DNA from: Pseudomonas triclosanedens
Lineage (GTDB): Bacteria; Pseudomonadota; Gammaproteobacteria; Pseudomonadales; Pseudomonadaceae
NCBI RefSeq assembly: GCF_026686735.1
Contig: NZ_CP113432.1
Span: 2,046,001 to 2,110,000 of the forward strand
Length of the DNA: 64,000 bases
Direction: 5' to 3'
The translations under genes were made by a program, and so were the position numbers. Numbering within the stretch: position 1 is the first letter of the stretch; each line of letters begins with the position of its first letter. Below the pieces are notes generated by a model. The model was not told the origin of the DNA. It worked only from the letters and a program-made list of their open reading frames with translations, and ran no database searches. This document shows positions 1 to 64,000 of the stretch, piece after piece.

Positions 1-842
1 TGGTCGCTGGCTTCCAGGGTGTCGACGAACACGGCAACATCACCACGCTCGGCCGTGGCGGTTCCGATACCACCGGTGTGGCCCTGGCGGCGGCGCTGAA
101 GGCCGACGAATGCCAGATCTACACTGACGTAGATGGTGTCTACACCACCGATCCGCGCGTAGTGCCGCAGGCTCGCCGCCTGGACAAGATCACCTTCGAA
201 GAGATGCTGGAAATGGCCAGTCTCGGCTCCAAGGTGCTGCAGATCCGCTCGGTGGAGTTCGCCGGCAAGTACAACGTCCCGCTGCGCGTACTGCACAGCT
301 TCCAGGAGGGTCCGGGCACCCTCATTACCCTTGATGAAGAGGAATCCATGGAACAGCCGATCATCTCCGGCATCGCCTTCAATCGCGACGAAGCCAAGCT
401 GACCATCCGTGGCGTACCGGATACTCCCGGCGTTGCTTTCAAGATTCTTGGTCCGATCAGCGCTGCCAATTTCGAAGTCGACATGATCGTGCAGAACGTT
501 TCGCACGATAACACCACCGATTTCACCTTCACCGTGCACCGCAACGACTACCAGGGTGCTCTGGAAATCCTCAAGCAGACCGCCGCCAACATCGGTGCGC
601 GTGAAGCTTCCGGCGACACCAACATCGCCAAGGTTTCCATTGTCGGCGTTGGCATGCGCTCTCATGCGGGCGTTGCCAGCCGTATGTTCGAAGCGCTGGC
701 CAAGGAATCGATCAATATCCAGATGATCTCCACCTCCGAGATCAAGGTTTCCGTGGTTATCGAAGAGAAGTACCTCGAACTGGCGGTACGTGCTCTGCAC
801 ACGGCATTTGAGCTGGACGCCCCGGCCCGACAGGGCGAGTGA
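1..842 (+). CDS. lysC: Aspartate kinase, 3' part (5' end outside window)
   Basis: Phosphorylates aspartate in the first step of lysine, threonine and methionine synthesis in the cytoplasm. The open frame starts at base 3 and enters the window inside the kinase domain: the GRGGSDTTG and [12 protein letters not shown] motifs are close to the start. Two ACT regulatory domains follow (about bases 360-590 and 610-830), as expected for a lysine/threonine-inhibited enzyme. rsmA lies downstream, as in P. aeruginosa. An internal ATG at 348 with an upstream GAAGAGGA could start a separate ACT-only beta subunit (see findings). Identity is clear; only the N-terminal half is missing. Confidence 0.97.
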
Positions 843-857
843 GGGGAGTCGAATTCG

Positions 858-886
858 AAAGGCGCGGCTAATCCGCGCCTTTTGTC
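858..886 (+). terminator. Rho-independent terminator of lysC
   Basis: A perfect stem AAAGGCGCGG / CCGCGCCTTT with a 4-5 base loop starts 16 bases after the lysC stop and runs into a T-rich tract. It separates lysC from rsmA. Confidence 0.85.
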
Positions 887-1027
887 GTTTTTGACTGCCC
901 AGTAGGAACTTTCTTTCCGACAGGACTGGTCAATACTTGGGTGAAGGGTTCGTGCACTTGATCTATACGAATCTGCCACCATTTCTTTTTTGCAGACTGT
1001 TTATCCGTAATACGTAAGGAGAAAGGA

Positions 1028-1213
1028 ATGCTGATTCTGACTCGCCGGGTCGGAGAGACCCTGATGGTGGGTGACGACGTCACCGTGACTGTGCTGGGCG
1101 TTAAAGGAAATCAGGTGCGAATCGGCGTGAATGCGCCGAAGGAAGTTGCTGTGCACCGTGAAGAGATCTACCAGCGGATCCAGAAAGAGAAAGACCAAGA
1201 ACCAAACCATTAA
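1028..1213 (+). CDS. rsmA: CsrA/RsmA carbon storage and post-transcriptional regulator
   Basis: A 61-residue RNA-binding protein that blocks ribosome access on GGA-containing leaders. In pseudomonads it represses exopolysaccharide, quorum-sensing and type VI functions and is titrated by RsmY/RsmZ-type RNAs. The start is [12 protein letters not shown], followed by [15 protein letters not shown] and the [10 protein letters not shown] segment that carries the RNA-contacting arginine. A strong ribosome site (AAGGAG) lies 6 bases before the ATG. About 185 bases separate it from lysC with a terminator between, so it has its own promoter. Length is normal for the family. Confidence 0.98.
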
Positions 1214-1231
1214 TTTTTCTAAAATTTTTCT

Positions 1232-1266
1232 TTGCAAACGGGGAAAACATGGATATCATGCGCCCC
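1232..1266 (+). promoter_or_regulatory. Sigma70 promoter of tRNA-Ser
   Basis: TTGCAA (1232-1237), 16-base spacer, TATCAT (1254-1259), then the GC-rich discriminator GCGCCCC, typical of stringently controlled stable-RNA promoters. It lies just before the tRNA. Confidence 0.6.
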
Positions 1267-1273
1267 GTGTTGC

Positions 1274-1366
<93 letters not shown>

Positions 1367-1430
1367 GCAACTCCTAGTTGCAATGCGCATGTCCAGATAC
1401 GTAAGTGTCTGAAATGATTGAAAAATCATG

Positions 1431-1468
1431 TTGACAAAGAAAGCGCATGAAACTAGAATTTGCGCCCT
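1431..1468 (+). promoter_or_regulatory. Sigma70 promoter of tRNA-Arg
   Basis: Consensus TTGACA (1431-1436), 17-base spacer, TAGAAT (1454-1459), then a GC-rich discriminator (GCGCCC). It starts the first tRNA-Arg gene and probably also reads through the second. Confidence 0.75.
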
Positions 1469-1475
1469 CATCAGC

Positions 1476-1552
1476 GCACTCATAGCTCAGCTGGATAGAG
1501 TACTCGGCTACGAACCGAGCGGTCGGAGGTTCGAATCCTCCTGAGTGCGCCA
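1476..1552 (+). tRNA. tRNA-Arg (anticodon ACG), copy 1
   Basis: Acceptor GCACTCA pairs with TGAGTGC, followed by G and CCA. The anticodon arm CTCGG-CTACGAA-CCGAG gives ACG, which is normally deaminated to ICG for CGU/CGC/CGA codons. 77 bases, CCA encoded, T-loop GTTCGAATC. Confidence 0.97.
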
Positions 1553-1650
1553 TATGCGAGGCAACGCGAAAGCGAGGCTTCAGTGGCAGAAGGGCAGATG
1601 CCTGGCTTGCTGCAACCAGTTGGTGAATCTGGTTAAACTGCACCGACGAC

Positions 1651-1727
1651 GCACTCATAGCTCAGCTGGATAGAGTACTCGGCTACGAACCGAGCGGTCG
1701 GAGGTTCGAATCCTCCTGAGTGCGCCA
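1651..1727 (+). tRNA. tRNA-Arg (anticodon ACG), copy 2
   Basis: Identical over its 77 bases to the copy at 1476-1552, 98 bases further on. No convincing promoter lies in the spacer, so co-transcription with copy 1 is likely. A terminator follows directly. Confidence 0.97.
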
Positions 1728-1733
1728 ATATAC

Positions 1734-1767
1734 GAAGGGCCTGCAGAAATGCAGGCCCTTTTTCTTT
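1734..1767 (+). terminator. Rho-independent terminator of the tRNA cluster
   Basis: Stem GGGCCTGC (1737-1744), loop AGAAAT, GCAGGCCC (1751-1758), then a T run. It ends the Ser-Arg-Arg tRNA transcript and faces the convergent DUF4124 gene. Confidence 0.85.
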
Positions 1768-1779
1768 TGCGTCGATTTT

Positions 1780-2295
1780 CTAGCGTTTCTTCTTGCCTAT
1801 CACGCAGCCGTCCTCGTCGAAGGAGACCGTGCGCGCGCCACGTCCACGTTGCTTGTCGGCCTTGTAGTGGAAATGCGTGCTGCCGTTCTGCTGGCTTATA
1901 GTGTCAGGCCTGCCCAGCGCGCTCTCCACATCGCTTCTGGTCATGCCAGCCTTGATCCTGCCCTCGATGATCGCCTTGCGCCGCTCGCCTCCGACAACGC
2001 GATTGCCGCACTCGTTCTGGTGCTCTCCAACGACTACTACTTCGTTGCTCTTGCCGTGCCCGCCCTTTGGGCGAGTCGCGGGACCGCTTGCAGGCTTGAC
2101 CTTGGCCATCGGTACCGGAGTTCCGGTGCCAGGGGAGGGGTTGAAGGCCTCCTGGATGTTCTGATGCTGGTTCGGTGTGCAGCCATACTGGCTGAAGGTT
2201 ATTTTCCCTGCCTCGTTAGTGCAGCGGAACACGGTGGCTGCTTCACTCGTCGGTAACATAATGAACAGGGTCAGGAACGCGATTCCTGGGCGCAT
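1780..2295 (-). CDS. Secreted DUF4124 protein with BamE-like C-terminal region
   Basis: 171 residues. The N-terminal MRPGIAFLTLF...TSEA looks like a signal peptide, with cleavage near residue 19-20, so it is likely periplasmic. A DUF4124 motif follows (TVFRCTNEAGKITFSQYGC). A Pro/Gly-rich linker leads to a C-terminal GMTRSDVESALGRPD segment resembling the SmpA/BamE fold, and it ends in a basic GKKKR tail. Paired cysteines (FRC, YGC, NEC, DGC) suggest disulfides. It stands alone, convergent with the tRNA cluster. The function of DUF4124 is unknown; I give no substrate or partner. Confidence 0.8.
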   Translation of the reverse strand: MRPGIAFLTLFIMLPTSEAATVFRCTNEAGKITFSQYGCTPNQHQNIQEAFNPSPGTGTPVPMAKVKPASGPATRPKGGHGKSNEVVVVGEHQNECGNRVVGGERRKAIIEGRIKAGMTRSDVESALGRPDTISQQNGSTHFHYKADKQRGRGARTVSFDEDGCVIGKKKR

Positions 2296-2616
2296 GCTGG
2301 GTCCTCCATGACAGGCCTCGCTCCCAGATTAACGGGTTTGTTTGTAGGGTTGGGCTGGGTGTCTTGTCAGACTATTCGTGCGTCGAACCTGCAATGACCC
2401 GGTAATGAGCTTTCAAGCGCAAGCGGTTGTTCTAGCCGCGATTTTGTAACGCGTCCCGCACACCGGAGTGTTATTATTTCCCACATCTGCCCTCGATGGG
2501 CGCATGGGACACCACCATGGACTTACCCAGTAGTTACTCAGAACCCCGATTGCGTACACACGACCTGATGTATTGATCCCCTCTGGCGCGTTCTGCCACT
2601 GGGGGTGGAGCGTGCT
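2296..2616. other. Intergenic region DUF4124-mgtE, mgtE leader
   Basis: About 320 bases holding divergent control regions for the DUF4124 gene and mgtE. I see no strong sigma70 match. The part nearest mgtE contains a small hairpin (GCCC TCGAT GGGC, about 2489-2502) and a 19-codon frame (2517-2576), listed separately. No known riboswitch consensus was recognised. Confidence 0.4.
2517..2576 (+). CDS. Possible leader peptide upstream of mgtE
   Basis: A 19-residue frame, MDLPSSYSEPRLRTHDLMY, ends 40 bases before the mgtE start. It carries acidic residues and prolines near its start (DLP, SEP), the kind of sequence that controls ribosome stability in the Salmonella mgtL and corL leaders at low Mg2+. 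The ribosome site is weak (GGGAC 6 bases upstream), and a second, overlapping short frame starts at 2504. Translation and function are inference. It could be chance. Confidence 0.3.
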   Translation: MDLPSSYSEPRLRTHDLMY

Positions 2617-4059
2617 ATGACCGAAGTAGAAGCCAAAAAGCCGCAGGAAAGCTTGCAGGACCGCCTCAACCAGGTGGTCGACCTGCTGCACAAGCACAAG
2701 CTGGTGGAAGATCTGACTCATCGTCAGGAAGGCCAGCATCACGATCTCGTTGAAAATCTGGTGCACCGCCAGAACCTTGCCGAACTGCAGCGCAAGCTTG
2801 AAGAGCTGCACCCGGCAGACATCGCCCATATCCTCGAATCGCTGCCTCTGGATGACCGTTTGACAGTCTGGCAGTTGGTAAAGGCCGAGCGCGACGGCGA
2901 TATCCTCCTCGAAGTATCCGACGCCGTACGGGAAACCCTGATCGCCGACATGGACGATCACGAAATTCTCGCCGCCGCCAAGGAGATGGATGCCGACGAG
3001 CTGGCCGACCTGGCTCCGGAGTTGCCGCGCGACGTAGTCCATGAGCTGATGGAAAGCCTCGATGCGCAGCAGCGCGAGCGAGTGCGCTCGGCGCTGTCCT
3101 ATGAGGAGGATCAGGTCGGTGCGTTGATGGACTTCGAGATGGTTACCATCCGCGACGACGTTAGCCTGGAAGTGGTGCTGCGCTACCTGCGTCGCCTCAA
3201 GGAGCTGCCCGGTCATACTGACAAGCTGTTCGTGGTCGACTACGACGGTGTGCTCAAGGGTGTGTTGCCGATCAAGCGCCTGCTGGTCAATGATCCTGAC
3301 AAGGACGTGGCCGAAGTCATGGCCACGGATCCGGTGACCTTCACTCCGGACGAGGACGGTTACGACGCCGCCCAGGCCTTCGAGCGCTACGACTTGATTT
3401 CTGCGCCCGTAGTGGACAAGAACGGCAAGCTCATCGGTCGTCTGACCATCGACGAGATGGTCGACCTTATCCGCGAGGAGAGCGAGACCGAAGTGCTCAA
3501 CATGGCCGGTCTGCGGGAGGAGGAAGATATCTTTGCCTCAGTCTGGAAGTCCGTGCGAAACCGTTGGGCTTGGCTGGCGACCAACCTGATCACCGCCTTC
3601 ATCGCTTCGCGGGTCATCGGCCTGTTCGAAGGCTCGATCGAGAAGCTGGTGGCTCTCGCAGCGCTGATGCCCATTGTGGCAGGCATTGGCGGTAACTCCG
3701 GCAATCAGACTATCACCATGATCGTGCGCGCGATGGCGCTGGATCAGGTGCAGGTCAACAGCGCCAACCGCCTGCTGCGCAAGGAGCTTGGCGTGGCGCT
3801 GGTGAACGGCCTGGTGTGGGGCGGGGTGATCGGCCTGGTTGCCTTCTACCTTTACGGCAACTGGGAGCTGGGCGCAGTGATGACCGGTGCGATGACCCTA
3901 AACCTGCTGCTGGCGGCGTTGATGGGCGTGCTGATCCCAATGACGCTGTTGCGCCTGGGGCGCGACCCGGCAATGGGCTCCAGTGTGATGATTACCGCTA
4001 TGACCGATAGCGGTGGTTTCTTCATCTTCCTCGGGCTGGCTACGTTGTTCCTGATGTAG
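2617..4059 (+). CDS. mgtE: Magnesium transporter MgtE
   Basis: Inner-membrane Mg2+ channel that closes when cytosolic Mg2+ binds its regulatory domains. An N-terminal superhelical MgtE_N domain (about residues 40-145) is followed by two CBS domains (about 150-275), a connecting helix and a five-helix membrane domain from about residue 320. The pore segment GIGGNSGNQT is present. The ATG at 2617 is preferred over the upstream GTG at 2605 because GGGGGTGGAG sits 6 bases before it and MTEVEAKKPQ matches P. aeruginosa MgtE. The gene is monocistronic with its own terminator. Full length, 480 residues. Confidence 0.95.
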   Translation: MTEVEAKKPQESLQDRLNQVVDLLHKHKLVEDLTHRQEGQHHDLVENLVHRQNLAELQRKLEELHPADIAHILESLPLDDRLTVWQLVKAERDGDILLEVSDAVRETLIADMDDHEILAAAKEMDADELADLAPELPRDVVHELMESLDAQQRERVRSALSYEEDQVGALMDFEMVTIRDDVSLEVVLRYLRRLKELPGHTDKLFVVDYDGVLKGVLPIKRLLVNDPDKDVAEVMATDPVTFTPDEDGYDAAQAFERYDLISAPVVDKNGKLIGRLTIDEMVDLIREESETEVLNMAGLREEEDIFASVWKSVRNRWAWLATNLITAFIASRVIGLFEGSIEKLVALAALMPIVAGIGGNSGNQTITMIVRAMALDQVQVNSANRLLRKELGVALVNGLVWGGVIGLVAFYLYGNWELGAVMTGAMTLNLLLAALMGVLIPMTLLRLGRDPAMGSSVMITAMTDSGGFFIFLGLATLFLM

Positions 4060-4076
4060 TCCGTCCCGCCGAAAAG

Positions 4077-4100
4077 GCCGCCCGCGAGGCGGCTTTTTTG
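4077..4100 (+). terminator. Rho-independent terminator of mgtE
   Basis: Stem GCCGCC (4077-4082), loop CGCGA, GGCGGC (4088-4093), then six T. It starts 17 bases after the mgtE stop. Confidence 0.85.
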
Positions 4101-4137
4101 TACCTGGAATCTGTTGGCTTGGGGAAGTTCCGGGCAC

Positions 4138-4168
4138 GAAAAAGCCGGCTCAAGGCCGGCTCTTTCGT
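4138..4168 (-). terminator. Rho-independent terminator of amrZ
   Basis: Stem AGCCGGC (4144-4150), loop, GCCGGCT (4156-4162). On the minus strand it is followed by a T run (complement of 4139-4143). It lies just beyond the amrZ stop. Confidence 0.8.
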
Positions 4169-4180
4169 GCTGTAGACGAC

Positions 4181-4513
4181 TCAGGCGTCGTTCTGAGCCA
4201 TTTCGGCATCATGCGCGATCAGGGCGATCAGCGCATTCTGCTGGCGATGGGTCAGTTGGCGGAAGCGCTGCAGCAGCTCGCGCTCGTGCAGACTCAGTTC
4301 CGGGCTGTCCAGGCGAATGCCGAGATTATCCTGCAGCGCACCTTCCTGAAGCAGGCTCTGCTCGAGACGCGCGATGATCTCGGAGTTCATGCTGCGGTGG
4401 TGGCTGCGAGCGACTTCAGCGATACGCTCGCGCATGCCTTCGGGCAGACGTACGACGAATTTGTCAGCGGTGCGGCTGGAGTAGGTAGGGGTTGCCTGTT
4501 TCAGTGGGCGCAT
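4181..4513 (-). CDS. amrZ: AmrZ ribbon-helix-helix transcription regulator
   Basis: An Arc-type DNA-binding protein that in P. aeruginosa activates alginate genes, represses fleQ and flagella, and controls Psl, type IV pili and c-di-GMP genes. The 110-residue sequence begins [19 protein letters not shown]. The DNA-contacting beta-strand residues known for AmrZ (K18, V20, R22) are all present, followed by the two RHH helices and a C-terminal tetramerisation region. P. aeruginosa amrZ is AlgU-dependent. I could not find a convincing AlgU promoter upstream here. It has its own terminator and is divergent from phnN. Confidence 0.95.
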
Positions 4514-4984
4514 ACATTAAACCTGTAAGTCAGGGAGGCCGATGCCAGGGGTCAGCGATTGTTCAGGCCCTTTGACAGCGTTTTCCGTTGGCCGTTCAGC
4601 GCGTCATCAGCGATTTTGAGAAAAATCATCAATAACTTGACGTCAATTCTGCGACATATTGTGGCGCGAGTGAAGGCTAAATGCCAGCACCAATCGTCCG
4701 AAATGCGACGCTCTCGGCAGACCTTTCTTTCGTTGGGATTTTTGAGGAAATGCCCAATGCAGACAGCGTAGACGAATTGTTACGGGCGCCGCGGTTCATC
4801 GGGCAAAGTGTTCGGAGGGCATTCCATTGCGGACACACATGATGGCACAACGAGCCCCTCGCGGGCAGAGGTGGATCATGGATTGGGATGATTCGGCGGG
4901 CGATTCTTCCGATCGCTGGCGGTATTATTCGTAATTGCGGACACACAAACGAATCAGCGCCGAGCCGCCGGCCCAGAGAGTGTC
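4514..4984. other. Intergenic region between divergent amrZ and phnN
   Basis: 471 bases without a supported gene. It is more AT-rich than its surroundings near 4615-4670 and contains the palindrome TTGACGTCAA (4637-4646) and a direct repeat ATTGCGGACACACA at 4826-4839 and 4934-4947. Autoregulatory AmrZ sites would be expected here by analogy with P. aeruginosa, but none can be assigned by eye. Confidence 0.5.
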
Positions 4985-5548
4985 ATGACTCCAGGCAGAC
5001 TCATTTACCTGATGGGCCCTTCCGGCTCCGGCAAGGACAGCCTGTTGCTGGCTGCTGCTGAGCCGTTGCTTGCCAGGGGGTGCCGCATTGCGCGGCGGGT
5101 CATCACACGCTCGGCGGAGGCGCGGGGCGAGGATGCGCAGTCGGTGACCGTGGAGGAGTTCGAGCGCCTGGAGCAGGGCGGCGCGTTCGCCATGAGCTGG
5201 CGTGCCAATGGCCTCCATTATGGCATTCCACTGGAAATCGACACCTGGCTGGCCGGCGGACATGACGTGTTGGTCAACGGTTCGCGCAAGTACCTGCCGA
5301 AAGCGCGGGAGCGCTATCCGTATCTCGTCGCCGTGCTGCTTCGGGTTGCGCCGGATGTCTTGCGCGCGCGCCTGGTTGCGCGCGGGCGGGAGACTCCGGC
5401 GCAGATCGAGGCGCGCCTTGCGCGCAATGCGCATTTTGCCGCCGGCTTGCCTGGGCCGCTAGTAGAGCTGGATAACTCGGTTTCGCTTGATATCACGGTG
5501 CGCAACCTGCTCGATTTGCTCGACGGCCCCACCGCAGAGGCTGGCTGA
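4985..5548 (+). CDS. phnN: Ribose 1,5-bisphosphate phosphokinase PhnN
   Basis: Makes phosphoribosyl diphosphate from ribose 1,5-bisphosphate, the last step of the C-P lyase route. 187 residues with a P-loop GPSGSGKD at residues 11-18 and a guanylate-kinase-like core (VITRSAEARGED; NGLHYGIP; an RARLVARGRE lid). No other phn C-P lyase genes are in the window. In P. aeruginosa phnN belongs to the phnC-P operon that adjoins amrZ, so amrZ next to phnN may be what remains of that arrangement. It reads away from amrZ and ends just before the convergent GNAT gene. Confidence 0.9.
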   Translation: MTPGRLIYLMGPSGSGKDSLLLAAAEPLLARGCRIARRVITRSAEARGEDAQSVTVEEFERLEQGGAFAMSWRANGLHYGIPLEIDTWLAGGHDVLVNGSRKYLPKARERYPYLVAVLLRVAPDVLRARLVARGRETPAQIEARLARNAHFAAGLPGPLVELDNSVSLDITVRNLLDLLDGPTAEAG

Positions 5549-5554
5549 GCCCGC

Positions 5555-6040
5555 TCAGTCCAGGTGCAGCGCCAGGCTTACGCCGTGCGGTGCGAACCCC
5601 ATCGCCGCGTAGAAACGATGGGCCATCTCCCGGTCCTGATGGCTGGATAGCGCGAGCTTGTAGCAGTTCCAGCCGCGCGCCCATTCCTCCGCGCGCCGGA
5701 TCAGCGCCTGGCCGACGCCCTGGCCGCGTGCGCGGCTGTCCACCACCATGTCTTCGAGGATCGCCGAACGTGCGAAGCCGTGGGCAATGTGCTCGATGAG
5801 GTGCAGGGTGCAGGTGCCCAGCAGGTTGCCGTCGCGCTCGGCAACCAGCGTTACTCGGCTCGGGCGCTGATTGCCCAATTCGAGGGCGAGCAGCGCGGTG
5901 TCGGGACGCGGATCGTGGGCGCCCAGTTGTTGCAGCAGTGGTGCGAGGGCCGGGGCGTCGTCCGGCGTGGCGACGCGCACGTCGAAGGTGGCGAACGGCG
6001 AGTCGGGTGTCGCTTCGTGGCTCGGTGCGTTGCTGTTCAC
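5555..6040 (-). CDS. GNAT family N-acetyltransferase
   Basis: 161 residues. The GNAT core is visible: VRVATPDDAPALAPLL at the start, then LGTCTLHLI, the acetyl-CoA pyrophosphate loop RARGQGVGQALIRRA, and the C-terminal HRFYAAMGF motif. The GTG at 6040 is chosen because AAAGGGGG lies just upstream. The frame stays open further upstream but runs antisense through tRNA-Arg, which cannot be coding. The substrate is unknown. Members of this type often modify small amines or antibiotics, but nothing here shows which. Confidence 0.85.
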   Translation of the reverse strand: MNSNAPSHEATPDSPFATFDVRVATPDDAPALAPLLQQLGAHDPRPDTALLALELGNQRPSRVTLVAERDGNLLGTCTLHLIEHIAHGFARSAILEDMVVDSRARGQGVGQALIRRAEEWARGWNCYKLALSSHQDREMAHRFYAAMGFAPHGVSLALHLD

Positions 6041-6091
6041 GGCAATTCCCCCTTTGTTGGGAAAATTATGGACTCGAGTGGTGGCAGCGGC

Positions 6092-6127
6092 ATGACAAAT
6101 TCGTCGTCGATGGTTAACATGCCGCCC
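6092..6127 (+). promoter_or_regulatory. Sigma70 promoter of tRNA-Arg(CCU)
   Basis: ATGACA (6092-6097), 17-base spacer, TAACAT (6115-6120), then the GC-rich discriminator GCCGCCC, just before the tRNA. Confidence 0.55.
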
Positions 6128-6133
6128 GACCGT

Positions 6134-6210
6134 GTCCCGGTAGCTCAATTGGATAGAGCGTCCCCCTCCTAAGGGGAAGGTTGGAGGTTCGACCCCTCTC
6201 CGGGACACCA
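6134..6210 (+). tRNA. tRNA-Arg (anticodon CCU)
   Basis: Acceptor GTCCCGG pairs with CCGGGAC, followed by A and an encoded CCA. The anticodon arm TCCCC-CTCCTAA-GGGGA gives CCU, reading AGG. 77 bases. Confidence 0.96.
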
Positions 6211-6217
6211 GCATGCC

Positions 6218-6244
6218 AAGGTCCGCATCAGCGGGCCTTTTTTC
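6218..6244 (+). terminator. Rho-independent terminator of tRNA-Arg(CCU)
   Basis: Stem AAGGTCCGC (6218-6226), loop ATCA, GCGGGCCTT (6231-6239, one G-T pair), then a T tract. Confidence 0.8.
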
Positions 6245-6247
6245 GTT

Positions 6248-7318
6248 TCAGGGGGCATAGGTCACCCGGTTCCTGCCATTGTGCTTCGAGTCGTACAGCG
6301 CCCGGTCGGCCTTGATCAGCATCTGGCTTAGCGTGCTGTCCACGGTCAGGTGCGCGAGTCCCAGGCTGATGGTGACTGCTGGCTTTCCGGGTAGCGCGGC
6401 GGTGGCGCTGCGCAGTCTTTCCATGCGTACCTGGGCCTCCTCGGCTGTCATTCCCCAGAGAAAGATGCCGAACTCTTCTCCTCCGAGGCGGGCGATCTCG
6501 AATTCGCCCAGCTCACTCTCGATCTTCTGCGCAACGCGAGTCAGCACCTCGTCGCCGATGTCGTGGCCGTAAGCGTCGTTTACCCGTTTGAAATGATCTA
6601 TATCGACCATTGCCAGGTAGCGCTCGGTGCTGGTGTCCTCGTTCAGCCTGCGTGTGACCCGGGTCATGAATGAGCGGCGGTTGGGGATGCCGGTGAGTGC
6701 GTCGAGGTAAGCCTGGTCCAGCAACAGCCGCGCCATCGCATAGTTGTACAGTTTGGCGTTGTGCAGGTGGTGGAAGATGTAGACCGACAGCGCGCTGATG
6801 AACAGCGGGTAGCAGACCAGCAGGCTGCGGCGCTCGTCAAAGTCGGGGACATCGCCAAGCAACGGATTGAGTAGAACCCAGGTCACCGCCAGAACCGAGA
6901 AGAACGCCGGCCGGCTGAGCGGCATCGCTGTGGCGCTGTAGAGCACGGTCGAGGCGGCGATCACCAGCCAGGCGGGACGAAGGCTATTGGGCAGCCCTTC
7001 GATCACCATGCGCGCGCCCAGTCCGAAAGTGATGACGAACAACAGGTTGATCACATAGAAGTGCCGTGCCTTGCGGGTCAGGGCCGCAAGGGCGGCGAGG
7101 GCGGCGAAGACCGCGAGGTAGAGCACCGAGATGTAGCTGAAACCCTGGCCGGCCTGGAAGCTGACGATCAGGTCGAGCAGGAACCACATACAGATGCTGA
7201 CGTAGAGCACCAGCATGCTGAAGCTGTGAAGCCGCTCGAAATCGTGCTGGAGGAACTCGGTTCGCAGCTCGTTCGAAATGCGCTGCTTCAGTACTTCGGA
7301 TTCGATCGTTTTGAACAT
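6248..7318 (-). CDS. Membrane diguanylate cyclase (GGDEF), last gene of the nfr-type operon
   Basis: Makes c-di-GMP from two GTP at the inner membrane. Six predicted membrane helices occupy about residues 30-205, followed by a GGDEF domain with an intact GGEEF signature at residues 279-283, so it should be catalytically active. The RxxD inhibitory site that normally sits five residues before GGDEF is absent (LGEF instead), suggesting no product inhibition. The ATG at 7318 (MFKTIESE) is chosen because the helices start soon after it. The frame is open to 7396. It lies 105 bases after the DUF4434 gene, downstream of a c-di-GMP-binding synthase (NfrB). Confidence 0.9.
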   Translation of the reverse strand: MFKTIESEVLKQRISNELRTEFLQHDFERLHSFSMLVLYVSICMWFLLDLIVSFQAGQGFSYISVLYLAVFAALAALAALTRKARHFYVINLLFVITFGLGARMVIEGLPNSLRPAWLVIAASTVLYSATAMPLSRPAFFSVLAVTWVLLNPLLGDVPDFDERRSLLVCYPLFISALSVYIFHHLHNAKLYNYAMARLLLDQAYLDALTGIPNRRSFMTRVTRRLNEDTSTERYLAMVDIDHFKRVNDAYGHDIGDEVLTRVAQKIESELGEFEIARLGGEEFGIFLWGMTAEEAQVRMERLRSATAALPGKPAVTISLGLAHLTVDSTLSQMLIKADRALYDSKHNGRNRVTYAP

Positions 7319-7423
7319 GAACCGCCCTGTGCGAGTGTGGGATCGCTCGCGCGACAATAGCCGAACTCGTGTACCCCGCGCGACGCGTCGTCGCACGCGC
7401 GCGCAGGGAAGGCACGACCGAGT

Positions 7424-8290
7424 TCAGGGCGTGGCTCGGGCTCGCTGATTGTCCAGCAGGATCTTGCCCCAGGGACGATAGCGCAAGGCGAATACCGCGC
7501 TGGCATGGCAGCCGGTCGACACGCTCGATGGCGTGGCCGGTTCGGCGCGGAATGGTTGGCCGGCTGTGCTGGTCTGGCGGAACGCCTCGCGCACGATGCC
7601 CACAGAGCAGGGCAGGGCGTTGGCATAGGCCTGGCGCACCAGCGGCGGCAGCGTGCCGGTGCCGGAGCCATCCTGCCACCAGACCTGAATGCCCTGTGCG
7701 GCGATTCCGCCGAGCCAGTCGGCATAGATCTGCGGCGCCAGCTTGCCGCCGCTGAAGGCGCTCAGTTGCAGCGGCGCGTCCAGTTGGCGGGCGAAGTCCC
7801 TGAGTTGGCGCTGCAGCGCCCGGCGGCGTTCGCTGTCCTGGAAGTGCCAGTCGTCCAGCTCCATTGGCAGGTACCAGGCGCTTACCGGCAGTTTCCAGTG
7901 TTCGCGCAGCCGCCGCTGCTGGCTGAGCGAACGGCTCAACTGATGCTGCCAATAGCTTTCCAGGCCGGGGGTGTCCAGCTCGCCCTGGCGCTGGTAATAG
8001 GCCGGGTCCATGTACAGGCCGAGCACCAGTTGCAAGCCCTGGGCCTGGGCACTTTTCAACGACTGCGCGAGCCAGCCGTCCGGGCCGCCGAAGTCGGAGT
8101 CGCCATAGGCGGTCCATTGCACGATGACTGTCTTCGCGCCCTGCGCCGCGCTGGCTTTCCACAGCGCCTGCCATTGTGCGGGAGTGAGTGCGGCGTCCAC
8201 GTTCAGCGGTTGGTAGAACAGGCGCTCGTCGGCCTGGGCCGGGAGCGCGATGACGAACAACAGGGCGAGGGCGACCAGCAGGCGGCGCAT
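7424..8290 (-). CDS. Periplasmic DUF4434 protein (YbcH-like, putative glycoside hydrolase fold)
   Basis: 288 residues with a clear signal peptide (MRRLLVALALLFVIALPAQA, cut near 20) and a DUF4434 domain: FYQPLNVDAALTPAQW at the start, then VIVQWTAYGDSDFGG, LVLGLYMDP, and an acidic MELDDWHF stretch that could be catalytic. DUF4434 proteins are predicted TIM-barrel hydrolases. The start overlaps the nfrA stop by one base (TGATG). E. coli has the DUF4434 gene ybcH next to nfrA. By analogy it would trim or release the Nfr glycan in the periplasm; this is inference. Confidence 0.85.
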   Translation of the reverse strand: MRRLLVALALLFVIALPAQADERLFYQPLNVDAALTPAQWQALWKASAAQGAKTVIVQWTAYGDSDFGGPDGWLAQSLKSAQAQGLQLVLGLYMDPAYYQRQGELDTPGLESYWQHQLSRSLSQQRRLREHWKLPVSAWYLPMELDDWHFQDSERRRALQRQLRDFARQLDAPLQLSAFSGGKLAPQIYADWLGGIAAQGIQVWWQDGSGTGTLPPLVRQAYANALPCSVGIVREAFRQTSTAGQPFRAEPATPSSVSTGCHASAVFALRYRPWGKILLDNQRARATP

Positions 8291-11200
8291 CAGAAGTTCA
8301 CCTCCAGGCCGACCAGCCAGCCATTGGCCTTCTCGTAAAGGTTGCCGGCCAGGCCCACCTGATACTCGGTGCGCACGGTAACGTGGGCGCGATAGGCGTT
8401 GTAACGGTCGTCACCATACCAGTACTGCCAGCGCAGGCCGACACCGCTGCGCAGGTCCTGGCGCCAGTCGTTGCCCGGGTCCTGGGTGGAAAACTCGCCG
8501 AAGCCGTACGGCATGAACGTCTGAGGCGTCGATGTGGGCAGCTTCCAGGCGTGGCCCTGCTGATAGCGCGATACCCACTGGTGGTCGCCGGCATGGGTCC
8601 ACCAGGCGTAGTCGAGGTAGAGGAAGCGCTCGCCCCAGTGGCTTTCGTCCACGCGCCAGTCGTTGCGGTACTCGCCCTGGTCAAGAAAGGAGGCCGTAGC
8701 GCGCAGCAGGAAGTCGGTGGAGGTCCGTCCGTCGCGCTTGTGATCGCGGATGCCTTCGTTGACCTTGTCGGGGGACAGCAGGTCGTGGAGGTGCAGGCCG
8801 TCCCAGCCTTCGTCCAGGGAGTTCTGCTTGTACAGCTCGCTGTACAGGTTGAGGTTGTAGTCGCTCAGGGGCTTGTAGCGCAGGCCCAGGCCGGTGGCGA
8901 CGTAGCGCCCGTAGCGGTCGCGCTCGTCGCCGCCGACCAGCGCGCGGCCATAGACCGACAGGCTGGTGCCGTCGCGGGTTGGTTCATCGCCAAGGGCATG
9001 GTCCCAGATGGCCATCTGGACGTTCTGCGACTGTGCGCGGCGGCGGCTGCCGCTATGGAGAGTACCGTCGTCCTGCAGGCGGCTGAAGTCGTTGGTCGAG
9101 ACGCCAGCGGGCGACCAGGTACTGGCGATGGTCAGGTTGTCACGCTGGGAGAGGACCTGATGTGCCCGGCGCTGGCGAAAACGCCGGGCTTCAAGGCTGC
9201 CATAGTCATCGTCGCCGGCGACCGGGTTCTGCTCCAGGTCGATGACTCTGCGCAACTCGCGGCGCGCGGCAAAGCTGTCTTCGGCCTCGTCGTAGCGCCA
9301 GGCCAGGGTTTCGCCCAGGCGGTAGTCCTCGGGGTAGTCGCGGGTGGCTCGCTCCAGATAGGGGATCGACGTGCGGCGCTCCTCCGGGGTGTCGGTACCG
9401 GCCAGGCGCATGCCGTAGTCGGCACGGAAGCGCGGGTTGTTCGGTTCGAGGCGCACCGCCTCGGCCAGCCATGCCTTGTTCTGCTCGCGGTCGCCGGCTT
9501 TCTGCGCACTTGCCGCGGCATTGTAGAAGTGCTGGCCATTGGGCTCGTGCGCCAGCGCCTGGCGGTGCCGGGCCAGGGCCTCGGCATAGTCGCCACGGGC
9601 ATCGGCGATGGTGGCACCGAGCGCCCAGTCATCCGCGCTGTTCTTGCTTGCCTGTTGCCAGTAGCGCTCGGCTGCCGCGTTGTCGTCGGTGAGCAGCGCC
9701 GCGCGGCTGGCGGTCAGGCGGGCGTTGTCGTTGAGCTGGCTGGCGGGCAGCGTGTCGAAGATGCGCAGGGCGCCAGCCGGATCGCCCGCCGCTTCCAGCG
9801 CGTAGGCCAGCGGGAGCTGGCTGTCCCGGTCACCTTGGGCGACTGCCGCCTGGTAATACACCACCGCTTCACCGGGGCGCGCCGGCATGGCGCAGCGGCC
9901 AAGGGCGCGCAGCTCGCCGGGGCTGCTGGGGGCTGGGCTGAGATAGCGTTGCAGCGCGTCACACTGGCCGGCTTCGGCGAGACGGCCGAGCAACTGTCCG
10001 CGTGTACCCGGGCCGGCCCTGGCCAGCAGCGACTCGATACGCGTGACGTTGAGCGGCGTGTCGCTGCGGGCGTGGATGCCGGCCAGGCGCTCGATCAGCG
10101 CGGGCGGAAGGTTGCCGCCGCGCCGGTCGTAGGCGCCTTCCAGCAGTTGCCGGGCGTGCTCGTTGCGACCGGCGGAGAGGGCCAGGTAACTAGCCTGGTC
10201 CAATGCCTTGAGATCGCCGGTCTGCCGGTAGCGTTGTTCCCACAGCACCGCCGCCTCGCCGGTGCGGCCTCGGGATTGCAGCAGTTCGGCACGCTGGCGG
10301 ACAGTCTCCGGCGTCTGCGGCTGGCGTGCCAACCAGGCCAGCGCCAGGTCGCTGCGGCCCTGGGCGCGCCAGGTGTCGATCAGTTGTGCGCGGCGGCGGG
10401 CATCCCACGGCTCGGGTAGCCGGGTGTTCTCCAGCAGGTCTGTGGCGTTCAGGCGCTGGGCCAGTACCAGCCAGGTCTGCGGGTCATCCTGGGGCTTGCA
10501 CTGGCGGAGCCTGCGCAGTGCTTCGTCCTGGTCATGGCGCGAAAGCCATTCGGCGGTTTCCAGGCATGGGCGCTCCAACTCATCGCTGAGCTTGCCCACG
10601 AGCGGGACATCGTCGCTGTGCCGCGCCAGTTCCAGCAGTCGCGCCTGTTGTTTCGGATCGCGCTGATCCTGCTCCGGCAGCCCCTGCATCCAGCGCTTGG
10701 CAACCTCGGTATGGTCCACCGCGATGGCGCGGTCGATGAGCGCCAACCGCGCCTGACGTGCGGAGGCCGGGTCGGGAGCCTGCAGCAGCAGTTGCTCCAG
10801 TGGTTTCTCGTCCAGGCGCTGGGCATAGGCGTTGGCCAGCCGTCGCCAGTCGTCCTTGCTGAGTTGTCGGCTGGCTGCCAGCGGGGCGAGCTGGGCGATG
10901 GTGGTGTCCCAGTCGCGCAGTTGTTCGGCCCAGTTGGCGCGAGCTTCGCGCAGTACGCGTTCGTCGTTGCCGTGCGGCACCGTACCCAGCCACTCCAGGG
11001 CCTTGGCCGCACCCTGGGTCTGGCCCAGTTTGAGGCTGTAGGCTTGCCATAGCCGCACGCGCTGGTTGACGTCGCTGGTGTGCGCCAGCCACTGGTTGAC
11101 CTGGGCTTCGGGCGGTGGGCCGTTCTCGATCAGGTCCATGCGTAGCTCGGCCAACGCGTTAGCACCTTCCTCGGTGCCGGCCAGCGCCCGGGCTTCCTTC

Positions 11201-11466
11201 TCGGCGTCATCGTAGCGCTGCTGCCTGGCCAGCGCCTGCACCAGCAGGGCCCGGGCCTCGTTGTTGTTGGGCACGCGGCCGAGCAGGTGGCGCATCAGCC
11301 GTTCCACCTCCGCCCAGTTGTTCTTCCTGGCTTCCTTGTAGCCCTTGTCGAGGAAGGGATAGCTGCGGAAGCGCTGGAACTCGGTGAGTTGCTCGGTGGC
11401 ATACAGCGTGGGGCTTGCAAGGGTTGCCAGCACCAGGCTCAAGACGAGAGGTTGTTGCAGTTTCAC
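8290..11466 (-). CDS. nfrA: NfrA-type outer membrane protein, TPR plus beta-barrel (phage N4 receptor family)
   Basis: 1058 residues. A signal peptide (MKLQQPLVLSLVLATLASP..., cut near residue 23) precedes many TPR-like helical repeats through about residue 750. A C-terminal Tyr/Trp-rich region from about 790 alternates like a membrane barrel and ends in phenylalanine (GLEVNF), the usual outer-membrane barrel signal. The layout resembles PgaA/BcsC exopolysaccharide exporters and E. coli NfrA. The start is GTG at 11466 with GGGAGG upstream, and it overlaps the nfrB stop by four bases. Role: outer-membrane passage or display of the polymer made by NfrB. Confidence 0.88.
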   Translation of the reverse strand: MKLQQPLVLSLVLATLASPTLYATEQLTEFQRFRSYPFLDKGYKEARKNNWAEVERLMRHLLGRVPNNNEARALLVQALARQQRYDDAEKEARALAGTEEGANALAELRMDLIENGPPPEAQVNQWLAHTSDVNQRVRLWQAYSLKLGQTQGAAKALEWLGTVPHGNDERVLREARANWAEQLRDWDTTIAQLAPLAASRQLSKDDWRRLANAYAQRLDEKPLEQLLLQAPDPASARQARLALIDRAIAVDHTEVAKRWMQGLPEQDQRDPKQQARLLELARHSDDVPLVGKLSDELERPCLETAEWLSRHDQDEALRRLRQCKPQDDPQTWLVLAQRLNATDLLENTRLPEPWDARRRAQLIDTWRAQGRSDLALAWLARQPQTPETVRQRAELLQSRGRTGEAAVLWEQRYRQTGDLKALDQASYLALSAGRNEHARQLLEGAYDRRGGNLPPALIERLAGIHARSDTPLNVTRIESLLARAGPGTRGQLLGRLAEAGQCDALQRYLSPAPSSPGELRALGRCAMPARPGEAVVYYQAAVAQGDRDSQLPLAYALEAAGDPAGALRIFDTLPASQLNDNARLTASRAALLTDDNAAAERYWQQASKNSADDWALGATIADARGDYAEALARHRQALAHEPNGQHFYNAAASAQKAGDREQNKAWLAEAVRLEPNNPRFRADYGMRLAGTDTPEERRTSIPYLERATRDYPEDYRLGETLAWRYDEAEDSFAARRELRRVIDLEQNPVAGDDDYGSLEARRFRQRRAHQVLSQRDNLTIASTWSPAGVSTNDFSRLQDDGTLHSGSRRRAQSQNVQMAIWDHALGDEPTRDGTSLSVYGRALVGGDERDRYGRYVATGLGLRYKPLSDYNLNLYSELYKQNSLDEGWDGLHLHDLLSPDKVNEGIRDHKRDGRTSTDFLLRATASFLDQGEYRNDWRVDESHWGERFLYLDYAWWTHAGDHQWVSRYQQGHAWKLPTSTPQTFMPYGFGEFSTQDPGNDWRQDLRSGVGLRWQYWYGDDRYNAYRAHVTVRTEYQVGLAGNLYEKANGWLVGLEVNF

Positions 11467-13637
11467 GCGGCCTCCCGGGCGATGCGATAGGCCTCATGCT
11501 GTTCGCTGGCCTGTTCCTCCAGGGCGCCGTCGAGCACTTCCTGGGTAATCATGCCGCGCTTGACCAGATGCTCGCCCAGCGAGTCCTGTTCGGGGTCGAA
11601 GTCGATCAGGGCCTGGTTGAACAGGGTCGACGGCACCTTGCCGCGCACCTGCAGCAAGGTGCCGAACAGCACCAGGTGGCCGCAGATGCGCTCCATCAGT
11701 GCGTCATCGCCCTGATGCCGCTTGAGGATGTCGAGGATGGTGCGGGTTTCCTCACTGTGGTGGCGTCCGCCGTACCAGTAGCGCAAGCCCAGGGTCACGC
11801 GTCCCTGTGGCGCCAGGCGGCCGCGTACCGGGCGCTGGAGCTGGCGGCTGATGGCGCCGAGGGAGACCTGGCTGATCTGCTGCTCGCTGGCGAGGATCAG
11901 GACGTCGCCGTCGACCGCCACCGGCAGCACGGCATAGCGCAGCGCCAGTTTGCGCGGCAGGGCCTCGATCAGTTTCGGGTCGAGGGTGAAGGGGTTGAGC
12001 GGTGCCCATTCCTCGTCCAGCTCCTCGGCCAGGGCGGCGACCAGTTGGGTGCTGCTGATCAACCCGCGCAGCAGCAGTTCGCGGCCGAGGCGGCGGCGCA
12101 CCGGGTTGGTCAGCGCGGCTTGCAACTGCTCTTCGCTGATCAACCCCTGCTCCTTCAGGCGCTGGCCCAGCGGCGTGCGCTGCGGGCCGGCGAGGGCGGG
12201 GAACTCATGGGTGGTCTTGTCCCAGGCCACGCGCCGCGAATCGCCCATTTCCATTACCTGCCGCAACGCACGCAGATTGGCGAAGAAGTTGACGAAGTTG
12301 CTCCACATCATCCGCGGCGCCGACAGCAGCCCCTCGAAGATGCCGTAGAAGCGGGTGACGAACCAGAAGCGCTGGAACAGCCGGTTGAGCAGCATGAAAC
12401 CGTTGAGATACAGCAGCACCACCAGCAACTGGCTGCCTTCGAGGATCGAGGGAAAGTGCCAGGCATTGGGCGACAGCCTGGTGATCAGCCACATGGTGAT
12501 CAGCACCAGGAACAGCAGGTTGACCAGGAAGCTCAGCAGATAGGCGATCAGCCCCCGGCGGTCGCGCCAGAGGAAATAGTTGAGCATGGCCTTGCGGCTC
12601 CAGCCCAGGTTTCGCGTGCCCTGGAAGACGATGCCGGTGATCCATCGCGACTTCTGCCGGATCGCATGCTGCCAGGTTCGCGGGAAGTGTTCGCGCACGC
12701 AGATGACCTGGGAGAAGCGCCTGTCCATGCCTGGCACCCAGGTGGACTTCAGCGCCAGTTTCGGGTCGCTGACCGAGTAGCGGGCGAAGATGCACTTCAT
12801 GCCTTTCTGTTTCAGGCGGAAGCCGATGTCGTAGTCCTCGGTGAGGCTTTGCACGTCGAAGGCGATGCCGTCGCCGTCTTCCAGCAGCGCAGCGATGGCA
12901 CGGCGGCTGAAGCAGGTGCCGACCCCTGCGCTGGGTACCTGGCCGGTCAGCGCCTCGCGCACCGGAACGTCCTTGCCGTGGTTCTCGGCGAACTCGTCGA
13001 CATAATGGCCGGCGGTGAAACCGGTCCACTCCGGGGCGTAGGGGTACACCGGAATCTGGATCAGGTCCTTGGCCGGCAGCAGGTAGTTGAACAGCCGCAG
13101 TTCCAGGGGCGAGATCACGTCCTCGGCGTCGTGGAGGATGAAGCCGGCGAACTCCACTTTCGCATCGGCTTCGAAACGCAGAATGGCGTCGATGATGTTG
13201 TTCAGGCAGTCGGCCTTGCTGGTGGGGCCGGGGCGGGCGCAGACCACCTTGTGCACGTTGGGGTAATGCAGGCAGACGGCATCCACGTCCGCCTGGGTCT
13301 GCGGATCGTTGGGATAGGTGCCGACGAATATCTGGTAGTTCTCGTAATCCAGGGTGGAGGCGGCCAGGCGCGCCATCTCGCCCACCACGCCGACCTCGTT
13401 CCAGGCCGGCACCATGATCGCCAGCGGCTTCTCCGGCTCGGCGAACAGGCGTTCCTCGTCGGCGCGGTCGAACCTGCGGTAGATGCGGAAGACGCGGACC
13501 AGCCGGCGGCCCCAGTAGACGAGGTCGATGAACAGGTCGTCCAGGCCGAGCAGGAACATCAGCGCGGCCAGGGCGATTGCCAGGTACTTCAGCGCGAACA
13601 GGACATAGGCAAGGATGTCGACCAGTTCGAGACTCAT
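11463..13637 (-). CDS. nfrB: NfrB-type processive glycosyltransferase with MshEN-like c-di-GMP domains
   Basis: 724-residue inner-membrane GT2 synthase. One or two N-terminal helices are followed by a GT2 domain with the DAED metal-binding motif (about 169-172), TEDYD base region (about 266) and QKSRW product-binding motif (about 327). Further membrane helices span about 360-440. The C-terminal third has repeats of the MshEN type (RLGRELLLRGLISSTQLVAA near 511, a similar segment just before it, and SLGEHLVKRGMITQ near the end), a fold that binds c-di-GMP. In E. coli, NfrB is reported to be activated by c-di-GMP and to need WecB-made UDP-ManNAc. The ATG overlaps the wecB stop (ATGA). Confidence 0.9.
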   Translation of the reverse strand: MSLELVDILAYVLFALKYLAIALAALMFLLGLDDLFIDLVYWGRRLVRVFRIYRRFDRADEERLFAEPEKPLAIMVPAWNEVGVVGEMARLAASTLDYENYQIFVGTYPNDPQTQADVDAVCLHYPNVHKVVCARPGPTSKADCLNNIIDAILRFEADAKVEFAGFILHDAEDVISPLELRLFNYLLPAKDLIQIPVYPYAPEWTGFTAGHYVDEFAENHGKDVPVREALTGQVPSAGVGTCFSRRAIAALLEDGDGIAFDVQSLTEDYDIGFRLKQKGMKCIFARYSVSDPKLALKSTWVPGMDRRFSQVICVREHFPRTWQHAIRQKSRWITGIVFQGTRNLGWSRKAMLNYFLWRDRRGLIAYLLSFLVNLLFLVLITMWLITRLSPNAWHFPSILEGSQLLVVLLYLNGFMLLNRLFQRFWFVTRFYGIFEGLLSAPRMMWSNFVNFFANLRALRQVMEMGDSRRVAWDKTTHEFPALAGPQRTPLGQRLKEQGLISEEQLQAALTNPVRRRLGRELLLRGLISSTQLVAALAEELDEEWAPLNPFTLDPKLIEALPRKLALRYAVLPVAVDGDVLILASEQQISQVSLGAISRQLQRPVRGRLAPQGRVTLGLRYWYGGRHHSEETRTILDILKRHQGDDALMERICGHLVLFGTLLQVRGKVPSTLFNQALIDFDPEQDSLGEHLVKRGMITQEVLDGALEEQASEQHEAYRIAREAA

Positions 13638-14788
13638 TCGACCTCGCTATCCGTGCGGTTTTCTCCGAACCAGGACAGCAGCCGGGCGACGATCTTCTCG
13701 CTGGCGTGGCCGTCGCCATAGGGGCTGAATACCCGGCTCATCTGCTCGTAGACCTCATCGTCGTTGAGCAGATGGCTGGCCTCGCTGACGATGCGGGCGG
13801 TGTTCGTGCCTACCAGCACCACGGTGCCGCCTTCCAGCACAGCCGGCCGCTCGGTGACACGGCGCAGCACCAGCAGCGGCTTGCCCAGCGCCGGCGCTTC
13901 TTCCTGGATGCCACCGGAGTCGGTGAGGATGAAGTAGGCGCGGTCCATCAGCCAGACGAAGTTCTGGTAGTCCTGCGGGGCGATCAGATGGATGTTGGGT
14001 TTGTCCGACAGCATGCCGTAGACCGCCTGCTGGACCTGCGGGTTGAGGTGCACCGGGTAGACGAAGTCCACATCGGGGAAGCGCTTCGCCAGTTCGGCGA
14101 GGGCCAGGCAGATGCGTTCGAACCCCTTGCCGAAGTTCTCCCGCCGGTGGCCGGTTATCAGCACCAGGCGGCGGTCGTTGGCGAACTGCGCCAGCGGAGA
14201 GTCGGCTGCGGGCGTCCAGCGCGTCTCGTGCAGGTGCTCGCGCATCCACAGCAGCGCGTCGATCACCGTGTTGCCGGTGACTTCGATGTGGTCGATGCTC
14301 ACGCCTTCGCGCAGCAGATTGTCGCGGGCTCTCCTGGTCGGCGGGAAGTGCAGGTCGGCGATCACTGCGGTGAGCCGGCGGTTGGCCTCTTCCGGCCAGG
14401 GTTGGCGGATGTTGCCGGTGCGCAGTCCGGCCTCGACGTGGGCCACCGGAATCTGTCGGTGGAAGGCGGTGAGGGCGGCGATGAAACTGGTCGTGGTATC
14501 GCCGTGGACCAGTACGATGTCCGGGCGATGCCGGTCGTAACTGTCATCCAGGCGCGACATCATCTGCAGCGCCAGGCCGTTGAGCGTCTGGCCCTGGGTC
14601 ATCACGTCGAGGTCCTCGTCCACCTCCAGTTCGAAGGAGTCCAGCACTTGCTGTAGCATCTCGCGATGCTGGCCGGTGGAGCAGATGCGCAGCTCGATTT
14701 CCGGGGTGCGGCGCAGTACTCGCGCAAGAGGGGCCATCTTGATCGCCTCGGGGCGTGTCCCGAAGACCATAGTGACTTTGTATCTCAT
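13634..14788 (-). CDS. wecB: UDP-N-acetylglucosamine 2-epimerase
   Basis: Interconverts UDP-GlcNAc and UDP-ManNAc in the cytoplasm. It has the family signature GTRPEAIKMAPLARVL near the start, then VHGDTTT, VEAGLRTG, ITGHRRENFG, YPVHLNP and LTDSGGIQEEAP, all at the expected order and spacing. About 384 residues, full length. The second of two adjacent ATGs (14788) is preferred because GGAG lies five bases upstream; the first would leave only two. First gene of the operon, directly upstream of the NfrB synthase, so it likely supplies UDP-ManNAc to it. Confidence 0.93.
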   Translation of the reverse strand: MRYKVTMVFGTRPEAIKMAPLARVLRRTPEIELRICSTGQHREMLQQVLDSFELEVDEDLDVMTQGQTLNGLALQMMSRLDDSYDRHRPDIVLVHGDTTTSFIAALTAFHRQIPVAHVEAGLRTGNIRQPWPEEANRRLTAVIADLHFPPTRRARDNLLREGVSIDHIEVTGNTVIDALLWMREHLHETRWTPAADSPLAQFANDRRLVLITGHRRENFGKGFERICLALAELAKRFPDVDFVYPVHLNPQVQQAVYGMLSDKPNIHLIAPQDYQNFVWLMDRAYFILTDSGGIQEEAPALGKPLLVLRRVTERPAVLEGGTVVLVGTNTARIVSEASHLLNDDEVYEQMSRVFSPYGDGHASEKIVARLLSWFGENRTDSEVE

Positions 14789-15039
14789 CATTGCTCCGTG
14801 GGCGTCCCTTGTGGGGGCGCGTCAGGTGTTCCGTGTGGGAATTCACCTTGGGCAATGAAAGTCGCTGATGCCCGGACTGTCCAGCACGATGCCCCGGTGC
14901 CAGTGATCCAGGTCAGGTTGGTTGACCTTTATGGAATTTGCCGCGACGCAGCCATGCCTTCCGCGGCCAAAGGGCTGGCGCCGGTTTGCCGGCATCGCCC
15001 GAAAATGTTGATGATTATTTCTGATGGGTGGTCCAGCGG

Positions 15040-15891
15040 ATGCTGAGTGCGGAACTGAAAGCCTTCTACCGGGTGGCGAAGCTGGGCAGCATCACGGCGG
15101 CGGCGAAGAAGCTCGGCTTGAGCCAGCCCACCGTGACGACCCAGGTACGCAATCTCGAAAGCCAGTACGCGGTAGAATTGTTCTACCGTGGCGGTCGCCG
15201 CCTGACCCTGAGCGACGAGGGTGCGCGCCTGCTGCCGATGGTCGAGGCGCTGCTCCAGCAGGAGGCGGACATCGAGTTCTACCTGCGCAACTGTGGGCAG
15301 ATGCAGGGCGCCCTGCGGATCGGCGCAACCTCTCCTTACTATGTGCTCGGGCTGATCAAGACCTTCCGCGAGCGCTATCCGCAGATCGAAGTGTCGGTGG
15401 AGATCGGTAATTCGCAGCAGGTGCTGGAGGCGCTCTGCGAGTGCCGGGTCGATCTCGCCGCCTCGTCGCAGCAGGTCGATGACGCCCGCCTGACCCGCGT
15501 GGTGCTGGGCAGCGATCCACTGGTGCTGGCGGTGCACCGCAGCCATCCGCTGGCGCTCCAGCAGTCCGTTGTCCTCGGCGACCTGCGCAGCCACTGCCTG
15601 CTGATGCGCGAAGCCGGCTCCACCACCCGCCAGCTCACCGAAGCAATGCTGCGCAAAGCGGGAGTGGTGCCGGCCTCGATGCTGGAGATCGGCAGCCGTG
15701 AGTCGATCCGCGAAGCGGTGATCCGCAACCTGGGCGTCAGCATCATCGCCCGCCAGGAAGTGCCGGATAACCCGCAACTGTGCGTGCTGGAGATCAACGG
15801 CGCGAGCCTGATCGACGAGTACCTCTACTGCCTGAAGGACCGCCGCCAGGCACGCCTGCCCAGTGCGTTCCTGGCACTGGCGCAGCCGTAG
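15040..15891 (+). CDS. LysR-type regulator, aminoethylphosphonate-associated
   Basis: A DNA-binding activator or repressor with an N-terminal winged helix-turn-helix (FYRVAKLGSITAAAKKLGLS, then QPTVTTQVRNLE) and a type 2 periplasmic-binding-like effector domain (from about residue 90). The sequence fits the LysR subgroup found with 2-aminoethylphosphonate genes (TIGR03339), and it precedes such a transporter. The ATG at 15040 is chosen with GGGTGG upstream; an in-frame GTG at 15028 is possible. It is divergent from wecB across 250 bases, so it might also affect the nfr operon, though the transporter is the likelier target. Confidence 0.88.
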   Translation: MLSAELKAFYRVAKLGSITAAAKKLGLSQPTVTTQVRNLESQYAVELFYRGGRRLTLSDEGARLLPMVEALLQQEADIEFYLRNCGQMQGALRIGATSPYYVLGLIKTFRERYPQIEVSVEIGNSQQVLEALCECRVDLAASSQQVDDARLTRVVLGSDPLVLAVHRSHPLALQQSVVLGDLRSHCLLMREAGSTTRQLTEAMLRKAGVVPASMLEIGSRESIREAVIRNLGVSIIARQEVPDNPQLCVLEINGASLIDEYLYCLKDRRQARLPSAFLALAQP

Positions 15892-16251
15892 AAGCAACCG
15901 CCCTGGCAGGTTCGTAGGATGGGTGGAGCGAAGCGATACCCATCGAGCCTGTAGCCGTCTGTCGCAGGCCCCATCCCACGGCCAGCTTCGTTTCCGGTAG
16001 GCATGGCTTTCGCTGGAGCGAACTTCGCCCGTGATCAGCCCCGCATCGAGGCCAGCCGCGCCAGCCGTCCGGCGCAGGGCAAACCGCTCGATCATTCGCA
16101 AAAAATTTCACCCCGATACCAAAATCTGCCTATGGATCTATCGGTGCAGTTTTCGTCATGGAAATAGTGTCGTCGTAATCGCTCCCTAGCATGGACCTCG
16201 TCAATTCACACCGGCCACTCCGGTGTGGACCACAGAACACGAGGTATCGCC
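15892..16251. other. Intergenic region LysR to phosphonate ABC transporter
   Basis: 360 bases. It holds a palindromic repeat at 15914-15944 (listed separately) and, nearer the transporter, AT-rich DNA around 16095-16190 with T-N11-A style partial symmetry where a LysR-type operator would be expected. No gene and no firm promoter were seen. Confidence 0.4.
15914..15944. repeat. Short palindromic extragenic repeat, copy 1
   Basis: An imperfect palindrome whose arms are GATGGGT and ACCCATC around GGAGCGAAGCGAT, preceded by GTAG. A decayed copy in the opposite orientation lies at 30739-30768, and a related GTAGGA-headed element at 21494-21553. This resembles the REP-type elements dispersed between pseudomonad genes. 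Confidence 0.65.
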
Positions 16252-17307
16252 ATGTTCCAGACCATCGCCGGCACGCCGCTCAGCGTGCGCCACATCCGCA
16301 AGCGCTTCGGCAGTTTCGTCGCCCTCGACGGTGTGTCGCTGGACGTCAAGGCTGGCGAGCTGGTCTGCCTCCTCGGACCCTCCGGCTGCGGCAAGACCAC
16401 GCTGTTGCGCTGCATCGCCGGCCTTGAGCGCCAGGACGAAGGCAGCCTGCACCTGGGCGAGCGTGACGTCTCGCTGCTGCCGCCACAGGCGCGCGACTAC
16501 GGCATTCTGTTCCAGTCCTATGCGCTGTTTCCCAACCTGACCGTCGAGCAGAACATCGCCTATGGCCTGGCGAATGCCAGCAAGGATGAAGCGCGCCGCC
16601 GTGTTGGCGAGATGCTCGAACTGGTCGGCCTTTCCGGCAGCGAGAAGAAGTATCCTGGCCAGCTTTCCGGTGGCCAGCAGCAGCGCGTGGCGATGGCCCG
16701 TGCGCTGGCGCCCCGCCCGTCGCTGTTGCTGCTCGACGAGCCGATGTCGGCGCTGGACGCCCGTGTTCGCGAGCACCTGTGCGGTGAACTGCGGCAACTG
16801 CAGAAGAGCCTGGGCATCACCACGGTGATGGTGACCCACAACCAGGACGAAGCCATGCTGATGGCCGACCGCATCGCGGTGATGAACCACGGTCGCATCG
16901 AGCAGTACGGTACCGCCCAGGAGATCTACAGCACACCGAGCACTCCCTTCGTCGCCGAGTTCGTCGGCCAGGGCAACTGGCTGCCGTTCGAGCGCGCCAG
17001 CGACGGACATGCCCGCGTCGGCAGCCTCAGCCTGCGCCTGCACAATCAGGCGGCGAGCGCCTCGGGCCGGCTGTTCTGCCGCCCGGAGGCGATCAGCGTG
17101 AACCCTGCCGTGCACCAGGAAAACCTGTTCCGCGCGCAGATCCGCGAGATCACCTTCCTCGGCAACCGTTGCCGAATGAGCTTCGAGCTGGAACAACTGC
17201 CCGGCCATCCACTGCTCGCCGAACTGGCGCCCGAAGACATGCCGCGCCTGGGCACGCCGGATATCTGGGTATCGCTCCCGCCGCGCAGCCTGCAGGTGTT
17301 CGCCTGA
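16252..17307 (+). CDS. phnT: 2-aminoethylphosphonate ABC transporter, ATP-binding protein
   Basis: Energises import of 2-aminoethylphosphonate. 351 residues with Walker A GPSGCGKTT (about 43-51), Q-loop, signature LSGGQQQRVAMARA (about 138), Walker B LLLLDEP (about 159) and H-loop VTHNQDEA, then a C-terminal TOBE-like region. It fits the PhnT2 subfamily (TIGR03258). The ATG at 16252 has GAGG seven bases before it; an upstream GTG at 16225 lacks this support. First gene of a putative four-gene operon; the permease gene follows directly. The gene symbol is by family, so the exact phosphonate is inference. Confidence 0.88.
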   Translation: MFQTIAGTPLSVRHIRKRFGSFVALDGVSLDVKAGELVCLLGPSGCGKTTLLRCIAGLERQDEGSLHLGERDVSLLPPQARDYGILFQSYALFPNLTVEQNIAYGLANASKDEARRRVGEMLELVGLSGSEKKYPGQLSGGQQQRVAMARALAPRPSLLLLDEPMSALDARVREHLCGELRQLQKSLGITTVMVTHNQDEAMLMADRIAVMNHGRIEQYGTAQEIYSTPSTPFVAEFVGQGNWLPFERASDGHARVGSLSLRLHNQAASASGRLFCRPEAISVNPAVHQENLFRAQIREITFLGNRCRMSFELEQLPGHPLLAELAPEDMPRLGTPDIWVSLPPRSLQVFA

Positions 17308-17320
17308 GATGGAGGCCGTG

Positions 17321-19012
17321 GTGAATCGCAGTCCGGCGCTGTCCGCCGGCAGGCTTCGTGGCGATCTGGGTGATCGTCTGTTCGTGCGCGGCGGCAAGTG
17401 GCTGCTGCTGGTCCTGCTCATCCTCGCGATCCTGTTGCCGCTGCTGGCGATCTTCTGGCGCGGTTTCAGCAGTGCGGCGGGGCAGGGCGGCGGGCTGGCC
17501 GCGATGGGCGAACTGCTGCGCAGCGACAACTTCCACTGGCTGCTGGGCAATAGCCTGAAAGTATCGCTCAGCGTGGCCGGCATCGTGGTGCCGGCGGCCT
17601 ATGCCTTCGCCTACGCGCTGCAACGCACGCTGATTCCGGCCAAGGGGCTGTGGCGCGGCATTTCGCTGTTGCCGCTGCTGGCGCCGTCGATGCTGCCGGG
17701 CATTGCGCTGATCTACCTGTTCGGCAACCAGGGCCTGCTGCGCAGTTGGGTACCGGACAACATCTACGGCTTCTGGGGTATCGTCCTGGGCGAGGCCATC
17801 TACACCTTCCCCCACGCGCTGATGATCCTGCTGTCGGCACTATCGCTGGCCGACGCGCGCCTGTTCGATGCGGCGTCGAGCATGGGCGCCAGCCCGTTCA
17901 AGGCATTCCGCAGCATCACCTGGCCGGCGTCGCGGCAGGGCGTGTTCGCCGCTTTCTGCCTGGTGTTCACCCTGACCATCACCGATTTCGGCGTGCCCGT
18001 GGTGGTTGGCGGCGACTACCAGGTGCTGGCGCTGGAAGCCTATAAGGCGGTGGTTGGCCAGCAGCAGTTCGGACGCGGCGCGCAGATCGGCATGATCCTG
18101 CTGCTGCCGGCGCTGCTCAGCTTTGCCGTGGACACCTGGCTGCGCCTGCGTCAGCGCGAGGCCATGAGCGGTCGCGCGCAGGTCTACCATCCCAGGCCGT
18201 CGCGCCGCCGCGATGCTGCCTTCCTGGCCATCGTGGTACTGATCTGCGCGGTGCTGCTGGGTGTGCTGGGCATGGCTGTGTACTCCTCGCTGGTGAAATT
18301 CTGGCCCTACAACCTGTCGCTGTCGTTGCGCCACTACGATTTCGACGCCACCGCCGGCGGTGGCTGGCTGGCCTACCGCAACAGCCTGACGATGGCCACC
18401 TGCACCGCGATCATCGGCAGCGCGGTGATCTTCACCGGCGCCTACCTGATCGAGAAAACCCGCGAGCAGCAGTGGCTGAACCAATTGCTGCGCATGCTCT
18501 GCTTCGTGCCGATGGCCGTGCCCGGCCTCGTGCTGGGCCTTGGCTACGTGTTCTTCTTCAACCTGCCGAGCAATCCGCTGCACGTCTTCTACGGCAGCAT
18601 GGCGCTGCTGGTGGTATGCACCATCGCCCACTACCTGACCACCGCACAGATGACCGCCACCGCCGCGCTGCGCCAGCTCGACGGCGAGTTCGAAGCCGCC
18701 GCGCTGTCGCTGAAAATGCCGCTGTGGCGCCATTACCTGCGCGTCACTGTGCCGATCTGCTTGCCGGCACTGCTGGACATCATCCGTTACCTGTTCGTCT
18801 CGGCGATGACCACGGTGTCGGCGGCGATCTTCCTCTACAACCCGGACACCATCCTTGCCGCCGTCGCCGTGCTGAACATGGACGACTCCGGCAACGTCGG
18901 CGGCGCCGCAGCCATGTCGACCCTGATCCTGCTCACCTCCGCCACCGTGTCGTTGCTGCTGGCCGCTGCCTCGCGAGGCTTGCTGCGCCGCTCCCAGGCC
19001 TGGAGGAAGTGA
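17321..19012 (+). CDS. phnU: 2-aminoethylphosphonate ABC transporter, fused permease
   Basis: An inner-membrane permease of about 563 residues with about 12 helices in two halves, each carrying a binding-protein-dependent transport signature (EAIYTFPHALMILLS in the first; a corresponding loop around EAAALSLKMPLW in the second). This is a duplicated, fused permease as in the PhnU2 family (TIGR03262), so one polypeptide forms the whole channel. The GTG at 17321 is preferred because GGAGG lies five bases upstream. The ATG at 17309 overlaps that ribosome site. The gene sits between the ATPase and the binding protein. Confidence 0.87.
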   Translation: MNRSPALSAGRLRGDLGDRLFVRGGKWLLLVLLILAILLPLLAIFWRGFSSAAGQGGGLAAMGELLRSDNFHWLLGNSLKVSLSVAGIVVPAAYAFAYALQRTLIPAKGLWRGISLLPLLAPSMLPGIALIYLFGNQGLLRSWVPDNIYGFWGIVLGEAIYTFPHALMILLSALSLADARLFDAASSMGASPFKAFRSITWPASRQGVFAAFCLVFTLTITDFGVPVVVGGDYQVLALEAYKAVVGQQQFGRGAQIGMILLLPALLSFAVDTWLRLRQREAMSGRAQVYHPRPSRRRDAAFLAIVVLICAVLLGVLGMAVYSSLVKFWPYNLSLSLRHYDFDATAGGGWLAYRNSLTMATCTAIIGSAVIFTGAYLIEKTREQQWLNQLLRMLCFVPMAVPGLVLGLGYVFFFNLPSNPLHVFYGSMALLVVCTIAHYLTTAQMTATAALRQLDGEFEAAALSLKMPLWRHYLRVTVPICLPALLDIIRYLFVSAMTTVSAAIFLYNPDTILAAVAVLNMDDSGNVGGAAAMSTLILLTSATVSLLLAAASRGLLRRSQAWRK

Positions 19013-19135
19013 TCGCCCGAAGATTCCTGCGTTGCACTTGCGCCGCGCCTCACCTGCCGCACCGAACCTGAACTTCAACGTTGCACCGATCGCCATCCCC
19101 GCCAACGCGGGGGCCAATGAATAAAGGAGCTCCAC

Positions 19136-20161
19136 ATGTTCAAACGTCTTGCCCTCGCGGCCGCCGTAGTTGCCGGTTTCGCTGCACAGGCCCATGCCGC
19201 CGACACCGAGCTGACCGTCTACACCGCCCTGGAGCCGGAACAGCTGACCGCCTACAAGCAGGCGTTCGAAGCCGAGAACCCGGACATCACGATCAAGTGG
19301 GTGCGCGACTCCACCGGCATCGTCACCGCCAAGCTGCTGGCCGAGAAGGACCGCCCGCAAGCTGACGCCGTGTGGGGCCTGGCCGCTTCCAGTCTGGCCA
19401 TCCTCGATGCGCAGGACATGCTGGAGAAATACGCGCCCAAGCACCTGGACGCCATCGGCAAGAACTACCGCGACCCGGCCAATCCGCCGGCGTGGGTGGG
19501 CATGGACGTCTGGGCCGCCACCATCTGCTTCAACACCGTGGAGGCCGAGAAGCTGGGCCTGGAGAAGCCGATCAGTTGGCAGGACCTGACCAAGCCCGAG
19601 TACAAGGGCAAGATCGTGATGCCGAACCCGGCTTCCTCCGGCACCGGCTTCCTCGACGTCTCCGCCTGGCTGCAGACCTTCGGCGAGAAGCAGGGCTGGG
19701 CCTACATGGATGCCTTGCACGAGAACATAGGCCAGTACGTTCACTCCGGCTCCAAGCCCTGCAAGCTCGCCGCCGCCGGCGAGTTCCCGATCGGCATATC
19801 CTTCGAGTACCCGGCCGTGCAGCTCAAGCGCCAGGGTGCTCCACTGGATATCGTCCTGCCGAAGGAAGGCCTGGGCTGGGAAATCGAAGCTACCGGCATC
19901 ATCAAGGGGACTCAGCATGAGGCCGCGGCGAAGAAGCTCGCCGACTTCTCCGCCAGCCCGAAAGCGATGGAGCTGTACAAGGAAAACTTCGCCGTGCTGG
20001 CCCAGCCGGGCATCGCCAAGCCGCAGACCGAACTGCCGGCCGACTACGAGCAGCGCCTGATCAAGAACGACTTCGCCTGGGCCTCGAAGAACCGCGACAG
20101 CATCCTCGCCGAGTGGCGCAAGCGCTACGACGGCAAGTCGGAAAAGGTCGCGCAGCAGTAA
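19136..20161 (+). CDS. phnS: 2-aminoethylphosphonate-binding periplasmic protein
   Basis: 341 residues with a signal peptide (MFKRLALAAAVVAGFAAQ, cleavage AHA/AD near residue 21) and a type 2 binding-protein fold resembling iron-type (FutA-like) binding proteins: LTVYTALEPEQL at the start, then STGIVTAKLLAEK and PNPASSGTGFLDV. It fits the PhnS2 subfamily (TIGR03261). AAGGAG precedes the ATG by six bases. The 123-base gap from the permease allows extra expression of the binding protein. A hairpin directly after the stop probably protects its mRNA. Confidence 0.88.
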   Translation: MFKRLALAAAVVAGFAAQAHAADTELTVYTALEPEQLTAYKQAFEAENPDITIKWVRDSTGIVTAKLLAEKDRPQADAVWGLAASSLAILDAQDMLEKYAPKHLDAIGKNYRDPANPPAWVGMDVWAATICFNTVEAEKLGLEKPISWQDLTKPEYKGKIVMPNPASSGTGFLDVSAWLQTFGEKQGWAYMDALHENIGQYVHSGSKPCKLAAAGEFPIGISFEYPAVQLKRQGAPLDIVLPKEGLGWEIEATGIIKGTQHEAAAKKLADFSASPKAMELYKENFAVLAQPGIAKPQTELPADYEQRLIKNDFAWASKNRDSILAEWRKRYDGKSEKVAQQ

Positions 20162-20169
20162 GCGCGTGA

Positions 20170-20194
20170 ACCCTCCTTCGCCACGGAGGAGGGT
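20170..20194 (+). other. Intercistronic hairpin after the binding-protein gene
   Basis: Stem ACCCTCC (20170-20176) with GGAGGGT (20188-20194), without a T tract. Such hairpins after ABC binding-protein genes commonly block 3' decay and raise the amount of the upstream mRNA. Confidence 0.5.
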
Positions 20195-20294
20195 GCCGCC
20201 CCGGCACCACCCGCGTGCCGGAGCGGCCACATCGTTCGACCTTCGCGCATGCCGTCGCCGGCTGCGCGAAGGCACCTCGCAAGAAGGATTCCCC

Positions 20295-21425
20295 ATGACC
20301 CAGACCCACTGCGACGTCGCCATCGTCGGCGCCGGCATCCTCGGACTTTCCCATGCCTACGCCGCTGCCCGCCGCGGCCTTCGCGTGCGCGTATTCGAGC
20401 GCACCGCGACGCCGCTGGGCGCCTCGGTGCGCAACTTCGGCCAGGCGCTGGTAACCGGCCAGCCGCCGGGCGTGATGTCAGACCTGGCGCGCGCCAGCCG
20501 GCCGATCTGGGCGCAATGGGCGCAAGGCGCCGGGTTCTCCCTGCGGCGCAACGGCTCGTTGCTGTTTGCCCGTACCGAGGCGGAGGAAGCGTTGCTGGAG
20601 GCTTTCTGTGCCGGTCGTGCACCAGCGCTGGGATATAACGTTGAGCTGAGGCGCGGCAGCGCGCTGAACGACCTCTACCAGGGCCGCTTCCGCCATCACC
20701 GCGCGGCGCTGCTGGGGCTCGACGACCAGCAGTTGTATTCCCGCGAGGCGCTGCCGAGCCTGATCGAATACCTGCGCCGCGAGCTCGGCGTGCAGTTCCA
20801 TTTTTCTACCCTGGTGCGCGATGTCGATAGCGGCACGCTGCGCACCACCGAGGGCACCTTCACCGCAGGGCAAGTGATCGTCTGCTCCGGGCACGACTAC
20901 CAGACCCTGCTGGCCGAGGCCATCGCGCCGCTGGAGCCGCAGGTGTGCCGCCTGCAGATGCTGCGTGCGCGTCCGCAGGTCGATTTCGGCCTGGGTCACG
21001 CGGTGCTTACCGGCCTGAGCTGCGTGCACTACGGCGCCTTCGCCGACTTGCCAGAGGCCGAAGCGATCCGGGCGCAGATTCGCCGCGATACTCCAGAGCT
21101 GGAAGAGCAGGGCATCCATCTGCTGATCAGCCCGACGCCGCACGGCGAGCTGATCATCGGCGACTCGCACCACTACGGCAGTGACGCGGTGCCGTTCAAC
21201 GCCGAGTTCGTCGACCGGCTGATGCTGGAGCTGGCCGAAGACACCCTGGGCATGCGCGTCGAAGTGGTCGAGCGCTGGCAGGGAGTCTACGGTTCGCGCG
21301 GGCCGGGGCCGTTCTCGGTGCTGCGCGCGGCGGACGGCGTCACCGCGGTGCTGATGCACACTGGCGTGGGCATGAGCGTAGGGCCGGCGCTGGGCGAGCG
21401 GACCATCGCCGGGCTGTTCGGCTGA
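20295..21425 (+). CDS. FAD-dependent oxidoreductase, phosphonate-associated (TIGR03364/HpnW type)
   Basis: A 376-residue DAO-family flavoprotein. The N-terminal Rossmann motif is DVAIVGAGILGLSHAYAAA, followed by an FAD-contacting FERTATPLGAS segment; the C-terminal LMHTGVGMSVGPALGE closes the FAD site. Family members sit in 2-aminoethylphosphonate gene clusters and are thought to oxidise the amine side of phosphonates, possibly N-methylated or hydroxylated forms. The ATG at 20295 is chosen with AAGAAGGA upstream; the frame is open to 20166 without a better start. It is the only catabolic enzyme in this cluster. Confidence 0.82.
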   Translation: MTQTHCDVAIVGAGILGLSHAYAAARRGLRVRVFERTATPLGASVRNFGQALVTGQPPGVMSDLARASRPIWAQWAQGAGFSLRRNGSLLFARTEAEEALLEAFCAGRAPALGYNVELRRGSALNDLYQGRFRHHRAALLGLDDQQLYSREALPSLIEYLRRELGVQFHFSTLVRDVDSGTLRTTEGTFTAGQVIVCSGHDYQTLLAEAIAPLEPQVCRLQMLRARPQVDFGLGHAVLTGLSCVHYGAFADLPEAEAIRAQIRRDTPELEEQGIHLLISPTPHGELIIGDSHHYGSDAVPFNAEFVDRLMLELAEDTLGMRVEVVERWQGVYGSRGPGPFSVLRAADGVTAVLMHTGVGMSVGPALGERTIAGLFG

Positions 21426-21493
21426 GGCTGCCACAAGGTTGTCATCTGCCGTTCACCGGGTTCTGTTAACACCGGAAGGGCGATTCGGCTTTC

Positions 21494-21553
21494 GTAGGAC
21501 GCATGAAGTGGAGCGCTTCATCCGCCACGGCGGATGACCGCAAGCGGTCATTC
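21494..21553. repeat. Multi-hairpin extragenic repeat before the ZntB-like gene
   Basis: Begins GTAGGACGC and contains consecutive small inverted repeats: ATGAAG/CTTCAT, TCCGCC/GGCGGA and TGACCGC/GCGGTCA. It shares the GTAGGA head and GGAGCG loop with the element at 15914, and probably belongs to the same dispersed family. Confidence 0.55.
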
Positions 21554-21589
21554 GCCCTGCGTCAGACATTCCAGGTTCAGCGGAGTCCC

Positions 21590-22612
21590 ATGAACCACAG
21601 CATCGTCCGGAGCCACCAGGATTCCGACCTGTTCGGCTTGCTCTATGGCTTCAGTTTTCGTCCCGGCCAGCCGGGTCTGGAAATCGACTCGCCCACCGCG
21701 CTGCAGCGCTTGCAGCAGCCGCGAGCCGAGGATGAGTTCCTCTGGCTGCACCTGAATCTCGCGCACGCGGCCTGCGAGCGCTGGATGAAGTCGCACCTGG
21801 AGCTGCCGGACTACTTCTTCGAAACCCTGCGCGAAGGGTCGCGTTCCACCCGCATCGAGCATGTCGACTCCGCGCTGCTGGCGGTGGTCAACGACGTGGT
21901 GTTCGACTTCAGCAGCCGCATGTCCTCGGATGTCGCCACGCTCTGGGTCTGCGCCCGTGGCCGCCTCCTGGTGACGGCCCGCGCGCAGCCGCTGCGTTCG
22001 GTGGATACGCTGCGCTCGTCGGTCAAGCGCGGGGAGTGCTTTCTCTCGCCGCTGGAACTGCTGGTGCACCTGCTGCGCGACCAGGGCGACATTCTTACCC
22101 GCATCGTCCGCGATACCAGCATCAGCGTGGACCGCATCGAGGACCAACTGCTCTCGTCGCGGCTTTCCGATAACCGCGCCGACCTCGGCGCCATGCGCCG
22201 CGTGCTGGTGCGCCTGCAACGTCTGCTGGCGCTGGAGCCGGGATCGCTGATGCGCCTGCTCAATCGCCCGCCCGAATGGTTGCAGGATGACGATGTGCGG
22301 GTACTGCGCGAGGCCACCGAGGAGTTCTCCCTGGTGATCAGCGACCTGACCGCCCTCGGCGAGCGGATCAAGCTGCTGCAGGAGGAGATCGCCGCGAAGA
22401 TCAACGAGCAGAGCAACCGCACACTGTTCACCCTGACCGTGGTGACGGTGCTGGCGCTGCCGATCAACATCATCGCGGGCTTCTTCGGCATGAACGTCGG
22501 CGGCATTCCATTCTCCAGCGACCCGGAGGGGTTCTGGATTCTCGTGGTGCTTGTGGCGAGCTTCACCGGGCTGGCGGGGCGCTGGGCGTTTCGCAAGCGG
22601 GATGACTATTGA
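21590..22612 (+). CDS. CorA/ZntB-family divalent cation transporter
   Basis: 340 residues. A large cytoplasmic N-terminal domain rich in charged helices is followed by two C-terminal membrane helices (about 283-303 and 314-332) with the family GMN motif (FFGMNVGG) at the end of the first, then a basic RKRDDY tail. The CorA family moves Mg2+, Co2+ or Ni2+; ZntB members move Zn2+. Length and sequence look closer to ZntB. The ATG at 21590 (MNHSIVRS) follows CGGAG. The frame runs back to 21503 through a repeat element, so the longer start is rejected. It stands alone. Confidence 0.85.
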   Translation: MNHSIVRSHQDSDLFGLLYGFSFRPGQPGLEIDSPTALQRLQQPRAEDEFLWLHLNLAHAACERWMKSHLELPDYFFETLREGSRSTRIEHVDSALLAVVNDVVFDFSSRMSSDVATLWVCARGRLLVTARAQPLRSVDTLRSSVKRGECFLSPLELLVHLLRDQGDILTRIVRDTSISVDRIEDQLLSSRLSDNRADLGAMRRVLVRLQRLLALEPGSLMRLLNRPPEWLQDDDVRVLREATEEFSLVISDLTALGERIKLLQEEIAAKINEQSNRTLFTLTVVTVLALPINIIAGFFGMNVGGIPFSSDPEGFWILVVLVASFTGLAGRWAFRKRDDY

Positions 22613-22913
22613 GTGGGGGAGCGCTCGCGCGTTTCTCGCGAAGCCTTCAAAGCCAAAGCTGGAATGCGATGCGCGAGTAGGGTCGTCGAGGGGAAGGGCT
22701 TGATCGCGGCATGCGCCCTGCCATTGCAGGAAAACCTCTTCGTGCGCCGTTGTCGCCCGGCTGGGTCAGCCTTGATGTTTCGAACCCCTATGCCGCGATG
22801 GCTTTGCTCCATGAGTGCTTGAAATATCGAACGCGTGGTGCGTATTTTGTACGGGCTCGCGCACCTCGCGCGGCGTCCTGTTAGCAGGGCACGAAGAACA
22901 AGGATAAGAAGTC
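22613..22913. other. Intergenic region with promoter for the glutamine-synthetase-like gene
   Basis: 301 bases. A sigma70-like promoter is seen at 22819-22848: TTGAAA, 18-base spacer, TATTTT. The rest shows no gene, repeat or clear operator. Confidence 0.45.
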
Positions 22914-24254
22914 ATGAGTAGCGATCTAGACAGCCCACTCGCCGAACGTCTGGCTGGAGTGGTAGAGATCGAGTGCGTCACCCCCGACCTCAACGGGGTG
23001 CCGCGTGGCAAGGTGATGACCGGCGAAGGTTTCCTCACCGGCCGCCGCCTGCAACTGGCACGTGGCGTGCTGTTGCAGTGCATCATGGGCGGCTACCCGC
23101 CCGCGAGATTCTACGGTAGCGACGATGGCGATCTGGCACTGATCGCCGAGCCGACCCAGATCCATCGCCTCCCCTGGAGCGACGAGCCGCGTGCCTTCGC
23201 CATCTGCGATGCGGTGGAGCTCGACGGCAAACCCTCCGGCCTGTCCACTCGCGGCCTGCTCAAGCGGGTGCTGGCACGCTACGCCGAGCGCGGCTGGAGC
23301 CCGGTGGTGGCCACCGAGCTGGAATTCTTCGTCTTCGCTCCCAACCCCGACGCCAACGAACCGTTCCAGGCGCCGCTGGGTTCGGATGGTCGCCGGGAGA
23401 TTGGCCACTCGGCTTTCAGCGTGTCGTCCAACAACGGCCTGCGTCCGTTCTTCCAGGACGTCTACCGTTGCATGGAGGCCGTTGGCCTGGAGCGCGACAC
23501 CTTCATGCACGAGATGGGCACCAGCCAGTTCGAGATCAACTTCCTGCATGGCGACCCGGTGCTGCTGGCCGACCAGACCTTCCTGTTCAAGCACCTGCTC
23601 AAGGAAGTGGCGCTCAAGCACGGGCTGATCGTGGTCTGCATGGCCAAGCCGCTGGCGCATACGCCGGGCAGCTCGATGCACATCCACCAGAGCATCGTCG
23701 ACGGCGCAGGCCGCAACATCTTCACCGATGCCAGCGGCGATGCCACGCCGGCGTTCCGTCATTTCATCGGTGGCCAGCAGACGTGCCTCGCGGACTTCAC
23801 CCTGCTGTTCGCGCCGAACGTGAACTCCTTCCAGCGCCTGTGCCATCCGTACGCGTCGCCGAACAATGCCTGCTGGTCCCACGATAACCGTGCCGCCGGC
23901 CTGCGCATTCCGGCCAGCGCACCAGTGGCTCGCCGAGTGGAGAACCGTCTGGCCGGCGCCGATGCCAACCCCTACCTGGCCATCGCCGCCAGCCTGGCTG
24001 CCGGCCTGCACGGCATCGAACGCGGACTGGAGCCGACGGCGGCGATCCAGGGCGAGTTCGAGGTGCCCGATGAGTTGCTGCTGCCGTGCACCATGTACGA
24101 TGCCATGCAGCGCCTCAAGCGCAGCGAACTGGCGCGCGAAGTATTCGGCAGCGAGTTCATCGATGGCTACCTGGCGACCAAGTCGATGGAGCTGACCAGC
24201 TACTTCGACGAAATCACCCCGTGGGAGCGCCGCGTGCTGGCCGCACAGGCCTGA
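22914..24254 (+). CDS. Glutamine synthetase-like gamma-glutamylpolyamine synthetase
   Basis: 446 residues, glutamine synthetase fold. It has the ATEL(E)FF metal motif (about 139), MHEMGTSQFEIN, the ATP-site SSMHIHQS motif and the ENRLAGADANPYL glutamate-site motif. The N-terminal beta-grasp starts VEIECVTPDLNGVPRGK, typical of PuuA/PauA/SpuI proteins, which glutamylate putrescine or related amines, rather than of GlnA (no adenylylation-site tyrosine motif seen). AAGGAT lies before the ATG. It is followed by an MFS gene after 260 bases; no other polyamine genes are near. The exact amine is unknown. Confidence 0.85.
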   Translation: MSSDLDSPLAERLAGVVEIECVTPDLNGVPRGKVMTGEGFLTGRRLQLARGVLLQCIMGGYPPARFYGSDDGDLALIAEPTQIHRLPWSDEPRAFAICDAVELDGKPSGLSTRGLLKRVLARYAERGWSPVVATELEFFVFAPNPDANEPFQAPLGSDGRREIGHSAFSVSSNNGLRPFFQDVYRCMEAVGLERDTFMHEMGTSQFEINFLHGDPVLLADQTFLFKHLLKEVALKHGLIVVCMAKPLAHTPGSSMHIHQSIVDGAGRNIFTDASGDATPAFRHFIGGQQTCLADFTLLFAPNVNSFQRLCHPYASPNNACWSHDNRAAGLRIPASAPVARRVENRLAGADANPYLAIAASLAAGLHGIERGLEPTAAIQGEFEVPDELLLPCTMYDAMQRLKRSELAREVFGSEFIDGYLATKSMELTSYFDEITPWERRVLAAQA

Positions 24255-24515
24255 TCTGCGCGCGGGCACGCCGATGCAGCCGCGCCGAAATTGCGGTGCG
24301 GCTGCGATCGGCGGGTATTTCTCCGGCATCCTCGCTCATCCCGCCGTCATCCTTCAGGATGCTTCGCAATACGCTTCGCGCCCCCCTCTGTTCCAGGCCC
24401 GGCAGGCCCCTCGACGCGCCGTCCGACAGGCTCTAAGGTGTGATTCGCACGTCCCGCTTTCCGCTGTTCGGGCGCCGCCAGCCGCGCCCGGAACCGTTCT
24501 GGACCAGGAGGTCCG

Positions 24516-25844
24516 ATGCACCGGATTTTCACTGCCTTCCGCGCGCTGTATTTCGCCACCGTGATGTTGTTGACCGGATCCGGCCTGCTCAGTACCTATC
24601 TCGCCTTGCGGCTGGCGGAAGAGAAAGTGGACGGCCTATGGGTCGGGGCGATGATGGCGGCCTATTACCTGGGGCTGGTGCTGGGCGGCAAGATAGGCCA
24701 CCGCCTGATCGCCCGCGTCGGACACATCCGCGCCTACGTCGCCTGTGGCGGCATGGTTACCGCGGCGGTGCTGGGCATCGGCCTGTTGCCCTGGCTGTCG
24801 AGCTGGCTGGTGCTGCGGACGCTGATCGGCCTGGGGATGATGTGCCAGTACATGGTCATCGAGAGCTGGCTCAACGAGCAGGCCGAAGCCCGCCAGCGCG
24901 GCGCGGTGTTCGCCGGCTACATGGTGGCGTCCTACCTCGGCCTGGTCGCCGGCCAACTGGTGCTGGTGGTGCACCCCACGCTGGGCCAGGAACTGCCGAT
25001 GATGATTGCCCTGAGTTTCGCGTTGTCGCTGGTGCCGGTAGCGATCACCCACAAGGTCCACCCCGCGCCGCTGCGTCCGGCGCCGCTGGAGCCACGCTTC
25101 TTCATCACGCGCGTACCGCAATCGCTGACTACCGTGCTGGTCTCCGGCCTGGTGATCGGTTCCTTCTACGGCCTGGCGCCGCTCTATGCCACCCGCCAGG
25201 GCCTGTCCAACGAGCAGGTCGGCCTGTTCATGGGCGGCTGCATCTTTGCCGGCCTGCTGGTGCAGTGGCCGCTGGGCTGGTTGTCTGACCGCTTCGATCG
25301 CGCCGCGCTGATTCGTAACGCGGCGATCCTCCTGTTGCTGGTGGCGCTGCCACTGGCGATCTGGCCGGTGTTACCACTGCCGGACCTCACCCTGGCGCTG
25401 CTGTTGCCGATGGGGTTCATCGTCTGCCTGGTGCAGTTCACGCTCTACCCGCTGGCGGTGGCGTTTTCCAACGACCATGTCGAGGGCGACCGGCGTGTTT
25501 CGCTGACTGCCATGCTGCTGGTGACCTTTGGCGTCGGCGCCTGTATCGGCCCGCTGGTCACCGGCGCGCTGATGAAGCTGCTGGGCGCCAACATGCTCTA
25601 CGCCTTCGTCTGCGCCTGCTCGCTGATCCTCATCTGGCGCGTGCGCCCGGAGAAGGTCAGTGGCGTGCACCGGGTCGATGAGGCACCGGTCAAGCATGTG
25701 GCGACGCCGGACAGCCTGGCGAGTTCGCCGCTCTCCGCAGCACTCGATCCGCGCGTGGCGGACCAGACCGTGGAGGAGCAGATGAAGGGCAACGAAGCAC
25801 CGGCGTCGGCGCCCGAGGCGGAAGAGGAAAGCAGGCCGGCGTAA
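24516..25844 (+). CDS. MFS transporter, YcaD-like
   Basis: 442 residues with 12 predicted helices (about residues 8-385) and the MFS loop motif GGKIGHRLIARVGH between helices 2 and 3, with a related loop GWLSDRFDR between 8 and 9. The sequence resembles the YcaD family (LYFATVMLLTGSGLLSTYLA at the start). A long hydrophilic tail (about 390-442, DPRVADQTVEEQMKG, acidic end) is cytoplasmic. The ATG follows AGGAGG. The substrate is unknown. Proximity to the glutamine-synthetase-like gene does not prove a link. Confidence 0.82.
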   Translation: MHRIFTAFRALYFATVMLLTGSGLLSTYLALRLAEEKVDGLWVGAMMAAYYLGLVLGGKIGHRLIARVGHIRAYVACGGMVTAAVLGIGLLPWLSSWLVLRTLIGLGMMCQYMVIESWLNEQAEARQRGAVFAGYMVASYLGLVAGQLVLVVHPTLGQELPMMIALSFALSLVPVAITHKVHPAPLRPAPLEPRFFITRVPQSLTTVLVSGLVIGSFYGLAPLYATRQGLSNEQVGLFMGGCIFAGLLVQWPLGWLSDRFDRAALIRNAAILLLLVALPLAIWPVLPLPDLTLALLLPMGFIVCLVQFTLYPLAVAFSNDHVEGDRRVSLTAMLLVTFGVGACIGPLVTGALMKLLGANMLYAFVCACSLILIWRVRPEKVSGVHRVDEAPVKHVATPDSLASSPLSAALDPRVADQTVEEQMKGNEAPASAPEAEEESRPA

Positions 25845-25874
25845 GGTGCCCGATGGCTGCGTACGGGATGTGGA

Positions 25875-26138
25875 ATGGATAACACCCTGCTGGCCTTCCT
25901 CGGGACCGACAATCTTTAGAAGCGGCTGGTCGACAGGATTCTGGACAGTCTTGCGCAGCGCCACACCGATGAATAGGTCTTTGACCTGACTCAGGTTGCC
26001 TTCGATTTTGAGCGTGGCACCGCAAGCATTTCGTACTTCGTGGTGGCTCCGGACTATCCCGGCGTGGCGCTTTCCTTTCCCGTTGGCCGGGTTGGATGCC
26101 TGATTGAAAGCGTGCTGCCGCCTGACGGGATGCCCTAG
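25875..26138 (+). pseudogene. Short reading frame interrupted by two TAG codons
   Basis: An 88-codon frame starting ATG at 25875 (MDNTLLAFLGTDNL) reads as an ordinary protein sequence with coherent composition to a final TAG at 26136, but has in-frame TAG at 25917 and 25974. Both stops could arise from CAG by a single C-to-T change. After the second stop the frame gives VFDLTQVAFDFERGTASI and PGVALSFPVGRVG. I do not recognise the family. It overlaps the end of flgZ tail to tail by four bases. Most likely a decayed gene. Confidence 0.45.
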
Positions 26139-26884
26139 AACAGCTCGTCCTTCTCGAAGCGCCGTGCTTCGCGCTGCAACTGGTAGACGAAGCGCTCGAT
26201 GTTGCGCTGCACCAGGCCGCTGACCTGGGTGAAGCGCAGCCCGGCGAAGCTGTAGCCGACCTTGTCCTCGAAGTGGACGTGGCGCAGCTCCACTTCCAGG
26301 GTCACGGCGCCGAACGGCAGGCGCGCGGTGAACTGCTCGTAGATCTGCCCCGGTTGCAGGCGCTCGGCGGCATTGCCTTCCAGGCGGATCTTGCAGCCAG
26401 TCGCGGAAATGTCGATCAGGATGCCCTTGATCGGCGCCTTGAGCTTCTCCCCGGCGATCTCCACCGCCACGGGCTGGCTCTGGCTTACCGGAGCGCGATA
26501 GGCATTACGGCGCTGGTGGTAGAGCATCTCATCCGGCACGGGCAGCCAGTAGCAGCGTGCGCCGTCGATTTCAGAGAAGTAGGCGTTCTGCTTGCACTCC
26601 CAGGCGATTCGCACGCCTTCGTGGAACGCCTCGACGCGGAAGTGCTCGCCGTTCTGCAGGAAGCGCTCGCCGTCGTTGGGGATGACTTCGTCCAGCGCGA
26701 TGATGTTGCGGTCGCGGTTTATCTCGACGACGAAGCTCTGGAAACGCTGGTTGCGGTCGGCGAATGTGATGACCAGGGGATCATGGCTGTCCATCAGCAT
26801 CCGCAGAGTGGCATGGATCTCCACCGGAGCCTTGAGCATCTTCGGTGGTTGAGGGCCGTTTTCCTCGACGAACAGGTTGGCCAC
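26135..26884 (-). CDS. flgZ: FlgZ/YcgR flagellar brake protein (PilZ domain)
   Basis: 249 residues. The N-terminal YcgR domain (about 20-115) is joined to a PilZ domain (about 122-235) carrying the c-di-GMP motifs RRNAYR and DISATGCKIR. At high c-di-GMP this protein slows the flagellar motor, in pseudomonads through the MotCD stator. The start is GTG at 26884; an ATG at 26901 is out of frame. It is the last gene of flgA-flgM-flgN-flgZ on the minus strand, the order also found in P. aeruginosa. Confidence 0.93.
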   Translation of the reverse strand: MANLFVEENGPQPPKMLKAPVEIHATLRMLMDSHDPLVITFADRNQRFQSFVVEINRDRNIIALDEVIPNDGERFLQNGEHFRVEAFHEGVRIAWECKQNAYFSEIDGARCYWLPVPDEMLYHQRRNAYRAPVSQSQPVAVEIAGEKLKAPIKGILIDISATGCKIRLEGNAAERLQPGQIYEQFTARLPFGAVTLEVELRHVHFEDKVGYSFAGLRFTQVSGLVQRNIERFVYQLQREARRFEKDELF

Positions 26885-26963
26885 GGTCCGCGGTTCTCCA
26901 TCTAGAACGGGGTTGTTATTGGAATGGTTCGGCGCGATGCCGATGATGGCATTGTGCCCAAAG

Positions 26964-26981
26964 GCTGGCCGTCAGGCCAGC
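26964..26981 (-). other. Hairpin between flgN and flgZ
   Basis: A perfect stem GCTGGCC-loop-GGCCAGC lies between the flgN stop and the flgZ start. It lacks a T tract, so it is more likely an mRNA-stability or attenuating element than a terminator. Confidence 0.4.
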
Positions 26982-26983
26982 GC

Positions 26984-27445
26984 TCAGGCCTGGCTGAGCG
27001 GGCGTTGCCGGCTGCTCTGGGTCGAGCCGCCGCGACGATCGTAGAGATTGGGGGTGTCCTGCCCGCGCAGAATGTCGAGCAGGCGGCCAGTACTGGCCTG
27101 GCCCGCGCGAATGATCCGGCCGTTGCGCTGGTTGGCTTCCTGGCACTGGTCGAGCAGGGCGGACAGTTCATCGCCGCGCGCCAGTACGTCGGCATCGCCG
27201 TTGCGCTCGGCAAGTTGCGCCAGACCCTGGCGATCCACGCTGACGCCAGCCTGCTGCAGCAGGGCGGTACGCTCGCGGCCGTTGCGTTCGAGCTGTTGCA
27301 GCAGCGGCACCTTGCGTTCGAGCAGTCGTTGCAGTTGCGCGAGGTCGCGCGCTTGCAGCGCCTGGTACTCGTCGTCGATCAGCTGCAGCAACTGGTGGGC
27401 TGCGTCGATGTCGCCGTTGATCAGGGAAAGCAGGGCATCGGGCAT
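26984..27445 (-). CDS. flgN: FlgN flagellar export chaperone
   Basis: 153 residues, mainly helical with heptad-like Leu/Gln-rich coiled coil (about 15-65, QLLQLIDDEYQALQARDLAQ). The C-terminal TPNLYDRRG segment is characteristic of pseudomonad FlgN. It escorts the hook-junction proteins FlgK and FlgL to the export gate. It lies 46 bases after flgM on the same transcript and ahead of flgZ. Confidence 0.9.
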   Translation of the reverse strand: MPDALLSLINGDIDAAHQLLQLIDDEYQALQARDLAQLQRLLERKVPLLQQLERNGRERTALLQQAGVSVDRQGLAQLAERNGDADVLARGDELSALLDQCQEANQRNGRIIRAGQASTGRLLDILRGQDTPNLYDRRGGSTQSSRQRPLSQA

Positions 27446-27491
27446 CTTGGGCTCGGCATACGGGCTAGCGGTTGGCCGGCGCGACGGTCAG

Positions 27492-27806
27492 TCAGCGCTG
27501 GGATTCGAAATCGAGCAGCTTGCTGGCGACTTTCTGACTGTCGACCTGATAGCTGCCGTCGGCGATCGCCTGCTTGATGCGGGCCACTTTTTCCTTGTCG
27601 ACCACGGGCTGGTCCTTCAGTTGATCGCTGACTTTCTGCAACTGCTGCGCGGTATCGCTGAGCTGTACCGATTCGCCGCTCTTGGCGGGGGCGTTGGCGG
27701 GGGCGGACTCGGCCGGGGCTTCGCTGCGACCGCTCTGGGCAGCACCGCTACGGCCAGTAGTGGCTGGCGTAGAGGCCGGGTTCAGCCGGTTGAAGTCGAT
27801 AACCAT
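27492..27806 (-). CDS. flgM: FlgM anti-sigma-28 factor
   Basis: 104 residues: [12 protein letters not shown] at the start, an unstructured Ala/Ser/Pro-rich middle, and the FliA-binding C-terminal half ([42 protein letters not shown]). It holds FliA (sigma28) inactive until it is exported through the completed hook-basal body. The ATG at 27806 is used, with AGAGG upstream; the frame extends further back across the promoter and is not coding there. A FliA-type promoter lies at 27845-27871, giving the usual feedback loop. Confidence 0.95.
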
Positions 27807-27844
27807 GTTGGAAACCTCTGGGGGTATTTGGACGCTTGCCAAGC

Positions 27845-27871
27845 TTTTCGGCTGGCTGGCTGAAAACTTTA
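27845..27871 (-). promoter_or_regulatory. FliA (sigma28) promoter of flgM
   Basis: On the minus strand TAAAGTTT, 11-base spacer, GCCGAAAA: an almost perfect match to the consensus TAAAGTTT-N11-GCCGATAA, 39 bases before the flgM ATG. Confidence 0.88.
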
Positions 27872-27938
27872 GGCCGATTTTTTGCGCACCCGAGCACAGT
27901 TTAGTGAAGCCTGCGCCCATCATGCCAGACCCGGCTCG

Positions 27939-28697
27939 CTACAGGCTGACTTCCACCGCTCCGGGCTCCACCACACGCGCCTTCACGATACGCTGCGAAC
28001 GCAGGTTACGCACGCGGATCTGCTGGCCAGGCACGCCATCGGAGAGCGCCTCGCCGGGCATTACCACGTTGATTGCGCTGGTTCGTGCGCGGATCACCAC
28101 CTGGTCGCCCTTGCGGATCGCCTCGGCCTGCTCCAGGAAGACCGGCGCGAGCACCTGATCGTTCGTCGCGGGGCGCCGGAGCTTGAGGCCGATCACTCGC
28201 TCCGGGTCTGTCAGGTAGCCCTGCGTCAGCGGGCCGACGTCGCGTTCGACCAGCGAGATGTCGGCGGCTTCGATGACGTGGTCGCGCTTGAGCGGCAGGG
28301 TGGTGACGACGACCTGGCGGAACAGTTTCACTGTGGCCGGCACGAATACGGTCCAGGGGGAACTGCCGTCGCAGCGGACCCGAACCGTGACCCGACCAAC
28401 GGGCTGTGCCGGACTTTCCAGAGCCTGCGTCAAGTCCCTGTCGCACTGCGCCAGGCGCAGCCGGGGGTCGATGCGCGCGACTTCGATTTCGTAGCGCGCG
28501 TCGATTCCGCTGGTCTGCAGATAATCTTCCACTTTGAACTCAAGAAAGCCCTGGGTGGAGCCGATAAGGATTTCAGGCGCGGTGAAGCCTTCGGCCCTGG
28601 TGGGGCCGGCGGTCAGCGCACCGATTACAGCGAGCAGCGTGCCCGCGAGGGCGCGCATGCTGCGGAGCTGTCGGAAAAATGTCGTTGCCTGCTTCAT
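27939..28697 (-). CDS. flgA: FlgA periplasmic P-ring assembly chaperone
   Basis: 252 residues. An N-terminal hydrophobic segment ends PTRA/EG, as expected for a signal peptide. The body carries the SAF/ChapFlgA domain: PLKRDHVIEAADISLVERD, then GLKLRRPATNDQVL and QQIRVRNLRSQRIVKA. It helps FlgI assemble the P ring. Two starts are possible: ATG 28697 (13-residue extra N-terminus) or ATG 28658 (MRALAGTLLAVIGAL, a cleaner signal peptide). A sigma54 element upstream would start RNA near 28698, favouring the inner ATG. Divergent from cheV. Confidence 0.92.
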   Translation of the reverse strand: MKQATTFFRQLRSMRALAGTLLAVIGALTAGPTRAEGFTAPEILIGSTQGFLEFKVEDYLQTSGIDARYEIEVARIDPRLRLAQCDRDLTQALESPAQPVGRVTVRVRCDGSSPWTVFVPATVKLFRQVVVTTLPLKRDHVIEAADISLVERDVGPLTQGYLTDPERVIGLKLRRPATNDQVLAPVFLEQAEAIRKGDQVVIRARTSAINVVMPGEALSDGVPGQQIRVRNLRSQRIVKARVVEPGAVEVSL

Positions 28698-28708
28698 GCA
28701 ACGGGTTA

Positions 28709-28725
28709 AGCAATGGTCGTGCCGC
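28709..28725 (-). promoter_or_regulatory. Sigma54 (RpoN) promoter of flgA
   Basis: On the minus strand GGCACGACCATTGC: GG-N10-GC with the CACG and TTGC context of the RpoN consensus. The predicted RNA start lies about base 28698. Confidence 0.6.
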
Positions 28726-28763
28726 CTGATGGTTCAGGTGGCGTTGCGTGCAGGGGAGGCTCA

Positions 28764-29702
28764 ATGGCCGGAGTCATGGATTCAGTCAACCAGCGTACGC
28801 AGCTGGTCGGCCAGAATCGTCTCGAGCTGCTGCTGTTCCGGCTGAACGGCAGCCAGTTATACGGGATCAACGTGTTCAAGGTGAAAGAGGTGCTGCAGTG
28901 CCCGCGCCTGACCGTGATGCCCAAGTCCAGCCAGGTGGTGCGCGGTGTGGCGAACATCCGCGGCGGCACCATTCCGATTCTCGATCTGTCGATGGCCACC
29001 GGGCGCCAAGGCCTGCGTGATATCGCCAACAGCTTCGTGATCATCACCGAGTACAACACCAAGGTGCAGGGTTTCCTGGTGCACTCGGTGGAACGCATCG
29101 TCAACATGAACTGGGAAGAAATCCATCCGCCACCCAAGGGCACGGGCCGCGACCACTACCTGACGGCAGTTACGCGGGTCGACAAGCAACTGGTGGAAAT
29201 CATCGATGTGGAGAAGATCCTCGCCGAGGTGGCGCCGACGCCGGAGGAAATTTCCGAGGGCGTGCTCGATGCCGATACCCAGGCGCGCGCTGTAACCAAG
29301 CGTGTGCTTGTGGTGGACGACTCGTCGGTAGCGCGCAAGCAACTGGTGCGCTGCCTCGAAACCGTCGGTGTCGAGGTTCTCGCACTCAACGACGGGCGCC
29401 AGGCGCTGGACTACCTGCGGCAGATGGTAGAGGCGGGCGGCCATCCGGGTAGCGATCTGCTGATGGTCATTTCGGATATCGAGATGCCGGAAATGGACGG
29501 CTATACGCTGACCGCGGAAATCCGTCACGACCCGCGCATGCAGGATCTGCACATTCTCCTGCATACTTCACTGTCTGGGGTGTTCAATCAGGCGATGGTG
29601 AAGAAGGTCGGCGCTGACGATTTCCTCGCCAAGTTCCGTCCCGACGATCTGGCTGCCCGCGTGGCGGATCGGATCAAGGCGGTGGACGGCAGCGCGGCCT
29701 GA
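28764..29702 (+). CDS. cheV: CheV chemotaxis coupling protein
   Basis: 312 residues. An N-terminal CheW domain (about 15-165: LLLFRLNGSQLYGINVFKV) is joined to a C-terminal receiver domain (about 180-305) with VLVVDDSSVARK, the phospho-acceptor region MVISDIEMPEMDG, and the Lys-containing end FLAKFRPDDL. It couples receptors to CheA, with phosphorylation for adaptation. The ATG at 28764 follows GGGGAGG; the frame opens further back without a ribosome site. cheR follows, the same pair as in P. aeruginosa. Confidence 0.94.
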   Translation: MAGVMDSVNQRTQLVGQNRLELLLFRLNGSQLYGINVFKVKEVLQCPRLTVMPKSSQVVRGVANIRGGTIPILDLSMATGRQGLRDIANSFVIITEYNTKVQGFLVHSVERIVNMNWEEIHPPPKGTGRDHYLTAVTRVDKQLVEIIDVEKILAEVAPTPEEISEGVLDADTQARAVTKRVLVVDDSSVARKQLVRCLETVGVEVLALNDGRQALDYLRQMVEAGGHPGSDLLMVISDIEMPEMDGYTLTAEIRHDPRMQDLHILLHTSLSGVFNQAMVKKVGADDFLAKFRPDDLAARVADRIKAVDGSAA

Positions 29703-29833
29703 TCGCCCGCTGTGGGTAGACGGGCGGTGCCGGTACCGCCCCGGAGCCGGTCTTCGGCTATGTTTTTTTGAGCACCGGTCAGGCGATTGCCGCCGTCCTG
29801 GCGGCAACCGTCAACGAGTTGAGAGGCGTATCT

Positions 29834-30655
29834 GTGACATCCACCAATTCTGATTTCGAGCTGTTCCGGGATTTCCTGGAGAAGACCTGCGGCATTCTGC
29901 TGGGCGCTAACAAGCAGTACCTGGTCTCCAGCCGCTTGAACAAGTTGATGGAGCAGCAAGGCATCAAGTCCCTCGGGGAACTGGTGCAGAAGGTCCAGGG
30001 CCGCAGCCAGTTGCGCGAGCAGGTGGTGGATGCGATGACCACCAACGAAACCCTGTGGTTTCGCGATACCTATCCTTTCGAAGTCCTGAAGAACCGGGTG
30101 CTGCCCGAGATGATCAAGGCTTCGCCGAACCAGCGCCTGCGCATCTGGTCGGCCGCCTGCTCCTCGGGGCAGGAGCCGTACTCGCTGTCGATGGCCATCG
30201 ACGAGTTCGAGCGGACCAACCTCGGCCAGCTCAAGGCTGGCGTGCAGATCGTCGCCACCGATCTTTCCGGCTCCATGCTCAATGCCTGCCGTGCAGGTGA
30301 GTACGACAGCCTGGCCATTGGCCGCGGCTTGTCCCAGGAGCGTCTGACCCGCTACTTCGACCAGAAGACGCCGGGGCGCTGGACGGTCAAGCCGGCGATC
30401 AAGAGCCGCGTGGAGTTCCGGGCGCTGAACCTGCTGGACAGTTACGCCACTCTCGGCAAGTTCGACATGGTGTTCTGCCGCAACGTGCTGATCTACTTCT
30501 CTGCCGAGGTGAAGCGCGACATCCTGCTGCGTATCCATGCGACGCTCAAACCCGGGGGTTACCTGTTCCTTGGCGCTTCCGAAGCGCTCAATGCCCTGCC
30601 GGATCATTACCAGATGGTCCAGTGCAGCCCGGGCATCATCTACAAGGCCAAGTGA
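29834..30655 (+). CDS. cheR: CheR chemoreceptor methyltransferase
   Basis: 273 residues. The N-terminal helical CheR_N domain (about 5-70) precedes a SAM-dependent methyltransferase domain: WSAACSSGQEPYSLSMA (SAM site), IVATDLSGSML, FCRNVLIYFS and GYLFLGASEAL. It methylates glutamates on chemoreceptors for adaptation. The start is GTG at 29834 (GAGAGG upstream), matching the P. aeruginosa CheR1 N-terminus ((M)TSTNSDFELF). The open frame back to 29768 lacks a ribosome site. Confidence 0.95.
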   Translation: MTSTNSDFELFRDFLEKTCGILLGANKQYLVSSRLNKLMEQQGIKSLGELVQKVQGRSQLREQVVDAMTTNETLWFRDTYPFEVLKNRVLPEMIKASPNQRLRIWSAACSSGQEPYSLSMAIDEFERTNLGQLKAGVQIVATDLSGSMLNACRAGEYDSLAIGRGLSQERLTRYFDQKTPGRWTVKPAIKSRVEFRALNLLDSYATLGKFDMVFCRNVLIYFSAEVKRDILLRIHATLKPGGYLFLGASEALNALPDHYQMVQCSPGIIYKAK

Positions 30656-30738
30656 TCGGCAGGTCGCTGCTGCCTTTCCTCTCCTCGATAGCATCGTCCG
30701 CCGCCTGCTCTACCTATCGCACGGTCCGGGCGATGCTC

Positions 30739-30768
30739 GATGGGTGTCGCTCCGCTCCATGTCATCCT
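30739..30768. repeat. Short palindromic extragenic repeat, inverted degraded copy
   Basis: Reads GATGGGTGTCGCTCCGCTCC onward, which matches the reverse complement of the element at 15914-15944 with several substitutions, mainly in the distal arm. Confidence 0.55.
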
Positions 30769-30955
30769 GGCAGGCTGCCGTGACGCTGCTGCTTTGGAGC
30801 GTGCTTTGTGCGCGATTCGCGTTGCCGCACCCCGGGCAAAAGGGCGGCAAGGCTTGCCGCCGGCAATGGGAAAGCGGTTGCCGCTTGCCGCTGTTTGCCG
30901 CCCCTTGCCGCTCTCTGATTGCTCTCAACTCATTGAAATAAAAGGATTTTATATT

Positions 30956-30972
30956 TTGGCACGCACCTTGCT
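30956..30972 (+). promoter_or_regulatory. Sigma54 (RpoN) promoter of flgBCDE
   Basis: TTGGCACGCACCTTGCT: GG-N10-GC with near-consensus flanks, about 40 bases before the flgB ATG. In pseudomonads this class is activated by FleQ or FleR. Confidence 0.88.
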
Positions 30973-31013
30973 GAAGTGTTGGCAAGCCCACACCGGCAAA
31001 CAGGTTCGCGACC

Positions 31014-31421
31014 ATGAGCATCAGCTTCGACAAAGCCCTCGGTATCCACCAGCAAGCGCTGAGCTTCCGCTCCCAGCGCGCTGAAGTGCTGGCCAACAAC
31101 CTGGCCAACGCCGACACGCCGAACTTCAAGGCGCGTGACCTGGATTTCGCTTCGGTGCTGGCTGCCCAGTCGGACAAGGCGAAGCACGGCACCTTCAACG
31201 CCGCTCGTACCAATGAGCGCCACATCGCCGCCGAAGGCTTCGGCATGGGCGAAGACGTTCTGAAGTACCGCACGCCGTTCCAGCCTTCGATCGACCAGAA
31301 CACCGTGGATGAGCAGATCGAGCAGGCCAGCTACGCGGAGAACTCCGTGCAGTTCCAGGCCTCCTTCACCTTCCTCAACAACAAATTCAAAGGGCTGATG
31401 AACGCCCTGCGCGGGGAGTAA
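31014..31421 (+). CDS. flgB: FlgB proximal rod protein
   Basis: 135 residues. The N-terminal rod motif (RAEVLANNLANADTPNFKARDL) and C-terminal helical motif (ENSVQFQASFTFLNNKFKGL) fold together in the rod core. Exported by the flagellar type III system. First gene of flgBCDE, with flgC five bases after its stop. Confidence 0.95.
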   Translation: MSISFDKALGIHQQALSFRSQRAEVLANNLANADTPNFKARDLDFASVLAAQSDKAKHGTFNAARTNERHIAAEGFGMGEDVLKYRTPFQPSIDQNTVDEQIEQASYAENSVQFQASFTFLNNKFKGLMNALRGE

Positions 31422-31426
31422 TCGCC

Positions 31427-31876
31427 ATGTCGCTCGCCAGTGTCTTCAACATCGCCGGTACCGGCATGAGTGCCCAGACCACCCGTCTGAACACCACTGC
31501 CTCGAACATCGCCAACGCCGAGACCGTTTCCTCCAGCGTGGACAAGACCTACCGCGCGCGGCACCCGGTGTTCTCCACCATGTTCCAGCAGGCCCAGGGT
31601 GGCATCGGCGGCCAGGGTTCGCTGTTCGCCGATACCGACCAGTCCGGCTCCGGCGTGCAGGTGCTGGGCGTGATCGAAGACCAGAGCTCGCTGATTCCGC
31701 GCTACGAGCCGAATCATCCGTCGGCGGATGCCAACGGCTACGTGTACTACCCGAACGTCAACGTGGTGGAGGAGATGGCCGACATGATCTCCGCCAGTCG
31801 CGCGTTCCAGACCAACGCGGAAATGATGAACACCGCCAAGCAAATGATGCAGAAGGTCCTGACCCTGGGTCAGTAA
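31427..31876 (+). CDS. flgC: FlgC proximal rod protein
   Basis: 149 residues with the rod/hook N-terminal motif (RLNTTASNIANAETVSS) and C-terminal motif (NVVEEMADMISASRAFQTN). A proximal rod subunit between MS ring and distal rod. GGAG precedes the ATG by 8 bases. flgD starts 16 bases after the stop. Confidence 0.95.
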   Translation: MSLASVFNIAGTGMSAQTTRLNTTASNIANAETVSSSVDKTYRARHPVFSTMFQQAQGGIGGQGSLFADTDQSGSGVQVLGVIEDQSSLIPRYEPNHPSADANGYVYYPNVNVVEEMADMISASRAFQTNAEMMNTAKQMMQKVLTLGQ

Positions 31877-31892
31877 GCGCTGAGGAAGCACG

Positions 31893-32585
31893 ATGAGCAT
31901 CGATAACAGCAGCATCAACGGCGCCAACTCCGTACTGGATCAGTACTCGGTCAAGAACCAGAGCAGCGGCACCACCGGCAAGAACAACCTTGGCAAGGAC
32001 GAGTTCCTCAAGTTGCTGGTGGCGCAGATGAACAACCAGGACCCGATGTCGCCCCAGGAAAACGGCGAGTTCATCGCCCAGCTCGCGCAGTTCAGTACTG
32101 TGGAAGGCATCCAGTCGCTGAACAGCAGCATGGACAGCATCCTCTCCAACTACCAGTCGTCCCAGGCCCTGCAGGCCTCGTCGCTGGTGGGGCGCAAGGT
32201 CATCGTGCCGACGGACAAGTCGATGGTGGATACCGCCGAGACCTTCAAGGGCACCTACACCCTGCCGATTTCCACGGCCAACAGTTGGGTCAACATCTAT
32301 GACGACAAGGGCACTCTGGTGAACCGCGTCGAGATGGGCCAGCAGACCGCCGGCAACGTCAACTTCATGTGGGACGGCAAGGACTCCAGCGGCAACCTCA
32401 TGCCGCCTGGACGCTACAAGTTCGAGGCGCAGACCAACTACGAAGGCCAGACCTACGGCCTGACCACCTTCCTGCCGGCCAACGTCGACAGCGTGACCCT
32501 CGGGCAGAACGGCGGCGAGCTGACGCTGAATCTCGCCGGGCTGGGCAGCATCGGCCTGTCCAAAGTGCAGATCATCGGTCAGTAA
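31893..32585 (+). CDS. flgD: FlgD hook-capping protein
   Basis: 230 residues. The N-terminal signature LGKDEFLKLLVAQMNNQDPM leads to QENGEFIAQLAQFSTVEG, then a C-terminal FlgD Ig/tudor-like region (FMWDGKDSSGNLMPPGRYKF). It caps the growing hook to let FlgE polymerise and is discarded when the hook is complete. Confidence 0.95.
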   Translation: MSIDNSSINGANSVLDQYSVKNQSSGTTGKNNLGKDEFLKLLVAQMNNQDPMSPQENGEFIAQLAQFSTVEGIQSLNSSMDSILSNYQSSQALQASSLVGRKVIVPTDKSMVDTAETFKGTYTLPISTANSWVNIYDDKGTLVNRVEMGQQTAGNVNFMWDGKDSSGNLMPPGRYKFEAQTNYEGQTYGLTTFLPANVDSVTLGQNGGELTLNLAGLGSIGLSKVQIIGQ

Positions 32586-32681
32586 CGGACCAGGCCGGGA
32601 GCCTTCGAGCCAGCGCGGCCCAATGGGCGCACAGAAGCTCGTGAACAGATTCGAGTCGGCGACACCGACAAGGAGAAAAGC

Positions 32682-34187
32682 ATGTCTTTCAATATCGGAC
32701 TCAGTGGCATCAAGGCCGCTTCCAGCGACCTGAACACCACCGGCAACAACATCGCCAACGCCAGCACCGTCGGCTTCAAACAGTCGCGCTCGGAGTTCTC
32801 CGATGTCTATGCCGCCTCCGTGCTGGGTACCGGCAAGAACCCGGTCGGTAGCGGCGTACTGCTGTCCAATGTCTCGCAACTGTTCAACCAGGGCACCATC
32901 GATTCCACGCAGAACGCGCTGGACATGGCGATCAACGGCAACGGCTTCTTCGTCACCAGCAACAACGGTTCGATCAACTACACCCGTGCCGGCTACTTCG
33001 GTACCGACAAGAATGGTTTCGTGGTCGACAACAACGGCTACCGTCTGCAGGGCTATCCGGTGAATGCCCAGGGGCAGTTGCAGAACGGCGTGGTCGGCGA
33101 CCTGCGCATCGAAACCTCCAACCAGGCGCCGAAGGCCACCACCCAGATCACCCAGACCTTCAACCTGAACTCGACCAACACCACGCCGACGGTCACGCCG
33201 TTCAACGCTGCCGACCCGACTACCTATAACTCCTCGACCTCGGTGAACATCTACGACAGCCAGGGCAATGCCCACGTGCTGACGCAGTACTTCACCAAGA
33301 CCGGTGCGAACAGTTGGACCATGAACGTGCTGGTGGATGGCCGTAACCCGGCCAACCCGACCGACGACGCCACCGCCATCACCGCGGCGACCACCGCTGC
33401 CGGCGCAGCGGGTGCCGATGCGGCAAGCGTTGCCGCCGCGGTCACCGCATCTGGCGCCTCGGCTGCCGCGATTGCCGCCGCCAATGCCGCTGCCGGTGCG
33501 GCCGGGGCCACCCCCGCGAGCGTCCTGGCCGCCGTCAGTGGCATGGGCAGCAGCCCGTACCAGGTCGACATGACCTTCAGCCCGGCCGGCCAGTTGCTGA
33601 CCCAGACTCCGGTGAACAACACCACCGGCAACGCCTTCAGCGTCAACCCAACCGACGGCACCCTGGTGATGGGCGATTGGGTTCCGGCGATCTCCGACGG
33701 CAAGACGCCGGCGACCTGGAGCGCCAACGGCGCCACCGCCAACGCTGGCGGCGTCACGCTGGACCTGCGCAAGTCGACCCAGTACGCCACCGCCTTCGCG
33801 GTGAACAGCGTCAACCAGGACGGCTACACCACCGGCCAGCTTTCGGGCCTGGAGATCGACGACCAGGGCAACATCTTCGCGCGCTACACCAACGGTCAGT
33901 CCAAGGTGCAGGGGCAGGTGGTGCTGGCGAACTTCGCCAACGTCCAGGGCCTGACGCCGATCGGCAAGACCTCCTGGGTGCAGTCCTCCGAGTCCGGCGA
34001 GCCGGTGATCGGTACTCCGCGCTCCGGCACCCTCGGCGCCCTGCAGTCCGGCGCGCTGGAAGCCTCCAACGTGGACCTGTCCAACGAACTGGTGGATCTG
34101 ATCGTGGCGCAGCGCAACTACCAGGCCAACGCCAAGACGATCCAGACCGAAGACGCCGTCACCCAGACCATCATCAACCTGCGCTAA
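32682..34187 (+). CDS. flgE: FlgE hook protein with Ala-rich insertion
   Basis: 501 residues. The N-terminal rod/hook motif (SSDLNTTGNNIANASTVGFK) and C-terminal motif (NVDLSNELVDLIVAQRNYQA) form the D0 core; the middle holds D1/D2. Residues about 226-290 are an alanine-rich low-complexity block (TAAGAAGADAASVAAAV, then ASGASAAAIAAANAAAGAAG) that makes the protein longer than the roughly 460-residue P. aeruginosa FlgE. It probably forms or extends the surface-exposed hook domain. AAGGAG lies before the ATG. A terminator follows. Confidence 0.95.
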   Translation: MSFNIGLSGIKAASSDLNTTGNNIANASTVGFKQSRSEFSDVYAASVLGTGKNPVGSGVLLSNVSQLFNQGTIDSTQNALDMAINGNGFFVTSNNGSINYTRAGYFGTDKNGFVVDNNGYRLQGYPVNAQGQLQNGVVGDLRIETSNQAPKATTQITQTFNLNSTNTTPTVTPFNAADPTTYNSSTSVNIYDSQGNAHVLTQYFTKTGANSWTMNVLVDGRNPANPTDDATAITAATTAAGAAGADAASVAAAVTASGASAAAIAAANAAAGAAGATPASVLAAVSGMGSSPYQVDMTFSPAGQLLTQTPVNNTTGNAFSVNPTDGTLVMGDWVPAISDGKTPATWSANGATANAGGVTLDLRKSTQYATAFAVNSVNQDGYTTGQLSGLEIDDQGNIFARYTNGQSKVQGQVVLANFANVQGLTPIGKTSWVQSSESGEPVIGTPRSGTLGALQSGALEASNVDLSNELVDLIVAQRNYQANAKTIQTEDAVTQTIINLR

Positions 34188-34272
34188 GGCCATTGCCCGC
34201 GACCTTATATAAGGCCACGGGCGAATGGGGGCGCCGGCAATGCCGCGGCGATACGGGCGGCAAATCCCCTTT

Positions 34273-34338
34273 GCCGGTGGCGGCAGACCCTCGCCGCCAC
34301 CGGCCTCGACAGGCTCCTTCGGGAGCCTTTTCTTTTTT
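34273..34338 (+). terminator. Double hairpin terminator after flgE
   Basis: A long stem GCCGGTGGCGGC (34273-34284) pairs with 34293-34304. A second stem AGGCTCC-TTCG-GGAGCCT (34311-34328) follows, leading into a T-rich tract. The second is a classic terminator with a UUCG tetraloop; the first is an added barrier or stability element. Confidence 0.85.
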
Positions 34339-34378
34339 AAAATCCTTTAAAAACAGCAGCTTGTAAGATTTTTTCGAC

Positions 34379-34396
34379 TCTGGCACGGCGCTTGCT
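34379..34396 (+). promoter_or_regulatory. Sigma54 (RpoN) promoter of flgFGHIJKL
   Basis: CTGGCACGGCGCTTGCT: GG-N10-GC with a near-perfect TGGCACG-N4-TTGC match, 55 bases before the flgF ATG and just after the flgE terminator. Confidence 0.88.
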
Positions 34397-34450
34397 GAAT
34401 AGCCTTCATGACACCCGCGACCGGCAATCTGCGCGGGCCTGGAGGATTCG

Positions 34451-35200
34451 ATGGACAAGATGCTGTATGTGTCGATGAGCGGAGCGAGCCAGAACACCCT
34501 GGCCATGCGCGCTCATGCCAACAACCTGGCGAACATCTCTACCAACGGCTTCCGCCGTGACTTCGAGCAGGCACGCTCGATGCAGGTGTTCGGCGACAGT
34601 TTCCCGGCGCGGGTCTACGCGATGAGCGAGCGTCCGGCCACCGACTTCTCCGCTGGCAGCCTCCAGGAAACCGGCCGTGACCTCGACGTCGCCGCCAAGG
34701 GCGACGCCTGGATCGCCGTGCAGGCTCCCGATGGCGGCGAAGCCTACGTGCGCACCGGTAGCCTGGAAATCGACGCCCTCGGCCAGCTGCGCACCGGCGA
34801 TGGCTTGCCGGTGATCGGCAACGGTGGGCCGATTGCCGTGCCGCCGCAGGAAAAGATCGATATCGGCGAGGACGGCACCATCAGCATTCGCGGCCTGGGC
34901 GACAACCCCAGCGTCGTCGCCGAGGTGGACCGCATCAAGCTGGTCACCCCGGATCCGAAGCAACTGGAGAAGGGCGCCGATGGCCTCGTGCGCATCAAGC
35001 AGCAGCCCGGACAGCCGGCGGCGCAGGCCGATGCCAACGCCAGGATCGAGTCGGGTTTCCTCGAAGCGAGCAACGTCAACGCGGTGGAAGAGATGACTTC
35101 GATCCTCTCTCTGTCCCGCCAATTCGAGCTTCACGTAAAGATGATGCGCACTGCCGAAGACGATTCGGCGGCAATGGCGCGGGTTTTGCAATTTAGCTAA
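34451..35200 (+). CDS. flgF: FlgF proximal rod protein
   Basis: 249 residues, with the N-terminal motif LAMRAHANNLANISTNGFRR and C-terminal motif ASNVNAVEEMTSILSLSRQF of the rod family. GGAGG precedes the ATG. First gene of the second rod/hook transcript; flgG follows 46 bases later. Confidence 0.95.
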   Translation: MDKMLYVSMSGASQNTLAMRAHANNLANISTNGFRRDFEQARSMQVFGDSFPARVYAMSERPATDFSAGSLQETGRDLDVAAKGDAWIAVQAPDGGEAYVRTGSLEIDALGQLRTGDGLPVIGNGGPIAVPPQEKIDIGEDGTISIRGLGDNPSVVAEVDRIKLVTPDPKQLEKGADGLVRIKQQPGQPAAQADANARIESGFLEASNVNAVEEMTSILSLSRQFELHVKMMRTAEDDSAAMARVLQFS

Positions 35201-35246
35201 TCACCAGATCGAGGCGCCATGAATCCGGCGCCCGAGGAGAACGACG

Positions 35247-36032
35247 ATGCTTCCGGCACTGTGGGTCAGCAAGACGGGTCTTTCGGCCCAGGACATGAAC
35301 CTGACCACCATTTCCAACAACCTGGCGAACGTTTCGACCACGGGCTTCAAGCGCGACCGCGCGGAGTTCCAGGACCTGCTGTACCAGATCAAACGTCAGC
35401 CGGGCGCCAACTCCACCCAGGACAGCCAACTGCCTTCCGGCCTGCAGCTGGGCACCGGTGTGCGCATCGTCGGCACTCAGAAGAACTTCACCGAAGGCAG
35501 CCTGCAGACCACCGACCAGCCGCTGGATATGGCGGTCAACGGTCGCGGCTTCTTCCAGGTACTGATGCCGGACGGCACCGTCGGCTACACCCGTGACGGC
35601 AGCTTCCACCTGAATTCCGACGGTCAGATCGTCACCGCCAACGGCTATGCGCTGGAGCCGGCGGTGGTCGTGCCGAACGAGACCCAGACCTTCACCGTCG
35701 GCCAGGACGGCACCGTCTCCGTGACCACCAACGCCAACCCGCAGCCGCAGATCATCGGCAACATCCAGACCGCCGACTTCATCAACCCGGCAGGCCTGCA
35801 GGCGATCGGCAACAACCTGTTCCTGGAAACCGGCTCCAGCGGCGCGCCGCAGGTCGGCACGCCGGGCCTCAATGGCCTGGGCACCGTGCAGCAGAACACC
35901 CTGGAAAACTCCAACGTCAACGTGGTCGAGGAACTGGTGAACATGATCACCACCCAGCGCGCCTACGAGATGAACTCCAAGGTCATCTCCACCGCCGACC
36001 AGATGCTGTCCTTCGTGACCCAGAACTTGTAG
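35247..36032 (+). CDS. flgG: FlgG distal rod protein
   Basis: 261 residues, the usual length. The N-terminal motif is MNLTTISNNLANVSTTGFKR and the C-terminal motif NVNVVEELVNMITTQRAYEM. It forms the distal rod that passes through the P and L rings. GGAGAA precedes the ATG. Confidence 0.96.
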   Translation: MLPALWVSKTGLSAQDMNLTTISNNLANVSTTGFKRDRAEFQDLLYQIKRQPGANSTQDSQLPSGLQLGTGVRIVGTQKNFTEGSLQTTDQPLDMAVNGRGFFQVLMPDGTVGYTRDGSFHLNSDGQIVTANGYALEPAVVVPNETQTFTVGQDGTVSVTTNANPQPQIIGNIQTADFINPAGLQAIGNNLFLETGSSGAPQVGTPGLNGLGTVQQNTLENSNVNVVEELVNMITTQRAYEMNSKVISTADQMLSFVTQNL

Positions 36033-36038
36033 TGAATA

Positions 36039-36056
36039 GCGGGCCCTCGGGCCCGC
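36039..36056 (+). other. Intercistronic GC hairpin flgG-flgH
   Basis: Perfect inverted repeat GCGGGCCC / GGGCCCGC with a very short loop and no T tract. Probably an mRNA-processing or stability element rather than a terminator. Confidence 0.4.
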
Positions 36057-36095
36057 GCTGAAACCGTAGTCGCTCTCCCCGAGAGGTAGATGTAA

Positions 36096-36788
36096 ATGAA
36101 CCGTTCCCACCTCCTTCCGCTGCTGGCCATCGCCGCGCTGGCCGGGTGCGTAAGTCCTCCGCCGAAGCCGGACGACCCCTATTACGCTCCGGTGCTGCCG
36201 CGCACCCCGATGCCTGCCGCGCAGAACAACGGTTCGATCTACCAGGCCGGTTTCGACAACAGCCTCTATGGCGACCGCAAGGCCTTCCGTGTCGGCGACA
36301 TCATTACCATCACCCTCAACGAGAAGACCCAGGCCAGCAAGAAAGCCAACTCCGACATTTCCAAGGACAGCAAGACCAAGCTGGGCCTGACCTCGATGTT
36401 CGGCGGCGGCCTGACCACCAACAACCCGGTCGGCAGCGGCGACCTCAGCCTGAGCGCCGAATACGGCGGCTCCCGCGATGCCAAGGGCGATAGCCAGGCA
36501 GGGCAGAGCAACAGCCTTACCGGTTCGGTCACCGTCACCGTGGCCGAGGTCATGCCCAACGGCATCCTGGCGGTGCGCGGCGAGAAATGGATGACCCTGA
36601 ACACCGGCAACGAACTGGTGCGCATCGCCGGCCTGATCCGCGCCGACGATATCGCTACCGACAACACCGTGTCGTCCACCCGCGTGGCCGATGCGCGCAT
36701 CACCTACTCGGGCACCGGCGCATTCGCCGACGCGAGCCAGCCTGGCTGGTTCGACCGCTTCTTCCTAAGCCCGCTGTTCCCGTTCTGA
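36096..36788 (+). CDS. flgH: FlgH L-ring lipoprotein
   Basis: 230 residues. A lipoprotein signal with lipobox LAGC (Cys near residue 18) is followed by the FlgH domain: [20 protein letters not shown], then [26 protein letters not shown] and the [15 protein letters not shown] region. It forms the outer-membrane ring of the flagellum. Confidence 0.95.
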
Positions 36789-36799
36789 GGGTGATGACG

Positions 36800-37945
36800 A
36801 TGATTGTCTCTGGAAGTGCGCTGGCAAAGATCGCGGAGAGAGTCCGCTTCCATGTCCTGGCGATGCTCTGTGTGCTGCTGGCGATGCCCGCCGCCCATGC
36901 CGAGCGCCTGAAGGACATCGCCACCATCCAGGGTGTGCGCAATAACCAGTTGATCGGCTACGGCCTGGTGGTCGGCCTCGACGGGACCGGCGACCAGACC
37001 ACCCAGACGCCCTTCACCCTGCAGACCTTCAACAACATGCTGGCCCAGTTCGGCATCAAGGTGCCGGCCAACGTCGGCAACGTGCAGTTGAAGAACGTCG
37101 CGGCGGTATCGATCCATGCCGACCTGCCGCCGTTCTCCAAGCCGGGCCAGACCATCGACATCACCGTGTCCTCCATCGGCAACGCCAAGAGCCTGCGTGG
37201 TGGCAGCCTGCTGATGACCCAGCTCAAGGGCATCGACGGCCAGACCTACGCCGTGGCCCAGGGCAACCTGGTGGTGGGCGGCTTCGACGCCGAGGGCCGC
37301 GACGGCTCCAAGATCACCGTCAACGTACCGTCGGCCGGCCGTATCCCCGGCGGCGCCACGGTAGAGCGCGCGGTGCCGAGCGGCTTCGACCAGGGCAACA
37401 GCCTGACCCTCAACCTCAACCGCCCGGACTTCACCACCGCCAAGCACATCGTCGACCGCATCAACGAACTGCTCGGTCCGGGTGTGGCCCAGGCCATCGA
37501 CGGCGGCTCGGTGCGCGTCAGCGCGCCGCTGGACCCGAACCAGCGCGTGGACTACATGTCGGTCCTGGAAAACCTCGAAGTGCAGAGCGGCGAGGCGGTA
37601 GCCAAGGTCATCATCAACTCGCGCACCGGCACCATCGTGATCGGCCAGAACGTGCGCGTGTCGCCGGCCGCCGTGACCCACGGCAGCCTTACCGTGACCA
37701 TCACCGAAGACCCCATCGTCAGCCAGCCGGGCCCGTTCTCCAACGGCCAGACCGCCGTGGTGCCGCGCTCGCGGGTCAATGCTGACCAGGAAGCCAAGCC
37801 GATGTTCAAGTTCGGCCCCGGCACCACGCTGGATGAAATCGTACGCGCCGTGAACCAGGTGGGCGCCGCGCCCAGCGACCTGATGGCGATCCTCGAAGCC
37901 CTGAAACAGGCCGGCGCGCTGCAAGCCGACCTGATCGTGATCTGA
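36800..37945 (+). CDS. flgI: FlgI P-ring protein
   Basis: 381 residues. A longer than usual N-terminus ([20 protein letters not shown]) leads into a signal peptide ending AAHA/ERLKD. The mature part is typical: [20 protein letters not shown], then [17 protein letters not shown] and the C-terminal [20 protein letters not shown]. It forms the ring in the peptidoglycan layer, helped by FlgA. ATG 36800 is favoured (GAGG nine bases before); ATG 36794 is also possible. Confidence 0.94.
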
Positions 37946-37955
37946 GGGCGCTGCA

Positions 37956-39176
37956 ATGGACGCGAAGCTGCTTTCCGCTGGTACCTCCGGCACCAACTCC
38001 GGGGCCTATACCGACCTCAACCGCCTGGCGCAACTCAAGAGTGGCGCCGGCCGCGACAGCCAGGCCAACATCCGCAAGGTCGCCCAGGAATTCGAATCGC
38101 TGTTCATGAACGAGATGCTCAAGTCGATGCGCTCGGCCAATGACGTACTCGCCGAAGGCAACTACATGAACAGCTCGACCACCAAGCAATACCAGGAAAT
38201 GTACGACCAGCAGTTGTCCGTGAGCCTCTCCACCAAAGGGCACGGCATCGGTCTGTCGGACGTCATGACCCGTCAGTTGTCGCAGATGAATGGCGGCAAG
38301 CGCGCTGGCGCGAGCAACCCGTTCGCCAACGTCGCCGGCGCCAACTCGAAGCTCCACAGCACCTCCACCTGGCCCTCCACCAGTGGCGTCAACGCCAGTG
38401 GCAAGGCTTTGCCGCAGCCGCAGGAGGGCCGTGACGACTCCAAGCTGCTCAACGCCCGCCGCCTGGCCCTGCCGGGCAAGCTGGCCGACCGCGTGATGGC
38501 TGGCATCGTGCCGGGCGCTGCGACAGCGCCGGAGCGGGGCAGTCCGCTGGCCGGCAACGACTGGCAGACCGCCAGGTCCTACGCCAGCGCCGTGGACGCC
38601 ATCGATGCCGCCGCCGGTGCCCAGGACGTCAGCGGCCGCCGCTACGCCCAGCCGCCATTGGCGCCGGGCAAGTCGGCGTTCGCCTCGGCCGACGAGTTCG
38701 TCGCCACCATGATGCCGATGGCGCAGAAGGCCGCCGACCGCATCGGCGTCGATCCGCGCTACCTGGTGGCCCAGGCCGCGCTGGAAACCGGCTGGGGCAA
38801 ATCCATCATTCGCGACCAGGACGGCTCCAGCAGCCACAACCTGTTCGGCATCAAGGCCGGCTCCAGTTGGGGCGGCGACTCCGCGCGAGCGCTGACCAGC
38901 GAATACGAGAACGGCAAGAAAGTGAAGGAAGTCGCGGCGTTCCGCTCCTACGACTCCTTCGAGCAGAGCTTCAACGACTACGTGAGCTTCCTGCAGAACA
39001 ACGACCGCTATTCGGACGCGCTGGGCTCCACCGAGCGCCCCGAGCAGTTCATGAAGGAACTGCAGCGCGCCGGCTATGCCACCGATCCGAACTATGCGCG
39101 CAAGGTCGCGCAGATCGCCAAGCAGATGCAGGTGTACCAGGCGGTCGCCGCGGCGGACACCCCGCCCCTGGGATAA
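37956..39176 (+). CDS. flgJ: FlgJ rod-capping protein with peptidoglycan hydrolase domain
   Basis: 406 residues. The N-terminal rod-binding domain (about 25-110: VAQEFESLFMNEMLKSMRSA) is joined by a long low-complexity linker to a C-terminal glucosaminidase domain (from about 245). The probable catalytic Glu lies in AALETGWGKS (about residue 277), with HNLFGIKAGSSWGG and FRSYDSFEQSFNDY following. It opens the cell wall for rod growth. flgK starts 12 bases after its stop. Confidence 0.95.
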   Translation: MDAKLLSAGTSGTNSGAYTDLNRLAQLKSGAGRDSQANIRKVAQEFESLFMNEMLKSMRSANDVLAEGNYMNSSTTKQYQEMYDQQLSVSLSTKGHGIGLSDVMTRQLSQMNGGKRAGASNPFANVAGANSKLHSTSTWPSTSGVNASGKALPQPQEGRDDSKLLNARRLALPGKLADRVMAGIVPGAATAPERGSPLAGNDWQTARSYASAVDAIDAAAGAQDVSGRRYAQPPLAPGKSAFASADEFVATMMPMAQKAADRIGVDPRYLVAQAALETGWGKSIIRDQDGSSSHNLFGIKAGSSWGGDSARALTSEYENGKKVKEVAAFRSYDSFEQSFNDYVSFLQNNDRYSDALGSTERPEQFMKELQRAGYATDPNYARKVAQIAKQMQVYQAVAAADTPPLG

Positions 39177-39188
39177 GGACCAAGAACG

Positions 39189-41216
39189 ATGAGCGATCTA
39201 CTTTCCATTGGCCTGTCGGGCCTGCGTTCCAGCCAGACGTCGTTGACGGTGACCGGTCACAACATCACCAACGTCAACACGCCCGGCTACTCCCGCCAGC
39301 AATCGGTACAGCAGACCGGCATCCCGCAATACAGTGGTGCTGGCTACATCGGTTCGGGCAGCCAGGTGGTGGACGTGCGCCGGCTCGCCAGCGACTTCCT
39401 GTTCTCCCAGGTGCGCACCGCCACCAGCCAGGCCAATGAACTGAACGCCTTCCAGGGCCAGATCGAGCAGCTCGACTCGCTGCTGTCCGATACCACTACT
39501 GGCATCAGCCCGGCGCTGCAGAAGTTCTTCGCCGCGTTGCAGACCGCCGCTGCCAACCCGTCCGCCACCGAGGGTCGCGAGGCGCTGCTGGCCGAGGCGC
39601 AGGGCATCTCGAAGTCGTTCAACACGCTGTACGACCAACTGGACAAGCAGAACAGCCTGATCAACCAGCAGCTCGGTTCGCTGGCCAACCAGGTCAATTC
39701 CCTGGCGTCCAGCGTGGCCAGCTACAACGACGCCATCGCCAAGGCCAAGGCCGCCGGCGGCCAGCCCAACGACCTGATCGACGCCCGCGAAGAAACCATT
39801 CGCAAGCTCTCCGAGCTGATCGGCGTGCAGGCGGTGCCGCAGGACGACAACACCGTCAACCTGTTCATCGGCACCGGCCAGCCTCTGGTCGTGGGCAACA
39901 CCACCTCGGCCCTGCAAGTGGTGCCAGGCACCAGCGACCCGACCCGTTTCCAGGTGCAACTGGTCAGCGGCAGCTCCGTGCAGACCATCACCAACCAGAT
40001 TTCCGGCGGCCAGATGGGCGGCCTGATCGCCTACCGCGACACCGCGCTGGATGCCTCGTACAACAAGCTCGGACAGATCGCGCTGACCTTCGCCGACGCC
40101 GTCAACAAACAGCTCGGGCAGGGCCTGGACCTGGCCGGCAACGCGGGCAGCAAGCTGTTCGGTGACATCAACGACCCGACCATCACCGCGCTGCGGGTGC
40201 TGGCGCAGTCCACCAACACCGGCACCGTCAGCCCCAACCTGAACATCACTGACACCAGCAAGCTGGGCGCCAGTGACTATCGCCTGGAGTACGACGGCAG
40301 CAACTTCACCGCGCGCCGCCTGAGCGACAACGCCGCCATCAGCGTCACCGTGACCGGCACCGGCCCCTACACCCTCAGCTTCGCCGACGGCAGCGGGGCG
40401 GACCAGGGCTTCCAGGTGACCATGAACTCGCTGCCGCCGGCCGGCGACGGCTTCACCCTGCAGCCGACCCGCCGTGGCGCCGCCGACATCGATACGGTGC
40501 TGACCAAGGCCGACCAGTTGGCCTTCGCCGGCACTGCGCGCAGCGAAGCCACCACCAACAACCGTGGCTCGGGCGCCATCGGCCAGCCCAAGCTCACCAA
40601 CGGCCCGTCTCCGGTAGTGGTCAGCGACCTGCAGAATCTGTTCGGCGCCAACGGCCTGACGCTGAGCTTCGACGCCGCCACCAACTCCCTGACCGGTACG
40701 CTGCCGCCGGGCGCGACGCTCAGCTACCTGTCGCCCTCGACCACCGGGCTGACCTCCGGGCAGACCAACACCATGCGCCTGGACTACACCGACCCGGGCA
40801 CCGGCAACAGCTACAGCTACGAATTCACCTTGAGCGGCGTGCCCCAGGCCGGCGACAGCTTCACCCTGGGCATGAACAGCAAGGGTATCTCCGACAACAG
40901 CAACGCCCTGGCGCTTTCCGCGTTGCAGAGCAAGGCCACGGTGGGCGGCACCGGCAGCACCGGCGCCAGCTTCAACGACGCCTATGGCGGCCTGGTGGAG
41001 CGCATCGGCACGCTGACTGCGCAGGTGCGCAACAATGCCGACGCCAGCATCACCGTGCTCAAGCAGGCGCAGGACAGCCGCGACTCGCTGTCGGGCGTGA
41101 ACCTGGACGAAGAGGCGGCCAACCTCATCCAGTTCCAGCAGTACTACAGCGCATCGGCGCAGGTGATCCAGGTCGCCCGCTCGCTGTTCGATACGCTGAT
41201 CGGCGCGTTCCGCTGA
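39189..41216 (+). CDS. flgK: FlgK hook-associated protein 1
   Basis: 675 residues. The N-terminal motif SQTSLTVTGHNITNVNTPGY and C-terminal SGVNLDEEAANLIQFQQYYS form the D0/D1 core. The central region (about 300-580) is a variable surface domain rich in Gly, Thr and Ser. It joins hook to filament and is exported with the FlgN chaperone encoded upstream. AAGGAC precedes the ATG; flgL follows 14 bases later. Confidence 0.95.
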   Translation: MSDLLSIGLSGLRSSQTSLTVTGHNITNVNTPGYSRQQSVQQTGIPQYSGAGYIGSGSQVVDVRRLASDFLFSQVRTATSQANELNAFQGQIEQLDSLLSDTTTGISPALQKFFAALQTAAANPSATEGREALLAEAQGISKSFNTLYDQLDKQNSLINQQLGSLANQVNSLASSVASYNDAIAKAKAAGGQPNDLIDAREETIRKLSELIGVQAVPQDDNTVNLFIGTGQPLVVGNTTSALQVVPGTSDPTRFQVQLVSGSSVQTITNQISGGQMGGLIAYRDTALDASYNKLGQIALTFADAVNKQLGQGLDLAGNAGSKLFGDINDPTITALRVLAQSTNTGTVSPNLNITDTSKLGASDYRLEYDGSNFTARRLSDNAAISVTVTGTGPYTLSFADGSGADQGFQVTMNSLPPAGDGFTLQPTRRGAADIDTVLTKADQLAFAGTARSEATTNNRGSGAIGQPKLTNGPSPVVVSDLQNLFGANGLTLSFDAATNSLTGTLPPGATLSYLSPSTTGLTSGQTNTMRLDYTDPGTGNSYSYEFTLSGVPQAGDSFTLGMNSKGISDNSNALALSALQSKATVGGTGSTGASFNDAYGGLVERIGTLTAQVRNNADASITVLKQAQDSRDSLSGVNLDEEAANLIQFQQYYSASAQVIQVARSLFDTLIGAFR

Positions 41217-41230
41217 TAGAGGACTCGACC

Positions 41231-42502
41231 ATGCGAATTTCCACCATCCAGGCATACAACAACTCGGTCAGCGGCCTGCAGCGCAACTACTCCAGCGTCA
41301 CCCGCACCCAGGAGCAGATCAGCACCGGCAAGCGCATCCTCACTCCGGCCGACGATCCCGTCGCCTCGGTGCGCCTGCTGCAACTGAGCCAGGAGCAGGC
41401 GCTCAACGACCAGTACAAGTCGAACATCACGGCGGCGAAGAACAGCCTGACTTCCGAAGAGGCGGTGCTGCAATCGGTGGGCAACGTCATCCAGCGCATC
41501 CGCGAGATCGCCGTCGAGGCCGGCAACGGCGCGCAGGATTCCTCCGACAAGAACTCGCTGGCCACCGAACTCGCGCAGCGCGAGGACGAGCTGATGAACC
41601 TGCTAAACAGCAAGGACGCCAGCGGCAAGTACCTGTTCTCCGGCAGCCAGGGCGACACCCAGCCCTTCGTGCGCAACCCGGACGGCACCTATACCTACCA
41701 GGGCGATGAGAGCCAGCGCCAGGTGCAGATCGCCAGTAGCACCTTCCTCGGCATCAGCGACAGCGGCAAGCTGCTGTTCGACAGCGCCAACAACGTCAAC
41801 CGCGTGACCACCGGCAGTGGCGGCACCAACACCGGCACCGGGCGCATCTCGCTGGGGCTGGTGAACGACAAGCAGGCCTACGACGGCACCTTCCCCTCGA
41901 GCGTGCCGCCGGCCGCCACCGATGGCATCGGCATCCGCTTCCTCGACGACAAGAACTACGAGGTCTACGACCTCAACGACCCGGCCCTGCCGGGCAGCTA
42001 CACGCCGCTGAAGACCGGGGCCATCGACGACAACCCGCAGACCAACGACTTCATCGAGTACGGTGGCGTGAAGGTGCAGATCGATGGCAAGCCCGCGACT
42101 GGCGACACCTTCACCATCAACCGCGACCCGTCCACCGAGAAGAAGGGGCTGCTCAACGTGGTCGCCGACCTGCGCAAGGCACTGTCGAGCGCGACCGACG
42201 ACCAGGAAGGCAACTACCGGATCCGCGACGCCACCGCCGTGGCCATCTCCAACCTCGACTCGGTGAACACTCAGGTGCTTTCCGGGCAGGGCAAGATCGG
42301 CGCGCGGCTCAACGTGATCGACTCCACCGAGACCTTCATCGACGACGTGAAGCTGGTGAACACCGGCGTGATCTCCGACCTCCAGGACCTGGACTACGCC
42401 GAAGCGCTGTCGCGCCTGTCGATGCAGTCCACCATCCTCCAGGCGGCACAGCAGAGCTACGTGAAGATCAGCGGGCTGAGCCTGTTCAACTACCTCAACT
42501 GA
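41231..42502 (+). CDS. flgL: FlgL hook-associated protein 3
   Basis: 423 residues, flagellin-like at both ends: STIQAYNNSVSGLQRNYSS and ISTGKRILTPADDPVASVRL at the N-terminus; DLDYAEALSRLSMQSTILQA at the C-terminus. It forms the second junction layer between hook and filament. Only 16 bases separate it from the glycosylation island, which therefore probably shares the flgF transcript. Confidence 0.95.
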   Translation: MRISTIQAYNNSVSGLQRNYSSVTRTQEQISTGKRILTPADDPVASVRLLQLSQEQALNDQYKSNITAAKNSLTSEEAVLQSVGNVIQRIREIAVEAGNGAQDSSDKNSLATELAQREDELMNLLNSKDASGKYLFSGSQGDTQPFVRNPDGTYTYQGDESQRQVQIASSTFLGISDSGKLLFDSANNVNRVTTGSGGTNTGTGRISLGLVNDKQAYDGTFPSSVPPAATDGIGIRFLDDKNYEVYDLNDPALPGSYTPLKTGAIDDNPQTNDFIEYGGVKVQIDGKPATGDTFTINRDPSTEKKGLLNVVADLRKALSSATDDQEGNYRIRDATAVAISNLDSVNTQVLSGQGKIGARLNVIDSTETFIDDVKLVNTGVISDLQDLDYAEALSRLSMQSTILQAAQQSYVKISGLSLFNYLN

Positions 42503-42518
42503 GTACCGCGGAGCGTCG

Positions 42519-43289
42519 ATGAGTAAGGACCGTTTCGCCGACTATCGCCAACTGGGTTACGACGACTTCCGCCAGTTGGCGTCGCGCGACGACCTGAGCC
42601 TGCACCAGAAGATCGGCTTTCCCAACGAGTATCGCGAAGGGTTTGCCCAGGTGATTCTCGCCGACGTGCGCGCCAAGCTGCCGGCGCTCGACCGTCCTGC
42701 CGCAGTCGTGCTGGATATCGGCGCCGGTTGCGGCGAGCTGGCGTTGCAGATGCAACGCCAGGCCCGGGTGCTTGAGCAGCGCCTGCTGCTCAACGACTCC
42801 GCCGAGGTGCTGGCGGCCCTGCCCGAATCGGCGGGCAGCCAGAAGGTGGCGGGGCGCTTCCCCGAGGAGTTGGGCGAGTATCTCGATGGCTGGCGCGGCG
42901 GTTTCGACGCGGTGCTCTGCTACAGCGTGTTCCAGTACGTCTTCGCCGAGGGTAGGCCGTTCGATTTCCTCGACCAGGCACTGGCCCTGCTGGCGCCTGG
43001 TGGCCGCCTGCTGATCGGCGACCTGCCCAGTTCGGGTATGCTCCAGCGCTTCCTCGCCTCCGACAGCGGCAAGGCTTACCACCGCCAGTACAGCGGGCGC
43101 GACGAAGACCCCGAGGTCCACTTCAATCGACTGCAGCCGGGCCGGATCGACGATGCGGTGCTTCTGGGCCTGATGGCGCGTGCGCGCGCCGCCGGCTTCG
43201 ACGCCTGGCTGGTGCCGCAGCCGTCTTCGCTGCCAATGGCCAACCGTCGTGAAGACCTGCTGTTCCAGCGCCCCGGAGCACGGCCATGA
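42519..43289 (+). CDS. SAM-dependent methyltransferase of the flagellin glycosylation island
   Basis: 256 residues, class I methyltransferase. The SAM-binding motif is VVLDIGAGCGELALQ (about 64-78); later motifs are FDAVLCYSVFQYVF and LLAPGGRLLIGDLPS. It stands first in a coupled seven-gene run between flgL and fliC; the next gene overlaps its stop by four bases. A likely role is to methylate the flagellin glycan or its sugar precursor. The target is inference. GGAG precedes the ATG. Confidence 0.8.
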   Translation: MSKDRFADYRQLGYDDFRQLASRDDLSLHQKIGFPNEYREGFAQVILADVRAKLPALDRPAAVVLDIGAGCGELALQMQRQARVLEQRLLLNDSAEVLAALPESAGSQKVAGRFPEELGEYLDGWRGGFDAVLCYSVFQYVFAEGRPFDFLDQALALLAPGGRLLIGDLPSSGMLQRFLASDSGKAYHRQYSGRDEDPEVHFNRLQPGRIDDAVLLGLMARARAAGFDAWLVPQPSSLPMANRREDLLFQRPGARP

Positions 43290-43954
43290 GCCACAAGCTG
43301 ATCATCGCTGGCGACAGCGCGTTCGCCGAGATCGCCTACGAATACTTCACCCACGATTCGGAGTACGAGGTGGTGGGTTTCACCGTGGAGCGCGACTACC
43401 TGCGCAAGACAGAGCTGTTCGGCCTGCCGGTGGTGCCGTTCGAGGATCTGGAAGCGCATTTTGCGCCAGCGCAGCATGCGTTCTTCGCCGCGGCCACCTA
43501 CACCCAGCTCAACCGCTTGCGCACGCGCCTGTATCTCGATGCCAAGGCTCGTGGCTACACGCCGGCCAGCTACATCAGTTCGCGCGCCTTCCTCTGGCGC
43601 AACGTGACGCTGGGCGAGCACTGCTTCATCTTCGAAGACAACACCGTGCAACCCTTCGTTGGCATTGGCGACAACGTGGTGCTGTGGAGTGGCAACCACA
43701 TCGGCCACCACAGCCGTATCGGTGACAACTGCTTCATCGCCTCCCATGCCGTGGTGTCGGGATTCTGCGAGATCGGCGCTAACTGCTTCCTCGGCGTCAA
43801 TGTCACGCTGGTGAACAACATCCGAATCGGTGACGACTGCCTGATCGGTGCCGGTGCGCTGGTGGCCAAGGATGTCGAGGAGGACAGTCTGGTGAAGACT
43901 GCGCCCGGCAGTGCAGGTCCCAGCGCACGCCGCTATTTCAAGGTCAGGGACTGA
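43286..43954 (+). CDS. NeuD/PglD-like sugar O- or N-acyltransferase (left-handed beta-helix)
   Basis: 222 residues. The N-terminal PglD-type Rossmann-like domain (LIIAGDSAFAEIAYEYFTHD) is followed by hexapeptide repeats from about residue 95 (VTLGEHCFIFEDNTVQPFVG and onward). The likely catalytic histidine lies in WSGNHIGHHSRIGDN. It probably acetylates the amino group made by the DegT aminotransferase four genes on, by analogy with FdtC/QdtC. Coupled to both neighbours by overlapping stop/start codons. Confidence 0.83.
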   Translation: MSHKLIIAGDSAFAEIAYEYFTHDSEYEVVGFTVERDYLRKTELFGLPVVPFEDLEAHFAPAQHAFFAAATYTQLNRLRTRLYLDAKARGYTPASYISSRAFLWRNVTLGEHCFIFEDNTVQPFVGIGDNVVLWSGNHIGHHSRIGDNCFIASHAVVSGFCEIGANCFLGVNVTLVNNIRIGDDCLIGAGALVAKDVEEDSLVKTAPGSAGPSARRYFKVRD

Positions 43955-44877
43955 TGCGCTGGCGCAAGCTGGGGCTGATTCCATCGCCGCGCGTTGGCGA
44001 CTGGGCGGTGAGCCACGCGATGATCCCAACCCCGGTGCTGCTGGCGGATCGTATCCGCCTCTACGTGTCCTGCCTGGACGGGCAGGGTATCGGCCGGCCC
44101 GGCTATGTCGAGGTAGCGCTCGACGACCCCACGCAGGTACTGCATGTCTGCGCCGAGCCGCTGCTGGATGCTGGCCGTCCGGGTACCTTCGATGAGAACG
44201 GCGCGGTGGTGTGCTCGGTCGTCCCTGGCCCCGTACCGGGCCAGTGGCTGATGTACTACGTAGGCTTCGAGCTGGGTACGCGGATTCGCTATCGGCTGCT
44301 CACCGGTATCGCCCTGAGCGACGACGACGGCCAGACCTGGCGCCGCTGGCGCGAGACGCCCGCGCTTGAGCGCAGCCCGAAGGAGCTGTTCTTCCGCTGC
44401 GGGCCGTTCGTGCAGCGCGAGGCCGGCGGCTACCGCATGTGGTACATCGCTGGCAGCCAGTGGACCCAGGTGCAGGGCAAGCCGATGCCGGTTTACGAAC
44501 TGCGCTACCTGGAGTCGCCCGATGGCCTTGTCTGGGGCGATACCGGCCAGTTGTGCATGGCGCTCGATCCCCAGCGCGACGAACACGGTTTCGGGCGTCC
44601 CTGGGTCATGCGCGAAGAAGGCCGATACCACCTGTATTACTCGATTCGCCGCGCATCGCTCGGGGCTTACCGGCTGGGTTTCGCAACGTCCGTGGATGGC
44701 CTGGACTGGCGGCGCGACGATGCCGCGATGGGGCTGGATGTGTCGGCTGAAGGCTGGGACAGCCAGGCGATCATGTATGCCGCCGCGTTGCGTGTGGGCC
44801 AGCGCACCTACTGCTTCTACAACGGCAACGACTTCGGCCGCGACGGCATCGGCGTCGCCGTGCGAGACGACGCATGA
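43954..44877 (+). CDS. Beta-propeller glycosidase-like protein
   Basis: 307 residues, no signal peptide, so cytoplasmic. Repeated W/F-rich blades (MYYVGFELGTRIRYR; YRMWYIAGSQW; YHLYYSIRRASLGAYRLGFA; DGLDWRR; QRTYCFYNGNDFGRDG) resemble the five-bladed propeller of GH32/43/68/130-type proteins. A glycoside hydrolase or phosphorylase in a glycan-building operon is unusual; it may act on a nucleotide- or lipid-linked sugar, or only bind. Catalytic residues cannot be assigned. Start overlaps the previous stop (TGATG). Confidence 0.7.
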   Translation: MRWRKLGLIPSPRVGDWAVSHAMIPTPVLLADRIRLYVSCLDGQGIGRPGYVEVALDDPTQVLHVCAEPLLDAGRPGTFDENGAVVCSVVPGPVPGQWLMYYVGFELGTRIRYRLLTGIALSDDDGQTWRRWRETPALERSPKELFFRCGPFVQREAGGYRMWYIAGSQWTQVQGKPMPVYELRYLESPDGLVWGDTGQLCMALDPQRDEHGFGRPWVMREEGRYHLYYSIRRASLGAYRLGFATSVDGLDWRRDDAAMGLDVSAEGWDSQAIMYAAALRVGQRTYCFYNGNDFGRDGIGVAVRDDA

Positions 44878-45812
44878 AGGCCGTCCGTTATGACGCCAGC
44901 CTGCATCGCGGCCTGTGGGATGATGCCGTGCGTGCCGCACGCAATGGCGTGTTCCTGTTCCAGCGCGGCTACATGGATTACCACGCCGGCCGTTTCGAGG
45001 ATTGCTCACTGCTGTTCGTCGATGGCGACGAGCGCATCAGCGCCATCCTGCCGGCCAACCGCCAGGATGGTGTGCTGCACAGCCATGCCGGCCTCACCTT
45101 CGGCGGGTTGCTGCTGGCGCCGGAAACCGGGCAGCGGCAGGTGATGGATATTTTCGAGTGCCTGCTGGACAGCCTGTCGGCGCTGGAGGTAGCCGAGCTG
45201 CGCTACAAGTGCGTGCCGGCCATTTACCACGTGCGCCCGTGCGAAGAGGATCGCTATGCGCTGTTCCGCTTCGGCGCAGAGCGTTATCGGTGCGACCCGA
45301 GCAGTTGCCTGGCACCGGCAGACCTGGATCTGTCGAGCCGTCGCCGGCGTGGCCTGGGCAAGGCCCGCAAGCAGGTTCTGGAGGTGCGTGAAAGCACCGA
45401 CTGGCGCGGCTTCTGGTCTGTGCTGCGGGAGAATCTTGCCAGCCGCCACGACACGGCTCCGGTGCACAGCGAGGCGGAAATCGAGCTGCTCGCCTCGCGA
45501 TTCCCGCAGGCCATCCGCCTGTTCGGCTGCTTCGCCGGCGAGCGCTGGCTGGCCGGCAGCGTAATCTACGACAGCGGCCAGGTGGCGCACGCCCAATACA
45601 TTGCGTCCACTGCGCAAGGGCGCGAGAGCGGCGCCCTCGACCTGCTGTTCACCATGTTGGTTTCGGATGTCTTCGCCCGCAGCCCGTGGTTCGACTTCGG
45701 CATTTCCAGCGAAGCCCAGGGGCTTCGCCTCAACGAGGGGCTGATCGACTTCAAGGAAGGCTTCGGCGCCCACACCATCGTTCATGAATTCCATTGTCTG
45801 AGGCGGGGCTGA
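44874..45812 (+). CDS. FemAB/GNAT-like acyltransferase of the glycosylation island
   Basis: 312 residues with a double-GNAT (FemAB/BioF2-like) layout. LPANRQDGVLHSHAGLTFGG is typical of the first half. SSRRRRGLGKARKQVLEV and an acyl-CoA-type C-terminal half (CFAGERWLAGSVIYDSG; HAQYIASTAQGRESGALDLL; FDFGISSEAQGLRLNEGL) follow. It probably transfers an acyl or aminoacyl group to the amino sugar of the flagellin glycan; donor unknown. It overlaps the previous gene by four bases and is two bases from fdtA. Confidence 0.75.
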   Translation: MKAVRYDASLHRGLWDDAVRAARNGVFLFQRGYMDYHAGRFEDCSLLFVDGDERISAILPANRQDGVLHSHAGLTFGGLLLAPETGQRQVMDIFECLLDSLSALEVAELRYKCVPAIYHVRPCEEDRYALFRFGAERYRCDPSSCLAPADLDLSSRRRRGLGKARKQVLEVRESTDWRGFWSVLRENLASRHDTAPVHSEAEIELLASRFPQAIRLFGCFAGERWLAGSVIYDSGQVAHAQYIASTAQGRESGALDLLFTMLVSDVFARSPWFDFGISSEAQGLRLNEGLIDFKEGFGAHTIVHEFHCLRRG

Positions 45813-45814
45813 GC

Positions 45815-46231
45815 ATGTCCTTGCAACACGTACGCATCATCGACCTGCCGCGCATCCTCGACCCGCGGGGCAACCTGACCTTCATCGAGGGCGGCAACCA
45901 TGTGCCGTTCGACATCAAGCGTGTCTACTACCTCTACGATGTGCCGGGCGGTGCCCATCGCGGTGGCCACGCCCATCGCGAGCTGCACCAGCTGATCATC
46001 GCGATGTCCGGCAGCTTCGACATCCTGCTCGACGACGGCAAGACCCGCTTCAAGTACCACCTCAACCGCTCCTACTACGGCCTGTACATCCCGCCGATGA
46101 TGTGGCGCGAGATCGACAACTTCTCCTCCGGCTCGGTGTGTATGGTGCTGGCCTCCGCACCGTTCGACGAGGCCGACTACTACCGCGACTACGCGGAATT
46201 TCAGCACGATGTGCTCGGCAAGCCGGCATGA
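45815..46231 (+). CDS. fdtA: dTDP-4-keto-6-deoxyglucose 3,4-ketoisomerase (FdtA/QdtA, WxcM-like cupin)
   Basis: 138 residues, cupin fold. The signature histidine cluster GGAHRGGHAHRELHQ is the active site in FdtA/QdtA, and DPRGNLTFIEGG is typical of the family N-terminus. It moves the keto group from C4 to C3 on dTDP-4-keto-6-deoxyglucose, making the substrate for the aminotransferase next door. Product stereochemistry (Fuc3N or Qui3N) cannot be told from sequence by eye. ATG 45815 has GGGG and GAG upstream; it overlaps fdtB (ATGA). Confidence 0.87.
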   Translation: MSLQHVRIIDLPRILDPRGNLTFIEGGNHVPFDIKRVYYLYDVPGGAHRGGHAHRELHQLIIAMSGSFDILLDDGKTRFKYHLNRSYYGLYIPPMMWREIDNFSSGSVCMVLASAPFDEADYYRDYAEFQHDVLGKPA

Positions 46232-47343
46232 AGGTAGCGTTCCTCGACCTCCACGCCATCAACGCCCGCTACGAGTCGCGGATCAAGGCGGCGATGGAGC
46301 GCTGCTTCGACAGCGGCTGGTATGTGCTCGGGCGCGAGGTACAGGCCTTCGAAGCCGCCTTCGGCAACTACTGCGGAGGTCGCAGGGCGGTAGGCGTCGG
46401 CAATGGCCTGGACGCGTTGACGCTGGCCTTGCGTGCGCTGGGCATCGGGCCGGGCGATGAGGTCATCGTGCCCGGCCACACATTTATCGCCACCTGGCTT
46501 GCGGTCACTGCCGTAGGGGCCGAGCCGGTGCCGGTGGATGTCTGCGAGCATTCCGCCAACCTCGACCCGATGCTGATCGAGCGCGCGATCACGCCGCGTA
46601 CCCGTGCGATCCTGCCGGTGCACCTTTACGGCCATCCCGCGGATATGCCCGCTATTCTGGACATCGCCAGCGCCCACGGTCTGGCGGTGCTGGAGGATGC
46701 CGCGCAGGCTCATGGCGCGCGGCTGCACGGCAGGGTGTGCGGCAGCTTTGGCGACATGGCCGGCTTCAGTTTCTACCCCGGCAAGAATCTTGGCGCGCTG
46801 GGTGATGGCGGCGCGGTGGTATGTGCGAGCGATGCCCTCGCCGAGCGGGTGGAACGCTTGCGCAACTATGGCTCGCGGGTGCGTTATGCCCACGAGGAGC
46901 TGGGCTGCAACTCGCGCCTGGACGAGCTGCAGGCGGCCATTCTCAACGTCAAGCTCGATGCGCTGGAAGCCGAGAACCAGCGTCGCCGGCAGATCGCCGC
47001 GCGCTACGCGCAGGGGCTCGCCGGCCTGGCGGAACTCGGGCTGCCGGCCACCGCGGAGGGCGCGGAGCCGGTGTGGCATCTGTACGTGGTGCGCAGCGCG
47101 GAGCGCGATGCCCTGCAGGCGTACCTGGCTGCCCATGAGGTGCAGACCCTGATCCATTACCCCACGACTCCGCACCGCCAGCCTGCCTATCAGGGGACGC
47201 CTGCGGCCGCCTGCGCGGTGCCGGTCAGCGAACGGCTGGCCGCCAGCGTGCTGAGCCTGCCGATGGGCTCCCATCTCGATGATGCCCAGGTCGACCGGGT
47301 CGTCGATGTCATTCACCAGTTCTACGAGCGGCGCAGCGCATGA
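46228..47343 (+). CDS. fdtB: DegT/DnrJ/EryC1 sugar aminotransferase (FdtB/QdtB-like)
   Basis: 371 residues, PLP-dependent. It has the fold-type I landmarks: GVGNGLDALTLALRALGIGP (cofactor pocket), HLYGHPADM, VLEDAAQAHGA, the PLP lysine in FYPGKNLGALGDGG, and the C-terminal LPMGSHLDDAQ. It aminates the 3-keto sugar from FdtA, using glutamate, to give a dTDP-3-amino-3,6-dideoxyhexose. The ATG at 46228 overlaps the fdtA stop. rmlA and rmlB, which make the precursor, are not in the window. Confidence 0.88.
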   Translation: MKVAFLDLHAINARYESRIKAAMERCFDSGWYVLGREVQAFEAAFGNYCGGRRAVGVGNGLDALTLALRALGIGPGDEVIVPGHTFIATWLAVTAVGAEPVPVDVCEHSANLDPMLIERAITPRTRAILPVHLYGHPADMPAILDIASAHGLAVLEDAAQAHGARLHGRVCGSFGDMAGFSFYPGKNLGALGDGGAVVCASDALAERVERLRNYGSRVRYAHEELGCNSRLDELQAAILNVKLDALEAENQRRRQIAARYAQGLAGLAELGLPATAEGAEPVWHLYVVRSAERDALQAYLAAHEVQTLIHYPTTPHRQPAYQGTPAAACAVPVSERLAASVLSLPMGSHLDDAQVDRVVDVIHQFYERRSA

Positions 47344-50300
47344 GTCAGCCCACGGTCAGTGTCTTCATCCCGTCCTATAACTACGAGCGCTACATTGCCG
47401 AGGCGATCGACTCGATCCTTGCCCAGACCTGGCAGGACTGGGAGCTGGTGATCGTCGATGACGCTTCCACCGACGGCAGCCGGGCGTTGATCGAGCGCTA
47501 CGTCGAGCGCTATCCGCAGAAGATTCGCGCGCATTTCCTCGAACAGAACGGCGGCCAGGCGCGCTCGGCGCGGCTGGGGCTGCAACTGTGCCGGGGTCGC
47601 TACATCTCCTTCCTGGCCGCCGACGACGTGGCGACGCCGCAGCGCCTGGAGCAGGGCGTGGCGTTGCTGGACAGCCGCCCGGATGTCGCGGCTGCCTTCT
47701 CCAGGGTCGGCGCCATCGATGCGCAGGGCAGGGAGCTCCAGGTGGAGACGGTGTTCAACAAGGACTTCTCGTCCATGCGCCAGGAGCTGCTCGCCGGCAA
47801 TTTCCTCTGCGCGACGTCCACCATCGCCCGCCGCGACGTACTGCTGGCCGAGGGCGCCTGGAATTCCGAGCTGCGTGCAGTGGAGGACTACGACCTGTGG
47901 GTACGCCTGCTGGCGCGGCACGAACTGGTGCGTGTCGACGAGGTCTGGGTCAAGTACCGTCTGCACGACAGCAACCTGAGCAGTATCACCAACCTAGACG
48001 GCGTTCGTGCCAATGCGCGCTACGAGACGCTGATGGTGGCGCTCAGCGCCATCGATCTGTGGCCTATCGAGAAGATCTTCGATTTCGTGCATGCGCCGGG
48101 TACTGCCGGCCACGAGCTGGAAGTGGGGGCTGCCCGGTTGAGTCTGGCCCGGCATTGCCTGCAACTCGATCAGCAGTACTGCGGCCGCCCGCTGCTGGGC
48201 ACCGGCAAGGCTTATGCGCTGGCGCTGCAGGTTTCCCTGGCCACGCCGGATCACCCGGAGCTGCCAGGTGTTCTCGCAGCCATCTATGCCGCACTTGGCG
48301 ACCAGCCGCGTGCCCACGGCGAGCGCTCGATGCTCGCTCGTGACTGGCTGGCGCAGCCCCGTTCCGACGCGCCGTGCTTCAGCTACGACCGCTGGATCGC
48401 GGAGCGCGTGGTGGACGAGTCCGCTCCCTCAGTGGAAGCGCTGGTGCAGCACTTGGCGCCAGCCTTCGATTTCCGTATCGAGATCCTCGCGGCAGACGGT
48501 GCGGTCGAGGCGGTGGAGCGCACGCTCGCCAGCCTGGCCCGACAGCAGGGTGGCTTCAATCTCGCGGTGCGCGTGCACGGCCTGACGGAAGCGCCGCGGC
48601 GGGTCGCCGGGCTGGCCATCGAGTGTTGCCCGCAGGGCGAGGAATGGGTCGAACGCATCAACACCGGGCTTCAGGATGCGCCTTCGGGCTGGCTGGTACT
48701 GCTGGAGGCTGGCGATCAACTGGTCGACCATGCGCTGGTGCTGCTGGCCGAGCGTGCCCAGGCGGAGCCGGGCATGGCCTGCTGTTACTTCGATCAGGAC
48801 CAACTCGTGGACGGCGTGCCGAGCGCGCCGGTGTTCAAGCCCGACTTCAATCTGGATCTGCTGCGCAGCTATCCCTATGTCGGAGCCTGCGTGGCACTCG
48901 ACGCGAGGGCGCTGTCCGAGCTGGGTGGCCTGAACCCGGAGCATGGGCGTCTGGCCACGGTGGACCTGTTCCTGCGCGCGGCGGAGACCAGGGGGCTGGA
49001 CAGCATCGGCCACATCGCCGAAGTGCTGGTTCATGGCGAGCGTTCCCTGGGGCAATGGCTGACCGATGAGCGCGTGGTCGCCGAGGTGCCGCGCGTGGTG
49101 TCCGCACACCTCCAGCGCCTGGGGGTGCCGCATCGCATCGAGCCGGGCGTGCTGCCGATGATCAACCGGGTCACCTACGACTACCCGGAGCAGCCGCTGG
49201 TCTCCATCCTCGTACCTACCCGCGACCAGTTGCCGCTGCTGCAGCGCTGCGTGGAGAGCCTGCTGGATAAGACCCGCTACCGGCACTACGAGCTGCTCAT
49301 CATCGACAACGGCAGCCAGGACGCAGATGCGGTGCAGTGGCTGGCCGGTATCGATGCCCTGGATAGCGAGCAGGTGCGAGTGCTGCGTTATCCACAGCCG
49401 TTCAACTTCTCGGCGATGAACAATTTCGCCGCGCGGCAGGCGCGTGGCGAGTACCTGGTGCTGCTGAACAACGACACCGCGATCATCGATGGCGGCTGGC
49501 TCGATGCACTGCTCAACCACGCGCGGCGGCCCGAAGTCGGCGTGGTTGGCGCCAAGCTCTACTACCCCGACGGACGCATCCAGCATGGCGGCGTGGTGCT
49601 GGGGCTGAATGGCCCGGCGGACCATCCGTTCATGGGCGCGGAGCACAACGCGCCCGGCTACATGCACCGCCTGCTGGTGGACCAGAACTACAGCGCCGTC
49701 ACGGCCGCCTGCCTGATGATTCGCCGCAGCCTCTACGATGACGTGCAGGGCATGGACGAGGTCGATTTCAAGGTCTCGTATAACGATGTCGACCTCTGTC
49801 TGAAAGCGCGCGAGGCCGGTTATCTCGCGGTATGGACGCCCTACGCCGAGGTACTGCACGAGGGCAGCGTGAGCCAGAAGCACGTCGACCCGGCAACCCA
49901 GGCGCAAAAGGCGCAGCGCTTCCAGGGCGAGCAGCAGGCGATGTACCGCAAGTGGTTGCCGCTGCTCGCGCGCGACCCGGCATATAACCGCAACCTCAGC
50001 CTGGGCCGCGCTGGCTTCGAGGTGGAGCTGACCCGCAACCTGGCGTGGCAGCCGTTCAGCCAGCCGCTGCGCCCGCGCGTGCTGTGTTATCCCGCCGACC
50101 ACTTCGGCTGCGGGCATTACCGTGTGCGCCAGCCGTTCCAGAGCCTGCTGCGCCAGGACCTGATCGAGGGCGCGCTGAGCGAGAACCTGCTCGATGCAGT
50201 GGAGCTGGCGCGTTTCGAGGCCGATGTCGTGGTGTATCAGCGGCAGACATCGGATGCGCAGTTGGCGTCGATCGAGCGGACGCGGGGCCTGACCGGCGCC

Positions 50301-51053
50301 TTCCGCGTCTACGAGCTGGACGACTACCTGCCCAACCTGCCGATGAAGAACCTGCACCGCGAGGAGATGCCGAAGGATGTGCTGCGTTCGTTGCGTCGCG
50401 CGGTATCGATGATGGACCGCTTCGTGGTTTCCACCGCGCCGTTGGCGGAAGCCTTCGCCGACCTGCATGCTGACATCCGCGTGATGCCCAACCGCTTGCC
50501 GGTGGATTGGTGGGGTGGGCTTTCCAGTCAGCGTCGGGTTGGCCGCAAACCGCGTGTCGGCTGGGCCGGCGGAGTAGGGCATAGCGGCGATCTGGAGCTG
50601 ATTGCCGATGTGGTTCGCGACCTGGCCGGGGAAGTGGAATGGGTGTTCTTCGGCCTCTGCCCCGACAAGCTGCGGCCCTATATCCACGAATGGCATCCGG
50701 GTGTGGCCATCGCCGATTACCCGGCTCGGCTGGCGTCGTTGAACCTGGATCTCGCCCTGGCGCCGCTGGAGCAGAACCGGTTCAACGAGTGCAAGAGCAA
50801 CCTGCGCCTGCTCGAATACGGTGTGCTCGGCTTCCCGGTGATCTGCAGCGACATCCTGCCGTACCGAGGCGACCTGCCGGTGACCCTGGTGAAGAACCGC
50901 TACCGCGACTGGGTCGATGCGATCCGCGCGCACCTCGCCGATCTGGATGCCGCCGCGCGAGCCGGCGATGCCCTGCGGGAAGCGGTACGCCGGAACTGGA
51001 TGCTCGATGGGGCGAATCTTCACGACTGGGCCAGGGTCTGGTTGCCCGACTGA
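47340..51053 (+). CDS. fgtA: Multi-domain flagellin glycosyltransferase (FgtA-like)
   Basis: A 1237-residue cytoplasmic protein. An N-terminal GT2 domain (about 1-230: VSVFIPSYNYERYIAEAIDS, LVIVDDASTDGS) is followed by a degenerate GT2-like module (about 370-560: GWLVLLEAGDQLVDHAL, CCYFDQDQLV). A second full GT2 domain spans about 615-880 (SILVPTRDQLPLLQRC, LLIIDNGSQDADAV, LLNNDTAI) and a C-terminal GT4-like domain about 910-1237 (YPADHFGCGHYRVRQPF, GWAGGVGHSGD, FNECKSNLRLLEYG). P. aeruginosa has a large FgtA at this position that transfers the first sugar to FliC. It lies just before fliC and ends at a terminator. Confidence 0.87.
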   Translation: MSQPTVSVFIPSYNYERYIAEAIDSILAQTWQDWELVIVDDASTDGSRALIERYVERYPQKIRAHFLEQNGGQARSARLGLQLCRGRYISFLAADDVATPQRLEQGVALLDSRPDVAAAFSRVGAIDAQGRELQVETVFNKDFSSMRQELLAGNFLCATSTIARRDVLLAEGAWNSELRAVEDYDLWVRLLARHELVRVDEVWVKYRLHDSNLSSITNLDGVRANARYETLMVALSAIDLWPIEKIFDFVHAPGTAGHELEVGAARLSLARHCLQLDQQYCGRPLLGTGKAYALALQVSLATPDHPELPGVLAAIYAALGDQPRAHGERSMLARDWLAQPRSDAPCFSYDRWIAERVVDESAPSVEALVQHLAPAFDFRIEILAADGAVEAVERTLASLARQQGGFNLAVRVHGLTEAPRRVAGLAIECCPQGEEWVERINTGLQDAPSGWLVLLEAGDQLVDHALVLLAERAQAEPGMACCYFDQDQLVDGVPSAPVFKPDFNLDLLRSYPYVGACVALDARALSELGGLNPEHGRLATVDLFLRAAETRGLDSIGHIAEVLVHGERSLGQWLTDERVVAEVPRVVSAHLQRLGVPHRIEPGVLPMINRVTYDYPEQPLVSILVPTRDQLPLLQRCVESLLDKTRYRHYELLIIDNGSQDADAVQWLAGIDALDSEQVRVLRYPQPFNFSAMNNFAARQARGEYLVLLNNDTAIIDGGWLDALLNHARRPEVGVVGAKLYYPDGRIQHGGVVLGLNGPADHPFMGAEHNAPGYMHRLLVDQNYSAVTAACLMIRRSLYDDVQGMDEVDFKVSYNDVDLCLKAREAGYLAVWTPYAEVLHEGSVSQKHVDPATQAQKAQRFQGEQQAMYRKWLPLLARDPAYNRNLSLGRAGFEVELTRNLAWQPFSQPLRPRVLCYPADHFGCGHYRVRQPFQSLLRQDLIEGALSENLLDAVELARFEADVVVYQRQTSDAQLASIERTRGLTGAFRVYELDDYLPNLPMKNLHREEMPKDVLRSLRRAVSMMDRFVVSTAPLAEAFADLHADIRVMPNRLPVDWWGGLSSQRRVGRKPRVGWAGGVGHSGDLELIADVVRDLAGEVEWVFFGLCPDKLRPYIHEWHPGVAIADYPARLASLNLDLALAPLEQNRFNECKSNLRLLEYGVLGFPVICSDILPYRGDLPVTLVKNRYRDWVDAIRAHLADLDAAARAGDALREAVRRNWMLDGANLHDWARVWLPD

Positions 51054-51070
51054 CATCGTTGCACTGAACG

Positions 51071-51095
51071 AAGGGACCGTGAGGTCCCTTTTTTC
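51071..51095 (+). terminator. Rho-independent terminator of the glycosylation island
   Basis: Stem AAGGGACC (51071-51078), loop GTGA, GGTCCCTT (51083-51090), then a T tract, 18 bases after the fgtA stop. Confidence 0.85.
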
Positions 51096-51118
51096 ATGCC
51101 GCCGGGTGCGTTGGGGGC

Positions 51119-51145
51119 TAAAGATTCCGTTGCCTGCGCCGATGC
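51119..51145 (+). promoter_or_regulatory. FliA (sigma28) promoter of fliC, upstream candidate
   Basis: TAAAGATT, 11-base spacer, GCCGATGC: a good match to TAAAGTTT-N11-GCCGATAA. Placed about 235 bases before the fliC ATG, giving a long leader. Confidence 0.75.
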
Positions 51146-51169
51146 TCCGGATGTCGGTACGCAAGTGCC

Positions 51170-51196
51170 TAAATTGATCTGGCAAGTCGCCTGAAG
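51170..51196 (+). promoter_or_regulatory. FliA-like promoter of fliC, downstream candidate
   Basis: TAAATTGA, 11-base spacer, GCCTGAAG: a weaker sigma28-like match about 50 bases downstream of the first candidate. Confidence 0.35.
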
Positions 51197-51377
51197 ACCT
51201 CCGCGTGCGGTATGCAAGGGCTTGAAAAGCAAGAGGAAAAAAATCTTCCTGTTTTTTTCTAAAGCTCTTCGCGGGGGCGCCGATACAAAGGACGAATGCG
51301 AATTCTTGGGGTACCTGAGCAAGCAGGCCGAGATATCGCAAGCTCAGGAACGAACAGGACCACTGAAGGAGACCATC

Positions 51378-52823
51378 ATGGCCCTTACCGTCAATACCAA
51401 CATTGCTTCCCTGAACACCCAGCGTAACCTCAACGGTTCCTCGAACGCGCTGAGCACCTCGCTGCAGCGTCTGTCCACTGGTAACCGCATCAACAGCGCC
51501 AAGGACGACGCCGCCGGCCTGCAGATCTCCAACCGTCTGTCCAACCAGATCAGCGGCCTGAACGTTGCCACCCGCAACGCCAACGATGGCATCTCCCTGG
51601 CGCAGACCGCTGAAGGTGCCCTGCAGCAGTCCACCAACATCCTGTCGCGTATTCGTGACCTCTCCCTGCAGTCCGCCAACGGCTCCAACAGCGACGCCGA
51701 CCGTGCCGCCCTGCAGAAGGAAGTGTCCGCCCAGCAGGCCGAACTGACCCGTATCGCCGACACCACCACCTTCGGTGGCCGCAAGCTGCTCGACGGTTCC
51801 TTCGGCACCTCCAGCTTCCAGGTCGGTTCCAACGCCTACGAAACCATCGACGTCAGCCTGCAGAACGCCTCGGCCAGCGCCATCGGCTCCTACCAGGTCG
51901 GCAGCGAAGGCGCCACCGCTGCCGCTACCGTAGCGGGCACTGCTTCTGCCAGCGGCACCGCCTCGGGCACCATCAATATCGTTGGCGGCGGCCAGACCAA
52001 GGCCATCAAGCTCGCCGACGGCGACAGCGCCAAGGTCATCGCCGACAAGATCGACGGCTCCATCCCGAACCTGTCCGCCCGTGCCCGTACCGAGTTCACC
52101 GCTGCTGTGAACGTGACCACCGGCAACAGCCTGAGCTTCGACGTGAAAGTCGGCAACAACACCGTGAACCTGGCAGGCGTTACCTCCACCCAGGACCTGG
52201 CTGACCAGCTGAACTCCAACGCCTCCAAGCTCGGCATCACCGCCAGCGTGAACGACAAGGGCGTGCTGACCGTCACCTCCGCCACTGGCGAGAACGTGTC
52301 CTTCAGCAACAAGACAGGTACCGGCACCGTCGACGTGGCCGTACGTGGCTCCAACGGCAAGTTCGAGGCTACCACCCACGACGTGCTGACTGCTGCCACC
52401 AGCACTGTCACCGGCTATGTCCAGTTGAACTCGCCGACCGCCTACTCGGTCAGCGGCACCGGCACCGAAGCTTCGCAGATCTTCGGTAACGCCAGCGCTG
52501 CCCAGAAGAGCACTGTCGCCAACATCGACATCTCTACCGCCGATGGCGCCCAGAACGCCATTGCCGTGATCGACAACGCCTTGGCCGCCATCGACGCCCA
52601 GCGTGCCGACCTCGGTGCTGTGCAGAACCGCTTCGACAACACCATCTCGAACCTGACCAACATCTCCGAGAACGTCGACGCAGCCCGTAGCCGCATCAAG
52701 GACACCGACTTCGCTTCGGAAACTGCAACCCTGTCGAAGAACCAGGTTCTGCAGCAAGCCGGTACCGCGATCCTGGCCCAGGCCAACCAGCTGCCGCAGT
52801 CTGTACTCAGCCTGCTCCGCTAA
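51378..52823 (+). CDS. fliC: Flagellin FliC
   Basis: 481 residues. The conserved N-terminus ([38 protein letters not shown]) and C-terminus ([34 protein letters not shown]) form the D0/D1 filament core. The middle (about 180-390) is Ala/Ser/Thr/Gly-rich with two flagellin_IN-like segments ([32 protein letters not shown]), the expected site of O-glycosylation by the upstream island. The ATG at 51378 follows AAGGAG; the frame open to 51222 is leader. FliA-dependent promoter upstream, strong terminator downstream. Confidence 0.97.
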
Positions 52824-52850
52824 AGGTTGGCGGGTCTTCGATCCGACCAC

Positions 52851-52881
52851 AGGAGGAAGGGGCAACCCTTCCTCCTTTTTG
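52851..52881 (+). terminator. Rho-independent terminator of fliC
   Basis: An 11-base-pair stem AGGAGGAAGGG (52851-52861) closed by GCAA, then CCCTTCCTCCT and a T tract, 28 bases after the fliC stop. Confidence 0.9.
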
Positions 52882-52901
52882 CCTTTTCGAAGGAGTGAAC
52901 G

Positions 52902-53252
52902 ATGGACGTTGGAAACATAGCCGGGCTTTCGGCGTTCAAGAGCGCCTCGCGCAGCGATCCCGCGCTCCCCGCAACCCCCGCTGCCGGCCGGCAGGAAGGG
53001 GAGGGTGAGCCGACGGAGCGCAGCGATTCGCGCGCGCGGCTGGACGCCGCCGTGTCGGATATCCAGAAGCATGTGCAGGGCGTACGCCGCAATCTCAATT
53101 TCAGCATCGACGACACGACCGGTGATGTAGTGGTCAAGGTCATCGATGGCGACTCCGGCAAGGTGGTGCGGCAAATTCCTTCCGAGGAAGTGCTGAAACT
53201 TGCCGCTCGACTCGACGATATGCGCAGCCTGATGTTCGAAGCCCAGGCATGA
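52902..53252 (+). CDS. flaG: FlaG protein
   Basis: 116 residues. A disordered N-terminal half precedes a C-terminal FlaG domain: RRNLNFSIDDTTGDVVVKVI, then DGDSGKVVRQIPSEEVLKLA. FlaG influences filament length. The start codon follows the fliC terminator by about 20 bases with AAGGAG. Same position as in P. aeruginosa, between fliC and fliD. Confidence 0.93.
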   Translation: MDVGNIAGLSAFKSASRSDPALPATPAAGRQEGEGEPTERSDSRARLDAAVSDIQKHVQGVRRNLNFSIDDTTGDVVVKVIDGDSGKVVRQIPSEEVLKLAARLDDMRSLMFEAQA

Positions 53253-53336
53253 CGCGGGATTGGTGAAGCTGGTACGGCAATTGCTCTATTTCGGGCAACC
53301 GCGCGACAGCGAATGATTTTTTGACGGAGGTGGGAG

Positions 53337-54779
53337 ATGGCAGGTATTACCGGCCTGGGTTCGGGGCTCAATATCGACAGCATCGTGAGTTCGCTGGTGA
53401 ATGCCGAAAAGGCACCCAAGCAGAACCAGATCGATACCCTGGAGAAGAAAACCACCACCCAGATCACCGCTATCGGTGGGCTCAAGAGTGCCATCAGCAC
53501 TTTCCAGACCGCGCTGGGCAAGCTCAACACCATCAACCAGTTCCAGGCGCGCAGCTTCGCATCGTCCAACAACGACGTGCTCAAGGGCAGCGCCACCGAG
53601 AAAGCCGTTGCCGGCTCCTACCAGATCCAGGTAGAGCAACTGGCCGCCGCCAGCAAGATCGCGCTGGGCGCGGTGCCGGCCGACAGCAGCTCGACCTTCA
53701 ACAGCGGCACGCTGAAGATTTCCCTGGGTGATGTGAAGCTCGACGACATCACCATCGATAGCAGCAACAACAGCCTGGCCGGCGTTCGCGATGCGATCAA
53801 CAAGGCCGGCAAGAGCCAGGGCGTCACCGCCACCATCGTCAACGATGCGCAGGGCTCGCGCCTGGTGGTCTCCAGCAACAAGACCGGCGAAGGCAAGGAC
53901 CTCAAGATCGAGGTTACCGACAGTGGCTCGGGCGGTACCCAGTCGCTGAGCAAGCTGGCGTTCGATCCGTCCACCGCTCCGGACCTGTCCAAGCTGACCG
54001 ATGCGCAGAAGAACAACGGCGACGGCGGCTTCATCACCCATGCCCAGAGCGCTCTGCTGACCGTGGATGGCCTGGAGGTGAAGAGCGACACCAACAGCGT
54101 CTCGACAGCCATCGAAGGTGTCACCCTCGACCTCAAGACCAAGACTGAGGTCGACAAGCCGATCACCGTGACCGTCGACCTGGACAAGGCGACAGTCAAG
54201 ACCAACATCAAGGCGTTCGTCGACTCCTACAACACCCTGATGAGCTTCGTGAACGCGCAGACCAAGGTGACCAAGGTCGGCGAGGACAAGGCCCCAGTTA
54301 CCGGGGCGCTGCTGGGTGACGCCAGCGCACGCTCGCTGGTCAGTGCCGTGCGCAACGAACTGGTCGCGACCCAGGGCGACAGCGACAGCAAGATTCGCGT
54401 GCTCGCCGACCTGGGCATCACCACCAAGGCCGACGGTACGCTGGAAGTGGACGACGACAAGCTGGACAAGGCAGTCGGCGACAACTTCGAAGCCGTCGCC
54501 TCGCTGTTCACCGGCGACAAGGGCCTGGCTACCCGTCTGGACAACAAGCTCAAGCCCTACACCGACACCAACGGTATCCTCGACCAGCGCAGCAGCGTGC
54601 TGCAGAAGACCCTGAACAGCGTCGACGATCAGCAGGACGCCCTGGATCGGCGCATGACCGCGCTGCAGGAACGCCTGTACAAGCAGTACAACACGATGGA
54701 CTCGCTGGTGAGCAAGCTGACCCAGACCACCACCAGCCTGACCAGCCAGCTCGCCAGCCTGCCGTTCGCCAAGAGCTGA
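53337..54779 (+). CDS. fliD: FliD filament cap protein
   Basis: 480 residues. The N-terminal FliD_N (MAGITGLGSGLNIDSIVSSL) and C-terminal FliD_C (LDDQ-type coiled coil: VDDQQDALDRRMTALQERLY; YNTMDSLVSKLTQTTTSLTS) surround variable D2/D3 domains. It caps the filament to allow flagellin polymerisation and in P. aeruginosa is also a mucin adhesin. ACGGAGG precedes the ATG. fliS follows after about 127 bases. Confidence 0.95.
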   Translation: MAGITGLGSGLNIDSIVSSLVNAEKAPKQNQIDTLEKKTTTQITAIGGLKSAISTFQTALGKLNTINQFQARSFASSNNDVLKGSATEKAVAGSYQIQVEQLAAASKIALGAVPADSSSTFNSGTLKISLGDVKLDDITIDSSNNSLAGVRDAINKAGKSQGVTATIVNDAQGSRLVVSSNKTGEGKDLKIEVTDSGSGGTQSLSKLAFDPSTAPDLSKLTDAQKNNGDGGFITHAQSALLTVDGLEVKSDTNSVSTAIEGVTLDLKTKTEVDKPITVTVDLDKATVKTNIKAFVDSYNTLMSFVNAQTKVTKVGEDKAPVTGALLGDASARSLVSAVRNELVATQGDSDSKIRVLADLGITTKADGTLEVDDDKLDKAVGDNFEAVASLFTGDKGLATRLDNKLKPYTDTNGILDQRSSVLQKTLNSVDDQQDALDRRMTALQERLYKQYNTMDSLVSKLTQTTTSLTSQLASLPFAKS

Positions 54780-54906
54780 TCGGCCTGCCCTGGCGTCGCG
54801 CCCGGCTGCCGGCCGGGCGTGACAAAAAATCCTCAAGAAGCCTTCAAGCTCCTGCGTTACTGGCCGATACCTTGGTCAGTAGATGAATTCCCAGCAGGAG
54901 CCTGCC

Positions 54907-55287
54907 ATGTACGCCATGAGAGCCATGAAGCAATACCAGCAAGTCAGCCTGGAGTCGCGCGTCGCCGAAGCGTCGCCACACGGGTTGATCCAGATGCTCA
55001 TGCAGGGCGGTCTGGAGCGCATGGCGCAGGCGCGCGGCGCCATCGAGCGTGGCCAGTTGGCCGAACGGGGCGAACTGATCAGCAAGGCCATCGGTATCGT
55101 CGGCGGTCTGCGCGAGGCGCTGAACCCGGAGCAGGGCGGCGAATTGGCGTATAACCTCGACAGACTCTACGGTTACATGACCGAGCGTCTGCTGGAGGCA
55201 AATCGCACTGGCGATACCGCGATCCTCGACGAGGTGTCGGGCCTGCTGCGCGAAGTGAAATCGGGCTGGGACGCGATCGCCGCCTGA
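54907..55287 (+). CDS. fliS: FliS flagellin export chaperone
   Basis: 126 residues, helical bundle with the family motifs MKQYQQVSLESRVAEASPHG and LIQMLMQGGLERMAQARGA. It binds the FliC C-terminus to prevent polymerisation in the cytoplasm. The ATG at 54907 is chosen (AGGAG six bases upstream), eight codons inside a longer frame. Followed closely by a fliT-like gene. Confidence 0.94.
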   Translation: MYAMRAMKQYQQVSLESRVAEASPHGLIQMLMQGGLERMAQARGAIERGQLAERGELISKAIGIVGGLREALNPEQGGELAYNLDRLYGYMTERLLEANRTGDTAILDEVSGLLREVKSGWDAIAA

Positions 55288-55301
55288 AAGAAGGAAGAGC
55301 C

Positions 55302-55598
55302 ATGAATCAGGCCATGCAACAACTGAACGAGACTCGCGCCGCGCTGTCCGCCGCGATGCACAACAAGGACTGGGACGCCATAGGCGAACTGGATCGCGTG
55401 TGTCGTGAGCAGGTTGAGGTGGCCATGCAGGACGCCGGGCGTGACGAGCAGGCGCTGCGCGACACGATGGAGCAGCTGCTTGCGCTCTATGGCGAACTGG
55501 TGAAAGTGTGCACCGCGCAGCGCACCGCCATTGGCGAGGAACTGACCGCCGTGCGTCGCTCCAGCCAGGGAGCCAAGGTCTACCAGATGTTCGGCTGA
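55302..55598 (+). CDS. FliT-like flagellar protein (FleP/PA1096-type)
   Basis: 98 residues, all-helical ([40 protein letters not shown]). In this position, after fliS and before fleQ, pseudomonads carry a small FliT-like export chaperone, presumably for FliD. AAGGAAG precedes the ATG, 14 bases after fliS. The family match is by size, helicity and place; the partner is inference. Confidence 0.8.
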
Positions 55599-55621
55599 TC
55601 CGTTCGGGTCAGCTTTCCCTG

Positions 55622-55639
55622 GGCGGCCCTCGGGCCGCC
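55622..55639 (+). other. GC hairpin after the fliT-like gene
   Basis: Perfect inverted repeat GGCGGCCC / GGGCCGCC without a T tract, similar to the flgG-flgH hairpin. It may end or protect the fliD-fliS-fliT transcript before fleQ. Confidence 0.4.
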
Positions 55640-55730
55640 ACCGCGTTGTGCGAACTGCCTCACAGTTCGAATGCCATGATCCGGGTCAACACCCTTCGTC
55701 GGGCAGCATCAAAAAAAACACGCCATAAAT

Positions 55731-55759
55731 TTGACTCTTGCCACATTTTTGACTTTACT
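55731..55759 (+). promoter_or_regulatory. Sigma70 promoter of fleQ
   Basis: TTGACT (55731-55736), 17-base spacer, TTTACT (55754-55759), in a notably AT-rich island. P. aeruginosa fleQ is sigma70-dependent and repressed by Vfr and AmrZ; operators for these could not be assigned by eye. Confidence 0.6.
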
Positions 55760-55858
55760 AATGGCCAAATGCTGGCGAGCACGAGGAAATTGTGCCATCG
55801 CCAGCCTCGTGTCAGCAGCCGTACGACGGCCTCAAAGCCCCGGGATGACAAGCTAAAG

Positions 55859-57334
<1,476 letters not shown>

Positions 57335-57386
57335 CGCCTCCGCCACACTCATTTTTCTAACTCATTGAAATGTAACGATTAAATTT

Positions 57387-57404
57387 TAGGCACGCGGTTT
57401 GCTA
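57387..57404 (+). promoter_or_regulatory. Sigma54 (RpoN) promoter of fleSR
   Basis: AGGCACGCGGTTTGCT: GG-N10-GC with CACG and TTGC conserved, about 50 bases before fleS. Expected to be FleQ-activated. Confidence 0.85.
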
Positions 57405-57454
57405 AGACTCAACTGACCGACAGTTCTACGACGTCGGACGGATGAGAGAACCGC

Positions 57455-58681
57455 ATGATGCCAGTCGCCCAACGCCAGTCCGAAATTCCTTCCCAGGCCC
57501 CAGTCGAAACGAGCGGCACGGTGGAGGAGAGCAGCCGCGCGAACCTGGAACAGGCTTTCGCACTGTTCAACCAGATGTCCAGCCAGCTCAGCGAGTCCTA
57601 CAGCCTGCTGGAGGCGCGCGTTACGGAGTTGAAGGGGCAGCTGGCGCTGGTCAGCGCCCAGCGCATGCAGGAACTGGCCGAGAAGGAGCGCCTGGCCAAC
57701 CGCTTGCAGAGCCTGCTCGACGTACTGCCCGGCGGCGTCATCGTGCTCGATGCCCAGGGGGTGGTGCGCGATGCCAACCCGGTGGCCTGCGCGCTGCTCG
57801 GCAAGCCGCTGGTGGGCATGCTCTGGCGCGAGGTGATCGCCCGCAGCTTCGCTCCCCGTGCCGACGACGGCCACGAAGTTTCCCTGCGCGACGGACGCCG
57901 CGTGTCTATCGCCATCCGCTCGCTGAACGGCGAGCCGGGCCAACTGATTCTTCTCAACGACCTGACGGAAACCCGTCGCCTGCAGGATCAACTGGCCCGC
58001 CATGAACGCCTCTCGGCGCTGGGCCGGATGGTTGCCTCGCTGGCGCACCAGATCCGTACGCCGCTGTCCGCCGCGATGCTCTATGCCAGCCATCTGAGCG
58101 AGCAGGAGCTGCCGCTGGAGCAGCAGCAACGCTTCGCCGGCCGCATCAAGGAACGCCTGCACGAGCTGGAGAGCCAGGTGCGCGACATGCTGGTGTTCGC
58201 CCGTGGCGAGCTGCCCTTGCCCGACCGCCTGGCTCCGTCGCAACTGTTTGCCAGCCTGCGCGCCGCCGCCGAATCCCACGTCAGCGGCCTTAACGTGCGC
58301 TGGCAGTGCGACGCCCGTGCCGGCGAGCTGCTGTGCAACCGCGACACCCTGGTCGGCACCGTGCTCAACCTGGTGGAAAACGCCATCCAGGCCGCCGGGC
58401 GCGATGTGCGCCTGAAAGTCCATCTGTATGCCCGCGGCGATAGCCTGCGGCTGTCCATCAGCGACAACGGCCCGGGCATGAGCGACGAAACCCTGGCGCG
58501 CCTGGGGGAGCCGTTCTTCACCACCAAGACCACTGGCACCGGCCTGGGGCTGGCGGTGGTCAAGGCCGTCGCCAAGGCCCACCAGGGCGAACTGCGCCTG
58601 CGTTCGCGCGCCGCTCGCGGCACCTGCGCCACCCTGATTCTGCCGCTGATCGTGGCTCACCCTATCGCTCACGAGGAATGA
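57455..58681 (+). CDS. fleS: FleS sensor histidine kinase
   Basis: 408 residues, no membrane helices, so cytoplasmic. An N-terminal coiled coil is followed by a PAS domain (about 85-180: LDVLPGGVIVLDAQGVVRDA), HisKA with the phospho-His in AHQIRTPLSAAML (His about 198) and HATPase (NLVENAIQAAG; ISDNGPGMSDETL; GTGLGLAVVKAVAKAH). It phosphorylates FleR to turn on mid-class flagellar genes. Confidence 0.95.
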   Translation: MMPVAQRQSEIPSQAPVETSGTVEESSRANLEQAFALFNQMSSQLSESYSLLEARVTELKGQLALVSAQRMQELAEKERLANRLQSLLDVLPGGVIVLDAQGVVRDANPVACALLGKPLVGMLWREVIARSFAPRADDGHEVSLRDGRRVSIAIRSLNGEPGQLILLNDLTETRRLQDQLARHERLSALGRMVASLAHQIRTPLSAAMLYASHLSEQELPLEQQQRFAGRIKERLHELESQVRDMLVFARGELPLPDRLAPSQLFASLRAAAESHVSGLNVRWQCDARAGELLCNRDTLVGTVLNLVENAIQAAGRDVRLKVHLYARGDSLRLSISDNGPGMSDETLARLGEPFFTTKTTGTGLGLAVVKAVAKAHQGELRLRSRAARGTCATLILPLIVAHPIAHEE

Positions 58682-58686
58682 ACAAC

Positions 58687-60102
<1,416 letters not shown>

Positions 60103-60124
60103 TAGTTGCCGCTTTCCCCTTATT

Positions 60125-60150
60125 GGCCCGCACTCGTGCGGGCCTTTTCT
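60125..60150 (+). terminator. Rho-independent terminator of fleSR
   Basis: Stem GGCCCGCA (60125-60132), loop CTCG, TGCGGGCC (60137-60144), then TTTTCTTGTT, 22 bases after the fleR stop. Confidence 0.8.
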
Positions 60151-60303
60151 TGTTGCGCACGCAGCACCTGATGGGGTGTGCCCGGCATTCGTCTGATAGC
60201 CGTCGGCGCTGGTTGTCGATGGCTGTCCCTCCTGTATCGTCAACGGGGCTGAAATGCCCGCCGCAGAGGCTTTTCCACCTGTATTGGCGGCATCGTTGAA
60301 ACC

Positions 60304-60320
60304 TGGCACCCAAGTTGCAA
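60304..60320 (+). promoter_or_regulatory. Sigma54 (RpoN) promoter of the fliE operon
   Basis: TGGCACCCAAGTTGCA: GG-N10-GC with a consensus TTGC, about 60 bases before the fliE ATG. Confidence 0.82.
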
Positions 60321-60379
60321 ACTCCTGTGCAAAGCGCCGCGCGGCGTCAAAAAACCGCGGCCAGTCGGAGGGGTAGGTA

Positions 60380-60712
60380 ATGAGTCAGGGTGTCGAATTC
60401 AATCGTCTGCTGCTGGAAATGCGCTCCATGCAAATGGAGGCGATGGCCAAGTCCAGGGCGCAGGCCGCGCCAGTGGCCGAAGCCGGTGCGCCGAGCTTCT
60501 CGCAGATGCTCGATCAGGCGGTCGACAAGGTGAACGGCACCCAGAAGGTCGCCACTGACATGGCTACCGCTTTCGAAGTCGGCCAGAGCGGCGTCGATCT
60601 CACCGACGTGATGATCGCCTCGCAGAAAGCCAGTGTGTCCTTCCAGGCCATGACCCAGGTACGCAACAAGCTCGTCCAGGCGTACCAGGACATCATGCAG
60701 ATGCCGGTCTGA
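60380..60712 (+). CDS. fliE: FliE MS-ring/rod junction protein
   Basis: 110 residues, with the C-terminal family signature [20 protein letters not shown] followed by [19 protein letters not shown]. It links the MS ring to the rod and is needed for early export. GGAGGGG precedes the ATG. First gene of fliE-fliF-fliG-fliH. Confidence 0.95.
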
Positions 60713-60723
60713 GGTAGCAGGTC

Positions 60724-62502
60724 ATGGCTGAAGCCACCGTAGACAGTCAGGTCCCTGCCAAGCTCGGCGAACCGAAAAAGCCGTTGCTGGGCCTGGCCTT
60801 CCTCGAAAACCTTGCGGACATGCCCGTGTTGCGCCAGGTCGGCCTGCTGGTCGGTCTGGCCGCGAGCATCGCCATCGGCTTCGGCATGGTGCTGTGGTCG
60901 CAGCAGCCGGACTACAAGCCGCTGTACGGCAGCCTGAATGGTGTCGACGCCAACAAGGTTGTCGAGGCCCTGAGCGCCGCCGATATCGCCTACAAAGTCG
61001 AGCCCAACTCCGGCGCGCTGCTGGTGAAGGCCGACGATCTGGGCCGTGCGCGCATGAAGGTCGCCAGCGCCGGCGTCGCGCCGACCGACAACAACGTCGG
61101 CTTCGAGATTCTCGACAAGGAACAAGCCCTGGGCACCAGCCAGTTCATGGAAGCGACCAATTACCGTCGCGGCCTGGAAGGCGAACTGGCCCGCACCATC
61201 TCCAGCCTGAACAACGTCAAGGGCGCCCGCGTGCACCTGGCGATTCCGAAGAGTTCGGTATTTGTCCGCGACGACCGCAAGCCCAGCGCTTCTGTGCTGG
61301 TCGAGTTGTATCCGGGGCGCAGCCTGGAGCCGAGCCAGGTGATGGCCATCGTCAATCTGGTGGCGACCAGCGTGCCGGAACTGAACAAGTCCCAGGTCAC
61401 TGTCGTCGACCAGAAGGGCAACCTGCTGTCCGACCAGCAGGAACTGTCCGAGCTGACGATGGCCGGCAAGCAGTTCGACTACACGCGCCGCATGGAGGGC
61501 CTGTTCACCCAGCGCGTGCACAGCATCCTGCAACCGGTGCTGGGCAATGGCCGCTACAAGGCCGAGGTGTCGGCCGACGTTGACTTCAGCGCGGTGGAGT
61601 CCACCTCCGAGTCCTATAACCCGGACCAGCCGGCGCTGCGCAGCGAGCAGAGCAACAATGAGGAACGGCAGAACAGCAACGGCCCGCAGGGCGTGCCGGG
61701 TGCGCTGTCCAACCAGCCGCCGGCGCCCACCACCGCGCCGCAGCAGGCCACCCAGAACGCGCCGTCCGACTACGTGGCGCCGGGCCAGCCGCTGAAGGAT
61801 GCCAACGGCCAGCCGATCATCGATCCGAAGACCGGCAAGCCGGAGCTGGCGCCGTACCCGACCGACAAGCGCCAGCAGAATACCCGCAACTACGAGCTGG
61901 ACCGCTCGGTGAGCTACACCAAGCAGCAGCAGGGTCGCCTGCGCCGGCTTTCCGTCGCCGTGGTGCTGGATGACCGCGTCATCACCGATGTGAAGACCGG
62001 CGAGGTCAGCCACAAGCCGTGGAGCGCGGACGAGCTCGCCCGCTTTACCCGCCTGGTGCAGGATGCGGTGGGCTACGACGCCAGCCGTGGCGACAGCGTC
62101 AGCGTGATCAACGCGCCGTTCGCCGCGGAGCAGGGCGAAGAGATCGTTTCGCCGCCGTTCTACACCCAGCCGTGGTTCTGGGATGTGGTCAAGCAGGTGC
62201 TGGGCATCGTCTTCATCCTGGTGCTGGTGCTCGGTGTGCTGCGCCCGGTGCTGAACAACCTGTCGGGCAACAAGAGCAAGGCCCTGGTGCCCGCCGGAGG
62301 CGAGGGCGGCATTGGCGACCTGGGGGGCCTGGAAGGCGAGCTGTCGGACGACCGCGTCAGCCTCGGCGGCCCCGCCAGCATTCTGCTGCCCAGCCCGTCC
62401 GAGGGTTACGATGCGCAGCTCAATGCGATCAAGAGCCTGGTCGCGCAAGACCCTGGGCGTGTCGCCCAGGTGGTGAAAGAGTGGATCAATTCCGATGAGT
62501 GA
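60724..62502 (+). CDS. fliF: FliF MS-ring protein
   Basis: 592 residues. The first membrane helix (about 38-58, QVGLLVGLAASIAIGFGMVL) precedes the periplasmic YscJ/FliF domains (QPDYKPLYGSLNGVDANKVV; RRGLEGELARTISSLNNVKG; VHLAIPKSSVF) and a Pro/Gln-rich linker around 300-380. The second helix is near 490 (VLGIVFILVLVLGVL), and a C-terminal cytoplasmic segment binds FliG. It builds the base of the flagellar motor. Confidence 0.96.
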   Translation: MAEATVDSQVPAKLGEPKKPLLGLAFLENLADMPVLRQVGLLVGLAASIAIGFGMVLWSQQPDYKPLYGSLNGVDANKVVEALSAADIAYKVEPNSGALLVKADDLGRARMKVASAGVAPTDNNVGFEILDKEQALGTSQFMEATNYRRGLEGELARTISSLNNVKGARVHLAIPKSSVFVRDDRKPSASVLVELYPGRSLEPSQVMAIVNLVATSVPELNKSQVTVVDQKGNLLSDQQELSELTMAGKQFDYTRRMEGLFTQRVHSILQPVLGNGRYKAEVSADVDFSAVESTSESYNPDQPALRSEQSNNEERQNSNGPQGVPGALSNQPPAPTTAPQQATQNAPSDYVAPGQPLKDANGQPIIDPKTGKPELAPYPTDKRQQNTRNYELDRSVSYTKQQQGRLRRLSVAVVLDDRVITDVKTGEVSHKPWSADELARFTRLVQDAVGYDASRGDSVSVINAPFAAEQGEEIVSPPFYTQPWFWDVVKQVLGIVFILVLVLGVLRPVLNNLSGNKSKALVPAGGEGGIGDLGGLEGELSDDRVSLGGPASILLPSPSEGYDAQLNAIKSLVAQDPGRVAQVVKEWINSDE

Positions 62503-62508
62503 CCGCAC

Positions 62509-63525
62509 ATGAGCGAACCTCGGGCGAACGCCAAACTGAGCAAGGTCGACAAGGCTGCCATCCTCCTGCTGTCCCTCGGTGAGACCGACGCGGCGCAGGT
62601 ATTGCGGCACATGGGCCCCAAGGAAGTACAGAAAGTCGGCGTGGCGATGGCGCAGATGCGCAATGTGCATCGCGAGCAGGTCGAGCAGGTGATGGGCGAG
62701 TTCGTCGAGATCGTCGGCGACCAGACCAGCCTGGGCGTGGGCGCCGACAGCTACATCCGCAAGATGCTCACCCAGGCCCTGGGCGAGGACAAGGCCAACA
62801 ACCTGATCGACCGCATCCTGCTGGGTGGCAACACCAGCGGCCTGGACAGCCTGAAGTGGATGGAGCCGCGCGCCGTGGCCGATGTGATCCGCTACGAGCA
62901 CCCGCAGATCCAGGCCATCGTGGTCGCCTACCTCGATCCGGACCAGGCCGCCGAAGTGCTCGGCCACTTCGATCACAAGGTGCGCCTGGACATCGTGCTG
63001 CGCGTGTCGTCGCTGAACACCGTGCAGCCCTCCGCGCTCAAGGAACTGAACCTGATCCTCGAGAAGCAGTTCGCCGGCAATGCCAACTCCACCCGCACCA
63101 CGATGGGCGGCGTGAAGCGCGCGGCGGACATCATGAACTACCTGGACAGCTCGGTCGAAGGCGCGTTGATGGATGCGATCCGCGACGTGGATGAAGACCT
63201 TTCCGGGCAGATCGAGGATCTCATGTTCGTCTTCGACAACCTGGCCGATGTGGACGACCGCGGTATCCAGGCGCTGTTGCGCGAGGTGTCTTCCGACGTG
63301 CTGGTGCTGGCCCTCAAGGGCTCTGACGACGCGATCCGCGAGAAGATTTTCCGCAACATGTCCAAGCGTGCCGCCGAACTGCTGCGCGACGACCTGGAGG
63401 CCAAGGGGCCGGTGCGCGTCAGCGAAGTGGAGGGCGCGCAGAAGGAAATCCTCACCATTGCCAGGCGCATGGCCGAATCCGGCGAGATCGTGCTCGGCGG
63501 CAAGGGCGGCGAGGAGATGATCTAA
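62509..63525 (+). CDS. fliG: FliG motor switch protein
   Basis: 338 residues, three armadillo-like domains: N-terminal FliF-binding (SKVDKAAILLLSLGETDAAQ), middle with the EHPQ motif (IRYEHPQIQAIVVAYLDPDQ), and the C-terminal torque helix with charged residues facing the stator (DAIREKIFRNMSKRAAELLR, DDLEAKGPVRVSEVE). Full length. fliH begins at the base after its stop codon. Confidence 0.96.
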   Translation: MSEPRANAKLSKVDKAAILLLSLGETDAAQVLRHMGPKEVQKVGVAMAQMRNVHREQVEQVMGEFVEIVGDQTSLGVGADSYIRKMLTQALGEDKANNLIDRILLGGNTSGLDSLKWMEPRAVADVIRYEHPQIQAIVVAYLDPDQAAEVLGHFDHKVRLDIVLRVSSLNTVQPSALKELNLILEKQFAGNANSTRTTMGGVKRAADIMNYLDSSVEGALMDAIRDVDEDLSGQIEDLMFVFDNLADVDDRGIQALLREVSSDVLVLALKGSDDAIREKIFRNMSKRAAELLRDDLEAKGPVRVSEVEGAQKEILTIARRMAESGEIVLGGKGGEEMI

Positions 63526-64000
63526 GTGGTGCCCCCCGCCAAAGACGAGGAAGAACTCAGCGAGCTGATCCGGGCCCGTGACGTGACGGGCTTCGATCGC
63601 TGGTCGTTGCCCAGCTTCGACCCGGTGAAGCCCGCCCCCGAGCCCGAGCCGGAACCCGAGCACGCGGTGGTGGACGAGCCGCAGATCGAGGAGGTCCCGG
63701 AGGAAGAGGTCAAGCCGCTGACGCTGGAGGAGCTCGAAGCGATCCGCCAGGACGCTTACAACGAAGGTTTCTCCACGGGCGAGAAGGACGGCTTCCATGC
63801 AGGCCAGTTGAAGGCGCGCCAGGAAGCCGACGCCGCCCTGCAACCGCTGCTGCAGAGCCTGGAAACCCTCATGGGCCAGTTGCTGGACCCGATTGCCGAG
63901 CAGGACCAGATGCTTGAGGCCGGCATGCTCAATCTGGTGACCCACGTAGTCCGCCAGGTGGTGCAGCGCGAGTTGGCGACCGATTCGAGCCAGATCCGCC
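63526..64000 (+). CDS. fliH: FliH flagellar export ATPase regulator, 5' part (truncated by window end)
   Basis: The frame opens with GTG at 63526, directly after the fliG stop, with GGCGAGGAG at the fliG end as ribosome site; a second GTG follows at 63529. The translation has the pseudomonad FliH N-terminal motif ELIRARDVTGFDRWSLPSFD, then a Pro/Glu-rich stretch (KPAPEPEPEPE), and the helical GxxxG-like region (YNEGFSTGEKDGFHAGQLKA) that leads into the FliI-binding domain. It regulates the export ATPase FliI. The C-terminus is outside the window. Confidence 0.93.
   Translation, partial: MVPPAKDEEELSELIRARDVTGFDRWSLPSFDPVKPAPEPEPEPEHAVVDEPQIEEVPEEEVKPLTLEELEAIRQDAYNEGFSTGEKDGFHAGQLKARQEADAALQPLLQSLETLMGQLLDPIAEQDQMLEAGMLNLVTHVVRQVVQRELATDSSQIR

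Follow-up and report, generated by a model that had tools for sequence, protein, structure and literature searches.

The closest described system is that of Escherichia coli, which comprises nfrBA-ybcH together with WecB and DgcJ. Two 2021 studies report that E. coli NfrB binds c-di-GMP, that it has glycosyltransferase activity and needs the residues of its GT domain, and that infection by N4 requires both WecB and DgcJ (PMC8669469, PMC8669472). In the account of Sellner et al., most MshEN substitutions in E. coli were without effect on N4; G491L and G519S did have an effect (PMC8669472). Sellner et al. 2021 also describe nfrA-nfrB-wecB clusters in Achromobacter (PMC8669472), and Junkermeier and Hengge 2021 report that wecB lies next to nfrB in genomes that have no other WecB, e.g., P. 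soli SJ10, and that a GGDEF gene is tied to the nfr operon in most pseudomonads, potentially as a fourth gene (PMC8669469). In a 2022 commentary, both the role and the chemical nature of the polymer made by Nfr are described as still elusive (PMC9544554). Among the papers listed in our literature search, judged by titles and abstract beginnings and with most subscription papers lying outside it, none was an experimental study of the nfr operon in a Pseudomonas.

We have analysed a window of 64,000 nucleotides from Pseudomonas triclosanedens (position 1 below is its first letter), whose genome is a single contig of 6,245,384 bases and 100% complete. Five genes run on the same strand from 14791 to 6248:

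13634..14791, minus strand: wecB, non-hydrolysing UDP-GlcNAc 2-epimerase for UDP-ManNAc supply (TIGR00236)
11463..13637, minus strand: nfrB, inner-membrane GT2 synthase with C-terminal MshEN (NF008411, GT2 families)
8290..11466, minus strand: nfrA-type gene, TPR plus outer-membrane barrel, presumed exporter (NfrA_C PF13283, TPR_19)
7424..8290, minus strand: DUF4434/YbcH-type gene, modelled TIM barrel, candidate glycosidase (NF007404)
6248..7318, minus strand: GGDEF diguanylate cyclase with a six-helix membrane domain (PF00990, 121 bits; helices in the predicted model)

The wecB/nfrB and nfrB/nfrA junctions are overlaps of 4 bases each, the nfrA/DUF4434 junction is an overlap of 1 base, and the cyclase gene follows after a gap of 105 bases. 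These coordinates confirm the one-strand, overlapping order proposed in an earlier sequence-only reading of the window, which had placed the start of wecB at the second ATG (14788); the longer frame starts at 14791. The comparison was made with 80 loci, the best 80 of 181 NfrB matches, and this sample therefore leans to close relatives; among the matches listed, the closest NfrB relatives belong to the P. nitroreducens group (91-92%). Sequences with settable ends were kept, i.e., 69 for wecB, 77 for nfrA and 74 for DUF4434 of the 80, and 64 of 65 for the cyclase. Counting only pairs of genes with settable ends, the wecB/nfrB overlap of 4 bases is kept in 66 of 69 relatives, the nfrB/nfrA overlap of 4 bases in 76 of 77, and the nfrA/DUF4434 overlap of 1 base in 70 of 71, so near-constant a pattern that the gene packing in the window is not due to chance. 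Across the family, 15 of 148 sampled genomes gave an NfrB match at E 1e-100 (one match partial), indicating that the system is patchy.

NfrB passes NF008411 (1235 bits against a cut-off of 1170) and is 54.2% identical to E. coli NfrB (the E. coli K-12 comparison proteins were taken from NC_000913). Its GT2 catalytic motifs and C-terminal MshEN domain, both claimed in the sequence-only reading, were recovered at the following positions:

12834..12842, minus strand: TED catalytic motif, NfrB residues 266-268, identical in 81 of 81 sequences
12642..12656, minus strand: QKSRW motif, NfrB residues 328-332, four positions checked and identical in 81 of 81
11748..12179, minus strand: MshEN c-di-GMP domain, about NfrB residues 487-630 (PF05157 and NF053729)

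The MshEN profile PF05157 matches residues 545-626 with 38.2 bits (cut-off 23.1), NF053729, a c-di-GMP motif model, matches two stretches with 61.6 bits (cut-off 38), and a sequence search with this region retrieves MshE (5htl) and PilF chains. Ten positions that have been mutated in E. coli NfrB (D169, D267, W330, L490, G491, L505, L509, L518, G519 and L537; drawn from PMC8669469 and PMC8669472) are all the same in the window, and nine of the ten are identical in 81 of 81 sequences, the position of L509 being I in 61 of the 81. These results support the Nfr assignment of the operon and suggest that NfrB is likely under c-di-GMP control. The TPR-plus-barrel layout ascribed earlier to the next protein is borne out by matches to TPR_19 and to NfrA_C PF13283 (83.9 bits, cut-off 25). 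This protein is 25.1% identical to E. coli NfrA and falls below the cut-off of NCBIfam NF007302 (1041 against 1223 bits), so we class it as NfrA-type by domain and gene order rather than as that equivalog.

The locus thus shares with E. coli nfrBA-ybcH, WecB and DgcJ the GT and MshEN residues of NfrB, an NfrA-type protein, a YbcH-type protein, WecB and a cyclase. It differs in that wecB is part of the ECA operon in E. coli but adjoins nfrBA in the window, and in that DgcJ has a periplasmic dCache domain whereas the cyclase of the window has six predicted membrane helices and a gene beside nfrBA (PMC8669472). In the nfr operons of other pseudomonads (P. soli SJ10), wecB is likewise linked to nfrB and a GGDEF gene follows the ybcH-type gene (PMC8669469); no difference in kind from these was found, and the window locus is a further member. 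From the earlier interpretation, profiles, conserved residues and the single epimerase of the genome support the Nfr identity, a likely control by c-di-GMP and a precursor supply encoded within the operon, but the gene layout is not new, because Junkermeier and Hengge 2021 had already reported the wecB linkage and the linked GGDEF gene (PMC8669469). What is new here is the comparative backing of UDP-ManNAc dependence, together with what is predicted below for the cyclase and for the DUF4434 protein.

We consider it highly probable that the locus is an Nfr (NGR-type) exopolysaccharide operon, with a local cyclase, for a c-di-GMP-activated ManNAc polymer that is made, exported, and trimmed or otherwise handled. 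WecB would provide UDP-ManNAc, which NfrB would polymerise at the inner membrane once c-di-GMP occupies its MshEN domain; the NfrA-type protein would export the chain, the DUF4434 protein would trim or handle it in the periplasm, and the linked membrane cyclase would provide local c-di-GMP. In this model the substrate, the polymer, its activation and local signalling would follow the published E. coli experiments, and the putative glycosidase role of the DUF4434 protein would follow from its predicted fold. Several observations count against the model: 14 of 79 evaluable operons are without the cyclase, one locus (L068) has nfrB with a broken copy of its sole epimerase gene, and the NfrA-type protein scores under its cut-off. 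The lack of effect on N4 of most MshEN substitutions in E. coli, the dispensability of E. coli ybcH for N4 infection and the patchy spread of NfrB weigh in the same direction.

The DUF4434 protein passes NF007404 (365.9 against 344 bits) and is 32.6% identical to E. coli YbcH; its secretion was called from the N-terminus as judged by eye. The predicted model is a TIM barrel (pLDDT 87.9), in which two glutamates occupy the following codons:

7859-7861, minus strand: DUF4434 E144, kept in 75 of 75 sequences and in E. coli YbcH
7586-7588, minus strand: DUF4434 E235, kept in 75 of 75 sequences and in E. coli YbcH

In glycosidases of clan GH-A, strand 4 and strand 7 usually each end in such a glutamate. 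By strand numbering counted by hand, E144 is located close to where strand 4 (136-146) ends and E235 terminates strand 7 (230-235), so that the predicted model has the GH-A-type arrangement of a TIM barrel with glutamates ending these two strands. Among the 50 VIA matches listed, nearly all carry glycosidase names, the exceptions being 8uaj (an ene-reductase) and 7vkz (a glucosyltransferase). The C-terminal domain of PgaB (4p7n) ranks with the nearest described systems. The protein could instead be a non-catalytic scaffold, a possibility that we take seriously, at somewhat less than an even chance. E. coli YbcH has been described as a putative scaffold, and N4 infection does not need it (PMC8669469). 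Foldseek matches of the model are scattered over many TIM barrels, including several non-glycosidases, with TM-scores of 0.29-0.50, and E144 and E235 are two among about 80 invariant columns of the family, so that their invariance alone is weak evidence. It is their placement at the strand ends in the model, together with the names of the VIA matches, that argues against a scaffold, and the DUF4434 protein is perhaps a glycosidase. The family has no match by sequence to a solved structure (E up to 1) and no PHROG match at 0.1. The conserved glutamate pair offers a direct handle on the role of this protein.

The cyclase carries its active site at the following position:

6470..6484, minus strand: GGEEF active site of the cyclase, present in 65 of 65 aligned sequences

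An RxxD upstream of GGDEF is the position of the product-inhibition motif in diguanylate cyclases. No RxxD is present upstream of GGEEF in any of the 65 aligned cyclases, and that of the window thus lacks the mark of product-inhibited diguanylate cyclases. P. aeruginosa ImcA (PDB 8wcn) aligns to the cyclase model over 346 of 356 ImcA residues; this structural alignment is nearly whole-length, yet the identity is 22%, and in a sequence profile only cyclase residues 161-352 match ImcA whereas the membrane domain does not. ImcA is described as controlled by IsmP (PMC10904736). No firm Pfam family was found for the membrane domain in 19 members, the best match being DUF2070 (4 of 19, E 0.0038).

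The linked cyclase would make a simple case for local c-di-GMP signalling. It could instead be a bystander, with NfrB sensing the global c-di-GMP pool and the linkage merely co-expressing a general cyclase, which we regard as unlikely. Of 79 evaluable operons (L050 ends before the cyclase), 65 contain the cyclase gene and 14 do not, so operons persist without it, and the claim that the operon brings its own cyclase holds for the genome of the window but not as a general rule. Its spacing from the DUF4434 gene also varies, from -23 to +347 bases across 59 loci. The bystander role is opposed by the 17-base overlap of the cyclase gene with the DUF4434 gene in 19 of these 59 loci, and by the distribution of the membrane domain, which has one match per genome in five genomes possessing the cyclase and was not found in 12 of 13 searched genomes with a cyclase-less operon. 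Moreover, in the genome of L082 the cyclase gene lies beside a second wecB with the same promoter-like element (below) ahead, and E. coli DgcJ acts on NfrB through direct interaction (PMC8669469). A cyclase that supplies NfrB locally is therefore the reading we retain, as a prediction.

Two further cyclase arrangements were seen. In P. alkylphenolica (L124, 8491-10819), the nfr promoter-like element precedes a wecB-cyclase pair, and nfrB, nfrA and the DUF4434 gene are missing from this arrangement. At the place of the operon cyclase in another locus (L026, 16211-16570), there is a short frame with GGEEF that looks like a decayed cyclase.

WecB scores 476 bits against the curated TIGR00236 cut-off of 210, and it is the sole Epimerase_2 match in a profile search of the whole genome; the precursor supply attributed to the operon is accordingly its own, as the single epimerase of the genome sits within it. 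Among 25 genomes of the GTDB genus, the window's own included, NfrB is found in 15, each time with wecB adjoining; for 12 of them a search at E 1e-20 gives no match other than the operon wecB (part of these genomes are also counted among the 80 loci). Of the best 80 of the 181 loci, 69 have an intact wecB adjoining nfrB and 9 have none, while the gene is deleted internally in one (L037) and broken in one (L068). All 10 genomes whose operon has wecB absent or deleted carry a wecBC pair elsewhere. The distant WecB is full-length (413-419 bits, 54-56% identical to operon WecB), and a gene for UDP-ManNAc dehydrogenase adjoins it in 10 of 10 (identified by NCBIfam name for L087 only). Among genomes with an intact linked wecB, a second WecB match of at least 350 bits was found in 11 of 68 (L079 left out). 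A WecB outside the operon is associated with an absent or defective operon copy (10 of 11 against 11 of 68, P = 2.3e-6, Fisher's exact test, kinship ignored). The nine wecB-less loci have wecC genes at least 96.7% identical to that of L087 and may represent a single loss, so the pattern amounts to two or three events, with L068 against it. In this locus the operon wecB is in pieces (2735-3637) with nfrB present, and an epimerase profile search found no other match in the genome, which runs counter to the rule of a wecBC pair elsewhere.

The comparative pattern supports UDP-ManNAc dependence of the system. That the polymer is not ManNAc-based, and that WecB serves some other use of UDP-ManNAc and is merely co-transcribed, gains from the wecB dependence here being drawn from comparison and from the second strong WecB match in those 11 of 68 genomes, but is very unlikely in view of the retained wecB/nfrB overlap, the wecBC pair elsewhere in 10 of 10 genomes with wecB absent or deleted (the broken L068 copy being the exception), and the wecB dependence demonstrated in E. 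coli (PMC8669469, PMC8669472). An operon with every predicted part and the only epimerase of its genome would be a cleaner place for testing Nfr than E. coli, because E. coli WecB also serves ECA whereas the sole epimerase here is that of the operon.

N4 gp65 is described as NfrA-binding. As a query we used the protein named "160 kDa protein" in the phage record (tail sheath and receptor binding protein in RefSeq), which has matches in 118 phage-collection records (duplicates counted); 13 of these records bear a Pseudomonas name. At least 80% of the query is covered in 36 records, among which the Pseudomonas phages are inbricus (54% identity, 100% covered, two records) and Arace01 (44%, 83%). 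Among the matches listed in a search of titles and abstract beginnings, no receptor study of inbricus was found. A study of P. aeruginosa variants resisting an N4-like phage mentions NfrB once (PMC6467409). The P. aeruginosa phage DEV is described as using LptD as receptor instead (PMC12892993). With these gp65 relatives in Pseudomonas phages, the operon is a plausible candidate for a phage receptor system. It is rather unlikely that all of the following would hold jointly: an Nfr-dedicated, ImcA-like six-helix cyclase without product inhibition that passes c-di-GMP only to NfrB and is lost genome-wide with the operon copy; a YbcH-type protein that represents a new glycosidase family and acts in the periplasm on the ManNAc polymer; and inbricus-like, N4-like phages using both the glycan and NfrA.

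Several elements flank or lie between the genes:

14855..14883, minus strand: promoter-like element TGGACA-N17-TTTCAT upstream of wecB, conserved in Pseudomonas nfr operons
14909-14927: palindrome GGTCA-N7-TGACC, between wecB and a divergent LysR gene
7374-7408: long GC-rich hairpin between the DUF4434 and cyclase genes
6218..6239, no strand assigned: terminator-like hairpin just past the cyclase stop, with a T-run on the plus strand only
6134-6210, plus strand: tRNA-Arg (CCT), just past the operon end, beyond the cyclase

By raw count over 79 sequences (the window and 78 loci), 77 have TGGACA no more than 350 bases ahead of the operon's first gene, and 53 have the full form TGGACA-N17-TT[GT][CT]AT; TGGACA-N17-TTKYAT has one match in the entire genome. 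The element stays ahead of nfrB in all nine wecB-less loci. Strict FliA-, RpoN- and sigma-70-like patterns were each found in 0 of 78 upstream regions, leaving FliA control of the E. coli type without support here.

The palindrome was considered as an nfr site and set aside, as it tracks the divergent LysR gene instead: it is present in the window and in 8 of 8 loci with that gene, and in none of the other 70. It has one further match elsewhere in the genome and fits the T-N11-A LysR box, and a site for LysR is the likelier reading. The hairpin at 7374-7408 was also rejected as a notable element, being ordinary for its composition against shuffles (z -1.23). Between 6000 and 15200 there is one terminator-like site and shuffles averaged 5.0, so the terminator-like hairpin is of little weight. 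The divergent LysR gene upstream of the operon is of the aminoethylphosphonate type (TIGR03339, 400 bits), and a GNAT gene also lies beyond the cyclase end of the operon.
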